A stretch of 64,000 nucleotides of DNA from Candidatus Zixiibacteriota bacterium (GTDB taxonomy: Bacteria; Zixibacteria; MSB-5A5; GN15; FEB-12): NCBI GenBank assembly GCA_034003725.1, contig JAVEYB010000004.1, positions 186,001-250,000 on the forward strand, read 5' to 3'. Positions 1 through 64,000 of this stretch are shown here, in pieces. The first letter of the stretch is position 1. Every line of letters starts with the position of its first letter. Below the pieces are notes generated by a model, which worked only from the letters and a program-made list of their open reading frames with translations, did no database searches and was not told the DNA's origin. The position numbers and the translations under genes are program-made.

Positions 1-1161
1 GTTGGTCGGCTGCACCGACTGGGAAACCCGGCTGGGGGTCGGGCCCACCGGTCCCATGATCTCCACCGACGACGGGAACTCCAGTTCTTTCACCTGGTCA
101 CCCGTCTCGAATTCTCCGTTCCACTCCAGCGCAAGGGTGAAACGATCCGACAGCCGCTGGTCGTAGCCCAAGGCGAGGCCGATTCGATCGCGCGCGAGGT
201 CGCTGGTTCTGATGTGGTATCCAAGATTCGCGTACGGCGAAAAGTTACCTGCCGTCGTCGACGCGATCATGTTCAATTTGTAGCTTGGATCACCCTGGCC
301 GAGGAAGTTCTCCTCGTCGCCTGTTGCCAGCGTCGCCTGTACCAAAAACCCGAGGTCGTAGCGTTCACCGCGATAAGCATGCCATTTGGCCCGAATCGTC
401 ACATCGCCTATGCCGGAACTGGTTTCGTCTACCGTGGAGCCGTTCAGCGTGAGTGTCGGGTTGACCGATGTGCCGTCGAAGTAGTGATTGGCGCTGCCGT
501 TCGCCGTATAAGTGTACGAATTCATGCGTGCGAACGGTTCCGCGCTGAGGCTGACCGAAACGTACGGCACCGCGATTCCCACGTCAAAGCGGTCGGATAT
601 CCCGTACGTGCCGTAGAACGCGATTACCGTCGCGTCGAGGTCGAGATTGGCATCGAGCACTATGTAATCATGTTCATTGGGATCGTCGCCGTACACGGAG
701 AGATCACCGATGTTCTGGTGAAGAAAGACAAACTGAATCTCGTCGGTATTCAGGCCGCGGATTTTCTCGAGATCCAGCATAGAGTAGTTCATCCCCGCAT
801 TGAGGCGCCCTTTTCCGAGTGTCTGTGCCCGCTCGCCGAATATCGGTCCTGCGCTCGTGCGCGTCGCGATCGGGACGCCCGATGACAAGTCAAACGTGAG
901 TCCCACCGAACTCGAGCTGAGCGGGTATTGTGAGGCGCTCGTGGCGATTAGATTGCCAAGCGACGATATCACCGCCTGGCTCGTGGACACGTTGCTCGGC
1001 AGAAAGTGGTTCCCGTGAGCGCCCGGCCCGGACAGCCGGATACCAAGCACATCGCCAAATATCCCCGTCACCGACTCCGAGAGCGTCTGCGCTCCCGCGC
1101 CGACACCCGCCAATGATGCGAACAGCAGGAGCGCCGGGCACAATCTGTGTCGTGGTTTCAT
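1..1161 (-). CDS. Outer-membrane beta-barrel protein, partial (3' end off window)
   Basis: The frame is open from an ATG at 1161 to the left edge (387 codons visible, no stop), so the C-terminus is missing. An AGGAGG ribosome site at 1169-1174 sits 7 nt before the ATG. The N-terminus (MKPRHRLCPALLLFASLAGV, cleavage near GAGAQ) is a Sec signal peptide. The rest alternates short polar turns with amphipathic strands such as YDLGFLVQATLATGD and FSPYANLGYHIRT, which resembles the barrel family annotated as phenol-degradation MetA-like transporters. I infer an outer-membrane channel or transporter of unknown substrate. It starts 29 nt after the stop of the kinase gene upstream and is probably cotranscribed with it. 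The family assignment is from pattern only. Confidence 0.75.
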   Translation of the reverse strand, partial: MKPRHRLCPALLLFASLAGVGAGAQTLSESVTGIFGDVLGIRLSGPGAHGNHFLPSNVSTSQAVISSLGNLIATSASQYPLSSSSVGLTFDLSSGVPIATRTSAGPIFGERAQTLGKGRLNAGMNYSMLDLEKIRGLNTDEIQFVFLHQNIGDLSVYGDDPNEHDYIVLDANLDLDATVIAFYGTYGISDRFDVGIAVPYVSVSLSAEPFARMNSYTYTANGSANHYFDGTSVNPTLTLNGSTVDETSSGIGDVTIRAKWHAYRGERYDLGFLVQATLATGDEENFLGQGDPSYKLNMIASTTAGNFSPYANLGYHIRTSDLARDRIGLALGYDQRLSDRFTLALEWNGEFETGDQVKELEFPSSVEIMGPVGPTPSRVSQSVQPTN

Positions 1162-1190
1162 CGATAATCCTCCTGATACCTCGTTACACG

Positions 1191-3557
1191 CTATAGAGTT
1201 TGTCGTTTCGCCACGACCCATGTGCTGCCGGTCTCCTCAAAATGGATTAACCAGCGAAACGATTGGTCTTTTTTCCCCTGTCTGTCCGAGAACATCATGC
1301 GAACGGTGACCGTTACCTGAGCGCTCGCGGCTTCCACCGTCATCTCGTCTACCGTCATCCGTACGCTCAATCCTCGGGCCGACTCGAAAAACTGCTCCCA
1401 GCCGGACGCTTCGTCGCCGGGAATCGACGGGTACATCGCGCGGACGGCGTTGATATCGCCCGACTGATACGCCTGCCCGAACCGTTCCAGAGCCTCCATG
1501 ACTTTTCGACGAGCAACGTCTTTGGCGGCGGCCGCACGGGACACAGACGCCAGGGCGTCCCGATACTGCTCGATCGCCTCATCGTATCGCCCGTTCGCCA
1601 TAAGACTCTGGGCCGCCTGTTGCGAGGCTTGTGCCGAGGCGAAATCCGGCGAACGACGGGCGATATCGTCAAGCAACGCAACCGCCGCCGAGACGCTGTC
1701 CGCCAGCTTCGACGCCGCCGCCCGCGCCCGGGCACCGACAAAGTCAAATCGGACCTCCGAAAGCTCCCCGGATTTCACCTCAACCGTCTGCTGCAGAGAC
1801 AGATTGCCCGACTCGTCACTGATCGCACTAATGACATATTGCCCGGTGGACAACGTGAACGTGTGCGGCGTTCCTACCCCGTTTTGCATCTCCCCATTGA
1901 TCAGTATCCGCGCCCCCGGCGGATCGCTTGACACACGGACAGAAACAGACCCACCATCGGTGAACTCAAACCGATGCGTGGTCGATCTCCCCGGTTCCAC
2001 CGTCACTCTCGCCGAAAGAGTCCCTTCGCGCGAGCTTGCGTTGTCGACTCGCACGTCATACTCGCCCGCGTCAAGCACCGTCTGGTATTCCCGAGCGGCC
2101 TGCTCTACCGTTCTTCCGTCGATCCGAATCGTACTTGGTCGGTTAGTCACGATTTCCAGTTCGCCGCGCTGCTGGACCTCGCTTTCGATGATCGATGCCG
2201 AGTCTTCCAACACCGTGAACGATCGCGCCTCAGAGATGATGTCGCCGCGCAGGGCCGCCCCGGCAGCCCGCACTCGCCAGTAATAGCGCCCGGATGCCAG
2301 GGGCTCGACCCGGACAAGTCTCGATTCGGCAGTCACAAACGTGAACTCGTCGTGCGAGAACATCGAGTCAGTGGAGAACTCTACGGCGAATTCCGGAACC
2401 CCCTCGGTCGATGACCAGAGAAACTCGGGACGGTCTCCGTCGGAAAATTCCGCCCCCTCGATTGGCGATATCAACGAGATTCCAGTTGCCGGCTCCGGCG
2501 TTTGCTCGGGTTGCATCTGACCCGGCACGTCCATATCGCGGTCAACGGACGCTGACTTCTCGGCAAGCATGCCAGGAACGACGTAATACCCCGCAGCTGT
2601 CAACCCCGCCAGTACCACCGCTCCCAGCAGAAACGCCGGAAGTCGCCGCTTTCTCGGCTCCCTGGAGACGGCAACCGGAGCCGGCGTCGGTGGGGGTGTT
2701 CGCCGCGACGTATCTCGGGCGGCCCCCGCCAGCAGATACTCCTTCATTTCCCGCGCAGACTGGAAGCGGTTCTCCGGCTCCCGGTGCATCGCCTTGAGGA
2801 TTACCTGTTCCAAATGCTTTGACATATCGGGCCGGTACCGTCGCGGGTTTTTCGGCTCCTGAAACATCTTCGCATCGCGAATTGCAAACAGATCTTTTGC
2901 GTCGAAAGGCAGTTCCCCGCACAGCATCTCATAAAACGTCACGCCCACCGCATAGATGTCGGCCAGGGCGTAATTCGTATCTCGCGACGGACTGAACTGC
3001 TCCGGGGCCATGTAATCGGGTGTCCCCGCGTAGGCGTTGACCGCCGTCATCGACGGGTCCCGCTCCCCTTTGGCTATCCCGAAATCGATCACCTTCACGC
3101 GCCCATGCTCATCGATCATGATGTTACTGGGCTTGATGTCCCGGTGTGAGATACCCCGCGAGTGCGCAAACTCGAGCACATCCAGCACCTGGCTGATGAT
3201 CGCTATCGCTTCGTCGTATCCCAGCGGACCTGTCGTACGGATCCGCTGCTCCACCGTCGGACCGTCGATGTAGTCCATGGCGATCACCAGGTCTTCGCCG
3301 TGGTCGAAAAAGTGCCGGATACGGCAGATGTTTGGATGCCCGTCGACCAGCGCGAGCTTGTCGGCCTCCTGCTTGAACCGGTCGGCCAGCTGGTGATCGG
3401 TCAGGATCTTGAGGACCACGCGAAGATTGGGAATGTCGCGGTGCACGGCCAGATACACCCGGGCCATGCCGCCGGCGCCCATCTTCTTTAGTATCCTATA
3501 GTGACCTATGAAGTTATCATTCATGCGAACGTCAAGGTACCGCCCGTAGACGGTCAT
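1191..3557 (-). CDS. Transmembrane Ser/Thr protein kinase with PEGA domains
   Basis: This is a Hanks-type kinase of 788 residues. In the N-terminal domain I see the glycine loop GAGGMARV (27-34), Lys50, HRDIKPSN (138-145), DFG (158-160) and GTPDYMAPE (178-186), so all catalytic residues are present. A proline-rich linker (about 286-300) leads to one membrane helix (about 306-331). The outer part has an FN3-like segment (about 361-450), two PEGA-like segments (about 465-606, including SSDPPGARILINGE), a helical TPR-like stretch and a C-terminal NTF2/SnoaL-like domain (about 685-788). The topology suggests it senses envelope cues and phosphorylates cytoplasmic proteins. A second in-frame ATG at 3524 (MNDNFIGHYRIL) fits the family start better; neither has a strong ribosome site. 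The barrel gene follows 29 nt later. Confidence 0.9.
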   Translation of the reverse strand: MTVYGRYLDVRMNDNFIGHYRILKKMGAGGMARVYLAVHRDIPNLRVVLKILTDHQLADRFKQEADKLALVDGHPNICRIRHFFDHGEDLVIAMDYIDGPTVEQRIRTTGPLGYDEAIAIISQVLDVLEFAHSRGISHRDIKPSNIMIDEHGRVKVIDFGIAKGERDPSMTAVNAYAGTPDYMAPEQFSPSRDTNYALADIYAVGVTFYEMLCGELPFDAKDLFAIRDAKMFQEPKNPRRYRPDMSKHLEQVILKAMHREPENRFQSAREMKEYLLAGAARDTSRRTPPPTPAPVAVSREPRKRRLPAFLLGAVVLAGLTAAGYYVVPGMLAEKSASVDRDMDVPGQMQPEQTPEPATGISLISPIEGAEFSDGDRPEFLWSSTEGVPEFAVEFSTDSMFSHDEFTFVTAESRLVRVEPLASGRYYWRVRAAGAALRGDIISEARSFTVLEDSASIIESEVQQRGELEIVTNRPSTIRIDGRTVEQAAREYQTVLDAGEYDVRVDNASSREGTLSARVTVEPGRSTTHRFEFTDGGSVSVRVSSDPPGARILINGEMQNGVGTPHTFTLSTGQYVISAISDESGNLSLQQTVEVKSGELSEVRFDFVGARARAAASKLADSVSAAVALLDDIARRSPDFASAQASQQAAQSLMANGRYDEAIEQYRDALASVSRAAAAKDVARRKVMEALERFGQAYQSGDINAVRAMYPSIPGDEASGWEQFFESARGLSVRMTVDEMTVEAASAQVTVTVRMMFSDRQGKKDQSFRWLIHFEETGSTWVVAKRQTL

Positions 3558-3751
3558 CTCAGGGTAAAGGTTCTCGCTGCCTGGTATTTATGGACCCGTC
3601 AAGCCCATCTTTTCACCAACCCCCGGGACGCCGTCGGACGCCGCCCCGATTCGGTCTTCTCACTACGCGAAAAACGGGTCCGAGAGCTCTCATCACCGGG
3701 CGAAAAAGGGGCCATCGGGCCCACCCGACCGCAGTCCCCCGGCCGCAGTCA

Positions 3752-3780
3752 TTGACAGCGCCCTGGCGATTTTCCTACCT
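3752..3780 (+). promoter_or_regulatory. Candidate sigma-70 promoter for the Tricorn peptidase gene
   Basis: A perfect -35 TTGACA (3752-3757) is followed after 17 bp by CTACCT (3775-3780), a weak -10. Transcription would begin about 50 nt before the start codon at 3836. The good -35 and the position in the divergent gap support it; the poor -10 weakens it. Confidence 0.35.
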
Positions 3781-3835
3781 TCCGCCAATGCACAAATAAT
3801 CGGCCGCATGCTTAATGTCCGAAGTGGAGTATCAC

Positions 3836-6800
3836 ATGAATCATCTGCGGTATATTCTGCTGGTTTCCGTTCTCGTTCTCATGCTCCTGTCCACTGTCCA
3901 ATCGCAGACGCAGGGACGGCCCGGCTACCTGCGTTACCCGGCCATCCACGGCGATGCCCTGGTCTTTGTTGCCGAGGGGGACCTCTGGCTGGCGTCTGCA
4001 GCGGGCGGCGATGCCCAACGTCTGACCACCCATCCCGATCTCGAATACCGCCCCGCTATATCGCCGGACGGACGGTTGCTGGCCTTCTCGGGACGTTACG
4101 AGGGGCCGACCGAGGTATACGTTATGCCAATCGCGGGCGGACTGCCCCGTCGCCTCACGTTTAACGGCGAGGGCTCTTATGTCGTCGGCTGGACACCCGA
4201 CGGCAAGGTCCTGTTCGCTACCCGCGCCTTCTCCACGTTGCCCGAGCTGGAACTCGCAGCGGTAGATCCGGAGAACTCCGAAATCGTCCGCCTGCCACTG
4301 GCCCAGGCTGCCGAAGGGACATACGCGCCTGACGGACGGACTCTGTTCTTCACGCGATTCCCTTTCAGCGGAAGCTACACCAAACGCTACCGGGGCGGAA
4401 TGGCGCAGTCGATCTGGCGATTCGCCTCGGATGACACCGAGGCTTCGGAAGTGACGGCGGATTTCGACGGTACCAGTAGAAACCCGATGTACTTCGACGG
4501 CCGGGTATACTTCCTTTCGGACCGCGACGGTGTCATGAATGTCTGGTCCATGACCGAGGCCGGCGAAGATCTCCAACAACACACGTTCCACGCCGACTTC
4601 GATGCAAAGTACGCCTCACTTTCCCACGGGCGGATCGCGTACCAGCTCGGCGCAGACCTCCACGTGCTGGACATAGCAACCGGAAGCGACACGAAGCTCG
4701 ACATTCACCTGACGTCCGACTTTGATCAGCTCCGCGAGCAGTGGGTGGACAAACCGATGGACTACGTGACATCGAGCAGTGTTTCCCCAACCGGCGACAG
4801 GGTCGCATTCACCGCCCGGGGACAAGTTTTCGTGGCGCCCGTCAATAAAGGACGACTTGTGCGCGTCACACACAACGACGCCGTTCGCTACCGCGATGCC
4901 CGGTTCATGCCCGACGGCGAATCGGTCCTGGTCCTCTCCGACGAGTCGGGCGAGGTTGAGTTCTGGTCGCTGCCGGCTTACGGAACCGGCGACGCGCGAC
5001 AAATGACGACGGGCGGTGAGGTGCTTCGTTTCGAAGGCTACCCATCACCCGACGGCAAATACGTCGCCCACACCGACAAGAACAACAGACTCTGGTTCTT
5101 CGATATTGAATCCGGCCGGCACACCGTAATCGACAGCTCTCCCCGCTGGAGTCCCTCGAGTCCCACGTGGTCTCCGGACAGCCGCTGGATAGGCTATTCG
5201 CGGGAAAGCGGCGCAATGCTGTGGCAGGCTCGCATTTACGACCGCATAACCGGCAGCAACATTGCCGTCACCAGCGATCGCTATGACGACGGCAGTCCGG
5301 TGTTCTCACCCGATGGGAAGTGGATATTCCTGTTGTCCAACCGGCACGAAAACTCACTGGTATCACACCCCTGGGAGAGCCGCCAGCCGTTCCCATTCCT
5401 CGACAAACAGACCCGGATCTATATGATCCCGTTGAAAGACGGTCTCTTGTCCCCCTTCGAACCGACCAACGAGCTGACCGCCCGGCAAAAAGCCGACTCG
5501 GCTGCCGATAGCACGGAGGTCGTAGAGGTCGACTCTGTCGGGATCGTCGAACGACTGCTCGACGTACCCGTACCGCCCGGAAACTACGGCTCACTCAGTG
5601 TCAATGAAAAGCAACTCTTCTGGCTCTCGTGGGAGAGCGGCGGAGAATCCAGTCGCAGTCTCAAGACAATCGAGATCAAAAACGATGATCCTGAGGTGAA
5701 GACGCTGATGGAAGGCGTCTCCACTTACGAATTGTCCGCCGACGGCAAAAAGCTCATGATCCGCAAAGGGGACAATACCTACGTGATCGATGCCGGCACC
5801 GCTCCGCCGTCGGATCTCGCGAAATACAAAGTCGCCGTGGCAGACTGGACCTTCGCATTTGATCCCGCACAGGAGTGGCGGCAGATGTTTATGGATGCCT
5901 GGCGTCTGGAACGTGATTACTTCTACGACAAAAGCATGCACGGCGTGGATTGGCCGAAAGTGCGCGACAAATACCTCCCCCTGGTGGAACGAGTCACCGA
6001 TCGCTGGGAGTTGAGCGACCTGCTCGGCGAAATGATCGGCGAACTCTCGTCACTTCACATGTACGTCTACGGCGGCGACATGCGCGAGGGAACCGACAAT
6101 ATCTCCGTTGCGTCGCTCGGCGCGATTTTGATCCGCGACGAATCGGCGGGCGGTTACCGCGTCGACTATGTCTATCGGTCCGATCCCGACGAACCATCCG
6201 GCGTCGCCCCGCTGGCCCGGCCGTCCGTCAACGTCTCCCCCGGTGACGTGATTACCCACATCAACGGTGTCGCGACCCTCTCCGTGCCGGGCCACGAATT
6301 GTTGCTGCGCGAACAAGCCGGCAAGCAGGTACTGCTGACCGTCCGCCCTCGCGGATCGGACGATCCACGGTCCGTCATAGTGGAACCGCTCAGCCTATCG
6401 AGCGCGGGTGATCTCCGCTACCGTGATTGGGAATTCACTCGCCGGCTCCGCGTCGAAGAGAAATCGGATCGGCAGATCGGCTACGTCCATCTTCGCGCGA
6501 TGGGCAAAGGCGATTATAGCCGGTGGGCGCGTGACTTCTATCCGGTGATCGAGAGGCAGGGCCTCATCATCGATGCCCGCCACAACCACGGCGGCAATAT
6601 CGACAGCTGGATCCTTACCACCCTGCTCCGGCATCCCTGGCTCTACTGGGTCGGGCGGGTCGGAGAGCCGTACCCGAATATGCAGAGTTCCTTTGCGGGA
6701 CACATTGTCGTGCTTTGCGATCAACAAACGGTTTCCGATGGCGAGATGTTCACCGAAGGCATTCGCCGCCTCGGCCTGGGCACAATTATAGGCACGCGTA

Positions 6801-7090
6801 CGCTCGGCGGCGAGATCTGGCTGTCCAGCAGCAACGTGCTGGTAGATCGCGGGATCGCCACGGCGGCCGAATCCGGCGTCTATGGACCGGAAGGCGAATG
6901 GATGATTGAGGGTGTGGGCGTTGTGCCCGATATCGAGGTCGACAACCTGCCGCATGCCACGTTCAGGGGCTCTGACGCTCAGCTCGACTCGGCGATAACG
7001 TTCCTCATGAAAAAAATCGCCGACGAACCAGTGGTTGTGCCTTCACCTCCCCGGTACCCCGACAAGTCGTTCAGGAATAACCGCCGATAA
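3836..7090 (+). CDS. Secreted Tricorn-type S41 peptidase
   Basis: The 1084-residue protein has the layout of Tricorn protease: a signal peptide (MNHLRYILLVSVLVLMLLST), two beta-propellers built from repeats such as ISPDGRLLAFSGRYEGPTEV (to about residue 670), a PDZ domain (about 780-860) and a C-terminal S41 core. Catalytic residues are visible at family spacing: His741 in SSLHMYV, Ser967 in VSDGEMF, Glu1025 in MIEGVGVVPDI. It probably degrades oligopeptides in the periplasm. I chose the ATG at 3836 because GGAG (3826-3829) precedes it by 6 nt and the signal peptide begins there; an upstream ATG at 3815 has no such support. It is monocistronic and converges on the next gene. Confidence 0.93.
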   Translation: MNHLRYILLVSVLVLMLLSTVQSQTQGRPGYLRYPAIHGDALVFVAEGDLWLASAAGGDAQRLTTHPDLEYRPAISPDGRLLAFSGRYEGPTEVYVMPIAGGLPRRLTFNGEGSYVVGWTPDGKVLFATRAFSTLPELELAAVDPENSEIVRLPLAQAAEGTYAPDGRTLFFTRFPFSGSYTKRYRGGMAQSIWRFASDDTEASEVTADFDGTSRNPMYFDGRVYFLSDRDGVMNVWSMTEAGEDLQQHTFHADFDAKYASLSHGRIAYQLGADLHVLDIATGSDTKLDIHLTSDFDQLREQWVDKPMDYVTSSSVSPTGDRVAFTARGQVFVAPVNKGRLVRVTHNDAVRYRDARFMPDGESVLVLSDESGEVEFWSLPAYGTGDARQMTTGGEVLRFEGYPSPDGKYVAHTDKNNRLWFFDIESGRHTVIDSSPRWSPSSPTWSPDSRWIGYSRESGAMLWQARIYDRITGSNIAVTSDRYDDGSPVFSPDGKWIFLLSNRHENSLVSHPWESRQPFPFLDKQTRIYMIPLKDGLLSPFEPTNELTARQKADSAADSTEVVEVDSVGIVERLLDVPVPPGNYGSLSVNEKQLFWLSWESGGESSRSLKTIEIKNDDPEVKTLMEGVSTYELSADGKKLMIRKGDNTYVIDAGTAPPSDLAKYKVAVADWTFAFDPAQEWRQMFMDAWRLERDYFYDKSMHGVDWPKVRDKYLPLVERVTDRWELSDLLGEMIGELSSLHMYVYGGDMREGTDNISVASLGAILIRDESAGGYRVDYVYRSDPDEPSGVAPLARPSVNVSPGDVITHINGVATLSVPGHELLLREQAGKQVLLTVRPRGSDDPRSVIVEPLSLSSAGDLRYRDWEFTRRLRVEEKSDRQIGYVHLRAMGKGDYSRWARDFYPVIERQGLIIDARHNHGGNIDSWILTTLLRHPWLYWVGRVGEPYPNMQSSFAGHIVVLCDQQTVSDGEMFTEGIRRLGLGTIIGTRTLGGEIWLSSSNVLVDRGIATAAESGVYGPEGEWMIEGVGVVPDIEVDNLPHATFRGSDAQLDSAITFLMKKIADEPVVVPSPPRYPDKSFRNNRR

Positions 7091-7109
7091 GTCGGTCCGG
7101 TCATGACGT

Positions 7110-7139
7110 ACCGGGACCGGGGAATGGACCGGTCCCGGT
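7110..7139. terminator. Hairpin between convergent genes
   Basis: An 11-bp perfect stem (ACCGGGACCGG at 7110-7120, CCGGTCCCGGT at 7129-7139) with an 8-nt loop lies between the ends of two converging genes. It has no T-run, so it may act in both directions by pausing or by protecting 3' ends. Confidence 0.55.
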
Positions 7140-7147
7140 GGTGCTTC

Positions 7148-7834
7148 TCAGAGGCTATAGCTGAACCCGAACATCGCCTGGAATTCCAGCTCCGGCTGAT
7201 TCACTGCCGCATCGGCGTCATCAAACGTGTAATCGTCGCGTGGGTTGACGTCCTCCCCGTCCGGACTGTACGACGTATCATGACCGGTCAATGTACTTTC
7301 GAAGAAGTAGTCGATTCCAAGAGTCAAGACCAGATCGACGCGCGGATTCATTCGAAAGAAGCCCTGCAGACCCGTCCCGAGGCCCCACTGGTCGCTGCGA
7401 ACATCGAAGTCCTCGTTCCCTCCTACGAATTTGAAATTGCCTGTGAACATCGCATAGCGTGGCCCTCCGAATATATAGGCCCGCTCCAAATTCAGAAGAC
7501 GCACCGGGTACAACAGGTCCCCTCGGAACTCCCAAACTCGGCCCGACTTCTCCGGGAAACCGTTGGTGGCGTCATTGATGAATATGCGCCGAGAATCGAG
7601 CGCACTGCCGGGTCCTGCTTTGCTGTAACCGATCGCCAGTCGCGCTGACAGCGGAAAGTCCTCTGCGAACCCTCGAACCATGCCGTGTATCTGTCCCGAT
7701 ACCCCGTAGTGGTATCCCAGTGAAAGACCGACGGAAAACTCTGACCTCGGTCCGTCCGGTGCCTGGCCCTTGGCCCAAACCGGGCAAAACAGCAACCCCA
7801 TCCCTACAACCGCAATTACCAAGAACTTAAGCAT
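7148..7834 (-). CDS. Small outer-membrane beta-barrel protein
   Basis: This 228-residue protein has a clear signal peptide (MLKFLVIAVVGMGLLFCPVWA) and then alternating amphipathic strands with Gly/Tyr/Phe-rich turns (GLSLGYHYGVSGQIHGMVRG, YIFGGPRYAMFTGNFKFVGG). It ends in the strand LEFQAMFGFSYSL, as expected of a barrel inserted in the outer membrane. Size and pattern match the OmpW/porin-like barrel superfamily, and the acidic loop DTSYSPDGEDVNPRDD is probably exposed. A GAGGAG ribosome site precedes the ATG. It is a single gene; its ligand is unknown. Confidence 0.75.
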   Translation of the reverse strand: MLKFLVIAVVGMGLLFCPVWAKGQAPDGPRSEFSVGLSLGYHYGVSGQIHGMVRGFAEDFPLSARLAIGYSKAGPGSALDSRRIFINDATNGFPEKSGRVWEFRGDLLYPVRLLNLERAYIFGGPRYAMFTGNFKFVGGNEDFDVRSDQWGLGTGLQGFFRMNPRVDLVLTLGIDYFFESTLTGHDTSYSPDGEDVNPRDDYTFDDADAAVNQPELEFQAMFGFSYSL

Positions 7835-8143
7835 GGCTTTCTCCTCATATTAGGCCACTGAATCCACGCCAGTGACCTGCCCGGGTCAGATATTTGGCAA
7901 GTGACGTGGAGGTTACCACATATTTTCGGTAATCTCTCTTAAAGAACTGAGAGAAAAATAGGACCTTCTTATCGTTCTTTTTCTGGTCCTCCAAACTTCA
8001 ACAAGTCCGGGGCGCAGTGAGTTTCGAAATCCGTAATGGCCCATGCATCCTGCACTTGCATGCTCACCAGAACCGTCGTTACAATGGCATTAATAAGGGA
8101 CTGGAACGACACGGGCCTCTACGGAGGCCGTCAGGAGGGATTG
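7835..8143. other. Divergent intergenic region, no gene seen
   Basis: This AT-richer gap separates two divergent genes and should hold both promoters. I see small inverted repeats (CTCTC/GAGAG near 7934-7953; AGGACC/GGTCCT near 7960-7989) but no convincing -35/-10 pair and no coding potential. Confidence 0.4.
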
Positions 8144-8977
8144 ATGTCCGGTATCGTCTTCCTGAAGACCGGACAGCTGGCAGCAGTCCGGGACTTCTAT
8201 TGCTCGATCGTCGGCTGTTCAGTCTGGCTGGACCAACGCGATTGCATAATTCTCCGGCACGGCAATCTACTGTTCGGTTTCTGTGAGCGCGATACGCCGC
8301 AATGCGATCTCATGCTCACCTTCTTCTTTGCGAATCGTCGCGACGTCGATCGCATGTACAATCTCCTCGCCCCTCAAGCGGAATCCGCGCCGGCATACAA
8401 CGACAGGTATCGGATCTACCAGTTCTTTGCCAGGGACCCCGAAGGCCGCGCGCTGGAATTCCAGCACTTTGACCACGAGATTCCTCCGCATAACATCGGC
8501 GATGAGATGCTGCGCCGCCGCCGCAGCATTCGCTCGTTTGAGGATCGTGCCATAGACCGGCAGGTACTGACGCAGATTGTTGATAGTTGCCGCTATGCTC
8601 CCTCATCCCGCAACTCACAGCCCTGTTATTTCAAGTTCATAACCGACCTGACCGTCCTTGCCGCACTGGCCAAGACCCGCGGCGACAGTAGTGCACCGAT
8701 CTCGCGCGCCCCGATGGCTGTAGCAATATGCGCCGACCCCGCCCTATCAAAGCGCCACATACAGGACGCCTGCATCATGGCGTACCACTTTCTGCTGGCC
8801 GCCTTCAACCACGGACTCGGAACGTGCTGGATCGCAGCGATGGATCGAGATGACGTCAAAGTCACGCTCGGCATCCCTCACGATCATTACATCGCCACCG
8901 TCACACCCCTCGGATATCCTGCCGGAGAACTGCCCGATCCGTCGCAGAGGAAACCTGTGGAAGATCTGATTCGATAA
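8144..8977 (+). CDS. VOC-domain/nitroreductase fusion protein
   Basis: The 277-residue protein joins two domains. Residues 1-115 (VFLKTGQLAAVRDFYCSIVG, then ILRHGNLLFGFCERD and DPEGRALEFQHF) look like a glyoxalase/VOC domain. Residues about 125-277 are an FMN-dependent nitroreductase: RRRRSIRSFEDRAID at its start, the FMN-binding segment YAPSSRNSQPCYFKF, the helix DACIMAYHFLLAAFNHGLGT and the late TPLGYPAGELP. It probably reduces a nitro, quinone or flavin-type substrate with NAD(P)H, with the VOC half binding or modifying a small molecule. The ATG at 8144 has AGGAGG (8133-8138) 5 nt upstream; the frame extends 36 codons further without support. No partner gene is nearby. Confidence 0.8.
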   Translation: MSGIVFLKTGQLAAVRDFYCSIVGCSVWLDQRDCIILRHGNLLFGFCERDTPQCDLMLTFFFANRRDVDRMYNLLAPQAESAPAYNDRYRIYQFFARDPEGRALEFQHFDHEIPPHNIGDEMLRRRRSIRSFEDRAIDRQVLTQIVDSCRYAPSSRNSQPCYFKFITDLTVLAALAKTRGDSSAPISRAPMAVAICADPALSKRHIQDACIMAYHFLLAAFNHGLGTCWIAAMDRDDVKVTLGIPHDHYIATVTPLGYPAGELPDPSQRKPVEDLIR

Positions 8978-8985
8978 AACCGCCC

Positions 8986-9034
8986 AAAAGCCAGCAGCCC
9001 GGCGGCTGTTAGACCGCCGGGCCGGGGTTGCTGG
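8986..9034 (-). terminator. Terminator for the PKD protein gene
   Basis: A GC-rich hairpin (CCCGGCGG at 8998-9005 with CCGCCGGG at 9014-9021, extended by CCAGCA/TGCTGG) is followed, on the minus strand, by four Ts (8989-8986). It sits 40 nt after the stop of the minus-strand gene and also lies just after the plus-strand nitroreductase gene. Confidence 0.6.
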
Positions 9035-9073
9035 CGAAAACGATGATCGCTGAATGTAAAACTAACGGCTCTC

Positions 9074-10504
9074 TTACTTCAGCAGGATCATCTTCTTCGT
9101 TTCGTTTCTTTCCGCCGTACTCAGCCGGTACAAATACACACCGCTTGAATATTCTGCGGCGTCCCAGGTTACTGTATGGAACCCGGCGCTGATCACGCCG
9201 TCAACCAATGTCTCGATATGCTGACCGGTGATATTGTATACTTTCAATGTTGCGTGCGACGTCGACGGTATCGCGAAGCTGATCTCGGTGATCGGATTGA
9301 ACGGATTCGGGTAATTCTGCATCAATCCGAACTCGTGGGGCAGCGAGGCGGACATACCTGCGCCCTCCCCGTACACCCATCCGCTCTCACAGGCTTTGGT
9401 GACCAGGTTTGAGGATGGTTCATAGGTCAGCGACGCATGGGGTACAGCGGTAACCTCAAAACACCATTCGCCGGTGCAGCACTTTGTCTTGCCGGTTGTG
9501 AATTGCACGTTGCCGTCAGTCCCAGTAGTGCCACTGAATGAACCGCCCACGGGACCGGTGGCGTTCGCATTGACCGTGGCCCCCGAAACGGGTTGACCAT
9601 TGCTATCAAACACGGTGATCGTAGCAGTACCACTGCATTTGACACCCGCATTGGTTCGTCCTGCTACCATATTCTGCACGTGCATCGTGCCACCAACCGG
9701 CGGCTCGCTAACCGTGATGTAGTTCGACTTGGTTTCAACGTCCGATCCGTACTCACTGGAGACCGTTAACGACACCGTGTAAGTGCCCGCGGCCTGATAC
9801 TGGTGCGACGGATTTTGCGACGTCGATGTTCCGCCATCGCCAGAATCCCAGTTCCATGAAGTCGGGGCGCCGGTTGACCGATCGGTAAACTGCACCGTCA
9901 GTGGATAGGTCCCCGAGGTGGGGGACTCAGAGAAATTCGCGACCCGAGCTGACGGCTCGGTGCTGTAGGCTATGTACATGTGGTCCACATAGCCGTACGT
10001 ATCCCAATAATGCAACTGGTCATACGGAAATTCCGCCGGCGGATTATCGTAATAGGTATCATTCGGTGTTGCATACAGCGCGTGGATACCGATGGGTTCT
10101 ACGCGCTTCACCGTCGGCAGCGCTGCGTACGCAGCCGTGACCTCGTCGAGATTCCCGGAATCGAACCGTACCTTGTAGTGCCGTGCCAGCGACCGGGTGG
10201 CCACATCCCCACCCCGATCGGCGCGATCCGATCCCGGAGACTGCGGTCGAAGGGTTGTGACCGAATACCGATCGGCCAGTTGATCGAAGTCGGACAGTCC
10301 CATCGTAGCTACGCGAGATTGCCGGTCTCTGCTGTGGTCGACCGCAGCGTTGTCGTCCCGAATAACCACAAACTCATTGGGGACGTATCCGATGAGGGAG
10401 GGCTGATTCAGGTACTTACCCGGATCGACCGGCAGGATCTGTTCCGATTGCAGCGGCGATGTCACAAGCAAACACAGCAGCGTGACGGTGAGGAGACGCT
10501 TCAT
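9074..10504 (-). CDS. Secreted PKD protein with subtilase-like propeptide and sorting tail
   Basis: The order is signal peptide (about 1-20), a region like the N-terminal propeptide of secreted subtilases (about 25-170, with RHYKVRFDSGNLDEV and VKRVEPIG, ending PNDTYYDN...LHYWDTYG), PKD domain (about 187-266, with WNWDSGDGGTSTSQNPSHQY), an Ig-like domain (about 275-366) and a sorting tail (about 387-476, NYPNPFNP to KKMILLK). In subtilases the propeptide motif leads into the Asp-containing catalytic domain; here it leads into PKD, and no DSG, HGTxVAG or GTSMA motif exists. It is probably an exported surface protein without protease activity. The ATG at 10504 follows AGGAGG; upstream in-frame codons lack support. 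Confidence 0.8.
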   Translation of the reverse strand: MKRLLTVTLLCLLVTSPLQSEQILPVDPGKYLNQPSLIGYVPNEFVVIRDDNAAVDHSRDRQSRVATMGLSDFDQLADRYSVTTLRPQSPGSDRADRGGDVATRSLARHYKVRFDSGNLDEVTAAYAALPTVKRVEPIGIHALYATPNDTYYDNPPAEFPYDQLHYWDTYGYVDHMYIAYSTEPSARVANFSESPTSGTYPLTVQFTDRSTGAPTSWNWDSGDGGTSTSQNPSHQYQAAGTYTVSLTVSSEYGSDVETKSNYITVSEPPVGGTMHVQNMVAGRTNAGVKCSGTATITVFDSNGQPVSGATVNANATGPVGGSFSGTTGTDGNVQFTTGKTKCCTGEWCFEVTAVPHASLTYEPSSNLVTKACESGWVYGEGAGMSASLPHEFGLMQNYPNPFNPITEISFAIPSTSHATLKVYNITGQHIETLVDGVISAGFHTVTWDAAEYSSGVYLYRLSTAERNETKKMILLK

Positions 10505-10590
10505 TGCTCCTCCTGAGGGTCTGGGGTTGCCGACACGCGTATTAACGTTCCCATGTGCGTGAACTGATTGAGCGCAGCCTCCCAGGGACA

Positions 10591-10634
10591 AAAACGGCAA
10601 CAGAGCCGCGGTAAACGCGGCTCTGCCCCGTTTT
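10591..10634 (-). terminator. Second hairpin terminator between the subtilase and PKD genes
   Basis: A 10-bp perfect stem (CAGAGCCGCG 10601-10610, CGCGGCTCTG 10616-10625, loop GTAAA) is flanked by AAAACGG/CCGTTTT. On the minus strand it is followed by CCGTTTTTG, and on the plus strand by CCCCGTTTT, so it could stop transcription either way. It separates the PKD gene from the protease operon. Confidence 0.6.
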
Positions 10635-10750
10635 CATCTGACGTGAGCAAACAAGTGTGACCGACCGAGACCTTGTTGTCACGCTATAGGGATGAGTGAC
10701 CGGAGCGCAAAAAAATACCACGAATTGTGACGATGTGGACTTTGGATCAC

Positions 10751-10781
10751 AAAAAAAGGCCCGCCGTGCGGCGGGCCTGTG
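10751..10781 (-). terminator. Intrinsic terminator of the dockerin-subtilase gene
   Basis: An 8-bp GC stem (GGCCCGCC 10758-10765, GGCGGGCC 10770-10777, loop GTGC) is followed on the minus strand by seven Ts (10757-10751). It lies about 30 nt after the subtilase stop and probably ends the whole sigma-CHAT-subtilase operon. Confidence 0.85.
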
Positions 10782-10812
10782 AAAATCGCTGCTTTGATTA
10801 GTATCTCGAGCG

Positions 10813-12234
10813 TCATTCAGTGCACCGATGAGGCGCGGGGCCGCCGCGGAACAAATAGGCAGCCAGCCGATCCACATCGCCGGCATCAAGACCGTTGTTA
10901 CAGTTCAAGTCACATTGGCGCACGCTCACCGGGCGTCCGTGGTGTCCCTGGCCCCCGGCAAACACGAGTCTGGACAGAATGCGAAGATCGGTGGCATCCA
11001 CAACCCCTGAATTGTCCAGATCACCTTTGGCCGCGTCGGCAACCGCCGCATACGCGTCCAGTGCGCCCCACCCAAAATAAGAGTCAGGGACATCAAGCTC
11101 ACCCCAGAGCAGTGTGCTTCGCGCGGTGAGTCGTAGATGATTCTGGATCGCGGCCGACGACAACGGACCAGTCCGCTCGAGTACCAGGGCCACCGTTCCC
11201 GTCACGAACGGAGCCGAAAAGGAGGTCCCGCTCCAGGTCCCCCACTCGTATTCCCCGGCCAGGCTGCTGTACACGTTCACTCCCGGCGCAACCAGATCAA
11301 GCGTCGGGCCGTAGCTCGAGAAAAGAGCCCTCTGGTCCTGTGTGTCTACCGCCCCCACGGAAATCACGGATCCAAATGCCGCTGGATACAACGGAACGGT
11401 CGTCCCGTAGTTGCCCGAGGCCGCCACAAGTACCACACCCGCCGACAACGCCCGGTCCACAACGCTCGCGAGTACCGGGTACTGCTCAAACGTCCCGAAA
11501 CTCATGTTTATCACCTGGGCGCCGAGTTCTATCGCTTTCCGAATCGACTTCGCGGTGTTGAACTCACTGCCAACCCCGTCGCCGTCAAAGGCCCGAATCG
11601 GTACGATCTGGCAATCCGGAGCCGCCAGAAGAATCAAACCGGTGACGAAAGTCCCGTGACCGTACATCGTCCCCGGCTCCTCGCTCGGATCGTTGTCGTT
11701 ATCAATGAAGTCGTGTCCTCCCAGGACGCGGCTTGACTGCATAAGGGGGTGATCGAACGAAATTCCGTTGTCGATCACTGCGACCGTCACGCCTGCCCCG
11801 CTCGCCAGGACCTGAGCGGAATCAAGCCCCGTCGCGTACACCCCGGTCTGGTCATAATACGTCGGCGGGTTCGTACCAAACGAAAACACCGGACGCTCCT
11901 GATCGGGAAATCCGATCGAGATCTGCTGCACTTCCGGTAAAACGTAGTGATGATTTGGTTGCGCAAACTGGATGTGGGGGTTCTTGAGAAGCATCTTGAT
12001 AATCCCGCCCACCTGACGCGTGGTATCGAATTCCAGCAAGTATGTCTGCTCGTCCGGTATACTGTCGGCGATCGTAATACCCGGATGATTCAGAATACTC
12101 TTCGGAGTACCCCCGACCTTGAATTTGACAATCGCTTCTCCCGGAACAATCGTCTCTGTGATGCCTGTCGAAACCAAACATAAAAGCAGCAGGAACCCGA
12201 CAGCGGTGCTGCGGATCAGCCATGACGGAATCAT
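10813..12234 (-). CDS. Secreted subtilisin-like (S8) protease with dockerin domain
   Basis: The 473-residue protein has a signal peptide (to about residue 27), an inhibitor-like propeptide (about 28-100, GEAIVKFKVGG to NPHIQFAQPNH) and a subtilase domain with Asp155 (VAVIDNGI), His193 (YGHGTFVTG), Asn275 (AASGNYG) and Ser338 (SGTSFSAPFVTG), so the full triad is present. Residues about 405-470 form a type I dockerin with two calcium-binding repeats (GDLDNSGVVDATDLRILSRL and CDLNCNNGLDAGDVDRLAAY), which could attach it to a cohesin. It is exported. It starts 24 nt after the CHAT gene's stop with a GAGGGTG ribosome site and is the last gene of that operon. Confidence 0.93.
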   Translation of the reverse strand: MIPSWLIRSTAVGFLLLLCLVSTGITETIVPGEAIVKFKVGGTPKSILNHPGITIADSIPDEQTYLLEFDTTRQVGGIIKMLLKNPHIQFAQPNHHYVLPEVQQISIGFPDQERPVFSFGTNPPTYYDQTGVYATGLDSAQVLASGAGVTVAVIDNGISFDHPLMQSSRVLGGHDFIDNDNDPSEEPGTMYGHGTFVTGLILLAAPDCQIVPIRAFDGDGVGSEFNTAKSIRKAIELGAQVINMSFGTFEQYPVLASVVDRALSAGVVLVAASGNYGTTVPLYPAAFGSVISVGAVDTQDQRALFSSYGPTLDLVAPGVNVYSSLAGEYEWGTWSGTSFSAPFVTGTVALVLERTGPLSSAAIQNHLRLTARSTLLWGELDVPDSYFGWGALDAYAAVADAAKGDLDNSGVVDATDLRILSRLVFAGGQGHHGRPVSVRQCDLNCNNGLDAGDVDRLAAYLFRGGPAPHRCTE

Positions 12235-12258
12235 GTCACCCTCACTTGGCCCGAGTCC

Positions 12259-15021
12259 TCACAACCCGAGCAATACAAAGGAACCCCAGTAAGCAACCGA
12301 CGGCGCAAGTGCTCGAAGCGTGTCGACGGCTGCGGTGTAAGCCTGCGGTACAGTTTTCCCCCGTTGCAGCGACCGATACAACTCAACCATAAAGACGCGG
12401 GTCAGACTGTCGCTGACCGGCCAGAGCGATGCCAACACGTATCGGCTCCCCGCCTGATAGAAGGCCCTGGCCAGACTGAACGAGTTACCGTAATTTAACC
12501 CCGGAGCCGCCGTTTGGCAACCAGAAAGCGTTGTCATTTGGGCCCTTACCCCGGTCCCGAACAAATCAAACGGGAAAAACGGACCGTCGTACATCAGCAT
12601 CCGCGAAAACAACGGATTCTCGGACGAGCGCGAGGCATGAGTCGCAATATGCACCAGTCCGTTCGCCTCCATCAACTCTCGCCTCAGAACATCGCACGTT
12701 GCCGCCTCCCCCGAGTATAACCGCGCCCGCGGAAAGAGGCCCGCAATCTCCCTCGCCTCATCATCGGCCGACGGTAATGTCGGCGACGACACGGAAAACA
12801 CGGCGTGGCTCAGCGTACTCCAGTCGCTTGGTTCGGGGCTCCGACGGGTCACCTGCCCCGGGTCGACTATCAATCGAAGATCGAACTGCCGACCGAGCGG
12901 ATTACTCGTACTGCCGAGCGCCCCGAACGGAACCTCCACAAACACCCCATCGGCCAGCACAACTAAACGAGGTGTGCGCAGGAGCCCTCCGAACGGAGCG
13001 ACGAGACTGCTGTGCAGGCTGCTGAGAAGACTCTCGACCGCGGTCCCCGTGCGTACCGGCCCTTCGCTCCGACCGCGTACAGCGGTCTCGAACAGGAAAT
13101 GCAGCTTTCTCACATCAGCGTACAGTCGGTCGCTGTCAACTTCCATGGGCACAAATGTGGTGTCCCCGGCCGCCGCTACAAAAGCCCCGATCCGCCCGCC
13201 CCGCATTGTGTAGTGCACCAGCGTCTCATCCGGCCGCAACGCCGAATGAACATCGAAAGCATCACCTCCGTGCACCCGCTCGCGGGTTACAGTCGTCGAG
13301 ACCGAGGCCCTCGCTTTCCGCTCCAGCGCCCACAGACGCTGCTCAGTCGCTCGTACGTTGACGAGAGTCGATCCCGACCTCTGTCCTGTTCGGGGAAACT
13401 GCTGATACCGCCGCAACGTCAGCCTCAGTTTATCGATCTCGTCGGCTACGGATCGTGGTATCTCTGCTCGAAGCTGTCGGGTCACTGCCGACGGCCGGTT
13501 GACCAGCGACAGCGCCCCCAGACTGTGCACGAAAGCGTCATCGGTCTGCTTTAACTCGAGCAGGCTGTGAACCAGATGTCGATAGCTATCGAGCTTGTCG
13601 GCGACAAAGAAATGGCGAACGTCGTCATAGTTCAGTCGTGACGCCATGGATTCGACCGCCTCAATGGCCGGTCGCAGGTGATTGAGCGCAGTGACATAAT
13701 CCCCCCGGCGGTAATGGAAATCTCCCAGCAGCCTCTGGACGCTATACTGCTGATACTGCGTCAGGGTCATGTCCAGCAGGTTCCGGGCCACCCGCATCGG
13801 GGCGACACCCCGCCGCGACATGAGCAGGGCTCCCAACTGCGCGATGTCGGCGTCTACCGCTCGGCGTTCGTCCCGGCTCCGCCGGAACAGCCGACGGGCC
13901 CGGGTCGACTCATCGGCCGCGTCGCGGTACCGCCCCCGCGCCATCAACAGCCGACAACGTGCGAAGTGCACCATTCCCTGCCACAGTTCGTTTCCTTCAC
14001 GAATGAAAATCCGCTCCGCCGCCCGTAAGCGGGCCGCCGCCTCCGCATTATCACCGAGCGAGAGCTGCCCCGACGCTGCGAAATACCGGGCCTTCCCCTC
14101 TTCGTATCCCATTTTGAGCGATCGAAACTGCCCGGCCACTTCGTCCGCCAGCGTTATTGCTGACCCGTACTGGTTCAATTGCAGATGCAGCTCCGCCAGA
14201 TCAAGTCTTGTGACCGCCGCCGACCGCATATCACCAACCTGTTCGAACCGGTCCAGTACCCGTTCGAACAGCGACAACGCTTCGGTATACCGACCATCGA
14301 GAAAGCACAGGTACGCGATCGAGTACCGGCAAAGTGTCTCCGGAATCGTCAACCCCGCCGACGCATATATGGCTGACGCGCCTTCATATAACGTGCGTGC
14401 CTCGGAAAGGCGGAAGAGGTTCGTCAGGACGTTCGCGCGATTGTAGTCCACAATCGCCACCGGTACGCCGCCCTGTCCGGCGAATATAGCCCGGGCCTTG
14501 TCGTAGTAGTGCAAAGCCAGCCTGTTGTTGTCCATGCGGTGATAGACGTTGCCGACATTGGTCATCGCCTGTGCGGCATCGGATAAAAGCTCGTGGGACT
14601 CGAAATACCGGATCGCCTTTCGCCCCGACAGGAGGGCCTCACGATACTGACCGAGATACATATATACCTCGGCCAACACCCGGTTCAGACGGGCGACATT
14701 CACTGACTCCCGCTGCGACCGATACGCCGACTGCGCTGCCAGGTACTTGCGAAGGGCTTCCTGGTGCCGACCGGAAAAGTGGAATAGTCGTGCTTCCATC
14801 GCCAGCAACCGTGGCCGGTACCGGTCCGGCAGACAGGCAAACACCCGCGCCGCCCGCCTGACATAAAGCCTGGCGTCTTTGAGGTCGTTCCGCAGAACAG
14901 CGTTTAACCCGGCGTCAAGTGCCCTGACGGCCGCCTCGCTGTCTTCCGAATACCGTGTCGTGAGAAAAGACTCAACCGCGGAACGGGATCGCAGCGTCGA
15001 TAACTCAGCCAGCGTGATCAT
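12259..15021 (-). CDS. TPR-CHAT caspase-like protease
   Basis: The 920-residue cytoplasmic protein has no signal peptide. Residues about 60-500 are a long series of TPR-type helix pairs (LYVRRAARVFACLPDRYRPR, YLGQYREALLSGRKAIRYFE, MDNNRLALHYYDKARAIF). The C-terminal third is a CHAT domain with the expected dyad His795 (VHIATHA) and Cys835 (TLSGCQTA), followed by FSLARAFYQAGSRYVLASLW. CHAT proteins are clan CD cysteine proteases that cut a partner when the TPR part senses a signal. Its start overlaps the preceding stop by 4 bp (ATGA), so it is translationally coupled to the putative anti-sigma gene, which I infer is its substrate or regulator. The protease call is firm; the target is unproven. 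Confidence 0.9.
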   Translation of the reverse strand: MITLAELSTLRSRSAVESFLTTRYSEDSEAAVRALDAGLNAVLRNDLKDARLYVRRAARVFACLPDRYRPRLLAMEARLFHFSGRHQEALRKYLAAQSAYRSQRESVNVARLNRVLAEVYMYLGQYREALLSGRKAIRYFESHELLSDAAQAMTNVGNVYHRMDNNRLALHYYDKARAIFAGQGGVPVAIVDYNRANVLTNLFRLSEARTLYEGASAIYASAGLTIPETLCRYSIAYLCFLDGRYTEALSLFERVLDRFEQVGDMRSAAVTRLDLAELHLQLNQYGSAITLADEVAGQFRSLKMGYEEGKARYFAASGQLSLGDNAEAAARLRAAERIFIREGNELWQGMVHFARCRLLMARGRYRDAADESTRARRLFRRSRDERRAVDADIAQLGALLMSRRGVAPMRVARNLLDMTLTQYQQYSVQRLLGDFHYRRGDYVTALNHLRPAIEAVESMASRLNYDDVRHFFVADKLDSYRHLVHSLLELKQTDDAFVHSLGALSLVNRPSAVTRQLRAEIPRSVADEIDKLRLTLRRYQQFPRTGQRSGSTLVNVRATEQRLWALERKARASVSTTVTRERVHGGDAFDVHSALRPDETLVHYTMRGGRIGAFVAAAGDTTFVPMEVDSDRLYADVRKLHFLFETAVRGRSEGPVRTGTAVESLLSSLHSSLVAPFGGLLRTPRLVVLADGVFVEVPFGALGSTSNPLGRQFDLRLIVDPGQVTRRSPEPSDWSTLSHAVFSVSSPTLPSADDEAREIAGLFPRARLYSGEAATCDVLRRELMEANGLVHIATHASRSSENPLFSRMLMYDGPFFPFDLFGTGVRAQMTTLSGCQTAAPGLNYGNSFSLARAFYQAGSRYVLASLWPVSDSLTRVFMVELYRSLQRGKTVPQAYTAAVDTLRALAPSVAYWGSFVLLGL

Positions 15022-15605
15022 ATGTCAATTTGAATGAAGGCGATTTCCTCGCCGGATCGAACAACGGCCAGTCGCGAATCACCACCCGCAACTCGCGCAA
15101 AACGAAAGAGATGATGCTCGTCAGCATCTACTGATTGCAGCTTTCTCCCCTGACGCAGCACAATCGTCAGGCGATCCCCCGCCGGTTGTCCTGCCAGCTG
15201 GCCAACCATCTCAAACGAATTCATCGTCAGCGGGTACAACGCCAGACTGAGATCTCCGACATCCAGTTTGAATCGAAGCTGGCGCGTGTCGACCGCGGCC
15301 GGACGCACCCCGTCGGGAAGAGGCACCACCGATGAGTCAAAGACGACCACCCCCTGAATTGAACCCGGCGACGCCTTCTTTCGTAGATAGTCCCGGATTA
15401 TCAACGCGGAAAGGCTCCGCGCGGACTGACTCAACGAGTCATCCGATGTCCGCGTCGCTGCCGTGAGTTCGACCACCACTGCCAGTAGCTGGGCCAGCTC
15501 GTGATCTGTCTCGATCCGGCCTTTCAACTCTGAACGCGTTTCTTCGTCAAGCTCACCGCGATGGTAAGCGAGAAGTTGACGTACGATGTCCTGATTAATC
15601 TCCAT
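15018..15605 (-). CDS. Putative soluble anti-sigma factor
   Basis: I recognise no exact family for this 195-residue protein. Its first 50 residues (QDIVRQLLAYHRGELDEETR...KGRIETDHELAQLL) have the helical pattern of anti-sigma-factor N-termini, but without the zinc-binding HxxxCxxC. There is no membrane helix or signal peptide. Residues about 80-195 alternate strands and turns (FKLDVGDLSLALYPL, AGDRLTIVLRQGRKL, LAVVRSGEEIAFIQIDI) and may be a small beta-sandwich. Its place between an ECF sigma gene (51 nt upstream) and the CHAT gene (4-bp overlap) is the main reason to call it an anti-sigma factor. A structural or substrate protein for the CHAT protease is the alternative. Confidence 0.6.
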   Translation of the reverse strand: MEINQDIVRQLLAYHRGELDEETRSELKGRIETDHELAQLLAVVVELTAATRTSDDSLSQSARSLSALIIRDYLRKKASPGSIQGVVVFDSSVVPLPDGVRPAAVDTRQLRFKLDVGDLSLALYPLTMNSFEMVGQLAGQPAGDRLTIVLRQGRKLQSVDADEHHLFRFARVAGGDSRLAVVRSGEEIAFIQIDI

Positions 15606-15656
15606 GGCGTCACCACTAACGAGGAGTCGTATTCCTGCGTGTTTGATACGTCGATT

Positions 15657-16286
15657 TCATAAGTCCTTGTTACTCCGCTGTAAGAACCTCCTCAGCTTCG
15701 CCAGCGCCCGGGCCCGCGTTGGGCCGATCGACGCAATGGGTATCCCGAGCCGCGTTGAAATCTCCTGGTACGTCGGCTCCGCCTCGTCAAGGAACAGCGC
15801 CTTCACGAGTTCAAATTCGCGACGGGTGAGGCGGCCAAGCGCTTCCATGAGGATTCGCGTCCGGTCCGCCTCCACCAACCTCTCGTCGTGCCCGGACTCC
15901 TCATAGACCAGACTGTCCTGCGCCTGATCGCTGGTGCCGTCCACGAATATCCGCCGCCGCCGTACCTGCGAGTACACCTCGTGGCGCGTAATACTGGCCA
16001 CGAAGCCGAACAGCTTCTCCGACGATCGCAGCCGGTCAATATTGCTCAGTAGTAGAAAGCACACCTGACCAAAAATGTCGAGACTCTCCTCCTGGCTCAG
16101 GTGCATTCTGCGGCAAACCGAGAGAATCACCGGCGTGACCAGATCTATCAGCTCCTGCCACGCCGCCGGATCATTGGCCCGGCAGCGGCCAACCAAACCG
16201 CCGAGCATACTCGTTCTGTTGGTGCTGTCGTCCTGCCCGCCTGCCATCACCCGCTCTTGCGTATCGTACCGTCTGGCTTCATCCAA
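15657..16286 (-). CDS. ECF-type RNA polymerase sigma factor
   Basis: The 209-residue protein has sigma region 2 (about 40-110, LIDLVTPVILSVCRRM, EESLDIFGQVCFLLL, RLRSSEKLFGFVASITRHEV) and region 4 (about 145-205, MEALGRLTRREFELVKALFL then the helix-turn-helix YQEISTRLGIPIASIGPTRA and RALAKLRRFL). It has no region 3 or region 1.1, as expected of an ECF factor. It probably directs RNA polymerase to a small regulon under control of the protein encoded next. It lies 25 nt after the DUF885 gene and 51 nt before the putative anti-sigma gene. A second in-frame ATG at 16247 is possible; neither start has a strong ribosome site. Confidence 0.9.
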   Translation of the reverse strand: MDEARRYDTQERVMAGGQDDSTNRTSMLGGLVGRCRANDPAAWQELIDLVTPVILSVCRRMHLSQEESLDIFGQVCFLLLSNIDRLRSSEKLFGFVASITRHEVYSQVRRRRIFVDGTSDQAQDSLVYEESGHDERLVEADRTRILMEALGRLTRREFELVKALFLDEAEPTYQEISTRLGIPIASIGPTRARALAKLRRFLQRSNKDL

Positions 16287-16311
16287 TCACTTAACTGCCA
16301 TAAGCGAACCA

Positions 16312-18057
16312 TCAGCGCTCCCGCTGTGCCGCGACCCACCTCCGCACCAGCGACTCCAGTACGTCGAGAGGTACACACCCGGACCCCAACAGCGTGTCGT
16401 GAAATGCCCTGAGGTCAAACCGTTCACCGAGAGTCGCCTCGGCATCAGCCCGCATCGCCTGAATCCTCAACTGCCCGATCTTGTACGACAGCGCCTGTCC
16501 GGGCCACACCAGGTAACGGTCGATTTCCACCGTAATGTCATGCAGACTCTTGCTGGAGTTCTGTCGGAAAAACGTGATCGCCTGCTCCCGGGACCAGCCG
16601 CGGTGGTGCATTCCCGGATCGACGACCAGCCGGATGGCCCGCCACATGTCATAGGTCAACGCGCCGAACAGAGCGAACGGATCGCTATAGAACCCCATGT
16701 CGGCTCCGAGACTCTCTGCGTACAGCGCCCAGCCTTCCCCGTATGCGGTGATCCAGCTCTGACGACGGAACTCGGGCAGATCGGTCAACTCCTGCATTCG
16801 CGCGATCTGGAGATGATGTCCCGGCACGGCCTCGTGAAGGCTCAGGGCCTCCATTTCCCACTTCGGCCGCGATGGCAGATCGTACGTGTTGACGTAGTAA
16901 TAGCCGGGGCGGCCGGCCGCTGGAGCCCCCGGCTGGTAATACGCCGTCGTTTGAGATTTCTCTGCATGCGGCGGGATCGGCACGACCCCGTACGGGAGGC
17001 GCGGAAGTGTCCCGAACAACTTCACCAACTCAGGATCAGCACGCTTTGCGATATCACGGTACGCCCTCACCAGATCATCGGCCGAGGTGAAAAAGAACTT
17101 CGAATCCGTTCGCAGGTGCTCGCAGAACTGGTCGAACGTCCCCGCAAATCCGGTCTGTCGCATGACCCGCTCCATCTCCGCCCGTATGCGAGCCACTTCG
17201 GTCATACCGATCCCGAAAATGTCATCGGGTGACAGATCCGTCGTGGTCTCCCGCTGCACGATAAACCGATACCATTCGGCCCCGTTCGGCATGTGCAGCC
17301 AGCCGGTTCGCTCCGTGCAGCCGGGAATGTACCGCTCGGTGAGAAACGCCTGCAATCGCTTGAATGCCGGCATTACGACCTGCAGACACAGCGATTCGCA
17401 CGATCGGGAAAACTCCCTCCACACCTGCTCGCCGACACCGGAAGGCCTGCGCGACAGAAACGCAAGAAGGGCAGATTCCCCCGGTGCAGCCGTCAAGAGC
17501 GCCGCTACCTGCGACGGCAGGTCGCGAAGACAAACTTTTGGAAATGTCACCCCTTTGCCCAGTCCGCGCTCCAACAGCACGATCGTCTGGTCGATCAGTG
17601 CCGGGACTCGCTCCAGCCGCGCCAATACCGCCGCGCGATCTTCGCCTCGCCGCATCGGCATAAGCTCGAGGATACGAGGCACCTCTTGCTGCGGGCCGTG
17701 CATCTGACTGATTGGCAAGAGGATGTCGTCATGCCGCGATTCCTGCTCGGCTATCTCCGCCTGTCGCATCAACAAATCGTAGCTGAGTTGATCTCCCTCC
17801 GACAAGCTGTCGCGGTCAAACGATCCAAGAAGCGCTTTGATGATGACGGGCCTTTGACGGCGCCGCTCGATGGCGCTGTCCGCCCAGTCCGTCCACCGAT
17901 CCTGGTAGCGACCGTACCCCGCCCCGGTCGCCTGCTCCGGGAATTCCTCCATCTGGTTATCCCAGACCAGATCAAAGGCTCGCCGTAACCGCTCTGCCTC
18001 GGGCATCGTGCCCTTCTGTGCAATGGCGTCCCGACTGTCCTGATCAAATCGATTCAT
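16312..18057 (-). CDS. DUF885 family metal-dependent hydrolase (putative carboxypeptidase)
   Basis: The 581-residue protein shows the DUF885 hallmark HEAVPGHHLQ (408-417), a zinc site of the HExxxGHH type, and late family segments such as ITAYGEGWALYAESLGADMG, RAIRLVVDPGMHHRGWSREQ and PGQALSYKIGQL. Characterised relatives are metal-dependent peptidases or dipeptidases. No signal peptide is visible, so it is probably cytoplasmic. The ATG at 18057 follows GGAG by 5 nt, and the 18 residues upstream of it are not family-like. It is the first gene of the minus-strand run leading 25 nt later to the sigma factor; whether it belongs to that system or only shares a transcript is unclear. Confidence 0.88.
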   Translation of the reverse strand: MNRFDQDSRDAIAQKGTMPEAERLRRAFDLVWDNQMEEFPEQATGAGYGRYQDRWTDWADSAIERRRQRPVIIKALLGSFDRDSLSEGDQLSYDLLMRQAEIAEQESRHDDILLPISQMHGPQQEVPRILELMPMRRGEDRAAVLARLERVPALIDQTIVLLERGLGKGVTFPKVCLRDLPSQVAALLTAAPGESALLAFLSRRPSGVGEQVWREFSRSCESLCLQVVMPAFKRLQAFLTERYIPGCTERTGWLHMPNGAEWYRFIVQRETTTDLSPDDIFGIGMTEVARIRAEMERVMRQTGFAGTFDQFCEHLRTDSKFFFTSADDLVRAYRDIAKRADPELVKLFGTLPRLPYGVVPIPPHAEKSQTTAYYQPGAPAAGRPGYYYVNTYDLPSRPKWEMEALSLHEAVPGHHLQIARMQELTDLPEFRRQSWITAYGEGWALYAESLGADMGFYSDPFALFGALTYDMWRAIRLVVDPGMHHRGWSREQAITFFRQNSSKSLHDITVEIDRYLVWPGQALSYKIGQLRIQAMRADAEATLGERFDLRAFHDTLLGSGCVPLDVLESLVRRWVAAQRER

Positions 18058-18498
18058 GCGTACTCCGTAGTCCAGATCCTGCCGGAATATATATCTTTTT
18101 GAGCCCGGCACATACGGTTACGATAGTCTTGCACCACTGGCCCAGGCGCCTAAAATGAAAGGTGGGTCTGTGAGGAAGACCCACCTTTCTGTGCGTCGGG
18201 CTTGACTCGCGTATCAGGAGCGTCTACGCCCTATTGGGGTACCTTACCTGATTCGACTGAAGTCGAACCGTGAGCGCGTGGCCCAGTGCGGGGTGACCAC
18301 ACGCTGTCTATATCAGTGAGCGCTCGCCGGGCCGAAAAAATACACAATATTTCACCTTTAGTACATTTTTCGCCTCACCACCCCCCTGCCGGCATTCGAC
18401 ATTTTGGTTGGTTCGGGGCTCAAATTGATTACATTCCCCGAACTGCTGCCGATATCGGCTGTGGGAAGTGCGATTTCGAGACGGAGAGTAATGCGAAT
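18058..18498. other. Divergent intergenic region with two inverted repeats
   Basis: This 441-bp gap separates the DUF885 gene (minus) and glnS (plus). It holds a terminator-like hairpin at 18158-18188 and an inverted repeat GTTCGGGG (18411-18418)/CCCCGAAC (18436-18443) with a 17-bp spacer, 56 bp before the glnS start. A weak TTGGTT-N17-GATTAC (18404-18432) overlaps the latter. There is no coding potential. Confidence 0.45.
18158..18188. terminator. Perfect 12-bp hairpin in a divergent gap
   Basis: AAAGGTGGGTCT (18158-18169) pairs fully with AGACCCACCTTT (18177-18188) around the 7-nt loop GTGAGGA. It looks like an intrinsic terminator with A/T flanks, yet no annotated gene ends here. It may be an attenuator in the leader of the DUF885-sigma operon, or the end of a small unannotated transcript. 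Confidence 0.5.
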
Positions 18499-20190
18499 AT
18501 GGATACCGAAAAAAACGCTGTCACCGGCAATTTCATCCGGGAAATCATTGACGCCGACCTCAAGAGCGGTAAACATGAATCGATCGTCACCCGTTTCCCC
18601 CCGGAACCGAACGGCTATCTGCATATCGGGCACGCCAAGTCAATCTGCCTTAATTTCGGGCTCGCACTCAGCTACAATGGCCGATGCAACCTCCGATTCG
18701 ACGATACCAACCCGACCAAAGAAGAGCAGGAATATGTCGATTCGATCAAAGAAGATGTCCGGTGGCTCGGTTTCTCGTGGGGGGAACGCGATTTGTACGC
18801 CTCGGATTATTTTGAACAGCTGTTCCAGTACGCGGTGCACTTGATCAGAGCCGGCAAGGCGTATGTCGACGATCTCTCCGCCGATCAGATCCGTGAGTAT
18901 CGAGGCACCCTGACCCGTCCCGGCACCAACAGCCCCTTCCGGGAACGTTCCGTCGACGAGAATTTGGGCCTGTTTACCCGCATGCGCGACGGCGAATTTC
19001 CCGATGGCGCCAGAGTGCTGCGCGCAAAAATCGACATGGCGTCTCCGAACATCAACCTTCGCGACCCGGTCATGTACCGTATCCTCCACGCCCACCATCA
19101 TCGCACCGGCGATGCCTGGTGCATCTACCCGACCTATGACTGGGCCCACGGTCAGTCGGACTCTATCGAGGGCATTACTCACTCGATCTGCACCCTCGAA
19201 TTCGAGGACCATCGCCCCCTCTACAACTGGTTCATCGAGAATCTCCCGGTCACCAGTCATCCACGGCAGATTGAATTCGCCCGACTCGAATTGACCTATA
19301 CAGTCATGAGCAAACGCAAGCTGCTGACACTGGTCAAGGACGGCCACGTGTCCGGTTGGAACGACCCACGTATGCCCACGGTCTCCGGTCTCCGCCGTCG
19401 AGGCTATACACCGGAGGCCATCCGCACTTTCTGCGACCGGATCGGCGTCGCCAAACGCAAAGATGCTACGGTCGAAATATCCTTCCTCGAGGATTGCGTC
19501 CGCGAAGATCTCAACCGCCGCGCGTTACGGGCAATGGCCGTCCTCGATCCGCTGAAGGTCGTAATCGACAACTACCCCGAAGGGCAAACCGAGGAGTTTG
19601 AGCACGAAAACAACCCCGAAGATGCCTCCATGGGCACCCGACACGTGCCGTTTAGCCGCGAGATTTTCATCGAACGAGAAGATTTTCAGGAAGTGCCTCA
19701 TAAGAAGTTTTTCCGCCTGGCTCCGGGGCGCGAAGTCCGGCTCAAGGGAGCGTATTTCATCACCTGCACGGATATCGTCAAGGATCGCACGGGGAAAATC
19801 ACCGAATTGCACTGTAGCTATGATCCGGCCTCAAGGGGAGGCGAAACGCCCGACGGCAGAAAAGTCAAAGGAACGTTGCACTGGGTATCGGCTGCGCATG
19901 CGATTGATGCCGAAGTGCGGCTGTACAGCCATCTCTTCTCTACACCCGATCCGGAAGACGCCCCCGAAGGCCGCGATTTTACCGATAACCTCAATCCCGA
20001 TTCGCTGACCGTTCTTACCGGCTGCAAGCTGGAACCGGGACTGGCGGATGCGACCCCCGGCGACCGCTTCCAGTTCCTTCGGCAGGGCTACTTCTGCGTC
20101 GACACGGTCGATTCGCGATCGGGGCGGCTTGTCTTCAATCGCACGGTCTCTCTGCGCGACAGCTGGGCCAAAGTGCAGAAATCCGATTAG
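18499..20190 (+). CDS. glnS: Glutaminyl-tRNA synthetase
   Basis: This class I synthetase charges tRNA-Gln. The HIGH signature is at 42-45 ([15 protein letters not shown]) and the KMSKS equivalent is MSKRK at 270-274. Family segments include [40 protein letters not shown] and the C-terminal anticodon-binding barrels. At 563 residues it has the usual bacterial GlnRS length and no appended domain. Its presence implies direct charging of tRNA-Gln rather than sole reliance on GatCAB, and a tRNA-Gln gene lies 5 kb away. The ATG at 18499 has GGAGAG (18483-18488) upstream; the 71 in-frame codons before it are not conserved-looking. Confidence 0.97.
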
Positions 20191-20811
20191 CGATTTCAGC
20201 CTTTGCCGCCGTTTTCGACCCCTCCTCATAGACCGTAGACAAAAGGAATACCCCTCGGCGGAGCGGGCCGAGAGGTACTCTTACGGAGTGAGTGGCGAGT
20301 GGAGTGTGCCCCCTGCCTGAAGCGGCAGGATTTTTCTGTACGTATGAAGCGTGGAAGACTGTCGGTCGGTCCTAGCCCCGCGACTCTATGACTCTTGCCC
20401 CTTTTCTTTCCCCCTTTCCCGTTTCTACCGGACCGAACGGATCGGTCGGGTCAAACCCTGCGGAGAGTCGATCCGACCGACCGTCCGGTTCAGGGAAGAG
20501 GGGGAGTGTGCGTCAGGTTTGGTCCCCGGGGGACCAAACCGTCCTTTTCCATCAAAGTCGGACTCGACCATTGGACAAGCCCGAACCATGCTCGCTTTTA
20601 GTAGCGTTATCTTTGTCTTTGTATTGGACAGCCACCGGCCCCGGTGAGGTAATGGCCGCGAGTATCGTTCTATCGGTGGTTCTGTCGCGCCTTAGAGAAC
20701 ATATCGTTCAATTAGCGAAAACATTTAGGAGTAATCCGAGGGTTTGGTAAGAATCTCAGTGCAGTGTGCAGATTTGAAGCGGGAGACTGCGTCACGTCAT
20801 GACGCATTGAC
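20191..20811. other. Structured intergenic region with stacked hairpins
   Basis: This 621-bp gap lies between the convergent ends of glnS and the PAS regulator. I find no credible gene, but at least three hairpins: 20249-20277 (11 bp, one mismatch), a terminator at 20312-20335, and 20516-20540 (GGTTTGGTCCC/GGGACCAAACC, loop CGG, then GTCCTTTTCC). GGTCGG-rich segments around 20430-20490 also partly pair. A small RNA between the hairpins is possible. Confidence 0.4.
20312..20335 (+). terminator. Intrinsic terminator after glnS
   Basis: A 6-bp stem (CCTGCC 20312-20317, GGCAGG 20324-20329, loop TGAAGC) is followed by ATTTTT. It lies 122 nt past the glnS stop on the same strand. Confidence 0.7.
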
Positions 20812-22242
20812 CTATCTTGTCACTCCCTTGCGTTCCAGAGAGCGCAGATACGACGTCAGGTTGCGTTTGCGATTGGCGATACCGAGCTTCTTGCGAATGA
20901 TCTTTCGCTGCTTGAATACCGTTTCGATTGAGTTATGGAGTGCCGCCGCAATCTCTTTGCTGGTAAGTCCGTTTTTGATCATGTTGCAGATTTCCAGCTC
21001 CCGCGGTGTTAACCGGGTCGAGTGCTCTTCGAGACGACCCACAAAGGGCGAGATAATATCCACAAGACTGCTCTTGAGCAGTGTCAGGTAGTGTTCTGCG
21101 CCGGGCATGGTCTGCCCGTGGAGGTGGTCGATCAACGGGATGGCGATCTGATAAATGTTGCTCTGAATCTGTTCCGCGATCTCCCGCTTTCCGGTCTCGA
21201 ACTGACTGAGAATCTCCTTCAGCGCGAGGTTTTTCTTCTGGAGATTCTCACGCTCAACCAGAAGTTCCTGGTTTGCGTCGGCCAGCTGTACGGTCCGTTC
21301 GCGCACCCGGTGTTCCAGTTCGTCGTGTGCGCGTTGCAGCATCGCTTCGGCCCACTTGCGCTCCGTAATGTCGAACCAGCTGCCGATCAGCCCGACCACG
21401 CGACCGTCGTCGTCATGCAGAGGCGTCATGTCGTCGCGAAGCCAGATGTACGCACCGTTTCTATGCTGAAAGCGGTACTCGTACGATACCGACTCACCGC
21501 GCTGAATCCTCTCGAGCTGTGTCCGAACATGCTCCAGATCCTCCGGATGAACCCGCTTGTTCCAGAACATCTCGTCCTTGTAAAAGTCATCCGGCCGGTA
21601 ACCGAACCTTCCGTTGATGTTGTCGCTGATAAAAGTCGTTGGATACGCAGGCGGCGGCCCGCACGTGTAGATTACGGCGGGACTTGACGCGAGCAGTACG
21701 TCAAGCCGCGCTTTCGTCCCCTGAAGCACTTCCTCTGCCCGCTTGCGCTCAGTGATGTCACGAATACTTGTGCAGATCCCCAGTGTGCGCCCCGACTGAT
21801 CGCAGATCATCTGCCATGACACCGCCCCCCACGCGATTGTCCCGTCCTTGCGGCGTATCCGGAACTCCCGGTCGTGCCCCGACGGTAACCCGGATTCGGG
21901 GGTAAACGCCGGTGATACCCGGAAGCGATCTTCTTCGTGGATAACCGGAATCGGAAACTCAGGCGTGGATAGGCACTCTGAGACCGTGTACCCGGTAATC
22001 CGCTCCACTGCCCGGTTCATCCACCGCGCCTTCCCGTCGGCCCCCACCCACATGTGCCAGTCGACACTCTCCTCGGCCGAAGCAGCTGCGATCTCCAGTG
22101 ATTCCTCAGGCGCCGAACGCCGCAGTTGAAGCGCCCGTCGGCCCGGCCCGCGTCCGCCAACCGTCGACACGTCGCCGCAGCCGGACTCAACCGCACTCTC
22201 AGAAAAGGATACCTTTGTGGATTTGCGACTGTCGTCCGACAT
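20812..22242 (-). CDS. PAS-PAS LuxR-type transcriptional regulator
   Basis: The 476-residue soluble protein carries two PAS/PAC sensory modules: residues about 55-170 (WHMWVGADGKARWMNRAVER to ICTSIRDITERKRAEE) and about 180-295 (VIYTCGPPPAYPTTFISDNI to IGSWFDITERKWAEA). A coiled coil follows (about 300-360, LQRAHDELEHRVRERTVQL) and then a LuxR-family helix-turn-helix (about 405-465, LTPRELEICNMIKNGLTSKE and the helix IETVFKQRKIIRKKLGI). It has no histidine-kinase or receiver domain, so I infer a one-component regulator that binds a ligand or senses redox and then controls transcription directly. AGGGG lies 8 nt before the ATG. It is transcribed alone and divergently from the LRR lipoprotein gene, a plausible target. 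Confidence 0.88.
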   Translation of the reverse strand: MSDDSRKSTKVSFSESAVESGCGDVSTVGGRGPGRRALQLRRSAPEESLEIAAASAEESVDWHMWVGADGKARWMNRAVERITGYTVSECLSTPEFPIPVIHEEDRFRVSPAFTPESGLPSGHDREFRIRRKDGTIAWGAVSWQMICDQSGRTLGICTSIRDITERKRAEEVLQGTKARLDVLLASSPAVIYTCGPPPAYPTTFISDNINGRFGYRPDDFYKDEMFWNKRVHPEDLEHVRTQLERIQRGESVSYEYRFQHRNGAYIWLRDDMTPLHDDDGRVVGLIGSWFDITERKWAEAMLQRAHDELEHRVRERTVQLADANQELLVERENLQKKNLALKEILSQFETGKREIAEQIQSNIYQIAIPLIDHLHGQTMPGAEHYLTLLKSSLVDIISPFVGRLEEHSTRLTPRELEICNMIKNGLTSKEIAAALHNSIETVFKQRKIIRKKLGIANRKRNLTSYLRSLERKGVTR

Positions 22243-22867
22243 GAGATGCCCCTTTGGGTGACCTGACTTCCCCGATCCCTCAGCAGACTCTCAGGCATCT
22301 ACCGGAAGCGCAATAGCTGCGCGCACATCCGGACACGTTTCCTACTTAAATGCACGTCTCAGCCTGCCTTGGTCCCCCTGATATCCACAACGGCAATATA
22401 CTGCAGTTCAGCCGGATAGCAAGCTTTTTGGGGGGCTTTTATACCCAGTTAACACCTTGTCATGCCCCGTTGTGCTTATCTGAAAAAGTGCGATTATGCT
22501 ATCGGGACAGATTCCAGGGGGCACTCTGTGCCTGTCGTATGCAAGGAGCGACAGTCCGTCTCGAGGAGATGTCAGGCGACGCAAAAGGGGGCGCCTGACC
22601 GGGGGACACCCGCGCGGGTAATTTCAGTTGCAAAATTGAGCTTACTCCGAAACCGCCAGCCGCGGCGCGGGTGTTCTGTTGCCTGTCGACCCGCCGCCTC
22701 CCCAATGGCCCCGGAAGCTCTTGCAAAATGGGCCACTAACTCCATATATTCAGCTCATACCAACGCAGCAATCAATCCCCCTGATCGTGGCTCATATGGC
22801 CCACAAGTGGCTGTCCACATATTGGTGCCCCTGCACGCAAGGGTACGTCGAGTGAGGAGACCTTACT
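22243..22867. other. Divergent intergenic region, no gene seen
   Basis: This 625-bp gap lies between the PAS/LuxR regulator and the LRR lipoprotein gene, which are divergent. I see local hairpins such as TCAGGCG/CGCCTGA (about 22571-22597) but no clear promoter, RNA gene or open frame with protein-like composition. Confidence 0.4.
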
Positions 22868-24985
22868 ATGTTACCGCGGTACCTTACTGCCTCGGTTAGC
22901 GTCTATGCCGCATGCATCATCATGATGGCGTCGGGCTGTTCCAAGAACGCGTCGGGAGACGACGAGGGTGATGACAGTGTCGCACCGGCGGTAGTAGCCG
23001 ATTTGATAATTGCCGGTTTCACCGACTCCTCGGTTACGCTCACGTGGACTGCGACCGGTGACGACGGCACCACCGGCACCGCCACGGGCTATGATCTCAG
23101 GATGTCGTCAACGGCTATCCACTGGGGCAATTACGATTCCGCCGTGCACATAACCGGGCTGCCCGCTCCAAAACCGGCGGGTGAGACTGAGATATTCGAA
23201 GTACGCGGCCTCCTGACTGACTCCACATACTTCTTCATACTCCGCGTTTTCGACGAGAACGGCAATGACGACGGGCTCTCCAGTTGTGTCAGGGCCACGT
23301 GCTTCACCGACTACGTCGTCACCTTCCCGGATCCATCGCTGCAGACGGCCATCCGCAACCGAATTGCCAAACCGTCCGGAGACATCCTCAAGTCGGATCT
23401 CCTCGAAGTTACCGACCTGTTCGCCGCCGACCTCGCGATCGCGGACCTCACCGGCCTCGAGCACTGTGACAAACTGACCTCGCTGAACCTCACCAACAAT
23501 GACATCTCCGACCTCTCGGCTCTGAGTACCCTGCTTGGTCTCACCCAGCTCGGTGCCGGCCAGAACACCATAACCGACATCGGGCCGCTTGCTTCGCTCA
23601 CCGTGCTCACGGCACTGAACCTCAGTTCCAATGACGTGGTTGACATCTCACCGTTGTCCAATCTAACTCTTCTGACCGACCTCAATCTCCAGGGCAACGC
23701 CGTAACCGACATCGCCGCTCTGGCGGGACTGAGCCAACTGAACAGTCTGAATCTCGCGGCGAACGGCGTCCACGACATCAGTCCGCTGACTGCAAATACC
23801 GGGGTCAGCGACGGCGACGTTGTCGCGTTGTCTCTGAATCCGCTGGGACATGAATCGATTGTGTCTCACATTCCAACCCTCAGGTCGCGCGGCGTATCCG
23901 TCCAGTGGATCGACAACATCGTGCCGCCCGGCGCGGTGACGGATCTCACCGTCGACAGTGTAACGGCGAATTCCGTCTCGCTCAGTTGGATTGCTCCGGG
24001 AGAGGACTTCTATACCGGCATCGCGTACCGATATGAACTGCGTTACTCGACCGAACGGACTGACCTTGAGACATGGTCAGGGGGAAGCGTTGTCTCGGAC
24101 ATGCCCGATCCGGACTCGGCCGGTGCGCGGCAATCGGCCGTGGTATCCGCACTGAGCGAAGGGACCACTTATTACTTCGCAGTGAAGACGCAGGACAACT
24201 CTGAAAACTGGTCTCCCGTATCGAACATCCCATGGGCTCGGCCATACACCGACATCGTGGTGTCGTTCCCTGATGTGGCACTGGAGACGGCCATTCGCAC
24301 CGCCATTGCCAAACCCGTCGGCGACATCTATCGGTCCGAGCTTATGTTCATCGACTCACTCACGGCGGCCAACCGGGGAATTTCCGATCTGAGCGGACTC
24401 GAACACTGCGTCGGACTGGAGTACCTTCACCTGAATAACAACACGATAACCGATATCTCCCCTCTCTCCGGTCTCAACTCGCTGTGGAATCTCAACGTGC
24501 AGCACAATAGTATCGCCGACATATCGCCGTTGAGTTCGTTGGTCGCAATGACCCAACTGCAGTTATCGAACAATCCGATTACCGATCTGTCACCCCTGGC
24601 GTCACTGTCAAACGTGCATCTGCTTGCTGCCAGTTTTATCGGTACGGCGGATCTGACGCCGCTGGAGTCGCTTGGGCAGTTGGAATTCGCGTTCCTGATG
24701 GGGAATCACACCGTCGACCTCTCCCCGCTGGCTTCCTGTACTCGATTGCAGTACCTCTATCTCGGCTACAACGACATCGTGGACATCGAGCCGCTCGGCG
24801 GACTCCAGAATCTGGCGATCTTGTCCCTCGTGAACAACCAGGTGGAGGATATAGGAGCGCTTGTAAGCAACTATGGACTGGGAAACGGGGATCAGGTGGC
24901 GCTGGATAACAATAACCTGTCACAAGAGTCGATCAACACGCACATTCCCGCCCTCCAGGCCCGTGGAGTAACGGTAACATTCTGA
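22868..24985 (+). CDS. Leucine-rich-repeat/FN3 surface lipoprotein
   Basis: The 705-residue protein has a lipoprotein signal (IIMMASGC, Cys24 as acylated residue). It is built from two copies of one block: an FN3 domain (about 43-145 and 355-455), then a cap (VVTFPDPSLQTAIRNRIAKP; VVSFPDVALETAIRTAIAKP), then internalin-like 22-residue LRRs (LTSLNLTNNDISDLSAL, LTALNLSSNDVVDISPL, LEYLHLNNNTITDISPL), each block closing with a motif like ESIVSHIPTLRSRGVSVQW. It is probably anchored in the outer membrane and binds proteins or glycans. AGGAG lies before the ATG. It stands alone, divergent from a PAS/LuxR regulator. Confidence 0.88.
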   Translation: MLPRYLTASVSVYAACIIMMASGCSKNASGDDEGDDSVAPAVVADLIIAGFTDSSVTLTWTATGDDGTTGTATGYDLRMSSTAIHWGNYDSAVHITGLPAPKPAGETEIFEVRGLLTDSTYFFILRVFDENGNDDGLSSCVRATCFTDYVVTFPDPSLQTAIRNRIAKPSGDILKSDLLEVTDLFAADLAIADLTGLEHCDKLTSLNLTNNDISDLSALSTLLGLTQLGAGQNTITDIGPLASLTVLTALNLSSNDVVDISPLSNLTLLTDLNLQGNAVTDIAALAGLSQLNSLNLAANGVHDISPLTANTGVSDGDVVALSLNPLGHESIVSHIPTLRSRGVSVQWIDNIVPPGAVTDLTVDSVTANSVSLSWIAPGEDFYTGIAYRYELRYSTERTDLETWSGGSVVSDMPDPDSAGARQSAVVSALSEGTTYYFAVKTQDNSENWSPVSNIPWARPYTDIVVSFPDVALETAIRTAIAKPVGDIYRSELMFIDSLTAANRGISDLSGLEHCVGLEYLHLNNNTITDISPLSGLNSLWNLNVQHNSIADISPLSSLVAMTQLQLSNNPITDLSPLASLSNVHLLAASFIGTADLTPLESLGQLEFAFLMGNHTVDLSPLASCTRLQYLYLGYNDIVDIEPLGGLQNLAILSLVNNQVEDIGALVSNYGLGNGDQVALDNNNLSQESINTHIPALQARGVTVTF

Positions 24986-25081
24986 AATTGCGCCGAGTAC
25001 TGCGTGTGAGTTCGTCGAAGGACCACGGAGTGCCGGGCTTACCGGTGAAGGAAAGGTCAGAGATCCGATCGGATCAGGCAT

Positions 25082-25088
25082 AAAAAAA
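25082..25088 (-). terminator. T-run after tRNA-Gln
   Basis: Directly after the discriminator base and one C, the minus strand has seven Ts (25088-25082). The tRNA acceptor and T stems would act as the upstream structure, so this is probably where the tRNA transcript ends. Confidence 0.5.
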
Positions 25089-25089
25089 G

Positions 25090-25160
25090 CTGGGAGACTG
25101 GGATTCGAACCCAGATTCTACGGTCCAGAGCCGTATGCCCTACCATTGGACTATCTCCCA
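25090..25160 (-). tRNA. tRNA-Gln (anticodon CUG)
   Basis: The 71-nt sequence folds as a full cloverleaf: acceptor TGGGAGA/TCTCCCA with a U1-A72 pair and discriminator G73, both typical of tRNA-Gln; anticodon stem TACGG/CCGTA with loop CTCTGGA giving anticodon CUG at 25126-25128; T arm CTGGG-TTCGAAT-CCCAG. The 3' CCA is not encoded. It has its own promoter about 50 bp upstream. It reads CAG codons and is the substrate of the nearby GlnS. Confidence 0.96.
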
Positions 25161-25215
25161 GTTTTCTTCTGTATCGGCCACACCGCCTGAACGGTACAGC
25201 CTCTTGGGAAACACG

Positions 25216-25243
25216 AATATATGCGGTCAGGGTCGGATGTCAA
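25216..25243 (-). promoter_or_regulatory. Sigma-70 promoter of tRNA-Gln
   Basis: On the minus strand there is a perfect TTGACA (25243-25238), a 16-bp spacer and TATATT (25221-25216). Transcription would start near 25209, giving a 5' leader of about 50 nt before the tRNA. It is among the strongest promoter matches in the window. Confidence 0.75.
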
Positions 25244-25300
25244 GCTTGATCGTCGGCCGTTTTTGACCGCTCTGAATCTCGCTGCCGTCAGCATGGCGCG

Positions 25301-25960
25301 TCATCTCACCTCCCACCGGTGGATCAGAAGTGCTTCTCCGACAACGTTGAACCTGGCCACGGCGGCCGTGATTACGTTTCTCAACCCCACCGTCTGCCCC
25401 GGCCGAACCAGCACATTGTGCGCTGCGTAGTCCGTACCGGTACAGGAGTACCGGACCCGCGATGACAACGGTATGAGCGAGACACGGTCCCCGGAACACG
25501 AACGCAAAGTCACGCGGGAATCGTGAATCAAAAGGATCTCCTCGGCGCGTCCAACCAGGCGCGCTCGAACTCGAGCCCTCCCGCGCCGACTCCACCGGTC
25601 GACAAGCCGAAGCAACATCACGTTGCCGAGATAGTGATCCGGCTCGCCAAACGAAGGCTGCACGATATCGATGGATTGAAAACCCTCGCCCAAGCAATAT
25701 TCCACAGCCAGCTCGGCATCCGTGGCGTCCTTGCGGATCGGCATGCGCGCCACCACCGTTCGTTCCGGGAGATTGGAGGGAACACGTCGAAGGGAATCGA
25801 AGTCACCGACCAGCATATTCGGAAAGATCCCGGCGGCGTGGAAGAATCGGTAACCGCCGTCGACCGCAACGGTGAACCGCCCCTGAGCCAGCGTGCGGTA
25901 AAACCCGAGATCGCGCCGCAGATAACGTCCGTGAAGGAAAAGCGCCGCCGCTCGCATCAC
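25301..25960 (-). CDS. Thiamine pyrophosphokinase
   Basis: The 219-residue protein transfers pyrophosphate from ATP to thiamine to make the cofactor TPP. Family motifs are VAVDGGYRFFHAAGIFPNML, GDFDSL (about 52-57), KDATDAELAVEYCL (about 77-90) and GEPDHYLGNVMLL, which replaces the more usual RxDH. The C-terminal half (about 135-219) is the beta-rich vitamin-binding domain. The gene starts 5 nt after the glucokinase stop and ends the minus-strand carbon-metabolism run, which includes the TPP-dependent transketolase, so cofactor and enzyme are supplied together. The start could be the first or second of two adjacent ATGs. Confidence 0.88.
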   Translation of the reverse strand: MMRAAALFLHGRYLRRDLGFYRTLAQGRFTVAVDGGYRFFHAAGIFPNMLVGDFDSLRRVPSNLPERTVVARMPIRKDATDAELAVEYCLGEGFQSIDIVQPSFGEPDHYLGNVMLLRLVDRWSRRGRARVRARLVGRAEEILLIHDSRVTLRSCSGDRVSLIPLSSRVRYSCTGTDYAAHNVLVRPGQTVGLRNVITAAVARFNVVGEALLIHRWEVR

Positions 25961-25965
25961 CTGCC

Positions 25966-26928
25966 CTACAGCCCCCGGGCAATTGCCGCAGCGCCAATCA
26001 GCGCTGCCCGGTCCTCGATAATCACCCGCACCGGAATGTCGGCCAATAGGCTTTCCATCTTCCCGGGCTTAACGAACCGTTGCATGAACCGCCCCTGGTC
26101 GAGCGCCGTGAGGATTCTCGGCGCAATCTGCCCGCCGACATAGATTCCCCCCAGTGTCATCCCTTTCAGCGCCAGATTGGCCGCCTCCGATGCATAGCAG
26201 TCTATGAAAATCTCGAGTGCGCGATTGGCTGTTTCGTCCTGCCCGGACAGGGCCTGCTCGATCACCGCCGATGCCCGGTACTGGGCACTGTCGAACCATT
26301 CTGAACGGTGCATCCCCTGAGTTTCGGTCAGGAAATTGTAAATCAACTCGAGACCGGTCCACGAAACAATATCCTCGGCCTCGACATAACCCTTATCGGC
26401 GTACACGTACTCCCACAGCTCGGCTTCGAGCTGGCTGCCGGGCGCAAAGTCGGCATGGCCGCCCTCGGACGCCTGAGGGACCGGCGGACCGCCGTTGTTG
26501 TATATGATCGCTTCACCCAATCCGGAACTGGCGGCGATCAATCCCATATTGCCCGTACGCGAACCATGCCCGTGGTTAAGCGCGAAAAAGTCGTCAGCGC
26601 CGAGATGCGCCAGGCCGTGAGCCGTTGCCACAATGTCGTTTATCAGCGTGACGTACTTGAAGCCGAACTGCTGTCGCAGTTCCTCCCCGATGATTCTCCA
26701 CGAAAGATTGGTGGGCCGCACCTCGTCGCCAATGACCGGGCCCGCCACACCAAAACATATGGTGGATATCTCCGGCTTCTGCCTCTTCAGATACAGGGAG
26801 AGAATTGATTCAAGACTCTTGTAGTCACGGCTGACAAACCGCGACTCTTCGTACAGCGACACCACGCTGGCCTGCCGGTTTACCCGAGCCAGGTCAACCC
26901 GGTTGGCGCTGACATACCCGGCTAACAT
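25966..26928 (-). CDS. Glucokinase-family protein with altered phosphate loop
   Basis: The 320-residue protein aligns by eye with E. coli-type glucokinase (not ROK): LINDIVATAHG carries the catalytic Asp, SEGGHADFAPGSQLEAE is the glucose-binding segment, and NLALKGMTLGGIYVGGQIAP is conserved. The N-terminal phosphate-1 motif, normally GD(I/V)GGT(N/K)xRLAL, reads GYVSANRVDLARV: the catalytic-loop Asp and both glycines are gone. The second phosphate motif GxGTGLG reads AASSGLG. It may be inactive as a kinase, a regulatory relative, or use another phosphate donor. The surrounding sequence is intact, so a frameshift is unlikely. It sits between ybjQ and thiamine pyrophosphokinase. Confidence 0.82.
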   Translation of the reverse strand: MLAGYVSANRVDLARVNRQASVVSLYEESRFVSRDYKSLESILSLYLKRQKPEISTICFGVAGPVIGDEVRPTNLSWRIIGEELRQQFGFKYVTLINDIVATAHGLAHLGADDFFALNHGHGSRTGNMGLIAASSGLGEAIIYNNGGPPVPQASEGGHADFAPGSQLEAELWEYVYADKGYVEAEDIVSWTGLELIYNFLTETQGMHRSEWFDSAQYRASAVIEQALSGQDETANRALEIFIDCYASEAANLALKGMTLGGIYVGGQIAPRILTALDQGRFMQRFVKPGKMESLLADIPVRVIIEDRAALIGAAAIARGL

Positions 26929-26995
26929 AGGCTTCCTTTGCCCGGGCGGTCACAGGGCCGTTCGAGGGAGCCCGGTTCAACCGCCGCTTCTGGCC

Positions 26996-27319
26996 TTATT
27001 TGTACGTGACCGCGGTTCCCGATGCGGCCACCATCAGCATGTTGCTTGAGCCCATGCTGATTGATTCATAGTCTATATCGACACCAATCACCGCGTTTGC
27101 ACCCATAGCCTTCGCCTTTGCCGTCATTTCGTCAAGCGCGATCTGTTTGGCCTTGCCCAGCTCCTGCTCGTACGCCTGCGACCGCCCCCCGACGATATCG
27201 CGGATCGACGCGAAGATGTCCTTGAAGATATTGGTGCCCAGGATCGCCTCCCCGCTCACCAGGCCGTGGTACGCGGTAATTGTTTTGCCGTCAATCAGGT
27301 TCGTCGTCGTTATCAGCAT
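26996..27319 (-). CDS. ybjQ: YbjQ/UPF0145 family protein
   Basis: The 107-residue protein has the full-length pattern of the YbjQ family: start [20 protein letters not shown], centre [36 protein letters not shown] and end [16 protein letters not shown]. The family forms a small homopentamer of unknown role, sometimes annotated as heavy-metal binding. It lies between transketolase and the glucokinase homologue with gaps of 57 and 67 bp and probably shares their transcript. Nothing suggests its role here. Confidence 0.9.
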
Positions 27320-27376
27320 CGTTAGTTCCTATTATATCGGCGAACGTCGCCCGCCCCGTCGCCCATCTATCCGTTC

Positions 27377-29326
27377 TCACCGGCGAACCGGCTCGCGGTC
27401 GAGAATTCTCTGTATCGTCACTGCCACCGAACCGCTGTCGAGTTTCAGCATCTTATACAGCTCGGAGGGCGTCCCGGATGATCCGTACTGCGTCACGCCG
27501 AGCCGCGTCACGGCCGGAGTGAACCCCGCATCGTGCAGCGCCACGGTGAGAGCAGCACCCAAACCCGTCTTCACGTTGTGATCTTCCAGCGTGACCACCC
27601 GCGTGTACTCGCCAATCATCGCGATATCATCCGCGTGGAAGTCCGACCAATCGCTCACGTTTACGAGCGCAATCCGGGCACCCTTCTTGTCGAGCGCCGA
27701 CCACGCCGCGAACGCTTCGGCCATCATATTGCCCGCCGTGACCAGCACCAAATCTTCTCCGGTCCGCACGACATCCATCCGGCCGTACCGATACGTGTAG
27801 TGATCGCCGAAAAACGGCCGCCCGTTCTCATCCGGAATGATATCCATCGTCGCGCGACCCATAAACACGCCGAAGTTTCCCGGATGTGTCAGCACGTAGC
27901 GGGCGATGCGATCGGTCTGGTTCGGATCCGCCGGAGTAATCACTCTCCAGCCAAACGTCGAATTGAGCAGTCCGAAGAAGTCGATCGATTGGTGCGTCTT
28001 GCCGTCCTCGCCCACGTTGATTCCCGTGTGCGTGCAGATGAGCTTCAGGTTGGTATGGTTGATATCGTTCAGGCGGGCCTGATTGTAGCTCTCGGCCACT
28101 CCAAACATGGCGAAATCCGCCCATATCGACAACGCTCGTTCCGCCGACAACGAACCTGCAATCGTCGCTGTTGAGTGCTCGGTGATCCCGCATTGAAAGA
28201 AGCTGTCGGGATATTTCTTTTCGAACGCCGCCGTTTTCACCGACCCGGCAAGATCGCAGTCGAAAACGGCCATCACGAAGTCGTCTCGATCCATATTTGC
28301 ATCCGCCACCGACAGCAGCGCGCGGCCCCACGCCGAGCGGTTGTCGCTTCGCTCGCCCACGTTCAGTGTGATTGGCTCGCCGGGGTTGACTTCGAGAAAT
28401 CGGCGAGCGGACCGCTCAAAAAGAGGGGGCGGCCCCTCGCGCCGTTTGGCCCGAAGCACAGCGAGGTCTACCGGCGGCAATCCCAACTCCGCGAGCGCCG
28501 CAGGCAACTGCTCTTCTTTTATCGCCGCGCCGTGGTAGGCCTCCCTATTCTCCATAAACGATACGCCCTTACCCATCACCGTGTGCGCAAGTATCATCGT
28601 CGGCACGTCCTCTGAGTGCGTTGCGCGATAAAAAGCGTCGTACACCGCGTCAAGATCGTGTCCGTCCACCTCGATCACCCGCCAACCGTCCGCTTCCCAC
28701 GAGGCGCGGATATCGACCGGCAATACTGCGCTCGTCGCGCCGGAAATCTGAAGGCGGTTGCAGTCCACCCATGCCGTCAGGTTGGTCAACCCGAACTTCA
28801 CCGCCACTCGCCGCGCTTCAGACACCTGCCCCTTCTGCTGCTCCCCGTCGCCCATCATCACGTACGTGTGAAAACTCAATCCGGAAAGCCGCGCATACAT
28901 TGCTTTGCCGACGCCCACCGACAGCCCCTGCCCAAGGTTCCCCGTATCCCATTCGATTCCCGGCACTGATTGCTCGACATGTCCTTCGAATGGTGAGCCT
29001 CCCTGTCGAAAACCGTGCAGCGCAGGCTCAATAGCAAAGAACCCCACCGCCGCCAGCGATGCGTACGCTCCCGGCGAGGTGTGTCCGTGCGATACGATAA
29101 CCCGGTCGCGATCGTCCCGGTATGGATCGGACGGATCGACCCGGGCGAAATTGTAGACCGTGAGAAACGTCTCCAGCGACGACATTGAGCCGCCCGGATG
29201 TCCCGATCCGGCCAGCGTCGTCATGGTCAGTATGTGCCCGCGCGCCTTCCGGGCCTGTTCCGTCAGTGTGTCGCGCCACGTGGCCGACAACTTCTCCTCC
29301 GTGAATCCTCGCCACGAATCGAACAT
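27377..29326 (-). CDS. tkt: Transketolase
   Basis: The 649-residue single-chain enzyme transfers two-carbon units between sugar phosphates in the non-oxidative pentose phosphate pathway. The TPP-binding half has SGHPGGSMSSLETFL near residue 40, GNLGQGLSVGVGKA and the GDGEQQKGQ motif; the pyrimidine-binding half carries FFQCGITEHSTATIAGSLSA with the catalytic Glu, followed by THTGINVGEDGKTHQSI. A C-terminal domain completes the usual length. It is 35 nt downstream of pgi in the rpe-pgi-tkt run, so three consecutive sugar-phosphate steps are encoded together, with TPP synthesis two genes further on. Confidence 0.95.
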   Translation of the reverse strand: MFDSWRGFTEEKLSATWRDTLTEQARKARGHILTMTTLAGSGHPGGSMSSLETFLTVYNFARVDPSDPYRDDRDRVIVSHGHTSPGAYASLAAVGFFAIEPALHGFRQGGSPFEGHVEQSVPGIEWDTGNLGQGLSVGVGKAMYARLSGLSFHTYVMMGDGEQQKGQVSEARRVAVKFGLTNLTAWVDCNRLQISGATSAVLPVDIRASWEADGWRVIEVDGHDLDAVYDAFYRATHSEDVPTMILAHTVMGKGVSFMENREAYHGAAIKEEQLPAALAELGLPPVDLAVLRAKRREGPPPLFERSARRFLEVNPGEPITLNVGERSDNRSAWGRALLSVADANMDRDDFVMAVFDCDLAGSVKTAAFEKKYPDSFFQCGITEHSTATIAGSLSAERALSIWADFAMFGVAESYNQARLNDINHTNLKLICTHTGINVGEDGKTHQSIDFFGLLNSTFGWRVITPADPNQTDRIARYVLTHPGNFGVFMGRATMDIIPDENGRPFFGDHYTYRYGRMDVVRTGEDLVLVTAGNMMAEAFAAWSALDKKGARIALVNVSDWSDFHADDIAMIGEYTRVVTLEDHNVKTGLGAALTVALHDAGFTPAVTRLGVTQYGSSGTPSELYKMLKLDSGSVAVTIQRILDREPVRR

Positions 29327-29361
29327 GCTCGCTTTCCCATCCTGCAGTTATGGAAGTCCGA

Positions 29362-31071
29362 TCAAATGCTTCGTGTCAATTCCGCCAGTGCACCGCCGAG
29401 ATCACCCTCCACGGCGATCACGAGCACCGGGAGTCTTCGCGCTCGAAGCGCCTGTATGTCGCCAAGCGCCTGTGCCGAAATCAGCGTCCCGAGATCGTAC
29501 GGCGCACCCGGAATGCGCAGTCTCTGGTAGCGCGCGCGCACCAGAATGATGAAACGGCCCGCCAACGGCCCGCCTTTGTACAACTGGCCAATCGAATGCA
29601 AATATCGAGGCCCGTAACCGCGAAGCGTGGCCACTCGATACGTGCCCGTGATTTTTCTTCTTAATTCGCTGAGTGCCTTCTCGCTTGACCGGCTCGACGA
29701 CATATAGGCAAGGATCGACACGTATTCCGGCGCAGCGATCCCGTCGAGAAAACGCCGCACCATCGTCCGCATGTTTGACTTGCCCGAAGGCCGAGTTCGC
29801 TTCTTGCCGTCACACAGAAGTACGCTGAATTTCCCAAATGATCCAACCGGATCGGGAAAGGGTAACGCACCCGATTGCACGTACTCGGCGAGGAGCTGAT
29901 TCGTGTTGTCTTTGCTCTCGGTTACATTTGGCTCGTCAAACGGATTGATTCCAAAATGATACCCGGCGACTGCCGTCGCCGCCTCCCACAGCAGGAACTG
30001 CCCGCCCAGTTCGTGCCGGTCGCGGAGCACGATCTCAACGACGGGCGCACCTGAGCGACTCAGTGCCTTCTCCTGTGCGGCGCTGATCACCGGTCGCTCC
30101 GAGTTCAGTCGCAGTGTGACGAACAGGCGATCGGCTCCATAGCGCGAGGCAGCGTACACCGGCTCCCCCTCGATCGGAACCACGCCCTTTTTCTTCTTGC
30201 CGGTCGACTCTGCGATCAACTGTTCAAGCCACGGTACAAACGGCGTGCATGCTCGTGAAGCCAGGAAAGTCAGCTTGTCGCGACCTGCTTTTGCGGACGC
30301 CGCCATGATCGTCCCGAGTACGAGGGCGGGATTGGTTTCTCCATCCCGCTCGATCAGAACCTGCTGCATGGTGAGCGCGTAATCGAGCAGCGCCCGCAGG
30401 TCCAGCCCCGTAAAAGCACCCGGAACCAGACCGAAATATGAAAGCGCAGAAAACCTTCCTCCGATATCGCTCGGATTGATGAATACTGCCCGATATGCAT
30501 TTTTTTTCGCCCACGACTCCAGCGAACTGCCTTTGTCCGTTATCGCCGCCATGTGGCGCCCGGGGTTTGCCACTCCTGCATCGCGAAACGCCTGAAGCAG
30601 GATGGCTTCCTGTGACCGCGTCTCCACCGTGCCGCCCGACTTGGACGCGACAATTCCCAGCGACTTCCTCGGATCGATCGACCGCAGCACCTTTTTGACC
30701 GCAGCCGGGTCGGTGCTGTCCAGCACGTGGAACGTCTTCACCCGGTCGTGCCGACCAAAGGTCAGTGAAAAGACCTCCGGACAGAGCGACGATCCTCCCA
30801 TACCCATCAGAATGACATGACATATCCCATCCCGGAACACACCGTCCGTGAACCGCTCGATCGCGGGCACCGCGCGCTTCATCATCGACGCACTGTCAAC
30901 CCAGCCCAGACGGTTTTTGATGAGAGCGCGCACTTTTGCGTCTGACGCCAAGGGCGACGGATCGCGGGACATCAGCCGGCGGACGACATCGTCTCGAGTG
31001 GCGCGCGCCAGCGCACGACCGTGCGCCGCGTGGACACCCGCCGTGTGAATACGAAACAGTCCGTGTTTCAT
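29362..31071 (-). CDS. pgi: Glucose-6-phosphate isomerase
   Basis: The 569-residue protein interconverts glucose-6-phosphate and fructose-6-phosphate. SIS-domain motifs include VILMGMGGSSLCPEVFSL (about 87-104), KSLGIVASKSGGTVETRSQE with the sugar-phosphate site, FINPSDIGGRFSALSYFGLV, and the late KDNTNQLLAEYVQSGALPF. The layout resembles the isomerase half of the fused transaldolase-isomerase proteins of several phyla more than the standard E. coli enzyme, but no transaldolase domain is attached. Its ATG overlaps the rpe stop by 4 bp (ATGA), so the two are translationally coupled. Confidence 0.92.
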   Translation of the reverse strand: MKHGLFRIHTAGVHAAHGRALARATRDDVVRRLMSRDPSPLASDAKVRALIKNRLGWVDSASMMKRAVPAIERFTDGVFRDGICHVILMGMGGSSLCPEVFSLTFGRHDRVKTFHVLDSTDPAAVKKVLRSIDPRKSLGIVASKSGGTVETRSQEAILLQAFRDAGVANPGRHMAAITDKGSSLESWAKKNAYRAVFINPSDIGGRFSALSYFGLVPGAFTGLDLRALLDYALTMQQVLIERDGETNPALVLGTIMAASAKAGRDKLTFLASRACTPFVPWLEQLIAESTGKKKKGVVPIEGEPVYAASRYGADRLFVTLRLNSERPVISAAQEKALSRSGAPVVEIVLRDRHELGGQFLLWEAATAVAGYHFGINPFDEPNVTESKDNTNQLLAEYVQSGALPFPDPVGSFGKFSVLLCDGKKRTRPSGKSNMRTMVRRFLDGIAAPEYVSILAYMSSSRSSEKALSELRRKITGTYRVATLRGYGPRYLHSIGQLYKGGPLAGRFIILVRARYQRLRIPGAPYDLGTLISAQALGDIQALRARRLPVLVIAVEGDLGGALAELTRSI

Positions 31072-31739
31072 GATATATGACTTTTGCTGTACGTGAGTGA
31101 GTGTACGAGATTGACCAGTCCCTGACGGTCATCACTGCCGAAGAATGCGGTACCCATGACCAGAATATCCGCTCCGGCGGCCACGACCCGTGAGGCATTG
31201 GAGCGATCGATTCCTCCGTCCACCGAGATGCGCGTGGTTAGACCGTGCGCATCGATATACTCCCGCGCCGTGCGCACCCGGGCGATCGAATCCTCGATAA
31301 ACGACTGTCCCCCGAACCCGGGGAATACCGACATGATCAACAGCAAGTCGAAGTGCTCCAGGAACGGCAGCGCCTTTTCAATCGGCATGTCCGGATTTAC
31401 CGACAGGCCCGGCTGCAGATCCATCTGGCGCAGCTGGCGTGCGTACGGTATTGGGTTGGGATGCACCTCAAGGTGAAACGTGATTGCGTCGGCTCCGGCC
31501 CGCGCGAACGCTTCGAAATACTTCTCCGGCTCCGTAAGCATCAGGTGCGCATCCAGATACCCGTCGGTGAGGCGGTTGATCGTGCGCACGATATCCGGAC
31601 CGTAGGAGATGTTCGGCACAAAGTGGCCGTCCATGATATCGAGGTGGAAAAACGTGACACCGGCCGCCTCGGCGCTGTGAATCTCGTCGCCGAGCCGGGC
31701 GAAATCGGCTCCCAGAATCGAGGGGGCGATAGTTGCCAT
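31068..31739 (-). CDS. rpe: Ribulose-phosphate 3-epimerase
   Basis: The 223-residue TIM barrel interconverts ribulose-5-phosphate and xylulose-5-phosphate. I see the N-terminal IAPSILGADFARLGDEI, metal-binding FFHLDIMDGHFVPNISYGPD, HLMLTEPEKYFEAF, MSVFPGFGGQSFIEDSI and VDGGIDRSNASRVVAAGADI, covering all catalytic segments. The start at 31739 gives the standard N-terminus; the frame extends 36 codons upstream with unrelated sequence. No strong ribosome site is seen. It is coupled to pgi by a 4-bp overlap and lies 157 bp after queG. Confidence 0.95.
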   Translation of the reverse strand: MATIAPSILGADFARLGDEIHSAEAAGVTFFHLDIMDGHFVPNISYGPDIVRTINRLTDGYLDAHLMLTEPEKYFEAFARAGADAITFHLEVHPNPIPYARQLRQMDLQPGLSVNPDMPIEKALPFLEHFDLLLIMSVFPGFGGQSFIEDSIARVRTAREYIDAHGLTTRISVDGGIDRSNASRVVAAGADILVMGTAFFGSDDRQGLVNLVHSLTYSKSHIS

Positions 31740-31896
31740 GGCGATAATGTGCGCGATTTGCCGGCGTTTCGCAAGTCCGGGGCCGAAGTTTTTCCCGTGC
31801 CCCCGGCCGAATTCCGTGCCCGAGCGAGGCCCGAGTGTCCGCTGCACTCAGCCCCATTGACTGGCCGGGCGGGCCGCGCCGGAGCGCTCCCGTGTG

Positions 31897-32880
31897 CTAC
31901 TGCGCCCGCCGCCGGTTTTCTACCACGATTTCTGCGTTGCGCCGCAGGCCTTCCAACCCCGGACGGGTCAGCGGCGTCCCTGCTGTCAGTTCCAGAAATT
32001 CCTCGCGGGTGCTCATCTTCAGCACGCGCCGCGTGTCGACAAACTCTCCCACCCCGGCCGACGCCGCGAATTCCGCGTGCTCGCTCACCCGAGACCGTCG
32101 GTTGTTGTGCGGGCACGACGTCTGACAGACATCGCAGCCGAATATCCGGTCGCCAATCCCGCGCCGGAGTTCTTCCGCGATGTCCGAGGGGCGCTCGATT
32201 GTCAGATAGGAAATGCATCGCCGGGCGTCAACCACTCCGTCGGCGACAATCGCCTTCGTGGGACACTGCACCAGGCAGGCCCGGCACTTGCCGCACTTGC
32301 CGTGATCGATGCCGTGCGGATTGTCCGGAGTCAGTTCCAGCGAGGTGATGATTTCCGACAAGAACAACCACGAGCCGTAGCGGCGGTTGATCAGCATACC
32401 GTTTTTGCCGATATATCCCAGCCCCGCTTTCTGTGCGTACGCGCGCTCCAGCATGGGGCCGTAATCCACGAACCACTTGCACTGCGGCATGTCGTCCTGC
32501 CCGGCCGCAGTCTCGATCGACCGTATCAGGCGGCGCGTCTTTTTTTCGATGACTTTGTGATAGTCCTTTCCCCGCGCGTATTTCGATACCCGCCCGTACC
32601 CTTCGGGGACGGTATCAGAGTCGGGCTGATAGTAATTGAGGGCCAGCATAACGATGGAGCGGACAGTGGGCATCAGGCGCGATGGATCGCTGCGGCGATC
32701 CGGATCGCGTTCCATATAGGTCAACTCGCCGTGGTACTTCTCGGAAAGCCAGCGGTCGTACGCCTGCCTGGCCTCCGGAATGACATCGGGCGTCGTGATG
32801 CCGCACAAGTCGAACCCGGCCTCCCGGGCCAGCCGTTTGATGTCTTCTGACGAAATCATGGGGCGAGGCAGTGGAACCAC
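31897..32880 (-). CDS. queG: Epoxyqueuosine reductase
   Basis: The 327-residue cobalamin- and iron-sulfur-dependent enzyme makes the last step of queuosine synthesis in tRNA. It has the two 4Fe-4S motifs CGKCRACLVQCP and CDVCQTSCP plus family segments YHGELTYMERDPDRR, YARGKDYHKVIEKK, DYGPMLERAYAQKAGLGYIG and SWLFLSEIITSLEL. The HEAT-repeat tail of longer QueG proteins is absent. The annotated start is a GTG 5 nt after the SET gene; the in-frame ATG at 32859 is an alternative. No other queuosine gene is in the window. Confidence 0.93.
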   Translation of the reverse strand: MVPLPRPMISSEDIKRLAREAGFDLCGITTPDVIPEARQAYDRWLSEKYHGELTYMERDPDRRSDPSRLMPTVRSIVMLALNYYQPDSDTVPEGYGRVSKYARGKDYHKVIEKKTRRLIRSIETAAGQDDMPQCKWFVDYGPMLERAYAQKAGLGYIGKNGMLINRRYGSWLFLSEIITSLELTPDNPHGIDHGKCGKCRACLVQCPTKAIVADGVVDARRCISYLTIERPSDIAEELRRGIGDRIFGCDVCQTSCPHNNRRSRVSEHAEFAASAGVGEFVDTRRVLKMSTREEFLELTAGTPLTRPGLEGLRRNAEIVVENRRRAQ

Positions 32881-32885
32881 CGCCG

Positions 32886-33455
32886 CTAGCCGCCCGACCG
32901 CCGGCGTTTGGTGTCTTTGCCGCCGGGCCGCGAGCCGTTGTTGCGACTGTTCCTTTTATTCCGGGCCGCTTCCAGTCTCTTCTGTTGGTTCGGAGTCACG
33001 TTGAGGATCGTGCCCCGACAACTGCGCGTCATGCATCGGCAGACGTAGAAGTCGCGCAGTTCCCTGGTGTACGGCTCGTCGAGTTCAAAATTGTAATCGT
33101 AGGTCAACTCGACTCCCGGTTGAATGTTTTTGATCGCCTCGATATAGATCCTGCCGTCTTCATCCACCGCCTCGCAGTTGGGGTCGCAGGAGTGGTTGAT
33201 GAACCGGGCCTCGTTGCCGCCCTGCGCGGCGTCAATGGTCGTGTTCTCATCGACGCTGAACAGAAAGGTATGATGGCGCTCCATAGCCGTGTCATCGTAC
33301 AGCGCGTCGACTTCGGCAGTCGTCAAGCGTTTGCCGGTATACTCGATAATGCGCTGTCCCTTGCGGATTCGCCGGGTTGCGAAGGCACCTTTGCCCTGGA
33401 TGCCCGAGCGTCGAACGACAAACGGACGGGATGTAGTCTTCGGTGTGCGTGCCAT
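32886..33455 (-). CDS. SET-domain protein lysine methyltransferase
   Basis: The 189-residue protein is a compact SET domain: VRRSGIQGKGAFATRRIRKG at the start, GKRLTTAEVDALYDD, the S-adenosylmethionine and catalytic motifs ARFINHSCDPNCEA and VELTYDYNFELDE, and a post-SET cysteine cluster FYVCRCMTRSCRGTI. The tail (about 155-189) is very basic (KRNSRNNGSRPGGKDTKRRR), suggesting nucleic-acid or ribosome contact. It probably methylates a lysine of a cellular protein; the target is unknown. I chose the ATG at 33455, where the domain begins; the frame continues upstream to a weak TTG. It lies 5 nt before queG. Confidence 0.88.
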   Translation of the reverse strand: MARTPKTTSRPFVVRRSGIQGKGAFATRRIRKGQRIIEYTGKRLTTAEVDALYDDTAMERHHTFLFSVDENTTIDAAQGGNEARFINHSCDPNCEAVDEDGRIYIEAIKNIQPGVELTYDYNFELDEPYTRELRDFYVCRCMTRSCRGTILNVTPNQQKRLEAARNKRNSRNNGSRPGGKDTKRRRSGG

Positions 33456-34195
33456 TGTGTAAGGTCCATGTAGTCGGTTATTGTCAGGGACCATAATATA
33501 GCGCAAAGCCGGAATTAGTCAACGCGCCGCGATCATCGCGAGGCATGGACCGTACCGGTGCAATTCATTCTGTTCACCAAGAGCACAGGACGACCGCCAG
33601 TCAAACGAACCCGTGACCGCGGCAGAGCGTGCCCAAAATCTACGGGGGGAGTAATGAAAGGGCAAAAGTCTGCCGTATCGAAATGCGTGAGCGGCGGTTA
33701 CAGCGAAATGGGTTTGTTTTGTCATTTTTAATGGGGCCCCATTTTTTCTTTTCTCCCAAGCGCACGCAGGACAGGGGGTTGGACCGAGATGCGGGGCAAC
33801 CCCTGCGATGTAAATACGGTAGTGTTTTGGGAAACAGCATAAGGCCTCCTCTCTGCTATAGCAGGCGGACCATTTTCTCCATCGAGTTGGTAGGGAAAAT
33901 GTAGGTATGGGCGCAGGTAGGGGCGGCGGATTGAGGTTTCAAGCGGAAGGGACGGGCGGACTGGTGGCGGTGTTTGTTCTGTGGCGTGGCGCACGAGGAC
34001 GTACGCCACGCACGTTGATTGTGGGGGCGAACCCCGGGTGGGCCACAGGTGGAAGCAGTGTACGTGGCGCACAGAGCGTGATTTGTCCGAAACCCGCCGC
34101 GGCGGGCGGGCGACCCGGCCCAGCGAAAAAACGAATTGACTGATCATGTCCCGAAACGTTAGTGTTCAGCCGCCCGGACAGAGGAGAGTATCTCA
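33456..34195. other. Intergenic region with one dispersed repeat
   Basis: This 740-bp gap separates the divergent SET and DMT-transporter genes. It holds a palindrome at 33730-33743 (AATGGGGCCCCATT) followed by TTTCTTTT, a dispersed repeat at 33986-34014, a GC palindrome CCCGCCGCGGCGGG near 34093-34106 and a weak plus-strand promoter TTGACT-N17-TTAGTG (34136-34164). The short frames here have no protein-like composition. Confidence 0.45.
33986..34014 (+). repeat. Copy of the dispersed GTGGYG...CRCCAC repeat
   Basis: The 29-bp sequence begins GTGGCGCACGAGGAC and ends CGCCACGCACG, with pairing arms GTGGCG/CGCCAC. It matches the three-copy array at 43236-43372 and an inverted copy at 35233-35259. 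Its arms carry compensated changes (GGCG/CGCC here, GGTG/CACC there), which suggests selection for the hairpin. Confidence 0.75.
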
Positions 34196-35134
34196 ATGCC
34201 TGAACTCGAAACGCCGACCGGCTCCATCAAGCCCGCGAGCATGCTCGCGCTGGCGCTGGCCTTTGTCGCCATCTATGTCGTGTGGGGGACGACTTACCTC
34301 GCTATCCGTTACGCGGTCGAAACCATTCCCCCGTTTCTGACTGCCGCCGTCCGGCACCTCACGGCCGGGGCTATTCTCATGGCGATCGCCTGGTCGCGCG
34401 GGTACCGACCGCGCCGTGAGCACTGGGTGGCGGGCTGTGTTTTGGGCGGTTTGTTTTTCCTGATCGGCCACGGCATCCTTCACTGGGCCGAGCAGTATAT
34501 TTCATCCGGTCTGGCCGCGTTGCTGATCGCCAGCGAGCCGATGTGGATCCTGGCTATCGGAGCCGCGATGGGGCAACAACGAATCAACGGATTGAACGGG
34601 ACGGGCTTGCTTTTCGGCGTAGCCGGGGTGGCGGTCCTGTCTATCCCTGAACTGGATTCGGTGTCCACCACGGCGTGGGCAACCGTGGGAGTGCTGGTGA
34701 GTTCCGCATCGTGGGCGCTCGGGGTCTGCCTGTCGCCGAGGCTCCGACTCCCCGAAACAGCGATGGCGCGTGCGGCGCTGCCTATGTTGTGCGGAGGGGT
34801 GATGTTGACTTGCACGGCCGGGTTCACCGGGGAGTTCGGAGCGTTGCGCTGGGAGGATATTTCGTTAAAATCGGTGCTCGGACTGGCCTATCTGATCTCG
34901 TTCGGGTCGATCGTGGCGTTTGCAGCCTACATCTGGCTACTTCAGCGGGTTTCGCCCACGCTGGTCGCGACACACAGTTTCGTGAATCCGCTGGTGGCGG
35001 TGCTGGTGGGGTGGTGGTGGGCGGCGGAACAGCTCGACTGGCGGGTGCTGGTTGCGACGGCGGTAATTCTCGTGGCGATCGTGTTGGTCCAGCGCGGCGA
35101 GCGCCAACCGGTCCTCTCGACCGACCCCGCCTAA
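34196..35134 (+). CDS. EamA/DMT-family transporter
   Basis: This 312-residue inner-membrane protein has ten predicted helices in two EamA repeats (about 16-155 and 165-300). Family motifs are VVWGTTYLAIRYAVETIPPF in the first helix pair, FLIGHGILHWAEQYISSGLA and LVATHSFVNPLVAVLVGW near the end. Members export amino acids, nucleosides or other metabolites; the substrate cannot be read from sequence. AGGAGAG sits before the ATG. It is a single gene, and the window holds a second, distinct member at 44139-45065. Confidence 0.9.
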   Translation: MPELETPTGSIKPASMLALALAFVAIYVVWGTTYLAIRYAVETIPPFLTAAVRHLTAGAILMAIAWSRGYRPRREHWVAGCVLGGLFFLIGHGILHWAEQYISSGLAALLIASEPMWILAIGAAMGQQRINGLNGTGLLFGVAGVAVLSIPELDSVSTTAWATVGVLVSSASWALGVCLSPRLRLPETAMARAALPMLCGGVMLTCTAGFTGEFGALRWEDISLKSVLGLAYLISFGSIVAFAAYIWLLQRVSPTLVATHSFVNPLVAVLVGWWWAAEQLDWRVLVATAVILVAIVLVQRGERQPVLSTDPA

Positions 35135-35501
35135 CCAGATTAGATGTGAAAGCGAGTAGGCCGAGGCTGCTTGCAGCCCGGCATCGGTATACGCCATCAT
35201 GCTGAGCGGAGTCGAAGCATGACCCGACGCGCCTGGCGTACGTCCTCGTGCGCCGCGTGACCCTGACAACATCACTCTGACTCACCCACCGTCACCCTGA
35301 ACCACCACAACGTCACCCTGCGCCTGTCGAAGGGTGACGACCGAACAGGCCGCAGACATGTCATTCCCTCGAAAGAGGGAATCTATCTTCTCGGAAGACA
35401 CATCAACGATGTGTCATTCCGGTCCGCTCGAGGCAAGAGTCCCCCACAACTTGCTGTGGGCGACCCAGCCTGTCGAAGGGTGACGGCTACGAGGACTTTG
35501 T
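35135..35501. other. Repeat-rich intergenic region
   Basis: I see only short inverted repeats here: CATGCT/AGCATG (35198-35221, with GAGCGGAGTCGA between), the dispersed repeat at 35233-35259, GTCACCCT/AGGGTGAC around GCGCCTGTCGA (35312-35338), TTCCCTC/GAGGGAA (35364-35381) and a half copy CCTGTCGAAGGGTGACGG near 35469-35486. Similar CTGTCGAAGGGTGA elements recur at 36249-36275. Confidence 0.6.
35233..35259 (-). repeat. Inverted copy of the dispersed repeat
   Basis: Read on the minus strand this 27-bp stretch contains GGCGCACGAGGACGTACGCC, the same core as 33986-34014. It lies in the repeat-rich gap after the DMT transporter gene. Confidence 0.7.
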
Positions 35502-36092
35502 CTACCCTGCTTCGTCTCCCAGTTCCCAGAATAGATAACTGTCCGCATCATATGCCCTACAGATGATTGTGAGAGTGGATCGGGCAAGATGACTAAAGAC
35601 CACTGATCCGATTTCGGCCTGAGGCTCCAGACTGAGACCAGTTGGTAGACTCGACAGAAAAATCAGATCAAGCCAGTTGCCTCCAGACTCGTTTAGGTCC
35701 CTCACAATCATTTCGTCGGAGTCCGTCGGAAGCAAGAGATGGTAAATGTTATCTCCTTCGAAGCACATACGTGACGTGAACTTCTCAACCACAGGATCGC
35801 CACGGTTGAATCCTGCGTTTTCCGCTACTGCGACCTTGGTCGAGTCCAGGCTCAAATGTGATCGGATGGCCGACATCAGAAACCGGTCCACGTTCTCCGA
35901 ACTCACTATCTGTAATCGGTCGAATTCGTAGAGTGCTTTGTCATCGTAATTGTGAGGAAGGTAAGTGTGCACGCGCCCCTCGCTGGGGGTAATCCTTCCA
36001 AGCAAGGCTCGCGCCACAGAACCTCCCCAGTGGAGCTGCTCGAAGATATACTCGTTCGCCGATTCATTTAGATTGAAGCGTCTGTACGCCAT
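35502..36092 (-). CDS. Hypothetical protein
   Basis: I do not recognise this 196-residue protein. It has no signal peptide, membrane helix or known motif; composition is ordinary and slightly acidic. The N-terminus (MAYRRFNLNESANEYIFEQL) is amphipathic and the middle mixes helices and strands (LQIVSSENVDRFLMSAIRSH, MCFEGDNIYHLLLPTDSDEM). AAGGA lies about 9 nt before the ATG, supporting translation. It is flanked on both sides by intergenic repeats and stands alone; it may be a lineage-specific or recently acquired gene. Confidence 0.65.
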   Translation of the reverse strand: MAYRRFNLNESANEYIFEQLHWGGSVARALLGRITPSEGRVHTYLPHNYDDKALYEFDRLQIVSSENVDRFLMSAIRSHLSLDSTKVAVAENAGFNRGDPVVEKFTSRMCFEGDNIYHLLLPTDSDEMIVRDLNESGGNWLDLIFLSSLPTGLSLEPQAEIGSVVFSHLARSTLTIICRAYDADSYLFWELGDEAG

Positions 36093-36182
36093 CGGTCCCG
36101 TTCCTTATCGCTTCGCTGCCCTTGCATCGCACAAACCAGCCGGTCCGAAGAAGAAGAAGAAGTTGACTGAGTATCCGAGTAA

Positions 36183-36201
36183 CCCACCCCTCTGGGGTGG
36201 G
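36183..36201. repeat. REP-like hairpin (CCCACCCC/GGGGTGGG)
   Basis: Eight-base arms CCCACCCC and GGGGTGGG flank the loop TCT. The same arms with loop TCC occur twice next to the transposase gene at 41461-41967, five kb away. Confidence 0.7.
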
Positions 36202-36248
36202 TGACATCACCGCGTGCCCTCCCCAACGTCACCCTGAGCCAACACCCC

Positions 36249-36275
36249 GTCACCCTGAGCCTGTCGAAGGGTGAC
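36249..36275. repeat. CTGTCGAAGGGTGA-type inverted repeat
   Basis: GTCACCCT (36249-36256) and AGGGTGAC (36268-36275) flank GAGCCTGTCGA. The element matches 35312-35338 except in the loop. Repeats of this kind are common in intergenic DNA of many bacteria. Confidence 0.65.
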
Positions 36276-36313
36276 GGCATGGCGGGTTCGAAGACGGACC
36301 CGCCCTACGAGGA

Positions 36314-36949
36314 CTAGTACTTGTCGATTCTCCGGCCCTTCTTGCGCGTGACAGGGATAGAGAGGGCAACATCCTCGTACACGATTTTGTCAATAATGCC
36401 GACTATCTCGAAATCGATCGTGATCGTCGCTTCTTTGACTGACTTGTGAAACGGCAAGGGCGCGATACTCAGTATATCCCGCCCGCCGTATCGCTCATTC
36501 TCGACAAGTAAGGAGTCAACTCCAAGTTGAGTCACGGTCCCATCCTGCTCCACCTGAATAGACTTGATCGAAAAATCGAAATACCGGCCGTCCTGCTCAG
36601 CCAATGAGGACAACTCTCCATCGAAATAGTAGACTACGTCCAGGGCCACATAGTCGATGTTGCTGTCGGCCGGCTGGAAGTTCTGATAGTAGGCCTTCTG
36701 TTCCTCGGTCGCAGCGGCGCGACTGAGACGCGCCGGATCACCGTGGCGTTCGACCAGGTATTCCTCCGACACCACGCTGATCTCAAGTGCACCGTGCTGC
36801 GCCTCACGGCTCTCATAGCCGGTCTCATAGTGGTGGAAGGAGTAGCAGCTAATGGAAATCAACGAGGCCAGGAAAACCAGGAGTACACCGCCGACTCTCC
36901 ACCATCGGTCCCACCAAACGCGCGATAGTACCTGTTCCGATGCTGCCAA
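36314..36949 (-). CDS. Hypothetical membrane-anchored protein or lipoprotein
   Basis: I do not recognise a family. After a short charged start comes a hydrophobic helix VGGVLLVFLASLISISC that could be a membrane anchor or, with Cys in SISC, a lipoprotein signal. The rest (about 180 residues) is soluble and strand-rich (IDYVALDVVYYFDGELSSLA, ATITIDFEIVGIIDKIVYED) and ends in basic RKKGRRIDKY. I propose a TTG start at 36949, preceded by GGGAAGG. The frame runs on to 37183, but that part crosses repeats and the hairpin TCCTGC/GCAGGA (37088-37103) and reads like non-coding DNA. The start is uncertain. Confidence 0.55.
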   Translation of the reverse strand: MAASEQVLSRVWWDRWWRVGGVLLVFLASLISISCYSFHHYETGYESREAQHGALEISVVSEEYLVERHGDPARLSRAAATEEQKAYYQNFQPADSNIDYVALDVVYYFDGELSSLAEQDGRYFDFSIKSIQVEQDGTVTQLGVDSLLVENERYGGRDILSIAPLPFHKSVKEATITIDFEIVGIIDKIVYEDVALSIPVTRKKGRRIDKY

Positions 36950-37058
36950 CTGAGCCTTCCCTTCGTTGTCCCCACCAACTCGATGGTGATCGTGTGATTG
37001 TACCAATTTATACAAACGTCGCAGGATCGGGAAAGGAAAAACGTTGTGGGTGATGTGA

Positions 37059-37074
37059 GGTCGCCTGACAGCAC
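37059..37074. repeat. Half copy of the GTCAGGCG/CGCCTGAC repeat
   Basis: GGTCGCCTGACAGCAC is identical to the right half of the palindromic repeat at 42246-42275. Only this arm is present here. Confidence 0.5.
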
Positions 37075-37149
37075 GGAGAAGATAGACTCCTGCCTTCGCA
37101 GGAGTGACAGAACTCCGTTCTGTTCCATCGAAGGAAACCACACCCCCAC

Positions 37150-37180
37150 AAAAAAAGGCGGGCCCTTCGGGCCCGCCTTT
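37150..37180 (-). terminator. Strong intrinsic terminator of the NfnB-like gene
   Basis: A 9-bp GC stem (GGCGGGCCC 37157-37165, GGGCCCGCC 37169-37177) with a 3-nt loop and A/T extension is followed on the minus strand by seven Ts (37156-37150). It lies 24 nt past the stop of the flavoprotein gene. Confidence 0.9.
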
Positions 37181-37203
37181 CAATCGTCATCAATCAACCG
37201 CGC

Positions 37204-38628
37204 TCACTTCGGCGCGCCGCTCATCAGGTACTGATGAATTGCCCGGGCGGCTTTTTTACCGGCGCCCGCGGCGAGAATCACGGTCGCACCGCCGGTCACG
37301 ATATCACCGCCGGCGTAGACGCCCGGCCGCGAGGTCTGCATCGTGTCCGGGTTCACCGTGATGTTCCCCCAGCGGTTCGTCTCCAGGCCGGGCGTGGTCG
37401 ACTGGATCAGCGGGTTCGAGCTGTTGCCGATCGCCACCACGACCAGATCCACATCCATGGTGAAATTCGAGCCCTCGATCGGCACCGGGCGGCGTCGACC
37501 CGAATCATCGGGCGGACCCAGTTCCATCCGGAGACACTCCATCTGCCTGACCCGTCCGTGCTCGTCGCCGATAAACCGGATCGGGGTCGTGAGCATGTGG
37601 AACTCGATCCCTTCTTCCATGGCGTGATGAATCTCTTCGGCACGCGCCGGCATCTCGGCCTCGGAGCGACGGTAGACGATGTACGAATGATCCGCCCCTA
37701 GCCGTTTCGATGTCCGCACGGCGTCCATGGCCGTATTACCACCGCCCAGCACCGCGACATTTTTGCCCCGGATGATCGGCGTGTCATAATCGTCTTCGTC
37801 AAACGCCCGCATCAAATTCGAGCGCGTCAGGTATTCGTTGGCCGAATAGATACCGATCAACTGCTCGCCGGGAATGCCCATGAAATTCGGCAGACCGGCG
37901 CCGGTCCCGATGAAGATTGCATCGAAACCCATCTCGAACAGCTCGTCGATCGTCTCCATCTTCCCGATCACGGTCGAGTTCTCGAACTTGACCCCGGTGT
38001 CTTTCAATACGTCACACTCGGCCTGCACGATATGTTTCGGCAGACGGAATTCGGGGATGCCGTACACCAGCACGCCGCCCGGTTTGTGCAGGGCCTCGAA
38101 CACGGTCACATCGTGACCGAGCTTGATCAGGTCGCCCGCCACCGTCAGCCCGGCTGGACCGGATCCGACCACGGCGACTCTTTTCCCGGTCGGCGCGGCC
38201 ACTGCCGGGATTTGCACGAGGTCGTGTTCGCGCTCGTAGTCGGCGACAAAGCGTTCCAGATGGCCGATCGCCACGGGCTTGAATTTTTTCGTCAGCACGC
38301 ACTTGATCTCGCACTGCTCTTCCTGCGGACAGACGCGCCCGCACACCGCCGGAAGGGAATTGGTCTCTTTGATTTTGCGCGCGGCTGCCGCGTAGTCTTT
38401 CTGGAGAACCAAGTTGATGAACCCCGGAATATCGACCTCAACCGGACAGCCGTCGATACACGGCGCTTTTTTGCACTCGAGACAGCGGGAGGCCTCTACC
38501 AGCGCCTGCTCTTCGGTCAGCCCGAACGGTACTTCGTTGAAATTGCGGACCCGATCCTCAGGCTTCTGCGCGGGCATCTGGGCCCGTGGGATTCTCATCC
38601 GCTCTTTTTTGTCGATCTTGTCAACCAT
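37204..38628 (-). CDS. NfnB/GltD-like flavoprotein subunit
   Basis: The 474-residue protein belongs to the glutamate-synthase small-subunit family. The N-terminus binds two 4Fe-4S clusters through Cys49, 52, 57, 61 and Cys96, 100, 106, 110; then come an FAD Rossmann motif (VAVVGSGPAGLTVAGDLIKL), the NADPH motif VAVLGGGNTAMDAVRTSKRL and the closing GVYAGGDIVTGGATVILAAG. Next to a DHODB-like partner, this pair matches NfnAB, the bifurcating ferredoxin:NADP oxidoreductase, although SudAB or a GltA-type glutamate synthase cannot be excluded. The ATG at 38628 follows GGTGG; longer in-frame starts overlap the partner gene. The gap from the partner is 19 bp. Confidence 0.85.
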   Translation of the reverse strand: MVDKIDKKERMRIPRAQMPAQKPEDRVRNFNEVPFGLTEEQALVEASRCLECKKAPCIDGCPVEVDIPGFINLVLQKDYAAAARKIKETNSLPAVCGRVCPQEEQCEIKCVLTKKFKPVAIGHLERFVADYEREHDLVQIPAVAAPTGKRVAVVGSGPAGLTVAGDLIKLGHDVTVFEALHKPGGVLVYGIPEFRLPKHIVQAECDVLKDTGVKFENSTVIGKMETIDELFEMGFDAIFIGTGAGLPNFMGIPGEQLIGIYSANEYLTRSNLMRAFDEDDYDTPIIRGKNVAVLGGGNTAMDAVRTSKRLGADHSYIVYRRSEAEMPARAEEIHHAMEEGIEFHMLTTPIRFIGDEHGRVRQMECLRMELGPPDDSGRRRPVPIEGSNFTMDVDLVVVAIGNSSNPLIQSTTPGLETNRWGNITVNPDTMQTSRPGVYAGGDIVTGGATVILAAGAGKKAARAIHQYLMSGAPK

Positions 38629-38647
38629 TACACATCCACCCTTGTCA

Positions 38648-39532
38648 TCACGCCTTTTTCTCACCCGGATATGTAAACTGCCGTACCGCCTTAGTCAGTC
38701 GACAATTGGGGTCTTCGAGGAGCTTTTTCATCGCCCGGCGTTCGTGGTCCTTGTATGCGCTCAACCGGCTCGTGAGAACGTCGAAATCCACGAGGTGGCC
38801 GTCGAAATCCGGACCGTCGACACACGCGAATCTTGTTTCACCGCCGACAGTCACGCGGCAACCGCCGCACATGCCCGTACCGTCGACCATCAGCGGATTC
38901 AACGATACCCACGTAGGAACCTCGAATTCTTTCGTCACGTTCGTGACCACGCGCATCATCGGGACCGGACCGATCGCCATCACCATGCCGATTTTCACCC
39001 CGTCGCGAAGCATCGAACCGAGAACGTCGGAAACGAATCCTTTGTGACCGTACGAACCGTCATCGGTGCACACGTGCAGCTCGTCAGCAACCGCGCGATG
39101 TTCTTTCTCGTAGAACAGCAGATCTTTCGTGCGTGCGCCGATTATGCTGATGACCCGGTTACCGGCTTCTTTGTAGGCCTGTGCGATCGGATAGACGGGC
39201 GCGATTCCGATCCCGCCGCCGACCACGCACGCGGTTCCCCAATTTTCCACATGTGAGGCAATCCCGAGCGGTCCGACGCAGTCGGAGATGGTTCCGCCGG
39301 CCCCAACGGTGGTCATCAGGGCCGAGGTTTTCCCTACTACCTGATAAATGATGGTGAGCAGTCCTTCGTCACGATCGAGCCCCGCGATAGACATCGGGAC
39401 CCTCTCCCCCTGTTCGTTGACGCGCAGGATAACGAATTGTCCGGCTTTGGCTTTCGAGACCAGTCGAGGGACCTCGACCCGCATTTTCCAGATCATCGGC
39501 CCCAGCTGCACGTTATCAACAACCCTCGGCAT
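38648..39532 (-). CDS. NfnA-like FAD/NAD-binding electron-transfer subunit
   Basis: The 294-residue protein has the ferredoxin-reductase fold of DHODB electron-transfer subunits: FAD-binding RVPMSIAGLDRDEGLLTIIY (about 45-64), the nucleotide loop ACVVGGGIGIAPVYPIAQAY (101-120) and a C-terminal 2Fe-2S motif DGTGMCGGCRV plus FACVDGP (Cys222, 225, 237). With the downstream flavoprotein it probably forms an Nfn complex that links NADH, NADPH and ferredoxin in the cytoplasm. The ATG at 39532 is preceded by GAGGGTGT; the frame extends 26 codons upstream without support. Confidence 0.87.
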   Translation of the reverse strand: MPRVVDNVQLGPMIWKMRVEVPRLVSKAKAGQFVILRVNEQGERVPMSIAGLDRDEGLLTIIYQVVGKTSALMTTVGAGGTISDCVGPLGIASHVENWGTACVVGGGIGIAPVYPIAQAYKEAGNRVISIIGARTKDLLFYEKEHRAVADELHVCTDDGSYGHKGFVSDVLGSMLRDGVKIGMVMAIGPVPMMRVVTNVTKEFEVPTWVSLNPLMVDGTGMCGGCRVTVGGETRFACVDGPDFDGHLVDFDVLTSRLSAYKDHERRAMKKLLEDPNCRLTKAVRQFTYPGEKKA

Positions 39533-39805
39533 ACACCCTCGTTGTGTTGTCCAGACCGTTTGCGCGGAACATACGCATACAGGACGAAAAAGCAAGGTTA
39601 TTTTGTCCATTTTTGTTCAAAACGATCAATTCACGCCTGTTTTTGGGCCGATCGGTCGTGTGGACAACTCCCCGGACGGCGACGTAAGACTCTCCGGCAT
39701 AAGCAATTGTCGGAACTGCCCGGTCACTCGGATATATCGGGACAAAACGGGTTTTTATTAGACCGGACGCTCGATTTTTCAACGATTTCCCGTGAAACGG
39801 AACAG

Positions 39806-39843
39806 AATATTTTTCGTATATAATGCTATATACCGAAAATATT
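39806..39843. promoter_or_regulatory. AT-rich inverted repeat, possible operator
   Basis: Left arm AATATTTTTCGTATATA and right arm TATATACCGAAAATATT (17 nt each, loop ATGC) pair with only two discrepancies. It lies 29 bp upstream of the -35 of the aminotransferase promoter, where an activator or a divergent repressor could bind. TATAAT (39819-39824) lies within it. Confidence 0.5.
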
Positions 39844-39871
39844 ACGGTGTCACCTGCGATAGAGAGAACAC

Positions 39872-39899
39872 TTGACAATCCTGCCGATTATTGTATATA
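39872..39899 (+). promoter_or_regulatory. Sigma-70 promoter of the aminotransferase gene
   Basis: A perfect TTGACA (39872-39877), a 16-bp spacer and TATATA (39894-39899) give one of the best promoter matches in the window. Transcription would start near 39906, about 46 nt before the ATG. Confidence 0.8.
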
Positions 39900-39951
39900 T
39901 GATTGCTGGTTTGCTGATCGATGAACTCTTAGACTGAAATGGGGTGACGAC

Positions 39952-41235
39952 ATGGCTACGATCAACACCATGACCAAAGCGCCGTTTGGTTTTTCGGCGC
40001 TGCCCGATTCCGATATCTTTCATGCCGAGAAAAATTTCGGGGCGCACCATTACGGTCGTATTGATCTGGTCGTGCGCAAGGCCGAAGGCTGCTGGTTGAC
40101 CAACCAGGAAGAAAAGAAGTTCTTTGATTGCCTTGCGGCCTACTCGGCGGCCAACCAGGGTCACCACCATCCGCACATTGTCAACGCGCTTGTACAGGCC
40201 CTGCAGGGGCACTATGCCTCGGTGATTTCCAACGTGGTCTATACCGACAGTCTCGGCGTATTCCTGAAGCGTCTGGCCACCATGGTTCCGCAGCTTGGCC
40301 CGCGTTTCGGCGCCAACGGCAACAAAGTCCTGCCGAAAAACGGCGGGGTGGAATCGGTTGAAACGGCGGTCAAACTGGCCCGCTACTACGGTTGGAAAGA
40401 GAAGGGCATCGAGGACGGCAAGCAGGAGATTATCGTCTTCGAGCGCAACTTCCACGGACGCATGATCACGACGGTCTCCTTCTCACCGACCAAAAAATAC
40501 AAAGAAGGTTTCGGGCCGCTGACGCCCGGATTCAAGACCGCCCCGTACGGCGATCTGGCCGCGGTAGAGAAGCTGATCACGCCCAACACCTGCGGTATCC
40601 TGATCGAGCCGGGTCAGGGCGAAGGCGGCATGTATCTTCCGCCAAAGGGTTTCCTGAAAGGGCTGCGCGAACTCGCCGACAAAAACGACATCATTCTCAT
40701 TTTCGATGAAATCCAGGTCGGGCTCGGACGGACCGGCAAGATGTTCTGTTTCGAGCATGAAAACGTCATCCCCGATGCGATCACGCTCGGCAAGGCGATT
40801 TCCGGCGGGCTGGTGCCGCTGTCGTGTACGGTGGCCAACAGCAAGCTGATGGATCTGGTCTTTCAGCCCGGTCGCGATGGTTCCACCTATGGCGGGTATC
40901 CGCTGGCCTGTGTCGCGGGCAACGCCGCGCTTGACGTGCTCGAAAACGAGCATCTCCCCCAGCGCGCCGCCGAGATGGGCAAAAAGCTCAAAGCCCGGAT
41001 CGACGAGATCGCCTCGCGCTCGGACAAGGTGAAGGAAGTGCGCGGGCTCGGGCTGTTTATCGGGATCGAGGTCAACGACGGCGACGCGATGAAGTATTGC
41101 CGGAAGCTGCTGGAGATCGGCGTGCTGGCGAACGATTCGTACGGCAAGACGATCCGCATCTCTCCGCCGCTGGTCCTGACCGACGCCGACATCGACTACC
41201 TGGCCGAACGGCTGGAAAAGGTGCTGGTGGGATAA
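39952..41235 (+). CDS. rocD: Ornithine-oxo-acid aminotransferase (class III)
   Basis: The 427-residue PLP enzyme probably transfers the delta-amino group of ornithine to 2-oxoglutarate, linking arginine and proline metabolism. I see FGAHHYGRIDLVVRKAEGCW and AYSAANQGHHHPHI, typical of ornithine aminotransferases, the cofactor-binding VFERNFHGRMITTVSFS, DEIQVGLGRTGKMFCFEHE and the Schiff-base Lys281 in ITLGKAISGG. Two internal segments (KVLPKNGGVESVETAVKLAR) differ slightly from the common MNTGAEAVETAIK form. Acetylornithine aminotransferase is the main alternative. GGGGTG precedes the ATG. It is monocistronic, with its own promoter and terminator. Confidence 0.85.
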   Translation: MATINTMTKAPFGFSALPDSDIFHAEKNFGAHHYGRIDLVVRKAEGCWLTNQEEKKFFDCLAAYSAANQGHHHPHIVNALVQALQGHYASVISNVVYTDSLGVFLKRLATMVPQLGPRFGANGNKVLPKNGGVESVETAVKLARYYGWKEKGIEDGKQEIIVFERNFHGRMITTVSFSPTKKYKEGFGPLTPGFKTAPYGDLAAVEKLITPNTCGILIEPGQGEGGMYLPPKGFLKGLRELADKNDIILIFDEIQVGLGRTGKMFCFEHENVIPDAITLGKAISGGLVPLSCTVANSKLMDLVFQPGRDGSTYGGYPLACVAGNAALDVLENEHLPQRAAEMGKKLKARIDEIASRSDKVKEVRGLGLFIGIEVNDGDAMKYCRKLLEIGVLANDSYGKTIRISPPLVLTDADIDYLAERLEKVLVG

Positions 41236-41260
41236 GCGCGATTTACGACGCTCGAATCAC

Positions 41261-41297
41261 AAAGGCGGCCCTGCAAAAAGCGGGGCCGCCTTTTTGT
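41261..41297 (+). terminator. Intrinsic terminator of the aminotransferase gene
   Basis: An 11-bp perfect stem (AAAGGCGGCCC 41261-41271, GGGCCGCCTTT 41283-41293) with an 11-nt loop ends in TTTTTG. It begins 26 nt past the stop codon. Confidence 0.9.
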
Positions 41298-41350
41298 TGG
41301 TTCAAACAGACCGAGGATGCACATTCCAGCCTAAGGTTCGGATCGAGTCG

Positions 41351-41369
41351 CCCACCCCTCCGGGGTGGG
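41351..41369. repeat. REP-like hairpin next to the transposase gene
   Basis: CCCACCCC (41351-41358) and GGGGTGGG (41362-41369) flank TCC. It is preceded by GATCGAGTCG, as is the copy at 41432-41450, so the repeat unit includes this 5' tag. Confidence 0.8.
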
Positions 41370-41431
41370 TTCATCAGACACTCGCCCAATCGAGTCGCAG
41401 ACCCAATCGAGTCACTCGTCCGATCGAGTCG

Positions 41432-41450
41432 CCCACCCCTCCGGGGTGGG
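41432..41450. repeat. REP-like hairpin, second copy
   Basis: This has the same arms and loop as 41351-41369 and the same 5' GATCGAGTCG tag. It lies 10 bp beyond the 3' end of the transposase gene. CAATCGAGTC repeats fill the space between the two copies. Confidence 0.8.
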
Positions 41451-41460
41451 TACATGGCAA

Positions 41461-41967
41461 CTACATCCCATCGATCTCAAGCAGTATCTGCCCCTCTCCC
41501 CGATACCAATTATAACTCGACCAGGGCCATTCCGACGAATGCTCGACCAATCCCCGCCTGACCGGATTACTGTGGCAATACTCGACCTTCGTCCGCACGA
41601 CCAGCTCATTGCGACAGTTGTGATCAAAGCACCGGCGTTCCCAGACGGCCGGACTCCCGTCGTTTCGTCTCAGCACCGGTATCCTTGATTCGGGTGAGCG
41701 CATAATCTGCTGCGATGTCCAGCTCTTGAGTAACCCGATCACATGACCCAGGCGCGTGTCATCTGAGGGGAGCAGTACGAGGTGAACGTGGTCCGGCATC
41801 AGGACCCATGCGATGATCCGCACGCCGCGTTTGACGCGAAGATGGTCCAGGCTTCGAATCAGGATATCGCGCGCAAAACTATCACTTAAGTACGGATAGT
41901 TTCGGAAACAAGAGAAGGTTACGAATCTGGCCGTACCGAGGTTGTCGAAGTGACGCAGGTTGGTCAT
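41461..41967 (-). CDS. REP-associated tyrosine transposase (RAYT, Y1 family)
   Basis: The 168-residue protein is a single-domain Y1 (HUH) nuclease of the TnpA_REP type: the metal site is His60-Val-His62 in LMPDHVHLVLL and the nucleophile is probably Tyr130 in KVEYCHSNPVRRGLV. Family segments RFVTFSCFRNYPYLSD, KSWTSQQIMR and SEWPWSSYNWYRGE are intact, so it is probably functional. RAYTs are domesticated relatives of IS200/IS605 transposases that act on REP hairpins. Here REP-like hairpins lie on both sides (41351-41369, 41432-41450 and 42017-42035). It has no obvious ribosome site. Confidence 0.9.
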   Translation of the reverse strand: MTNLRHFDNLGTARFVTFSCFRNYPYLSDSFARDILIRSLDHLRVKRGVRIIAWVLMPDHVHLVLLPSDDTRLGHVIGLLKSWTSQQIMRSPESRIPVLRRNDGSPAVWERRCFDHNCRNELVVRTKVEYCHSNPVRRGLVEHSSEWPWSSYNWYRGEGQILLEIDGM

Positions 41968-42016
41968 GTCGGATTATAGCACGTCAGACTGACAGCGCCG
42001 GTCAGTGAAAAGCAAT

Positions 42017-42035
42017 CCCACCCGAGACGGGTGGG
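42017..42035. repeat. REP-like hairpin variant (CCCACCCG/CGGGTGGG)
   Basis: Arms CCCACCCG (42017-42024) and CGGGTGGG (42028-42035) flank AGA. It differs from the 41351 family by one compensated base pair and lies 50 bp from the 5' end of the transposase gene. Confidence 0.75.
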
Positions 42036-42245
42036 CTACTCGGCTATTCGTGGCTTTTGATCGGCTATGCCAAAGCTACTATGACTCGCTACCGCTTTCA
42101 ATCACTTTGAGTGTTTTTTCCCGCACTTTCCCCGCAACTTCGATGGTGATCCGAAAAATGCCGGCTTTTATAGAACACTCGCGCGCGGGAACCAGTCCGA
42201 AACGTCATGACGTGTCGCTTTGGCGACCTACAGACAGGCAAACCG

Positions 42246-42275
42246 GTGCCGTCAGGCGGGGTCGCCTGACAGCAC
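42246..42275. repeat. Palindromic repeat GTGCCGTCAGGCG, copy 1
   Basis: GTGCCGTCAGGCG (42246-42258) pairs with CGCCTGACAGCAC (42263-42275) with one wobble pair and loop GGGT. A second copy is at 42326-42354 and half a copy at 37059-37074. Confidence 0.75.
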
Positions 42276-42325
42276 TCGCATAGGCTTTTTCAACAAGCCC
42301 AGACGGGTGGGCTACTCGGCCGACA

Positions 42326-42354
42326 GTGCCGTCAGGCGGGTCGCCCGACAGCAC
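42326..42354. repeat. Palindromic repeat GTGCCGTCAGGCG, copy 2
   Basis: This has the same left arm as copy 1; the right arm is CGCCCGACAGCAC, one base different. The two copies are 80 bp apart. Confidence 0.7.
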
Positions 42355-42400
42355 CTCAACCGGACAGCATCACACCGGACCGCGCGCAAACCCGACGGCA

Positions 42401-43060
42401 CTAAAGGCGGAAGCCGATAGTCAGGGCGACGTTGCGGTTTTTGATGTGTTCGTCGCTCGCCATGTGGTACAGGTCGGACGGACTCTCGGAATCCATGATC
42501 TCGTTCCACTCGTCGGGATCATACACTTTGACCATGCCGATCGTGTAGCGGAGATCGAAGACCAATCGCTTATAGGTCAAATCGCCGCCAAACGCAAAGC
42601 CAAGATCAAAGGAGTTCGAGGCATCGCCCATGTCCCGGACGTCAGAAATGATACTCGACTGGAATTCGGCCGAGGTCAACAAAGCGATAGCTGGTCCGCA
42701 GAACAGATGCGGTTTCACGGTTCGGTCCGGTGAGAAGCAGTATTTCAACAGCACCGGCAACTCGAAGTACTGGTGTCTCCAGTTGCGCCCACCGATGATT
42801 TCCCCTCCGGCGCCCTTCCCGGTAAAATACAACTCGGGTTGAAGGGCGACTTTGGGTGAAAGACCGTAGTTTACGAAGACACCGATCACCCCTCCTACGA
42901 AACTGTCGTAGCCTTCAAACTCGGAGATATTGGTGCCGATGGTGGCAAAGTCGAGGCCCATTTTGACGCCGTAGCCGGTGACGCCGGGGACGTACTGGTC
43001 GGCCTGCGCCGTAGCACTAATCAGAAGTGCCAGCGGGATCAATGCGGCGATTGATTTCAC
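42401..43060 (-). CDS. Outer-membrane beta-barrel protein (porin-like)
   Basis: The 219-residue protein has a signal peptide (VKSIAALIPLALLISATAQA) and a small-barrel pattern: YGVKMGLDFATIGTNISEFE, GVFVNYGLSPKVALQPELYF, YFELPVLLKYCFSPDRTVKP and a final strand NRNVALTIGFRL ending in Leu. The PELYF and ELPVLLKY segments are typical of the OMP_b-brl_2 family of the FCB group. I chose a GTG start at 43060 because GGAGG lies 5 nt before it and the signal peptide begins there; the frame extends 26 codons upstream with no support. Its function is unknown. Confidence 0.8.
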   Translation of the reverse strand: MKSIAALIPLALLISATAQADQYVPGVTGYGVKMGLDFATIGTNISEFEGYDSFVGGVIGVFVNYGLSPKVALQPELYFTGKGAGGEIIGGRNWRHQYFELPVLLKYCFSPDRTVKPHLFCGPAIALLTSAEFQSSIISDVRDMGDASNSFDLGFAFGGDLTYKRLVFDLRYTIGMVKVYDPDEWNEIMDSESPSDLYHMASDEHIKNRNVALTIGFRL

Positions 43061-43491
43061 GATTCCTCCAACATGCGAAACGATTACGTTGTCGGTGCGC
43101 GGTCGATCGGATACGGGGTTGTCGGCCAAGAGAGCCAATGCACAGTGTCAATGATCGACAATTCAATCTATTCTGTCAACAGGGAGAGGAGGTTAATGCG
43201 AACGATTGTGAAACGTACCGTGGCGTCCGAGGGGGACCGTGGTGCACGAGGACGTACACCACGCACGTACCGTGGCATCCGGGGGGAACCGCGGTGCACG
43301 AGGACATACACCACGCACGATCCGTGGCATTCCGGAGAGAACCGTGGTGCACGAGGACGTACACCACGCACGATCCTTAGCCGGTGCGTGTCAGCAGCGC
43401 GTGCGGTCAGGTTGCCGCAGAAACCGTCGGGTCGGGTGAATTGCTCAAAGAGCTGACCCTCGGCTCCGTGTCAGGCCGGAGCGTCTCGCGA
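43061..43491. other. Intergenic region holding the tandem repeat
   Basis: The gap between the barrel and DinB-like genes holds the three-copy array at 43236-43372. Frames crossing the array encode only repeated HEDVHHAR/ARGRTPRT-type peptides in several frames, which is the mark of a DNA repeat rather than a gene. Confidence 0.6.
43236..43372 (+). repeat. Tandem array of three 52-53 bp repeats
   Basis: Three copies of a 32-bp core (43236-43267, 43288-43319, 43341-43372) are spaced 52 and 53 bp apart. The core starts ACCGTGGTGCACGAGGAC and ends ACACCACGCACG; GTGGTGCAC and GTACACCAC pair around GAGGAC with one mismatch. The 20-21 bp between cores is itself repeated (CCGTGGCATCCGG, CCGTGGCATTCCGG), so the whole unit is tandem. 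Related single copies lie at 33986-34014 and 35233-35259. Confidence 0.85.
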
Positions 43492-44064
43492 CTACCCGGG
43501 GAGTACGCCGGCGTCGCGCATGAGATGTTTCAGAAGCAGAATCTGACCGTAGTGGCCGGAGAAGTGTTCCAGCACGTGATACAGCGTCCACCCGTAGGAG
43601 ATCTTCGATTTTTTTGGGGTGACATAACAGGCGTCCAGATCGCGGTCGCGCCATGTTTTCAGCTCGCGATGCACTCTCCGGCGGGCTTTGGTCAGGACCG
43701 CGAGATACCGTTCGAGCGTGTAGCCGCGAAGGTATTCCGGGTGCGTGCCATCGGCTGCCAGCGGCAGACCATCGTCTTCGAACCCGCACACGTCGACAAC
43801 GATCTTTTTGCCTTTCGGCTCCCACGGAATCTCGTTTGCCGCGACCGCCACCCACCAGACCTCCGCCAGCGCGAGATGCGCCAGCAGCATGCCAATGGTG
43901 TTCATGCCGGGCCGCATCTGCCACTCGAGGTGCTCGACGGTCATCTGCTTGATGTCGACTTTAAGCGACCTCAACTGATCATCCAACTGGGCGGCCAGCA
44001 GGCCGATTTTCCCCTGGGTTTTGGGGTCGTAGCCACGAGCAGGCTTCAATTGCAGGGTTTTCAT
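43492..44064 (-). CDS. DinB-like/DUF664 family protein
   Basis: The 190-residue protein shows the four-helix DinB pattern with three potential metal-binding histidines: one in TIGMLLAHLALAEVWW (about residue 65) and two in LYHVLEHFSGHYGQILLLK (about 165-175). Related proteins are thiol-dependent transferases or of unknown role. There is no signal peptide. GGAGA lies 5 nt before the ATG at 44064; the 15 codons upstream in frame are not needed. It is 74 bp downstream of the DMT transporter gene on the same strand and may share its transcript. A substrate cannot be inferred. Confidence 0.78.
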   Translation of the reverse strand: MKTLQLKPARGYDPKTQGKIGLLAAQLDDQLRSLKVDIKQMTVEHLEWQMRPGMNTIGMLLAHLALAEVWWVAVAANEIPWEPKGKKIVVDVCGFEDDGLPLAADGTHPEYLRGYTLERYLAVLTKARRRVHRELKTWRDRDLDACYVTPKKSKISYGWTLYHVLEHFSGHYGQILLLKHLMRDAGVLPG

Positions 44065-44138
44065 CGGATTCTCCGTATTGCTTATCGCGGCACGTCCGAA
44101 GGTGAACATGGCCGACGATGGTTGTTAGGGCAGCAGAC

Positions 44139-45065
44139 TTATCGATTGTCCTCGGGCAGGCCCACTTTCGCGGCCCGCTGGGCGCCGACATAGATCGCCA
44201 CCAGCGTGATTGCGGCCCCCAATAGCTGAGTCGGTCCCAGCCGCTCGGCGAAAAACAGCATCCCCCACACCGTGGCCAGGGTCGGCTGCAGCAGAAGCAC
44301 GAGACCGGTCCGGGACGCTTCGAGGCGCGCCATCGACCGGACGATAATCATCCACGCGGCTGCCTGTACCACGATACCAAGCACGCTCACGACCGCGAAA
44401 TCGCGCACGGTCGGCGGCATCATAGGATCACCTTCGATGACCCCCGCGACGCCGAGAAAGACCGAGGATATCAACGACGTCCACGCCATGAAGGCGATCG
44501 GTTCGAGGCGCTGGGGCTGGTGCGACGCGCGCTTCAGCGTGATAAGGTAGCTCGCATAGGCGATCCCGGTCGCGAGGCCGAAGGCCACACCCTCGAGATA
44601 TCGGGTCGTGAGTGCCACTTCCCCCCCGACCCCGACCAGCAGGACCACTCCGGCCATGGCGCTCAGAGCGGCAAAGACGAAGGTAGCGGTAAGCCGTTCG
44701 TGGAAGATGAGGACACCGAGCAGCGAGGTCGCAAAGACCTGTGTGTTGCCCAGAATGGTCGCCATTCCGGCGCCAGTGTACAGTATGGACTTGTGCCAGA
44801 CGAACAGATCGATGAAAAAGACGAACCCCGCCAGAAGGGAGAATTTCCACAGTCCTTTCGGGAGGATCAGCGAACGGCCGGCCGCGGCCGCGAGCGGCAC
44901 CAGCGCCAGGCCGCCGATCAGGGTTCGCCAGAAAGCAATTGCAGTCGGCCCCATCGAGACGGTGTCGATCATCTTGACGAACACCGGGGCGAAACTTATC
45001 AGCACGGCTCCGAGGACGAGCGTGGCAAGCGGCGGGATTCCGGGATGCTTCGCGGACAACGACAT
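44139..45065 (-). CDS. EamA/DMT-family transporter
   Basis: The 308-residue inner-membrane protein has ten predicted helices in two EamA repeats, with family motifs FAPVFVKMIDTVSMGPTAIA, FWRTLIGGLALVPLA, GNTQVFATSLLGVLIFHERL and, at the end, LQPTLATVWGMLFFAERLGP. It probably exports a small metabolite. It differs clearly from the paralogue at 34196-35134. The start MSLSAKHPG at 45065 is preferred on length, although no ribosome site is visible and a GTG at 45113 remains possible. It is divergent from the adhesin gene and precedes the DinB-like gene. Confidence 0.88.
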   Translation of the reverse strand: MSLSAKHPGIPPLATLVLGAVLISFAPVFVKMIDTVSMGPTAIAFWRTLIGGLALVPLAAAAGRSLILPKGLWKFSLLAGFVFFIDLFVWHKSILYTGAGMATILGNTQVFATSLLGVLIFHERLTATFVFAALSAMAGVVLLVGVGGEVALTTRYLEGVAFGLATGIAYASYLITLKRASHQPQRLEPIAFMAWTSLISSVFLGVAGVIEGDPMMPPTVRDFAVVSVLGIVVQAAAWMIIVRSMARLEASRTGLVLLLQPTLATVWGMLFFAERLGPTQLLGAAITLVAIYVGAQRAAKVGLPEDNR

Positions 45066-45302
45066 GGCGGGAGGATAACGCTCCCCGGTCCGTACGCAAA
45101 GGGAATAATGCACGCTGGCGGTCGCCGGATTTGCCCCGATATTCCGTTGCGCGCCAATCCGGCCGCAGTCACCCGATCAACGTGGTATCGTCTGCCCGCG
45201 ACTCCTTTTTTGACCGGTTATTGTCAAGCACTGACTCCATGTTCCGATATACTCCATACAATGTGTAAACAACCCTATTTGCTACCCTTGAGGAGCGGGA
45301 TT

Positions 45303-48300
45303 ATGCTTCTGTCTAAAAATTCGATTGTCGGGCTCTGTGGACTGCTCTGCCTGCTGCTGGCAACGGGCGGTTCGGTTCAGGCGGACCACGTTTACTGGAT
45401 GAATCCTTCGGGAGGCCTTTGGAATGTCGGCTCCAACTGGAACACCGGCACGCCGCCTACGGCGACGGACATTGCCTACATCAACTACGACGGCACGTTT
45501 TTCGTCACGCTGAATACCAACGCAACCGTGCAGGGTCTCAATCTCGGCGGTTACAGCGGAACGCAGACTTTGCTGTGCAACAGCTGGGAGCTGACGGTCA
45601 ACGGATCGCTGAATATCGACAGCAACGGCGCTCTCGATCTTCAGAGTTCCGCCGTTCACACCAGCGGCGATTTCATTCTCACGAACGACGGAACTATCAG
45701 CTGCGATAATTCCGATATCGAACTGAAGATCACCAATGCTGCGACCATGCTGGTGACCAACACGTGTTCGTTCGCCCGGACGTTTCTCAACGACACCACC
45801 GGGACGCTGACGCTCGAAGGCAACCCGACTGCCAGCGCCGACCTGACGGTCGCCGGTACTTTCACCAACCGAGGCACGATCGACATGACGTCGTCATGGC
45901 CGGTTACCACGACAACCGCCATACTGACGGTTCCCAACGAGCCGCTGGTAAACGAACCGACGGGCCGGATAAACGCTCTGCTCGGAGCCAGCTTCTCCTC
46001 GGCGTCAATCCGCCAGCTTGAAGCGGAGATTCAGAACGCCGGGACGATCACGGCGGTGTCGACAGGTATGAGCATCATGGCATACGGCGCCGCGCATACC
46101 AACTCCGGCATGATGTACGCGCAGGGCGGCACAATCGGTTTCAGCCAGCTCGCCAGCGACCAGACGTTCGAGAGCACGGGAGACATTACGACCGATCCCG
46201 GTGCGGGGCTCGCGTTCGCGGGCGATACCTGTTGGATCTCGACCGCGGGAGTTGCCAACGGGGGGACGCTCACATTCCAGAGTGCCGAGGTATATTTCGA
46301 TGCGGCGTTTCTCAATGACGGGCGAATCGAACTCACCGGCGCGAATACGAACCTGTCGCTGGCCGATACGCTATACAACGACGGCACGTTGTACATGGTC
46401 AACGCCAACCTGATCGGCTCCGCACCGATCGTCAACCTGGATTCGCTCAAACTGGTGAACTCCGACGTGGACGTGAAGTGCATCAACGACGGCGTAGTGC
46501 ACGCCACGATCAACGGAGAGTTTGCGGGCGAATTCGTGTCGATGCCGGGATCGAAAGTGGTGTCTGAAGCGACGGCCTCGAACTGGTGCATAGTCGCATT
46601 CGACCATTCATGGGTGAACCACGGCGAGATCGAACTGACGCAGTCCGGCTGGCAGGCGTCGTACGTAAGCCTTCTGAACCTGGCTGACACGCTCGTCAAC
46701 GCCGCCGACGGCGTCATCACCGCTGCGGCAGGAACCGGTTCTCCGGCGGGGTCGCGATACATCTCGGCCCAGCTGATCAATGCGGGAGCTATAAACGTCA
46801 CCGGAGCATCGCTGTATATATCGCAGAGCGGCGCGGTGCACGAGAACGCCGGCTCGATCACCCTTACCGGCGGCAATGTCACGGTCAGCGACAAATTCGC
46901 ACACACCGGCGACATCGCGATCGATACCACGTACCAGTTTGTTTTTAACGGCACGAGGGCGACGCTCGCGGGCGGTTCCATCACGGGAACCGGCAGGTTC
47001 GACAATGACAACGATACCATTCATGTTACCGGACCGGTCAGCAACGCGGCGCGCATGTACCTCGGGGAGGCGACGCTGCTGATTGACGATACGCTCACGA
47101 ACGACAATATGCTGTATTTCGGCGGCACCGATGGAACGGGCAGCGGAGCGATACTGAATCGCGGCGATTTGAATTTCGCCGGCGGCTCCAGCGTCGGTTT
47201 CGGCGTCGTCAACGAAGGGATGCTCGTGGCCGAACTGACCAACACGATCGGCGGGACGTTCAGCAACGGTATCGGCGACACGACGGTCGTGCTGGGCAAT
47301 TCGCTCGGTTCCGCGACGCTGACTATTTCGAATGGACTTTCGAACTACGGCACGATCCTGTTGACCTCCGAGGCTGCCAATGACGTCACGACAGCCACGC
47401 TGGCGGTTTCGTCGGGTTCACTCACCAACAGCACCAGCGGCGTTATCGTCTCGGATGCCGGTCAGTCTACCGGCGGTGAGCGTTACCTGACGGCGCAGGT
47501 CGTCAATCAGGGCACGATTCGATCGAGCGGGCTCAAGCTGGTGGTAAACAAGTCCGCGGCCGCGCACAGCAACAGCGGAACGCTCGAGGTCGGCGACGCG
47601 GCCATGGAGTTCACGCTGGCGGGCGGCGGCACGCTGTCGAACTCAGGCGAGATCAACCTGAATAACCTGGCGACGCTGACAATCGACCAGGGATCGTTCA
47701 CCAATACGATAGTCGGGCGCGTCACGGGGACCGGTTCGATGAACCTGTATACGACCACGTTGTCTTTCGACGGTTACATCGAACCGGGCGAGTCGCCCGG
47801 CCGGATCAATATGCAGACGAACAATTTCGATATGGACACCGACGCCCAGCTGAATATCGAAATTGCCGGGTTGACCGCAACCACCGAGCATGACCAGCTG
47901 TATATCACCGAGAATGCCGGATTCGGCGGAGTCCTTGACATCGACCTGATCGACGGATACATCCCGAGTGTGGGCGACAGCTTCAAGGTCTGCGCGTACA
48001 ACGCCCGGACGGGCAACTTCCTCGGTATCCTCGGACTGTCACAGCACGGCGTGATCTTTGACACGAACTTCACGGCCGACGGGCTGTGGATCGTGACCGA
48101 TTCGATCGACAACGAAGCGCCGGTCATCTCCGCCATGCCGTCGACCCTTGAATTCGCAAACGACACAACCGGATATCTGCTGATCTGGAACTATGTCAGC
48201 GACGACTGGACCAGCGACACCAACATGACGTATGATTTCGTGGTCTCAAACGACTCGCTGTTGTACGACCTGAACGCAGCCGGCGTGCTGGTGCTGACCG

Positions 48301-49301
48301 CCGAGAGCGGTTTCACGGGCGCGGTTGAACTGGTCCTGACGGCAACCGACGAGCACGGTGCGTCGGCGACCGACACCACCACCGTTACCGTCACTGCCTC
48401 CAACACGCCGCCGGCGATCACCGGTCTGCCGGCAGACGTGGAGTTCAGAACCGATTCGACCTACGAGCTTGACATATTCGCGGCGGTATCCGACGCCGAG
48501 ACCGATGATTCCCTGCTGACGTACACGTTCACGACCGGCAACGATTCTCTGGTCGCGTCGTGGACACTCGCCACGGGTATCGTTACCATGTCAGCAACCG
48601 GAGGATTTGTCGGAAGCGCGGATCTGGTGATCGATGTGGAGGACGGCGACGGCGGTTCGGCTCTCGACACTGTCTCAGTCACGGTAACGGCGTTGCCCGC
48701 CGTTCCGCCGGTGGTTGATCTTCCGGACAGCGTCGGGTTTGACGCCAACGACTCGGCCACACTTGACATTTTTGCGCTGGTGACCGACGACAGCGACGAC
48801 ACGCTGCTGACCTACACGTTCAGTGTAACCAACGACTCGCTCTTTGTCGCGTTCGACAGCGCCACCGGGGTTCTGACGCTGACCGCCGATGTCGATTACG
48901 CCGGCGTTTGCTGGCTGCGGCTGGAGGTGACCGATCCGGGTGCGCTCGGCGACGAAGACAGCTGCGAGGTTTACGTATTCCCGGCGCTTGGCGCGGGCGA
49001 TCCGGATGAACCGGCGCTGCCGATGGAGTATGCGCTGGCGCAAAACTACCCGAATCCCTTCAACCCGTCCACGACGATCGAGTTTTCACTGCCGGTCAGC
49101 GGCCCGGTACGCCTGGTGGTCTACAACATTCTCGGTGAGGCCGTTCGCACGCTCACCGATCGCACCTGGCCGGCCGGGACGCATCGACTTGTCTGGCGGG
49201 GGACCGACCAGAGTGGCCGGAGTTTGTCCAGCGGCGTCTATTTCTATCGCCTCGAGTCGAATGAATTCTCGGAGACTCGAAAGATGCTTCTGCTGAAGTA
49301 A
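45303..49301 (+). CDS. Large secreted adhesin-like protein with sorting tail
   Basis: The 1332-residue protein has a signal peptide (LSKNSIVGLCGLLCLLLATG), then about 850 residues of short repeated strands with Asn/Gly/Thr turns (FTNRGTIDMTSS, NDGTLYMVNANL, NSGTLEVGDAAM), which suggests a right-handed beta-solenoid like autotransporter passengers. Three cadherin/Ig-like repeats follow (about 936-1229, each with a PSTLEFANDTTGYLL- or DSVGFDANDSATLDIF-like start and a TDEHGASATDTTTVTV-like end). The last 80 residues are a sorting tail (NYPNPFNPSTTIEFSLP to RKMLLLK). It probably sits on or leaves the cell surface. GAGGAG lies 7 nt before the ATG at 45303. It is a single gene. Confidence 0.85.
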   Translation: MLLSKNSIVGLCGLLCLLLATGGSVQADHVYWMNPSGGLWNVGSNWNTGTPPTATDIAYINYDGTFFVTLNTNATVQGLNLGGYSGTQTLLCNSWELTVNGSLNIDSNGALDLQSSAVHTSGDFILTNDGTISCDNSDIELKITNAATMLVTNTCSFARTFLNDTTGTLTLEGNPTASADLTVAGTFTNRGTIDMTSSWPVTTTTAILTVPNEPLVNEPTGRINALLGASFSSASIRQLEAEIQNAGTITAVSTGMSIMAYGAAHTNSGMMYAQGGTIGFSQLASDQTFESTGDITTDPGAGLAFAGDTCWISTAGVANGGTLTFQSAEVYFDAAFLNDGRIELTGANTNLSLADTLYNDGTLYMVNANLIGSAPIVNLDSLKLVNSDVDVKCINDGVVHATINGEFAGEFVSMPGSKVVSEATASNWCIVAFDHSWVNHGEIELTQSGWQASYVSLLNLADTLVNAADGVITAAAGTGSPAGSRYISAQLINAGAINVTGASLYISQSGAVHENAGSITLTGGNVTVSDKFAHTGDIAIDTTYQFVFNGTRATLAGGSITGTGRFDNDNDTIHVTGPVSNAARMYLGEATLLIDDTLTNDNMLYFGGTDGTGSGAILNRGDLNFAGGSSVGFGVVNEGMLVAELTNTIGGTFSNGIGDTTVVLGNSLGSATLTISNGLSNYGTILLTSEAANDVTTATLAVSSGSLTNSTSGVIVSDAGQSTGGERYLTAQVVNQGTIRSSGLKLVVNKSAAAHSNSGTLEVGDAAMEFTLAGGGTLSNSGEINLNNLATLTIDQGSFTNTIVGRVTGTGSMNLYTTTLSFDGYIEPGESPGRINMQTNNFDMDTDAQLNIEIAGLTATTEHDQLYITENAGFGGVLDIDLIDGYIPSVGDSFKVCAYNARTGNFLGILGLSQHGVIFDTNFTADGLWIVTDSIDNEAPVISAMPSTLEFANDTTGYLLIWNYVSDDWTSDTNMTYDFVVSNDSLLYDLNAAGVLVLTAESGFTGAVELVLTATDEHGASATDTTTVTVTASNTPPAITGLPADVEFRTDSTYELDIFAAVSDAETDDSLLTYTFTTGNDSLVASWTLATGIVTMSATGGFVGSADLVIDVEDGDGGSALDTVSVTVTALPAVPPVVDLPDSVGFDANDSATLDIFALVTDDSDDTLLTYTFSVTNDSLFVAFDSATGVLTLTADVDYAGVCWLRLEVTDPGALGDEDSCEVYVFPALGAGDPDEPALPMEYALAQNYPNPFNPSTTIEFSLPVSGPVRLVVYNILGEAVRTLTDRTWPAGTHRLVWRGTDQSGRSLSSGVYFYRLESNEFSETRKMLLLK

Positions 49302-49323
49302 TCGCCACGAGCCCACACAAAAC

Positions 49324-49360
49324 AGCGGGCCGGTCGATTCGACCGGCCTGCTTTCTCTTT
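49324..49360. terminator. Bidirectional terminator between the adhesin gene and pckA
   Basis: GGCCGGTC (49328-49335) and GACCGGCC (49341-49348) form a stem with loop GATTC. On the plus strand it is followed by TGCTTTCTCTTT, and on the minus strand by CGCTGTTTTG, so it can serve both convergent genes. Confidence 0.8.
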
Positions 49361-49385
49361 GAGGAATGAAATTCCCCGTACGGTA

Positions 49386-50984
49386 TCAGAGCCGGGGACC
49401 GGCCTGTTTGATCTGATCCGAGGATTCCGACTCGAACTGCTTGAAATTCTCGACAAACATGGCCGCCACCTTGCGCGCCTTCTCGTCGTAGGCGCTTTTG
49501 TCCTTCCATGTGTTCCGGGGCCAGAGCTCGTCGGACGGCACGCCTTCGCAACGGGTCGGCACGCGAAGACCGAACAATTCGTCGGTCCGGTACTCGACCG
49601 AATCCAGCGCTCCCTCGAGGGCCGCGTTGAGCAGTGCGCGCGTATGCTTGATCGGCATCCGGTGTCCTTCGCCGTACGGTCCGCCGGTCCATCCGGTGTT
49701 GACCAACCAGCAGTTGACCTTGTGTTCGCGGATCTTCTGCGCCAGCAATTCCGCATACCGCGACGGGTGCAGCACCATAAACGGCGCGCCGAAACACGCC
49801 GAGAAGGTCGCTGTCGGCTCGCTGACGCCTCGTTCCGTCCCCGCTACCTTGGCCGTGTATCCCGATATGAAGTGGTACATGGCCTGCTCCGGGGTCAGCT
49901 TCGATATCGGCGGCAACACCCCGAACGCATCGGCCGTGAGCATGACGATGTTTTTCGGATGACCGCCCATGGATTCTTTCAGCGCGTTGGGAATATGCGA
50001 CAGCGGATACGCCGCACGGGTGTTCTCGGTCAGACTGTCATCGTCCAGGTCGAGCCGGCGGGTAATCATATCGTAACCCACGTTTTCGAGGATGGTACCG
50101 AACTTCCGCGTCGTCTCGTAGATTTCCGGTTCGGATTCTTTCGACAGACGGATCACTTTCGCGTAGCAGCCGCCCTCGAAATTGAACACACCCTCCTTGC
50201 TCCATCCGTGTTCGTCGTCGCCGATGAGCTTTCGCTTCGGGTCCGCGGAAAGGGTCGTCTTGCCGGTGCCGGACAGACCGAAGAAAACCGCGACATCTCC
50301 CTTCTCGCCGACATTGGCACTGCAGTGCATGGATAGCACGTTGTCGAGCGGCAGCAGGTAGTTCAGCACGGTGAAGATCGATTTTTTGATTTCGCCGGCA
50401 TAGCTGGTTCCACCGATCAGGACCAGCTTTTTGGCGAGGTTCAACAGAATGAACGCTTCGGAGTTCGTGCCGTCGATCTCCGGGATCGCCTGGAAATTCG
50501 GAGCGTGGAGGATGGTGAATTCGGGCTTGTGATCGACGAGTTCCTCCGGTTTCGCCTGAATGAACAGGTTGCGCGCAAACAGCGAATGCCAGGCCCGGAT
50601 CGTCACCACCCGAATAGGCAGCCGGTAGCGCGAATCATACCCGGCGAAACAATCCTGTATCCAGACGTCGCGATCCTGCAGGTACGCCTGGAAGCGGCGA
50701 AACATGTTGTCGAAGACCTGCTGAGAAATCGGCTTGTTCACCTTTCCCCACCACACGTGGTCCTTGCTGCTCGGCTCCTCGACAATGAACTTGTCCCTGG
50801 CGGCTCGTCCGGTGTGCAGTCCCGTCCGCACTACGATCGGCCCCAGGTGCGTCAGGTATCCTTCACCGTTTTTGATGATGTCTTCGTACAGAAGCGGCGT
50901 GTTGTGGTTCCAGTGCTCCTTGCGAACGTTCAGAATGTTGTGCGTATCAAGTCCATACTTGCTGCGCAGGCGTTCTGCCGCCAT
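49386..50984 (-). CDS. pckA: Phosphoenolpyruvate carboxykinase (ATP)
   Basis: The 532-residue enzyme converts oxaloacetate and ATP to phosphoenolpyruvate, the entry step of gluconeogenesis. It has the P-loop [14 protein letters not shown] (236-249), metal-binding segments [20 protein letters not shown] and [20 protein letters not shown], and late [18 protein letters not shown]. It matches the ATP-dependent rather than the GTP family. A GAGGAG ribosome site lies 9 nt upstream of the ATG. It is a single gene, transcribed toward the adhesin gene and sharing a terminator with it. Together with Pgi and the pentose phosphate enzymes it supports sugar synthesis from organic acids or amino acids. Confidence 0.96.
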
Positions 50985-51537
50985 AGGCGTACTCCTCTTT
51001 TGGTACAGGTATGATCAGACGATTGTGCGTTCGAGATTCTATATAGAGAATGTTGCCCGGCCCGCAGTGTTTCGGACAACAGCATCAGGATATCAATTTC
51101 GCCGGGAAAACTCAATAATGAACCGACTTTAGCAACGATATCCACATTCGCACGGCGAGGTTGCGGTGCCCGAGCAGTGCAGCGACGGGGGCGCCGAGCG
51201 AGCAATCGCCGCCTCCTTCGTAGCTATTCCGATACACATTACCATCTTTCACTCTGACGACCGTGTCACGGCAGGATGTCACTCTTCGTCGAAACATGCT
51301 GATTTTCAGTAACTTATACGGCTCGTTGTGTTGTTGCCCGGAAAAAGAGACAAACAATAGTGGATTTCTTAGTCGAAAAATCTTGGTGTCGCGTCAATCG
51401 TGACGTATAATAAGGTACCTGCGCTAGACGACTTGCTTGTTGTCCCCCGTTGTTCCGGAATGATTCGGCCGCCGGAACCCAACACTGTGCGGCAAGACAT
51501 CGTGTCATTCTCACGCCTGGCCGAAAAGGAGGTTGCC
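50985..51537. other. Divergent intergenic region with promoter and long leader
   Basis: This 553-bp gap separates pckA (minus) from the KamA-family gene (plus). It contains a good plus-strand promoter at 51383-51411 and an inverted repeat TTCCGG (51453-51458)/CCGGAA (51472-51477) in the resulting leader of about 120 nt. An AT-rich TATATAGAAT on the minus strand near 51035-51045 may be part of the pckA promoter. No gene is seen. Confidence 0.5.
51383..51411 (+). promoter_or_regulatory. Sigma-70 promoter of the KamA-family gene
   Basis: TTGGTG (51383-51388), a 17-bp spacer and a perfect TATAAT (51406-51411) are well placed. Transcription would start near 51418, leaving an untranslated leader of about 120 nt before the start codon at 51538. 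Confidence 0.65.
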
Positions 51538-52692
51538 ATGAAAGATATCAGGTATTTCACGGATATCGATCAGGTCGACCGGCTCGATGAGCGGGCACGA
51601 CAGCAGCTTCACCACGTGACCGACGCGTACCGCTTTCGGGCCAACGACTACTATCTCTCCCTGATCGACTGGAACGACCCCGACGATCCGATCCGGCGCA
51701 TAATCATTCCCGATCCGACCGAACTTGAAGTCGACGGAGAGCTGGACGCGTGCAACGAGCACGCCAACTATGTCGCCCCCGGATGTCAGCACAAGTATCC
51801 GCACACGGCGCTGCTGATCTGCGCCGAAAACTGTGCGGGGTACTGCCGGTACTGCTTCCGGAAGCGACTTTTCATGAACGCCGGCGAAGAGCGCATCACG
51901 GATTTCACGGAGAGCATCAACTACATCCGCGAACACAAAGCGATCACCAACGTCCTGCTCACCGGCGGCGACCCGCTTACCCTGTCGACACGACGGCTCG
52001 AGACGATTATTCGGGAGCTGCGTACGATCGATCACGTGGGCGTCATCAGAATCGGAAGCAAAACCCCGGCATTCAACCCGTATCGGATCATCGATGATCC
52101 CGATTTGCCGGCGGTGCTGGCGCGCTATTCCACGCGCCGAAAGCGCATTTATGTCATCACGCATTTTGACGTCGTCCAGGAGCTGACGGACGCCGCCTGC
52201 CTGGGGCTGGAGATTCTGCACCGTGCCGGAGTGGTCATGGCCAACCAGACACCGATCATCCGGGGGGCCAACGATACGCCGGATGCGCTCGTGAAGCTGA
52301 TGGCCAGGCTGTCGTTTGTCGGCGTACCGCCGTATTACTTTTTCCAGTGTCGTCCGACCGCCGGCAATCGTCCGTACACCGTGCCGATCGCCGAGGCGTA
52401 CGCGACGATCGAGGCCGCCAAAAAACGGGTGTCCGGGCTCGCCAAGAGAGCGCGGTATGTCATGTCGCATGCGCTTGGAAAAATCGAAATCGTGGGTCTG
52501 AACCACGACTATTTCTTCCTCAAGTTTCACCGCGCCCGCTATCAGGAGGACGAAGGGCGATTCATGATGTTCTATCGCAATGACTGCGCGTTCTGGCTCG
52601 ACGATTTGATTCCTGCCGACGGCCAGCCGCATCCGGTGCACGAGCGGCGGGGAGATACCCTGACCCCGCGTGTCTACGCGGTCGCGCAGTAA
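51538..52692 (+). CDS. KamA-family radical SAM aminomutase-like protein
   Basis: The 384-residue protein is a member of the lysine 2,3-aminomutase family. The radical-SAM cluster motif CAGYCRYC (Cys99, 103, 106) is intact, followed by the SAM-binding LLTGGDPLTLS and the barrel strands VIRIGSKTPAFNPYRI and GVVMANQTPIIRGANDTPDA. Lys315 in MSHALGKIEIVG is in the place of the PLP-binding lysine. The reaction is probably a 1,2-amino shift on a free amino acid, or another radical step. Lysine and glutamate aminomutases and EF-P modification enzymes share this fold. AGGAGG lies 5 nt before the ATG at 51538; the 46 in-frame codons upstream belong to the leader. Confidence 0.88.
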   Translation: MKDIRYFTDIDQVDRLDERARQQLHHVTDAYRFRANDYYLSLIDWNDPDDPIRRIIIPDPTELEVDGELDACNEHANYVAPGCQHKYPHTALLICAENCAGYCRYCFRKRLFMNAGEERITDFTESINYIREHKAITNVLLTGGDPLTLSTRRLETIIRELRTIDHVGVIRIGSKTPAFNPYRIIDDPDLPAVLARYSTRRKRIYVITHFDVVQELTDAACLGLEILHRAGVVMANQTPIIRGANDTPDALVKLMARLSFVGVPPYYFFQCRPTAGNRPYTVPIAEAYATIEAAKKRVSGLAKRARYVMSHALGKIEIVGLNHDYFFLKFHRARYQEDEGRFMMFYRNDCAFWLDDLIPADGQPHPVHERRGDTLTPRVYAVAQ

Positions 52693-52704
52693 GACGTGTG
52701 ACGC

Positions 52705-52742
52705 AAAAAAAGCCCGGCCCCGTGGAGTATTCGGAGCCGGGC
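52705..52742 (-). terminator. Intrinsic terminator of the propeller lipoprotein gene
   Basis: GCCCGGC (52712-52718) pairs with GCCGGGC (52736-52742); on the minus strand the stem is followed by seven Ts (52711-52705). It lies between the convergent KamA and lipoprotein genes and serves the minus-strand gene. Confidence 0.8.
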
Positions 52743-52770
52743 GGGTGCGGTTACCCTCCCCCCGGGAGCG

Positions 52771-53850
52771 CTACTTCAACGCGGAAAAGACATCGATGGT
52801 CGCGGTATCCGACCTTTGGAGCAAGGGTCTCACCGCCGGGCCGGATTTCACCAGCACATCGCCTTCCCCCGTCGCGACCAGTATCTTTCGACCGTACCGG
52901 ACAACCGACACGGCGTTGACCGAAGCCAGCTTGTCAATTGTCGTCCACTCACCGTCGTACAGCGTGCCGACGCCCTGATTGGTCCCGACGATTACCACCC
53001 AGTCGGATGCATCGATCGATGATATCCGTTCGCTCGGCAGGCCGTCGGCAACGCCGTATTGAGTCCAGCGTCCACCGTCGAATACGAACAGCCCCACGGT
53101 CGTGCCCACGTACAAATGATCGTGGTTGAAATCGACGGTGGTGACGAAATCAAGCAGCGACGGGTCTCTTTGCAGATAGCGCTGCCGGAAATCGACGCCG
53201 TCGAACTGGTACAGTCCGGCGCCGTCGGTCCCGATCCAGACATTATCGCCCGCCGCCACGATTGCCGTGATCGACATGTCTTCGAGCATCACTTCATCGC
53301 CGAAAATGCTCCGGGAGTACAAACCGTCAGTCGTGCCGATCAGCAGGCGATAGCTGAATCCCGCCAGCGCGGTGACCTCACCGGCGAGATCAATGTCCAC
53401 CGGCTGCACGGTCGAGTCCTGGACCACAAACAGTCCGTCCCCTCCCGCGTACAGCGTTCCCGCGTGCGAGGCAAGTGTGGCGAGGCGGTACTCCGTTGGG
53501 ATCAACCGACGTTCGTGAGACACGAAATCGTACACCATGATGCCATCGTCAGTCACGGCGAAGATATTTGTGCCGATCACGATCATGTCTTTGCCGGGAC
53601 GGATGTCGGTCGGGGCCGCCGCGCCATCGAGGGCGAGCCCGGGCTGATGGATATCGCCGGCTGCAGTCGAGTCGGACCCGGCCTTGACGGCGTGAATGAG
53701 ACTCTCGGCGACCGTGCTCGAAATCGTCTGCGAGAGCTTCTGCATGGGTGTAGGCTGAGTGGTGGGTTTTTCATCTGAGCATCCGATCAGCCCTGCGACC
53801 GCCACCAGCGCTGCGATCGCAATCATTTTGGTGCGAACTGTGGTATTCAT
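52771..53850 (-). CDS. Beta-propeller lipoprotein
   Basis: The 359-residue protein has a lipoprotein signal ending VAGLIGCSDE (Cys24). After a helical linker, residues about 75-359 are short propeller-blade repeats: IFAVTDDGIMVYDFVSHERR, LYAGGDGLFVVQDSTVQPVD, VWIGTDGAGLYQFDGVDFRQ, LYVGTTVGLFVFDGGRWTQY and VGTNQGVGTLYDGEWTTIDK. The pattern resembles the blades of two-component regulator propellers but there is no kinase. It is probably anchored in the envelope and binds a polymer or protein. AAAGGAG precedes the ATG. It is divergent from the solute-binding/kinase operon across a gap with two palindromes and a possible sigma-54 promoter, so that system may control it. Confidence 0.8.
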   Translation of the reverse strand: MNTTVRTKMIAIAALVAVAGLIGCSDEKPTTQPTPMQKLSQTISSTVAESLIHAVKAGSDSTAAGDIHQPGLALDGAAAPTDIRPGKDMIVIGTNIFAVTDDGIMVYDFVSHERRLIPTEYRLATLASHAGTLYAGGDGLFVVQDSTVQPVDIDLAGEVTALAGFSYRLLIGTTDGLYSRSIFGDEVMLEDMSITAIVAAGDNVWIGTDGAGLYQFDGVDFRQRYLQRDPSLLDFVTTVDFNHDHLYVGTTVGLFVFDGGRWTQYGVADGLPSERISSIDASDWVVIVGTNQGVGTLYDGEWTTIDKLASVNAVSVVRYGRKILVATGEGDVLVKSGPAVRPLLQRSDTATIDVFSALK

Positions 53851-53894
53851 AATCTACTCCTTTGGGTTTCGGGTTGGTTGCGACCGGAGACCTT

Positions 53895-53909
53895 GCACAC
53901 GTGATGCCG
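53895..53909 (-). promoter_or_regulatory. Possible sigma-54 promoter for the propeller lipoprotein gene
   Basis: On the minus strand CGGCATCACGTGTGCA has GG (-24) and GC (-12) exactly 10 nt apart, matching TGGCAC-N5-TTGCA at most but not all positions. It would start transcription about 35 nt before the ATG at 53850. The match alone is weak; the palindromes upstream raise it. Confidence 0.35.
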
Positions 53910-53975
53910 GAAATCGTAACATGTTGCAGCGTAATGCGTTGGGCTTGCCGGGCGGGAGCCGCAACCCACCAAAAC

Positions 53976-53991
53976 GTGTCACTGCTGACAC
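53976..53991. promoter_or_regulatory. Palindromic site GTGTCA-N4-TGACAC, copy 1
   Basis: This is a perfect 6-bp inverted repeat with a 4-bp spacer. An identical-core second site lies 64 bp away (centre to centre), about six helical turns. They sit about 100 and 164 bp upstream of the possible sigma-54 start of the lipoprotein gene, as enhancer sites for an NtrC-type activator usually do. Confidence 0.6.
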
Positions 53992-54039
53992 ACTATGAAC
54001 GTAGCGGGAAGTGACCTTATGTGGGACAGCAGGATACGC

Positions 54040-54055
54040 GTGTCAACCTTGACAC
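54040..54055. promoter_or_regulatory. Palindromic site GTGTCA-N4-TGACAC, copy 2
   Basis: GTGTCAACCTTGACAC is a 7-bp inverted repeat around CC. It lies 73 bp before the start of the solute-binding-like gene, so it could act on either divergent gene. Confidence 0.6.
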
Positions 54056-54128
54056 ACTTGTGCACAGAAAAAAACTTGTTGTCGCGGACGTCTTCGCATG
54101 CGTGTATAACTCATTGGGAGAACTACCA

Positions 54129-55382
54129 ATGAGGAATCTCGCCCGCGTCGTGTTGATAGTGGCCCTCGCCGCAATGAGCGGCCCGGTTACACGCGCTGAT
54201 ACCATCGTGACGCACATTGTGCAGTGCACACTGAATCGCCTCTACTTCCCGGTTGGCACGGAGTCTTTCGTGTATCCCGGTTGCCGTTACCTCGCGCTCC
54301 GTGACGGACAACCCGTCATTGAGGGGCAAATCGAATTCTCGGTTCCGGGGATTGCCGTGACGCACCAGATGGGGCTGTCGTGCGACAGCCTGATGGCCCC
54401 ACTGATGGAAATTCAAATCGAGACTTACTCGGTCGATACGACATCCCCCCTCGTGTTCGGACAGGCGATCGGACCGTGGTTTGACCTGTTTCTCGTGAAT
54501 GACACGCTCACGCTGCCGGCCGCCGACCGAGTGAAGGTGAAGGCCTATGGCTGGGGTGATCGGGCGCGCGACCAGATGCTTTTCGACTTCGAGAGCGGTA
54601 TGCTCGACGGATATTTCAGCTATCAAGAACCGGTCGCGCGCACGGGAGCAGGCGCACTGCGTGTGGCCGCGCCGTGGATTGTGGTGCTCATGCCGAATCC
54701 GGATCGACCTGTCAATTCGGGCGGGCTGTTAACGACCGCACTCTACTATGCGTATGACTCTTCCCGGCTGGGCCTCATGTTCAGCGGCGACAATCCGGTC
54801 GGGACATCGACATTCGTTCCCGCCCTTGACAGCAAGTCGCGACCGTTTGCCTGCGATCCGAACCGCGCGCGCGAGCTGCTACACGCCGCGCTCGGTGACC
54901 GCCGCGATATTGTAATTGGCATCACCGATCCCTCGCTTCGGTCTACAGCCGCCTATTTTGCCGACATCCTCGCCCGCGAACGGGTGACCTCGCAGATAGT
55001 CACCGACCGGACGGTCAGCGACTGCTATTTCATGTTTGCGCCGGTTGACTTGTATGACGACGGCTACACGCTGCGGTACGTCCTGGCGCGGCTGGAGGAA
55101 TCCGACGTCGAAACGCCGGGGTTGCGGGAGTCGTTGGCCGTGGTTCGCGCTCATCTCGATCGCGCACGAAGCGTTGGAATCGGGGAGCGATACGCGTATC
55201 TTCGGCTCGCCGAGAGCCGGATCATCGAGGACGTGGGGGTATTTCCGTTGTTTCGCCCGGTCATTCATGTCCTGAGCGCACGCGATATCGGCGGCCTCGC
55301 GGCCGATGCGACCGGGCGCATCAACCTGTCTCGCGCGTACCGGTTGGCGCCTCCGGCAGATTCTAGCGGAGGAGCGCGGTGA
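54129..55382 (+). CDS. Exported solute-binding-like protein paired with a sensor kinase
   Basis: The 417-residue protein has a signal peptide (MRNLARVVLIVALAAMSGPV). It resembles, loosely, family 5 (oligopeptide) substrate-binding proteins: PVNSGGLLTTALYYAYDSSR, PFACDPNRARELLHAALGDR and the C-terminal SRIIEDVGVFPLFRPVIHVL. The central region is divergent, and no ABC permease or ATPase lies nearby. The stop overlaps the kinase GTG by 4 bp, so it is translationally coupled to the histidine kinase. I infer a periplasmic ligand receptor for that kinase rather than a transporter part. GGGAG precedes the ATG at 54129; the in-frame upstream codons cross the palindrome region. Confidence 0.65.
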   Translation: MRNLARVVLIVALAAMSGPVTRADTIVTHIVQCTLNRLYFPVGTESFVYPGCRYLALRDGQPVIEGQIEFSVPGIAVTHQMGLSCDSLMAPLMEIQIETYSVDTTSPLVFGQAIGPWFDLFLVNDTLTLPAADRVKVKAYGWGDRARDQMLFDFESGMLDGYFSYQEPVARTGAGALRVAAPWIVVLMPNPDRPVNSGGLLTTALYYAYDSSRLGLMFSGDNPVGTSTFVPALDSKSRPFACDPNRARELLHAALGDRRDIVIGITDPSLRSTAAYFADILARERVTSQIVTDRTVSDCYFMFAPVDLYDDGYTLRYVLARLEESDVETPGLRESLAVVRAHLDRARSVGIGERYAYLRLAESRIIEDVGVFPLFRPVIHVLSARDIGGLAADATGRINLSRAYRLAPPADSSGGAR

Positions 55383-57016
55383 GCTTTTCCGGTCGCCTGC
55401 GACTATCGCTGCTGCTGGTGGCGCTGGTACCGCCGATTGTTGCGGTGGCGGTGATGTACGTCTACACGTCCCACCAGGCGCGGCAGGCGGAGATTCGTCG
55501 CGCCGATCGCTCGCTGCAGACGTTTCGTCCGTTCCAGTCATCGCGGCAGGCACAACTTCGTGCTGCCCTACAAACGGCGGCGGATGACCCGTCGATCCGC
55601 CGTGCGGTACTGCAATTGACCGCCGACGAGTCGCTGGTCACGTCGATTCAATCGATTTCGTCGATACTCGATTTTCTCGAAATAATCGATCGCACCGGCA
55701 GGGTGCGGGCCTCGGCAGGTCGACCGGGCCTGATCGACCGGCAGGTCACCGTCCCGAATGATCGTGCCGACGTTTTTCCGACGGTTGAGTATGATCTCTC
55801 CGGCGCTCATGCAGCCGACGCGGCGTGCCTCGAATTGAGCGACCGTTTGTTGCTGTACGGGGGAGTGTTTTTCGACGAAGCCGACCGCCGCATGCTTGAA
55901 GGCATTATCGATGGATCAGTATCTATCGTATTTGCCCGGTCGCGAGACGACACGTTCGCGCGTATGACGCCGCTCACGCTGTACGACCGGGGTGATTCGA
56001 TCGAGGCCGTGCTCAGCGGCAGCGCCGATGGCGGCTATTATGTTGTGGCTGGTTTTCCCCCGTCTGCGGTTGAACCGCAAGCGGGTTCGCTGGTGACAGT
56101 TATCGGTCTCGTGTTGCTCTGTTCGGTTGCGGGCGCGCTTGCGATCGGCTGGTACCTTACGGGCAGGGCCACGCGCGAAATCAAAAACCTGATCGAGGCC
56201 TCGGAACGGGTGGCCGCCGGCGATTTTTCCACACCGGTCATGGCGTACGAAGAAGGCGAATTTGCCAAGCTGGCCGATTCTTTTACCGACATGATGTTTC
56301 GCCTGCGGCGCGCCCGCGAGGATCTGGCTACCGCGGAGAAAATCGCGGCCTGGGAAGCGGTCGGGCGCAAAATCGCCCATGAAGTCAAGAACCCGTTGAC
56401 GCCCATCGCAATCGCGGTCGATGACCTTCGCTTGTCGTACGAAGACAGACTGCCTGATTTCGGCCGGACCCTCGCAGAAACGACTCAAACCATAAAAAGC
56501 GAACTGGGCCGCCTGATAAAGCTGCTCGACGGGTTCGTTGCGTTCGCGCGAATGCCGGCGCCCGAGTTCGCAACCGTACCGGTCGATCACCTGCTCCAGC
56601 CGCTGACAACGCTCTACCGGCACGAAATTGCCGACGGACGCCTCACGTGCACCACGACAACTCCGGATGATCCGGTCACCGTTGACCCGGATCAAATCCG
56701 CCAGTTATTGGTGAATGCGATAAAGAACGCTCTCGAAACCGGTCCGCACGTCACCGTTACCGTGACGGCGGAAGCGACACCAGATGAACTGCTGTTCACC
56801 GTCCGGGATACCGGTCCCGGTTTTCCTGAGGCGATTCTCGCGGGCCGGGCGGAACCCGGCGTATCGATGAAGAGCGGCGGTTTCGGGCTGGGGCTGGTCA
56901 TTTGCCAGCGAATCGTCTACGACCACGGCGGTCTGATGCAGTTGGCTAACGACTCGTCGGGCGCAGTAATCACCATCACACTTCCGAGGACACATGGCCC
57001 GCATTCTGGTCATTGA
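55379..57016 (+). CDS. NtrY-like membrane sensor histidine kinase
   Basis: The 545-residue protein has a membrane helix (about 9-28), a periplasmic sensor domain (about 30-235), a second helix (about 238-258), a HAMP domain (about 258-312) and a kinase core: H-box RKIAHEVKNPLTPI with His334, N-box LVNAIKNALETG, G1 box DTGPGFP and G2 box GGFGLGLVICQRIVYDHGG. The H-box is of the NtrY/NtrB kind, which pairs with sigma-54 activators. It starts with GTG overlapping the solute-binding-like gene by 4 bp and overlaps the response-regulator gene by 23 bp. It probably phosphorylates Asp51 of that regulator when ligand is bound outside. Confidence 0.93.
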   Translation: MSFSGRLRLSLLLVALVPPIVAVAVMYVYTSHQARQAEIRRADRSLQTFRPFQSSRQAQLRAALQTAADDPSIRRAVLQLTADESLVTSIQSISSILDFLEIIDRTGRVRASAGRPGLIDRQVTVPNDRADVFPTVEYDLSGAHAADAACLELSDRLLLYGGVFFDEADRRMLEGIIDGSVSIVFARSRDDTFARMTPLTLYDRGDSIEAVLSGSADGGYYVVAGFPPSAVEPQAGSLVTVIGLVLLCSVAGALAIGWYLTGRATREIKNLIEASERVAAGDFSTPVMAYEEGEFAKLADSFTDMMFRLRRAREDLATAEKIAAWEAVGRKIAHEVKNPLTPIAIAVDDLRLSYEDRLPDFGRTLAETTQTIKSELGRLIKLLDGFVAFARMPAPEFATVPVDHLLQPLTTLYRHEIADGRLTCTTTTPDDPVTVDPDQIRQLLVNAIKNALETGPHVTVTVTAEATPDELLFTVRDTGPGFPEAILAGRAEPGVSMKSGGFGLGLVICQRIVYDHGGLMQLANDSSGAVITITLPRTHGPHSGH

Positions 57017-58331
57017 CGACGAAGAGAATATCCGTCGTTCGTTGAAGTCGGCACTGGAGCGGCGCGACCACCATGTGGTCACGGCGTCGACCTGCGCCGA
57101 GGCCCGTCGTTTCCTGCCGGCGGATTTCGATCTGGTACTTCTCGATGTACTGCTGCCGGATGGCAACGGCGTGGAGGTACTCGGTGAGATTGTCGGCGTG
57201 GTCTCTCCACCGCCGGTCGTCATGATCTCCGGGCAGGCCGATATCGATGTCGCGGTGGCCGCGATCAAAAAAGGCGCCCATGACTTTCTCGAAAAACCGA
57301 TTTCGCTGGACAGGGTGCTTGTCTTAATCGACAACGTCACCCGGACCCGCCGCCTGAGATCCGAAAAGGACCGGCTCAGCTCGCGCGTGTACGGCGACAT
57401 GATCGGGGTCTCGTCTTCGATCCGCAAACTTCGCGAAAACGTCGTCCGCGTCGCGGCCATGGCCGGTCGGTTCCTGATCACCGGCGAAAACGGAACGGGC
57501 AAGGAACTGGTGGCGCACCTCATCCATCGCAGCAGTCGATTCGCCGAGGGCCCTTTTGTCGCGCTCAACTGCGCCGCCCTGCCGTCGGAACTGGTCGAGT
57601 CCGAGCTGTTCGGCCACCTCCCCGGCGCCTTTACCGGAGCCGCGCGCCGTCGTGCCGGACGGTTCGCCGAAGCGACGGGCGGTTCGATCTTCCTCGATGA
57701 GATCTCGGAAATGCCGCCCGAAACGCAGGCAAAGCTTCTTCGCGTCCTGGAGACACACCAGTACACGCCGGTCGGCGGGGACACCGACCAGCGGTTCGAC
57801 GGCAACGTAATCGCGGCTTCCAACCGTGATCTCGAAGCGGAAACGTCGGCCGGGAGATTTCGCGCCGATCTGTTTCACCGTCTCAACGTGGTTGCCCTTC
57901 ATGTGCCGCCTCTGCGCGAGCGGCCCGACGACATCCGCATCCTCGGCGAGTACTTCCTTGCGCGGTTCGCCGAAGAAACCGGCGCAAAACCACGGCAGCT
58001 CTCCACCGAAGCGGTCGAGTACCTCCGACACTGCCCGTTTCCCGGCAACGTGCGGGAGCTGAAAAATCTCATGGAGCGCGTGAACATCTATTGCGATCAC
58101 GATCCGGTTCGCGCAGAGGATGTCAAACCGTTGATGACGACTCCCGCTGCAACCGAGACTCGCCTTACGTTGAAAGAGGCCAGTCGGCAATTCGAACTCG
58201 ACTATATTCGAAACACCATCGCACGGTGCGACGGCAACATGCTGCAGGCGGCGCGCGAGCTGGGACTGGAACGCTCCCACCTGTACAAAAAACTGAAACA
58301 GCTTGACCCGGACTACAACGTTACCGACTAG
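56994..58331 (+). CDS. NtrC-family sigma-54-dependent response regulator
   Basis: The 445-residue activator has a receiver domain (1-120, phosphoacceptor Asp51 in LVLLDVLLPD, Lys in FLEKPIS), an AAA+ domain (about 135-370) with Walker A GENGTGKE (164-171), the sigma-54 contact loop GAFTGA (211-216), Walker B SIFLDEIS (231-238) and the arginine-finger region FRADLFHRLNVVALHVPPLR, and a Fis-type helix-turn-helix (about 400-440, NMLQAARELGLERSHLYKKL). All parts needed to drive sigma-54 transcription are intact. It is translationally coupled to the kinase upstream; its stop overlaps the next start by 1 bp. The tandem GTGTCA-N4-TGACAC sites nearby are candidate binding sites. Confidence 0.95.
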   Translation: MARILVIDDEENIRRSLKSALERRDHHVVTASTCAEARRFLPADFDLVLLDVLLPDGNGVEVLGEIVGVVSPPPVVMISGQADIDVAVAAIKKGAHDFLEKPISLDRVLVLIDNVTRTRRLRSEKDRLSSRVYGDMIGVSSSIRKLRENVVRVAAMAGRFLITGENGTGKELVAHLIHRSSRFAEGPFVALNCAALPSELVESELFGHLPGAFTGAARRRAGRFAEATGGSIFLDEISEMPPETQAKLLRVLETHQYTPVGGDTDQRFDGNVIAASNRDLEAETSAGRFRADLFHRLNVVALHVPPLRERPDDIRILGEYFLARFAEETGAKPRQLSTEAVEYLRHCPFPGNVRELKNLMERVNIYCDHDPVRAEDVKPLMTTPAATETRLTLKEASRQFELDYIRNTIARCDGNMLQAARELGLERSHLYKKLKQLDPDYNVTD

Positions 58332-59146
58332 TGGAACCCGTGCGCATCAGTCATCAGAAAGTAACTGCGTTCCGGCGGAAGATTCTCGCATTCTACCGGC
58401 AGCACGGCCGCAGCCTTCCGTTTCGCGAGACACGCGACCCGTACGCCATCACGGTAGCCGAACTCATGCTTCAGCAAACCCAGGTGGAACGGGTGGTGGA
58501 CAAGTATCAGCGCTGGCTTCGCCGCTGGCCGACATGGGAGGCGCTGGCACACGCCTCTCGGCAGGAATTGCTCGAAGCGTGGTCGGGATTAGGCTATAAT
58601 CGGCGCGCGATTTACCTCGGTCAGATGGCGTGTCAGATAGTGGAACGGTTCGGCGGCAAAACGCCGTCGAGCCCGGCCGTGCTCAAAACCCTGCCCGGTA
58701 TCGGCGACTATACCGCGAATGCGATCGCCATTTTCGCCTTCAACAGCCCGTGTGTCACGATCGACACTAACATCCGCAAAGTGCTCGTCCACGAGTTTGG
58801 GCTTGATCCGAATACGCCGCGCTCCGATCTGGAAGAACTGGCGCGCCGGCTCCTCCCGCCACGCCGTGCGCGCGACTGGCATAATGCGCTGATGGACTAT
58901 GCGCGGGTCGCGCTCCGAAAAGACCTCGATTACATTGCGCCACTCACGACACAAAACAGGTTTGAGGGCTCCCGCCGCCAGATTCGCGGCGCGATCGTCC
59001 GGGCGCTCACGACTGCAAAACGGGTGTCGATATCGAAGATTGCGGCTCAGACAGCGCGGTCGGTCGATGATGTCCGCGAGGCCGCCCTGACGCTCCAGAA
59101 GGACGGGCTGGTGGTCGTGACGCCGAAGTTCATCCGGCTGGCGTGA
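58331..59146 (+). CDS. MutY-like adenine glycosylase without iron-sulfur cluster
   Basis: The 271-residue HhH-GPD protein has the adenine-glycosylase core: ELMLQQTQVERV with Glu44, SGLGYNRRAIYLGQMA, the hairpin LPGIGDYTANAI and Asp145 in VTIDTNIRKV, matching the catalytic pair of MutY. After DWHNALMDYARVALRK there are no cysteines, so the 4Fe-4S loop is missing. The C-terminal NUDIX-like domain is also absent and is replaced by a short winged-helix-like segment (RVSISKIAAQTARSVDDVRE). It probably removes adenine opposite oxidised guanine, or a related mispaired base. It starts with GTG overlapping the regulator stop by 1 bp. The family is clear; the exact substrate is not. Confidence 0.85.
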   Translation: MEPVRISHQKVTAFRRKILAFYRQHGRSLPFRETRDPYAITVAELMLQQTQVERVVDKYQRWLRRWPTWEALAHASRQELLEAWSGLGYNRRAIYLGQMACQIVERFGGKTPSSPAVLKTLPGIGDYTANAIAIFAFNSPCVTIDTNIRKVLVHEFGLDPNTPRSDLEELARRLLPPRRARDWHNALMDYARVALRKDLDYIAPLTTQNRFEGSRRQIRGAIVRALTTAKRVSISKIAAQTARSVDDVREAALTLQKDGLVVVTPKFIRLA

Positions 59147-59741
59147 GACGCTCGCAGCGCAGATAAAATATCTTCCTCCCCTCCTCGCGCCATTTCTGCT
59201 CGAAAAACGAGGGAAAGTAGTCCTCGATTTGCCCCTGTCGGGCGAAGGGATCGCCGACATTCCTGAGCACCGGCACCGCTTCGAGGTTCTCGACCACCCA
59301 CCGGGCGTAGGGCTCGAAATCGGTCGCGAAAAAAAACGACCCGGTACTCGTAAGCAGTCCGCCCAGCATGGTGAGAAACTCGGCAGTAAGCAGCCGATGC
59401 GGTGCATGTCGATCCTTCGGCCAGGGATCGGGGAACAGGACGTAGACCCGCTCGAAGGACTTCGGGATAAAAAGCCGGGGAATGGCGATCTGCGCAGCCG
59501 CACCAATCAGCGTGATGTTGCCGATCCCACGCTTCGTGATTCGAGGGACGAGTCGGTAGTACCGCTTCCGGGCAAGCTCGACCGCTACGACGTGACGATC
59601 CGGGTAGCTCTCGGCAAGGGCCATGAGAAAGTCACCGCGACCGGGGCCGATTTCAAGGAAGTCGCCCGCGATCTTCTCCAGCGGCTCCGGATGAAAGAGG
59701 ATCGGTTTGCGGCTTTCAAATTCGTAGGGGAAGTGCTTCAT
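59130..59741 (-). CDS. trmB: tRNA (guanine-N7)-methyltransferase
   Basis: The 203-residue enzyme methylates G46 of tRNA with S-adenosylmethionine. I see the SAM loop FLEIGPGRGDFLMALAESYP, VAVELARKRYYRLVPRI, the family signature VLFPDPWPKDRHAPHRLL with TAEFLTMLGGLL, and FFFATDFEPYARWVVENL. No N-terminal extension is present. Its last 17 bp overlap the convergent end of the glycosylase gene. It appears to be transcribed alone. Confidence 0.93.
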   Translation of the reverse strand: MKHFPYEFESRKPILFHPEPLEKIAGDFLEIGPGRGDFLMALAESYPDRHVVAVELARKRYYRLVPRITKRGIGNITLIGAAAQIAIPRLFIPKSFERVYVLFPDPWPKDRHAPHRLLTAEFLTMLGGLLTSTGSFFFATDFEPYARWVVENLEAVPVLRNVGDPFARQGQIEDYFPSFFEQKWREEGRKIFYLRCERLTPAG

Positions 59742-59840
59742 CCCGACACCATGTCACGGCTCGTTGTCATGTGTCGGGAAAATACGGTAATCGACTGGAA
59801 AAGCAACGCCGGAATGACGGGGATATCACCCGGACCCGGC

Positions 59841-60560
59841 TCACAGGAGGGAAATCAGTTTCTCGACGATCTCCGTGTTTTTGAACGGCTTGGCGATAAA
59901 TCCGGAAGCCCCCGCGCTGAGGATCTTTCCCTGCCCGTACTTTTCCGATTTGCCCGTGATCATCAGCACCGGAAGGCGCGGAAGGTTCTCCCGAATATGT
60001 TTCAGCAGGTCCAGTCCGCTGCGCTCCGGCATTTCGATGTCGGAAATGACAATACTGACACGAGTGGTTTTCAGTACTTCAATCGCTGCATCGACACCGG
60101 CGGCGGCCACCGCGGAAAAGCCTTCGCGGTGAAGTATCTTCATCAGTAAATCACGTATTACCGGATCGTCGTCGACGATCAGCACATCCGCGTATGCGTC
60201 GGAGACCAGACGATGCAGTTTGTCTCGCAATGAGTCGGATTCGACCGGCTTCGCGATGAAATCTTCGGCTCCCGCTTCGATTGCCTTGAGCACGGTCGGC
60301 GCGTCGCAGGATGCGCTGCAGACGAGCACCGGTGTCCCGCGGAGCCGGGGATTACCGCGCACCACTTTCAGCAACTGAAAACCATCCATCCCCGGCATCG
60401 CCAGATCGGTGATGATCAGCTTGTACTGTGCGCGCGAAGAAAGCCGCGCGAATCCCTCGGTCCCGTCGGCGGCCCGCTGCACCGGGCACTCAGAATCGTC
60501 CAGCGCCGACGATATGGCTTTGACGGTCTCTTCGTCTTGTCCGATCACGAGTATCGACAT
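59841..60560 (-). CDS. Double-receiver (REC-REC) response regulator
   Basis: The 239-residue protein is two receiver domains in tandem with no output domain. In REC1 (1-118) the phosphoacceptor is in LIITDLAMPGMDGF, with LVCSAS and IAKPV as the conserved Thr/Ser and Lys positions. In REC2 (about 122-239) the DD pair is in DVLIVDDDPVIRDLLMKILH, the phosphoacceptor in VISDIEMPERSG, then LMITGKS and IAKPF. It may relay phosphate in a phosphorelay or bind a partner. The ATG at 60560 follows GGGAGG; 73 in-frame codons upstream are not protein-like. No kinase is adjacent; the nearest is the NtrY-like one 3.5 kb away. Confidence 0.88.
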   Translation of the reverse strand: MSILVIGQDEETVKAISSALDDSECPVQRAADGTEGFARLSSRAQYKLIITDLAMPGMDGFQLLKVVRGNPRLRGTPVLVCSASCDAPTVLKAIEAGAEDFIAKPVESDSLRDKLHRLVSDAYADVLIVDDDPVIRDLLMKILHREGFSAVAAAGVDAAIEVLKTTRVSIVISDIEMPERSGLDLLKHIRENLPRLPVLMITGKSEKYGQGKILSAGASGFIAKPFKNTEIVEKLISLL

Positions 60561-60917
60561 GAATACTTCCTCCCACCCAGTCTGGAGCGACCCACCGGAT
60601 GTGGAATCAAACACCTCAGTACGGTTGTCATGGTCTCTGATCGATGATGTCTTGGCGTGTCTATGAATAACATCGGCGGAACAGGAGTGCAGTTGAGGAC
60701 AAATCGCGAGACCGAAACTTACCTTCGTTGCAGAGCCGGATCGACGGTCGTGGCGGGGTGTGCGAATATTGGGCAACAATGGTCCGTTTTACCCCTGTTT
60801 AAGGCTTGACGCGGTTGGCCCTCGCGCCTTTCTTGTCCCTCACCAAACCAGCCGGTCGCGACCGGGCGGACCGGGACCGCGGCGGGTGGTTCTCAGGCAA
60901 GGAGGTGCCACGGACAG
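60561..60917. other. Divergent intergenic region, no gene seen
   Basis: This 357-bp gap separates the double-receiver gene and pntAA. A possible plus-strand -35 TTGACG (60806-60811) lacks a good -10. I see no RNA structure or gene here. Confidence 0.35.
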
Positions 60918-62120
60918 ATGGCTGACGCCAAACCGACTCTTATCCTCGGTGTTCCCCGAGAGACGTTTCCGGGTGAACGCCGGGTCGCCCTGATTCCTGA
61001 TCTCGTGCCATCGTTCGCCAAGCTCGGATTTTCCGTGATCGTCGAAAGCTCTGCAGGAGCCGCCGCGGGATTCGGCGACTCCGATTTCACGTCCCGGGGC
61101 GCCGACATCGTGAACTCGCGCGATGAGCTGTTTCGCCGGAGCCGGATCATCGTGCAGGTACGAGGGTACGGGGCCAATGTCGAGGCCGGTCGGGATGATT
61201 TGTCGCGTCTGCAGCCGGGCCAATTCCTGATCGGTCACCATGACCCGCTGGCATCGTTTCGGGCGATTCGCGAACTGGCCGGTACGCGCGCCACGGCGTT
61301 CGCTATCGAGCTGCTTCCGCGCATCACGAGGGCGCAAAGCATGGATGCGCTGTCGTCAATGGCTACCGTTGCCGGTTATAAGGCCGTCCTGATGGCCGCC
61401 GATCACCTGAACCTCATGTTTCCGTTGTTGATGACAGCGGCCGGCACGATCTCTCCGGCGCGCGTATTCGTGATCGGGGCGGGAGTTGCCGGACTGCAGG
61501 CCATTGCCACCGCGAGGCGGCTGGGCGCCCTCGTCCAGGCATACGACGTACGACCCGCCGCGAAAGAGCACGTACTCTCACTCGGCGCCCGCTTCGTCGA
61601 GATGGAAATCGAGACCGCCGACGCAGAAGACAAAGGCGGTTATGCGCGTGAGCTTGGTGAAGACTTTTATAAAAAGCAGCGCGAGTTGATGGCGCGCGTC
61701 GTTAAGGACGTCAACGTCGTTATCACGACCGCCGCTATACCCGGCAAGAAATCTCCGATCCTCATCACTGAAGACATGGTTCGCAACATGACCGCGGGCT
61801 CGGTTATCATAGATCTTGCCGCTGAGCGCGGCGGTAACTGCGAACTGACTGAAGTCGACAGGACCGTCGAAAAACACGGGGTCGTCATCATGGGACCATC
61901 CAACCTGCCGTCCACCGTACCCAGACACGCCAGCCAGTTATATGGCCGAAACCTGCTGGCCTTTGTGCGAACGCTGGTCAAAGACGGCGCCCTGACTGTC
62001 AATACGGACGATGAGATCATCCGCGATACGCTGCTGACCCGCGACGGTTCGGTCGTCAACGACCGCGTGAATCAGTTGCTCAACGGACCCGGTTCGGACG
62101 CAGAAAGGAGCGTTAACTGA
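60918..62120 (+). CDS. pntAA: Proton-translocating NAD(P) transhydrogenase, NAD-binding subunit
   Basis: The 400-residue subunit (domain I) binds NAD(H) in the cytoplasm. It resembles alanine dehydrogenase: LGVPRETFPGERRVALIPDL at the start, the HHDPLASFRAIRELA segment, the dinucleotide loop VFVIGAGVAGLQAIATARRL, the mobile-loop region MEIETADAEDKGGYARELGE and DLAAERGGNCELTE. With PntAB and PntB it couples hydride transfer from NADH to NADP to proton entry, supplying NADPH. It is the split type in which the membrane part of the alpha chain is a separate gene. AGGAGG lies about 11 nt before the ATG. Its stop overlaps the next start by 1 bp. Confidence 0.95.
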   Translation: MADAKPTLILGVPRETFPGERRVALIPDLVPSFAKLGFSVIVESSAGAAAGFGDSDFTSRGADIVNSRDELFRRSRIIVQVRGYGANVEAGRDDLSRLQPGQFLIGHHDPLASFRAIRELAGTRATAFAIELLPRITRAQSMDALSSMATVAGYKAVLMAADHLNLMFPLLMTAAGTISPARVFVIGAGVAGLQAIATARRLGALVQAYDVRPAAKEHVLSLGARFVEMEIETADAEDKGGYARELGEDFYKKQRELMARVVKDVNVVITTAAIPGKKSPILITEDMVRNMTAGSVIIDLAAERGGNCELTEVDRTVEKHGVVIMGPSNLPSTVPRHASQLYGRNLLAFVRTLVKDGALTVNTDDEIIRDTLLTRDGSVVNDRVNQLLNGPGSDAERSVN

Positions 62121-62401
62121 TGGAACTGTTTGTCATCCTGCTGACGATATTCGTGCTGTCCGTCTTTGTCGGATTTGAGATCATCACCAAGGTCCCGCCG
62201 ACCCTGCACACGCCGCTCATGTCCGGTTCGAATGCGATTTCGGGCATTACGCTGATCGGAGCCATGATCTCGGCAGGAACGCAATACTCGACCCTGACAA
62301 CATGGCTCGGCCTGGCAGCGGTGATCTTCGCAACCATCAATGTGGTCGGCGGCTTTCTCGTCACGCATCGCATGCTCAGGATGTTCAAGAGGAAAGACTG
62401 A
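62120..62401 (+). CDS. pntAB: Transhydrogenase, small membrane subunit
   Basis: The 93-residue protein is the membrane-spanning part of the split alpha chain. It has three predicted helices (about 2-18, 34-52, 55-78) with the family motifs EIITKVPPTLHTPLMSGSNA and ISGITLIGAMISAG, and a basic tail (HRMLRMFKRKD). It forms part of the proton channel with PntB. Its ATG shares one base with the pntAA stop, and pntB follows after 3 bp. Confidence 0.94.
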   Translation: MELFVILLTIFVLSVFVGFEIITKVPPTLHTPLMSGSNAISGITLIGAMISAGTQYSTLTTWLGLAAVIFATINVVGGFLVTHRMLRMFKRKD

Positions 62402-62404
62402 TCC

Positions 62405-63796
62405 ATGCTGTCACTGGTCAATCTGGCATACCTGCTCGCCTCGGTGCTGTTCATCTTCGGACTCAAAGGCCTGGCACACCCGCGCAAGGCGGTTCGGGGA
62501 AACATCCTCGGTTCGCTCGGCATGTTTATCGCCGTGGTCGTGACGCTGCTCGACCGCCATATCGTCAGTTATGAAATGATTATCATCGGGGTCGCGGTCG
62601 GTTCGGCGATCGGCGCGATTCTGGCGGTGAAAATCGAGATGACGGCGATGCCGCAGCTGGTGGCGCTGTATAATGGCTTCGGCGGGATAGCCTCAGTGCT
62701 GGTTGCATCCGCCGCGTTGGTCGAAACGCTCGGCGGACATATCGGCGCCTCAGTCGATTTGCAGTTCTCCATCGCCACCGTCGCCACCGCAGTCGTCGGC
62801 GCCGTGACCTTCTGGGGCTCGCTGGTCGCCTTTGCCAAGTTGCAGGGACTGATCGGCGATGCCGCCGTGCTCTTCCCGGGTCAGAAATACCTCAACGCGG
62901 TCCTCGCGACAGCCAGCGTCGCGCTGGGCGTCTGGATTGTGATCGACCCGTCGATGACCACGGCATTCTGGGTCCTGATCGGCGTGGCGTCGATTCTCGG
63001 AGTTACGCTCGTTATCCCGATCGGCGGCGCCGACATGCCGGTCGTGATTGCCCTGCTCAACTCCTATTCGGGCATCGCCGCCGCCGCGACCGGTTTCGTA
63101 TTGAACAACAACGTTCTGATCATTTCCGGGTCGCTGGTCGGAGCCTCGGGGATCATCCTCACCAACATCATGTGCAAGGCGATGAACCGCTCGTTGACCA
63201 ACGTCCTGTTCGGCGTGCTCGGCCCGACCAGCGAAACGGCGTCGGCCGACGAAGTCTACGCGGGCAAGGTCAAGGCGACGTCCGCCGAGGAGATCGCGAT
63301 GCTTTTCGACGGCGTGTCGCGCGTCGTGATCGTTCCCGGTTACGGCATGGCCGTGGCGCAGGCGCAGCACGCTGTCTGGGACCTGTCGACCCTGCTGGAG
63401 TCGCGCGGCATTGAAGTGGAGTTTGCCATCCATCCGGTGGCCGGGAGGATGCCCGGACATATGAACATACTGCTGGCCGAGGCCAATGTGCCGTACGACA
63501 AGCTCAAGGAAATGGACGAGGTCAACCCGACCTTTGCGCAGACCGATGTCGCGATCGTGATCGGCGCCAACGACGTTGTCAACCCGGTCGCACGGACCGA
63601 TCCGAAATCACCTATCGCGGGAATGCCCATTCTCGACGTCGACAAGGCCCGCACGGTAGTGGTGGTGAAGCGGAGTCTCTCTCCCGGTTTTGCCGGGATC
63701 CCCAACCCGCTGTTTGCTGCGGACAATACGGTGATGTATTTCGCCGACGGAAAGAAGGCTGTGCTGGATATCATGGCCGCCGTCAAAGAATACTGA
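62405..63796 (+). CDS. pntB: Transhydrogenase, NADP-binding membrane subunit
   Basis: The 463-residue subunit has about nine membrane helices (1-275), including YNGFGGIASVLVASAALVET, LNSYSGIAAAATGFVLNNNV and IISGSLVGASGIILTNIMCK, then the cytoplasmic NADP-binding domain III (about 290-463) with VVIVPGYGMAVAQAQHAVWD, IHPVAGRMPGHMNILLAEAN, VIGANDVVNPVARTDPKSPI and the closing VKRSLSPGFAGIPNPLFA. All family motifs are intact. It is the last gene of the three-gene operon, which a terminator follows. Confidence 0.96.
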   Translation: MLSLVNLAYLLASVLFIFGLKGLAHPRKAVRGNILGSLGMFIAVVVTLLDRHIVSYEMIIIGVAVGSAIGAILAVKIEMTAMPQLVALYNGFGGIASVLVASAALVETLGGHIGASVDLQFSIATVATAVVGAVTFWGSLVAFAKLQGLIGDAAVLFPGQKYLNAVLATASVALGVWIVIDPSMTTAFWVLIGVASILGVTLVIPIGGADMPVVIALLNSYSGIAAAATGFVLNNNVLIISGSLVGASGIILTNIMCKAMNRSLTNVLFGVLGPTSETASADEVYAGKVKATSAEEIAMLFDGVSRVVIVPGYGMAVAQAQHAVWDLSTLLESRGIEVEFAIHPVAGRMPGHMNILLAEANVPYDKLKEMDEVNPTFAQTDVAIVIGANDVVNPVARTDPKSPIAGMPILDVDKARTVVVVKRSLSPGFAGIPNPLFAADNTVMYFADGKKAVLDIMAAVKEY

Positions 63797-63822
63797 TCGA
63801 AGCCACGCGAGCTCGATCGAAC

Positions 63823-63853
63823 GCCCCTGCAACGCGCGGGGGCTTTTCTTTGA
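63823..63853 (+). terminator. Intrinsic terminator of the pnt operon
   Basis: GCCCCTGC pairs with GCGGGGGC (8 bp, one G-T pair, 5-nt loop) and is followed by TTTTCTTT. It starts 27 nt past the pntB stop. From here to the window end I see no gene. Confidence 0.8.
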
Positions 63854-64000
63854 CGACCGGGGGGCGCGACGGAACTGATCGCGCTGCTCCGCCGCCGACA
63901 TCGGTCAATCCGTATCGGGGAACGGAACCCAAGGGCACACCAACCGACATCCGCCTCCCCGGTCGCTGCTTCAATGCTGCTGCGCGCTGTCGCGAACTGT

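Follow-up and report, generated by a model that had tools for sequence, protein, structure and literature searches.

Can a bacterial sigma factor be set free by a soluble caspase-like protease encoded in its own operon, with no CRISPR system at the locus? The question is raised by a window of 64,000 nucleotides (the whole stretch of DNA analysed here) from a Candidatus Zixiibacteriota genome of 3.73 Mb and 99.5% completeness. On the minus strand of the window, an ECF sigma factor gene is followed by genes for a 195-aa soluble protein, a 920-aa TPR-CHAT protein and an exported dockerin subtilase, an arrangement referred to below as the cassette. A sequence-only reading of this DNA had proposed that the CHAT protein cuts the 195-aa protein, a putative anti-sigma factor, and thereby releases the sigma factor.

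A conserved four-gene cassette

The four genes are separated by 51, −4 (an ATGA overlap) and 24 bp. The cassette ends in an intrinsic terminator (10757..10778, minus strand) whose 9-bp stem contains 8 G-C pairs and is followed by a U/T run; its folding energy is −20.5 kcal/mol (z −3.6). The gene positions, spacing and strong terminator given in the sequence-only reading were all re-found. Upstream on the same strand, a gene for a 599-residue peptidase-like protein (16312-18111) ends only 25-65 bp before the window's sigma gene; a homologue occupies the matching place in a related locus, L042, and is absent there in other relatives, and the gene may be co-transcribed with the cassette in this genus. 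A second exported subtilase (1200 aa in locus L007) comes after the cassette in about 11 related loci; in the window, 9074-10504 (minus strand), downstream of the cassette, encodes a shortened relative of it. In this relative, 184 N-terminal residues and the C-terminal PKD/sorting part are preserved and the catalytic middle is gone.

With the CHAT protein as a query against 133 Zixibacteria genomes, relatives were found in 56, and 66 CHAT genes with their flanks were scanned using family profiles of the sigma factor, the 195-aa protein and the subtilase. The sigma gene and the small gene were both present in 57/57 loci with at least 1.2 kb of upstream sequence (32 of lineage A and 25 of lineage B, see below), and the subtilase in 62 of the 63 loci with room downstream. 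The sole locus without a subtilase (L061) has its sigma and small genes inverted, though still adjacent. All 42 matches of the lineage-A small-protein profile in Zixibacteria adjoin a CHAT gene, and the small protein was never found away from CHAT; the 4-bp ATGA overlap between the two genes recurs in 29 of 33 lineage-A loci. With linkage this regular, and with about 22 ECF-like sigma matches across the 3.7 Mb of the source genome, the cassette is not a chance neighbourhood. Conservation of the gene order in relatives had been set beforehand as a test of the proposal, and the order held.

Two ancient paralogous lineages of the cassette exist: A, to which the copy in the window belongs, and B, found elsewhere in the same genome. 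The lineage-B cassette of this genome (L004) lies about 58 kb off on the same contig, has the identical gene order and also ends in a dockerin subtilase. The A/B split has a support of 1.0 in all four gene trees, and the distances correlate within each lineage; the cassette has therefore been inherited and duplicated as a unit. The two lineages share only about 25-30% identity. The CHAT gene is split at a run of N in L084, and by a frameshift or assembly error in L092. A third CHAT match, on contig C20, covers 54 of the 289 profile positions, and no sigma or anti-sigma gene is recognisable next to it. Beyond the phylum, a tblastn search against plasmids returned only distant CHAT proteins; for the beta domain of the 195-aa protein, it gave no convincing homologue. 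On a Caballeronia plasmid (L104, 4789-13107), a TPR-CHAT gene immediately precedes genes for a two-partner-secretion transporter and a filamentous hemagglutinin, a further case of a CHAT adjoining an exported protein.

The sigma factor and its putative anti-sigma partner

The first gene of the cassette (15657..16247, minus strand) encodes an ECF-type sigma factor of 196 aa. It matches the sigma70-ECF superfamily model TIGR02937 at 61.1 bits (cut-off 42.9), with Sigma70_r2 and Sigma70_r4 matches slightly below their cut-offs, and shows the features of an ECF sigma factor, namely regions 2 and 4 only, a length of about 190 aa and a match to the superfamily model. The identification made from sequence alone was thus confirmed. 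The longest ORF starts at TTG 16286 (209 aa), but ATG 16247 is the more probable start, since a close homologue, that in L042, begins at the matching GTG-ATG.

The second gene (15018..15605, minus strand) encodes the 195-aa protein, which has no membrane segment, no Cys pair and only a sub-threshold zf-HC2 match (E 0.037); no sensor domain was recognised in it. AlphaFold2 predicts a helical region up to about residue 78, followed by a C-terminal beta-sandwich that resembles carboxypeptidase-regulatory domains. Kinship with zinc anti-sigma (ZAS) proteins becomes visible in lineage B, where 18 of 22 small proteins carry the HxxxCxxC motif, 14 of them with an additional upstream His. The small-protein families of the two lineages are remotely homologous (hhalign 97.8%, E 7e-13) and align over most of their length, with lineage-A residues ~31-37 placed opposite the motif. 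The motif itself is found in 0 of 30 lineage-A proteins, which have lost all zinc ligands. The label of putative anti-sigma factor is strengthened by the lineage-B proteins, with the qualification that the lineage-A form is zinc-less.

The sigma factor and the 195-aa protein were also modelled with AlphaFold2 as one chain, read through the sigma stop codon and 17 in-frame linker codons. A structure prediction had been suggested along with the original proposal. The model has a pLDDT of 85 and a pTM of 0.78, and the predicted pair forms a fairly compact unit. Among its first PDB matches are sigma chains from sigma/anti-sigma complexes (SigW-RsiW, AlgU-MucA), but these chains superpose poorly on the model (rmsd ~13 Å), and the two sigma domains, taken as a pair, do not overlay closely. 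The tethered model and its PDB matches are supportive of a sigma/anti-sigma pairing, and not proof of it. Taken together, the linkage, the remote homology and the tethered model make the 195-aa protein very likely the cognate anti-sigma factor.

A role as some other kind of CHAT substrate, within a conflict or defence module whose sigma factor only drives expression, seems very improbable. The missing zinc ligands, sub-threshold zf-HC2 scores and carboxypeptidase-like beta domain of the lineage-A protein would agree with such a role, and caspase modules with ECF sigma genes are known from conflict systems (PMC8195603). The lineage-B homologues nevertheless have HxxxCxxC, the sigma gene is never absent, and the compactness predicted for the sigma factor with the 195-aa protein also speaks for a pair. 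PADLOC returned weak partial matches for CHAT and generic ones for the subtilase, and none for the sigma factor or the 195-aa protein.

The TPR-CHAT protease, a candidate cut site and the subtilase

The third gene (12259..15021, minus strand) encodes a TPR-CHAT cysteine protease of 920 aa. It matches PF12770 at E 2.1e-36 (126.3 bits, cut-off 24) as well as TPR models, and has the His/Cys dyad of CHAT peptidases. The CHAT-domain profile aligns His795 (codon 12637..12639, minus strand) and Cys835 (codon 12517..12519, minus strand) with H585 and C627 of the Craspase TPR-CHAT protein, and also matches them to one His and one Cys in the Myxococcus xanthus protein DdvA. The dyad, described from the sequence as intact and accompanied by TPRs, proved to be invariant: H795 is present in 43/43 aligned homologues, and C835 in all 42 that reach that position. 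The AlphaFold2 model (pLDDT 87.6, pTM 0.84) has a CHAT fold; the PDB structures that match it best are those of Csx29, human separase and DdvA.

Conservation within the anti-sigma candidate is highest at F89-D90-S91...P-x-P-x-G-V-R101...R108, between its two halves (codons 89-110, 15276..15341, minus strand; segment FDS...P.P.GVR......R). Across both lineages, D90 and R101 are found in 52/52 sequences, S91 in 51/52 and R108 in 50/52. On this conservation, the D90-S91...GVR101 loop is a candidate docking or cleavage site. In separase, D2151 reads the P1 Arg, and its counterpart in Craspase is K670 (PMC9729208). An assignment of separase-type Arg specificity to the aspartate of the CHAT WPVxD motif was rejected, as the Craspase alignment puts D2151 at CHAT residue 875 and not at D871. 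R101 is uncertain as the cut site because residue 875, the counterpart of the P1 Arg-reading acid of separase, is not acidic and in most homologues is Met, Arg or Ala. In gingipain and separase, the S1 acid is found near the start of a helix that follows a strand (PMC4626109); the invariant E755 of CHAT sits near a helix start after a strand, close to this S1-type acid position.

With moderate confidence, we favour a self-contained cytoplasmic sigma switch gated by proteolysis, in which a TPR-sensed signal makes CHAT cut the anti-sigma factor and so frees the sigma factor. The soluble 195-aa protein would use its helical N-terminal half to hold the ECF sigma factor, and TPR-CHAT, as a separase/Csx29-like cysteine protease, would stay idle until its TPR superhelix binds a signal. 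Once active, the protease would cut the anti-sigma factor; a possible site is the invariant DS..P.P.GVR loop that separates the two domains. The freed sigma factor would then transcribe a regulon to which its own operon, with the exported subtilase encoded there, probably belongs. An action of CHAT on the anti-sigma factor is the most economical reading, because the two are joined in Csx29/Csx30 and in DdvA and are obligate neighbours here. Distinctly improbable, in our view, is a partner switch without cutting, in which TPR-CHAT frees the sigma factor by binding the anti-sigma factor, or scaffolds the inactive pair. In DdvA, the anti-sigma factor and a CHAT domain share one chain, so an anti-sigma architecture can include CHAT, and TPRs are binding repeats; a pure scaffold, however, needs no dyad, and H795 and C835 are invariant across lineages as divergent as A and B.

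The last gene of the cassette (10813..12234, minus strand) encodes an exported S8 subtilase of 473 aa with a prodomain and a dockerin-like tail. It matches PF00082 at E 2.3e-46 (158.9 bits, cut-off 21.8) and the prodomain model PF22148, has a hydrophobic N-terminus, and contains the motifs VAVIDNG, HGT and GTSF and the Asp/His/Ser triad of S8 peptidases. The Dockerin_1 match is borderline: hmmscan gave 22.7 bits, where 22.9 are required, and the genome search placed it above the cut-off. In a lineage-B subgroup (L073, L076, L078, L079 and L080), the subtilase lies inside an exported protein of 1200-1380 residues, not ~470. A constant exported subtilase fits a co-expressed effector, which the cassette sigma factor may control. 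The shared ECF promoter motif envisaged in the sequence-only reading did not emerge: dyad Gibbs sampling upstream of the sigma genes, run per lineage, gave an information of 11.1 for A and 11.4 for B. Shuffled sequences gave 10.1-11.0, and the motif, judged not to beat these controls, was rejected as a signal. The subtilase is therefore unproven as a target of the sigma factor.

The main rival to the protease-gated switch makes CHAT an output. The sigma/anti-sigma pair would itself sense the signal, for example via the beta-sandwich, and the freed sigma factor would transcribe its own operon, with CHAT as an effector inside the cell and the subtilase outside. The order of the genes would fit, since both lie downstream of the pair, as would the constancy of the exported partner, and other bacterial CHAT proteases are tied to gasdermin-type cell death (as stated in PMC9729208). 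We consider this unlikely: the anti-sigma candidate is soluble and has no recognised sensor domain, its gene is ATGA-coupled to CHAT and never found without it, and the nearest structural matches of CHAT have links to anti-sigma factors.

Relation to known systems

If the protease-gated switch is correct, the Csx29-Csx30-sigma logic would not be peculiar to CRISPR; it would be a single variant of a broader type of bacterial signalling, in which a caspase/separase-type protease gates transcription. The parts are small and separable (196, 195 and 920 aa), come in two paralogous sets in one genome and include a predicted cut region, which makes direct tests of activation, cleavage and specificity feasible. 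Both parts and logic are already known. In the literature searched, which covered few subscription papers, the only detailed accounts found of a CHAT protease with a sigma or anti-sigma factor were those of type III-E CRISPR, and a soluble, CRISPR-free arrangement of three separate proteins with an exported protease, common across a phylum and in two paralogous lineages, was not found. We suggest tentatively that the cassette is a stand-alone, CRISPR-independent, fully soluble switch of sigma factor, anti-sigma factor and separase-like TPR-CHAT, operated by a cut in the conserved interdomain DS..P.P.GVR loop. It would exist in two copies, ancient and insulated from each other, with a wide distribution in the phylum, and would plausibly be a free-living relative of a pathway that type III-E CRISPR coupled to RNA sensing and that DdvA contains in a single membrane protein.

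In type III-E CRISPR, Csx29 cuts Csx30, the inhibitor of CASP-sigma (PMC10028731, PMC9729208). The cassette resembles this CASP/Craspase system in having a TPR-CHAT protease, a soluble sigma inhibitor and an ECF-like sigma factor in one locus (PMC10028731, PMC9729208), and in the CHAT fold and dyad; the cutting of the inhibitor is, for the cassette, a proposal. In contrast to that system, the cassette has no Cas7-11 or crRNA, so its activator must be another, and an exported subtilase is its constant fourth gene. The Csx29 family model NF041237 scored the cassette CHAT at 10.4 bits (cut-off 300), no Csx30 chain occurred among the PDB matches of the 195-aa profile, and no Cas7-11/gRAMP was found among the ORFs around the cassette in the window or in its relatives, which places the locus outside type III-E. 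The earlier statement that no CRISPR component is present is true of the locus but not of the genome, other contigs of which carry cas1. On contig C28 (4586-5422), a Cas1 domain lies in a 904-residue open frame, long enough for a fusion, possibly of reverse transcriptase with Cas1; a CRISPR system is therefore encoded in the genome, away from the contig of the cassette.

The ECF sigma factor DdvS of M. xanthus is active once its anti-sigma factor DdvA is inactivated, by a signal that is called unknown (PMC4374960). As in the cassette, an ECF sigma factor is under an anti-sigma factor associated with a CHAT domain, and the His and Cys align. DdvA is a single transmembrane protein (PDB entries 8rot and 8rw5 are labelled transmembrane anti-sigma factor), whereas the anti-sigma candidate and CHAT of the cassette are separate and soluble. 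No account of cleavage by DdvA was found in the literature searched. We know of no subtilase associated with DdvS/DdvA.

In the CalpL/CalpT/CalpS system of type III CRISPR, transcription is likewise switched on by a dedicated cytoplasmic protease that targets an anti-sigma factor (PMC11417357, PMC12751052). CalpL is a Lon-type protease with a SAVED cyclic-nucleotide sensor, in contrast to a CHAT with TPRs. The EACC2/caspase conflict systems share with the cassette a caspase-like protease, an ECF sigma factor and a TPR protein in one neighbourhood, although no anti-sigma factor is described in the part of PMC8195603 that bears on them, and their effector-associated domains and variable effectors are absent from the cassette. 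ZAS factors such as RsiW and RsrA are matched by the lineage-B homologues, which carry HxxxCxxC beside an ECF sigma gene; the lineage-A protein differs from them in its lack of zinc ligands and in its C-terminal beta-sandwich with the DS...GVR segment.
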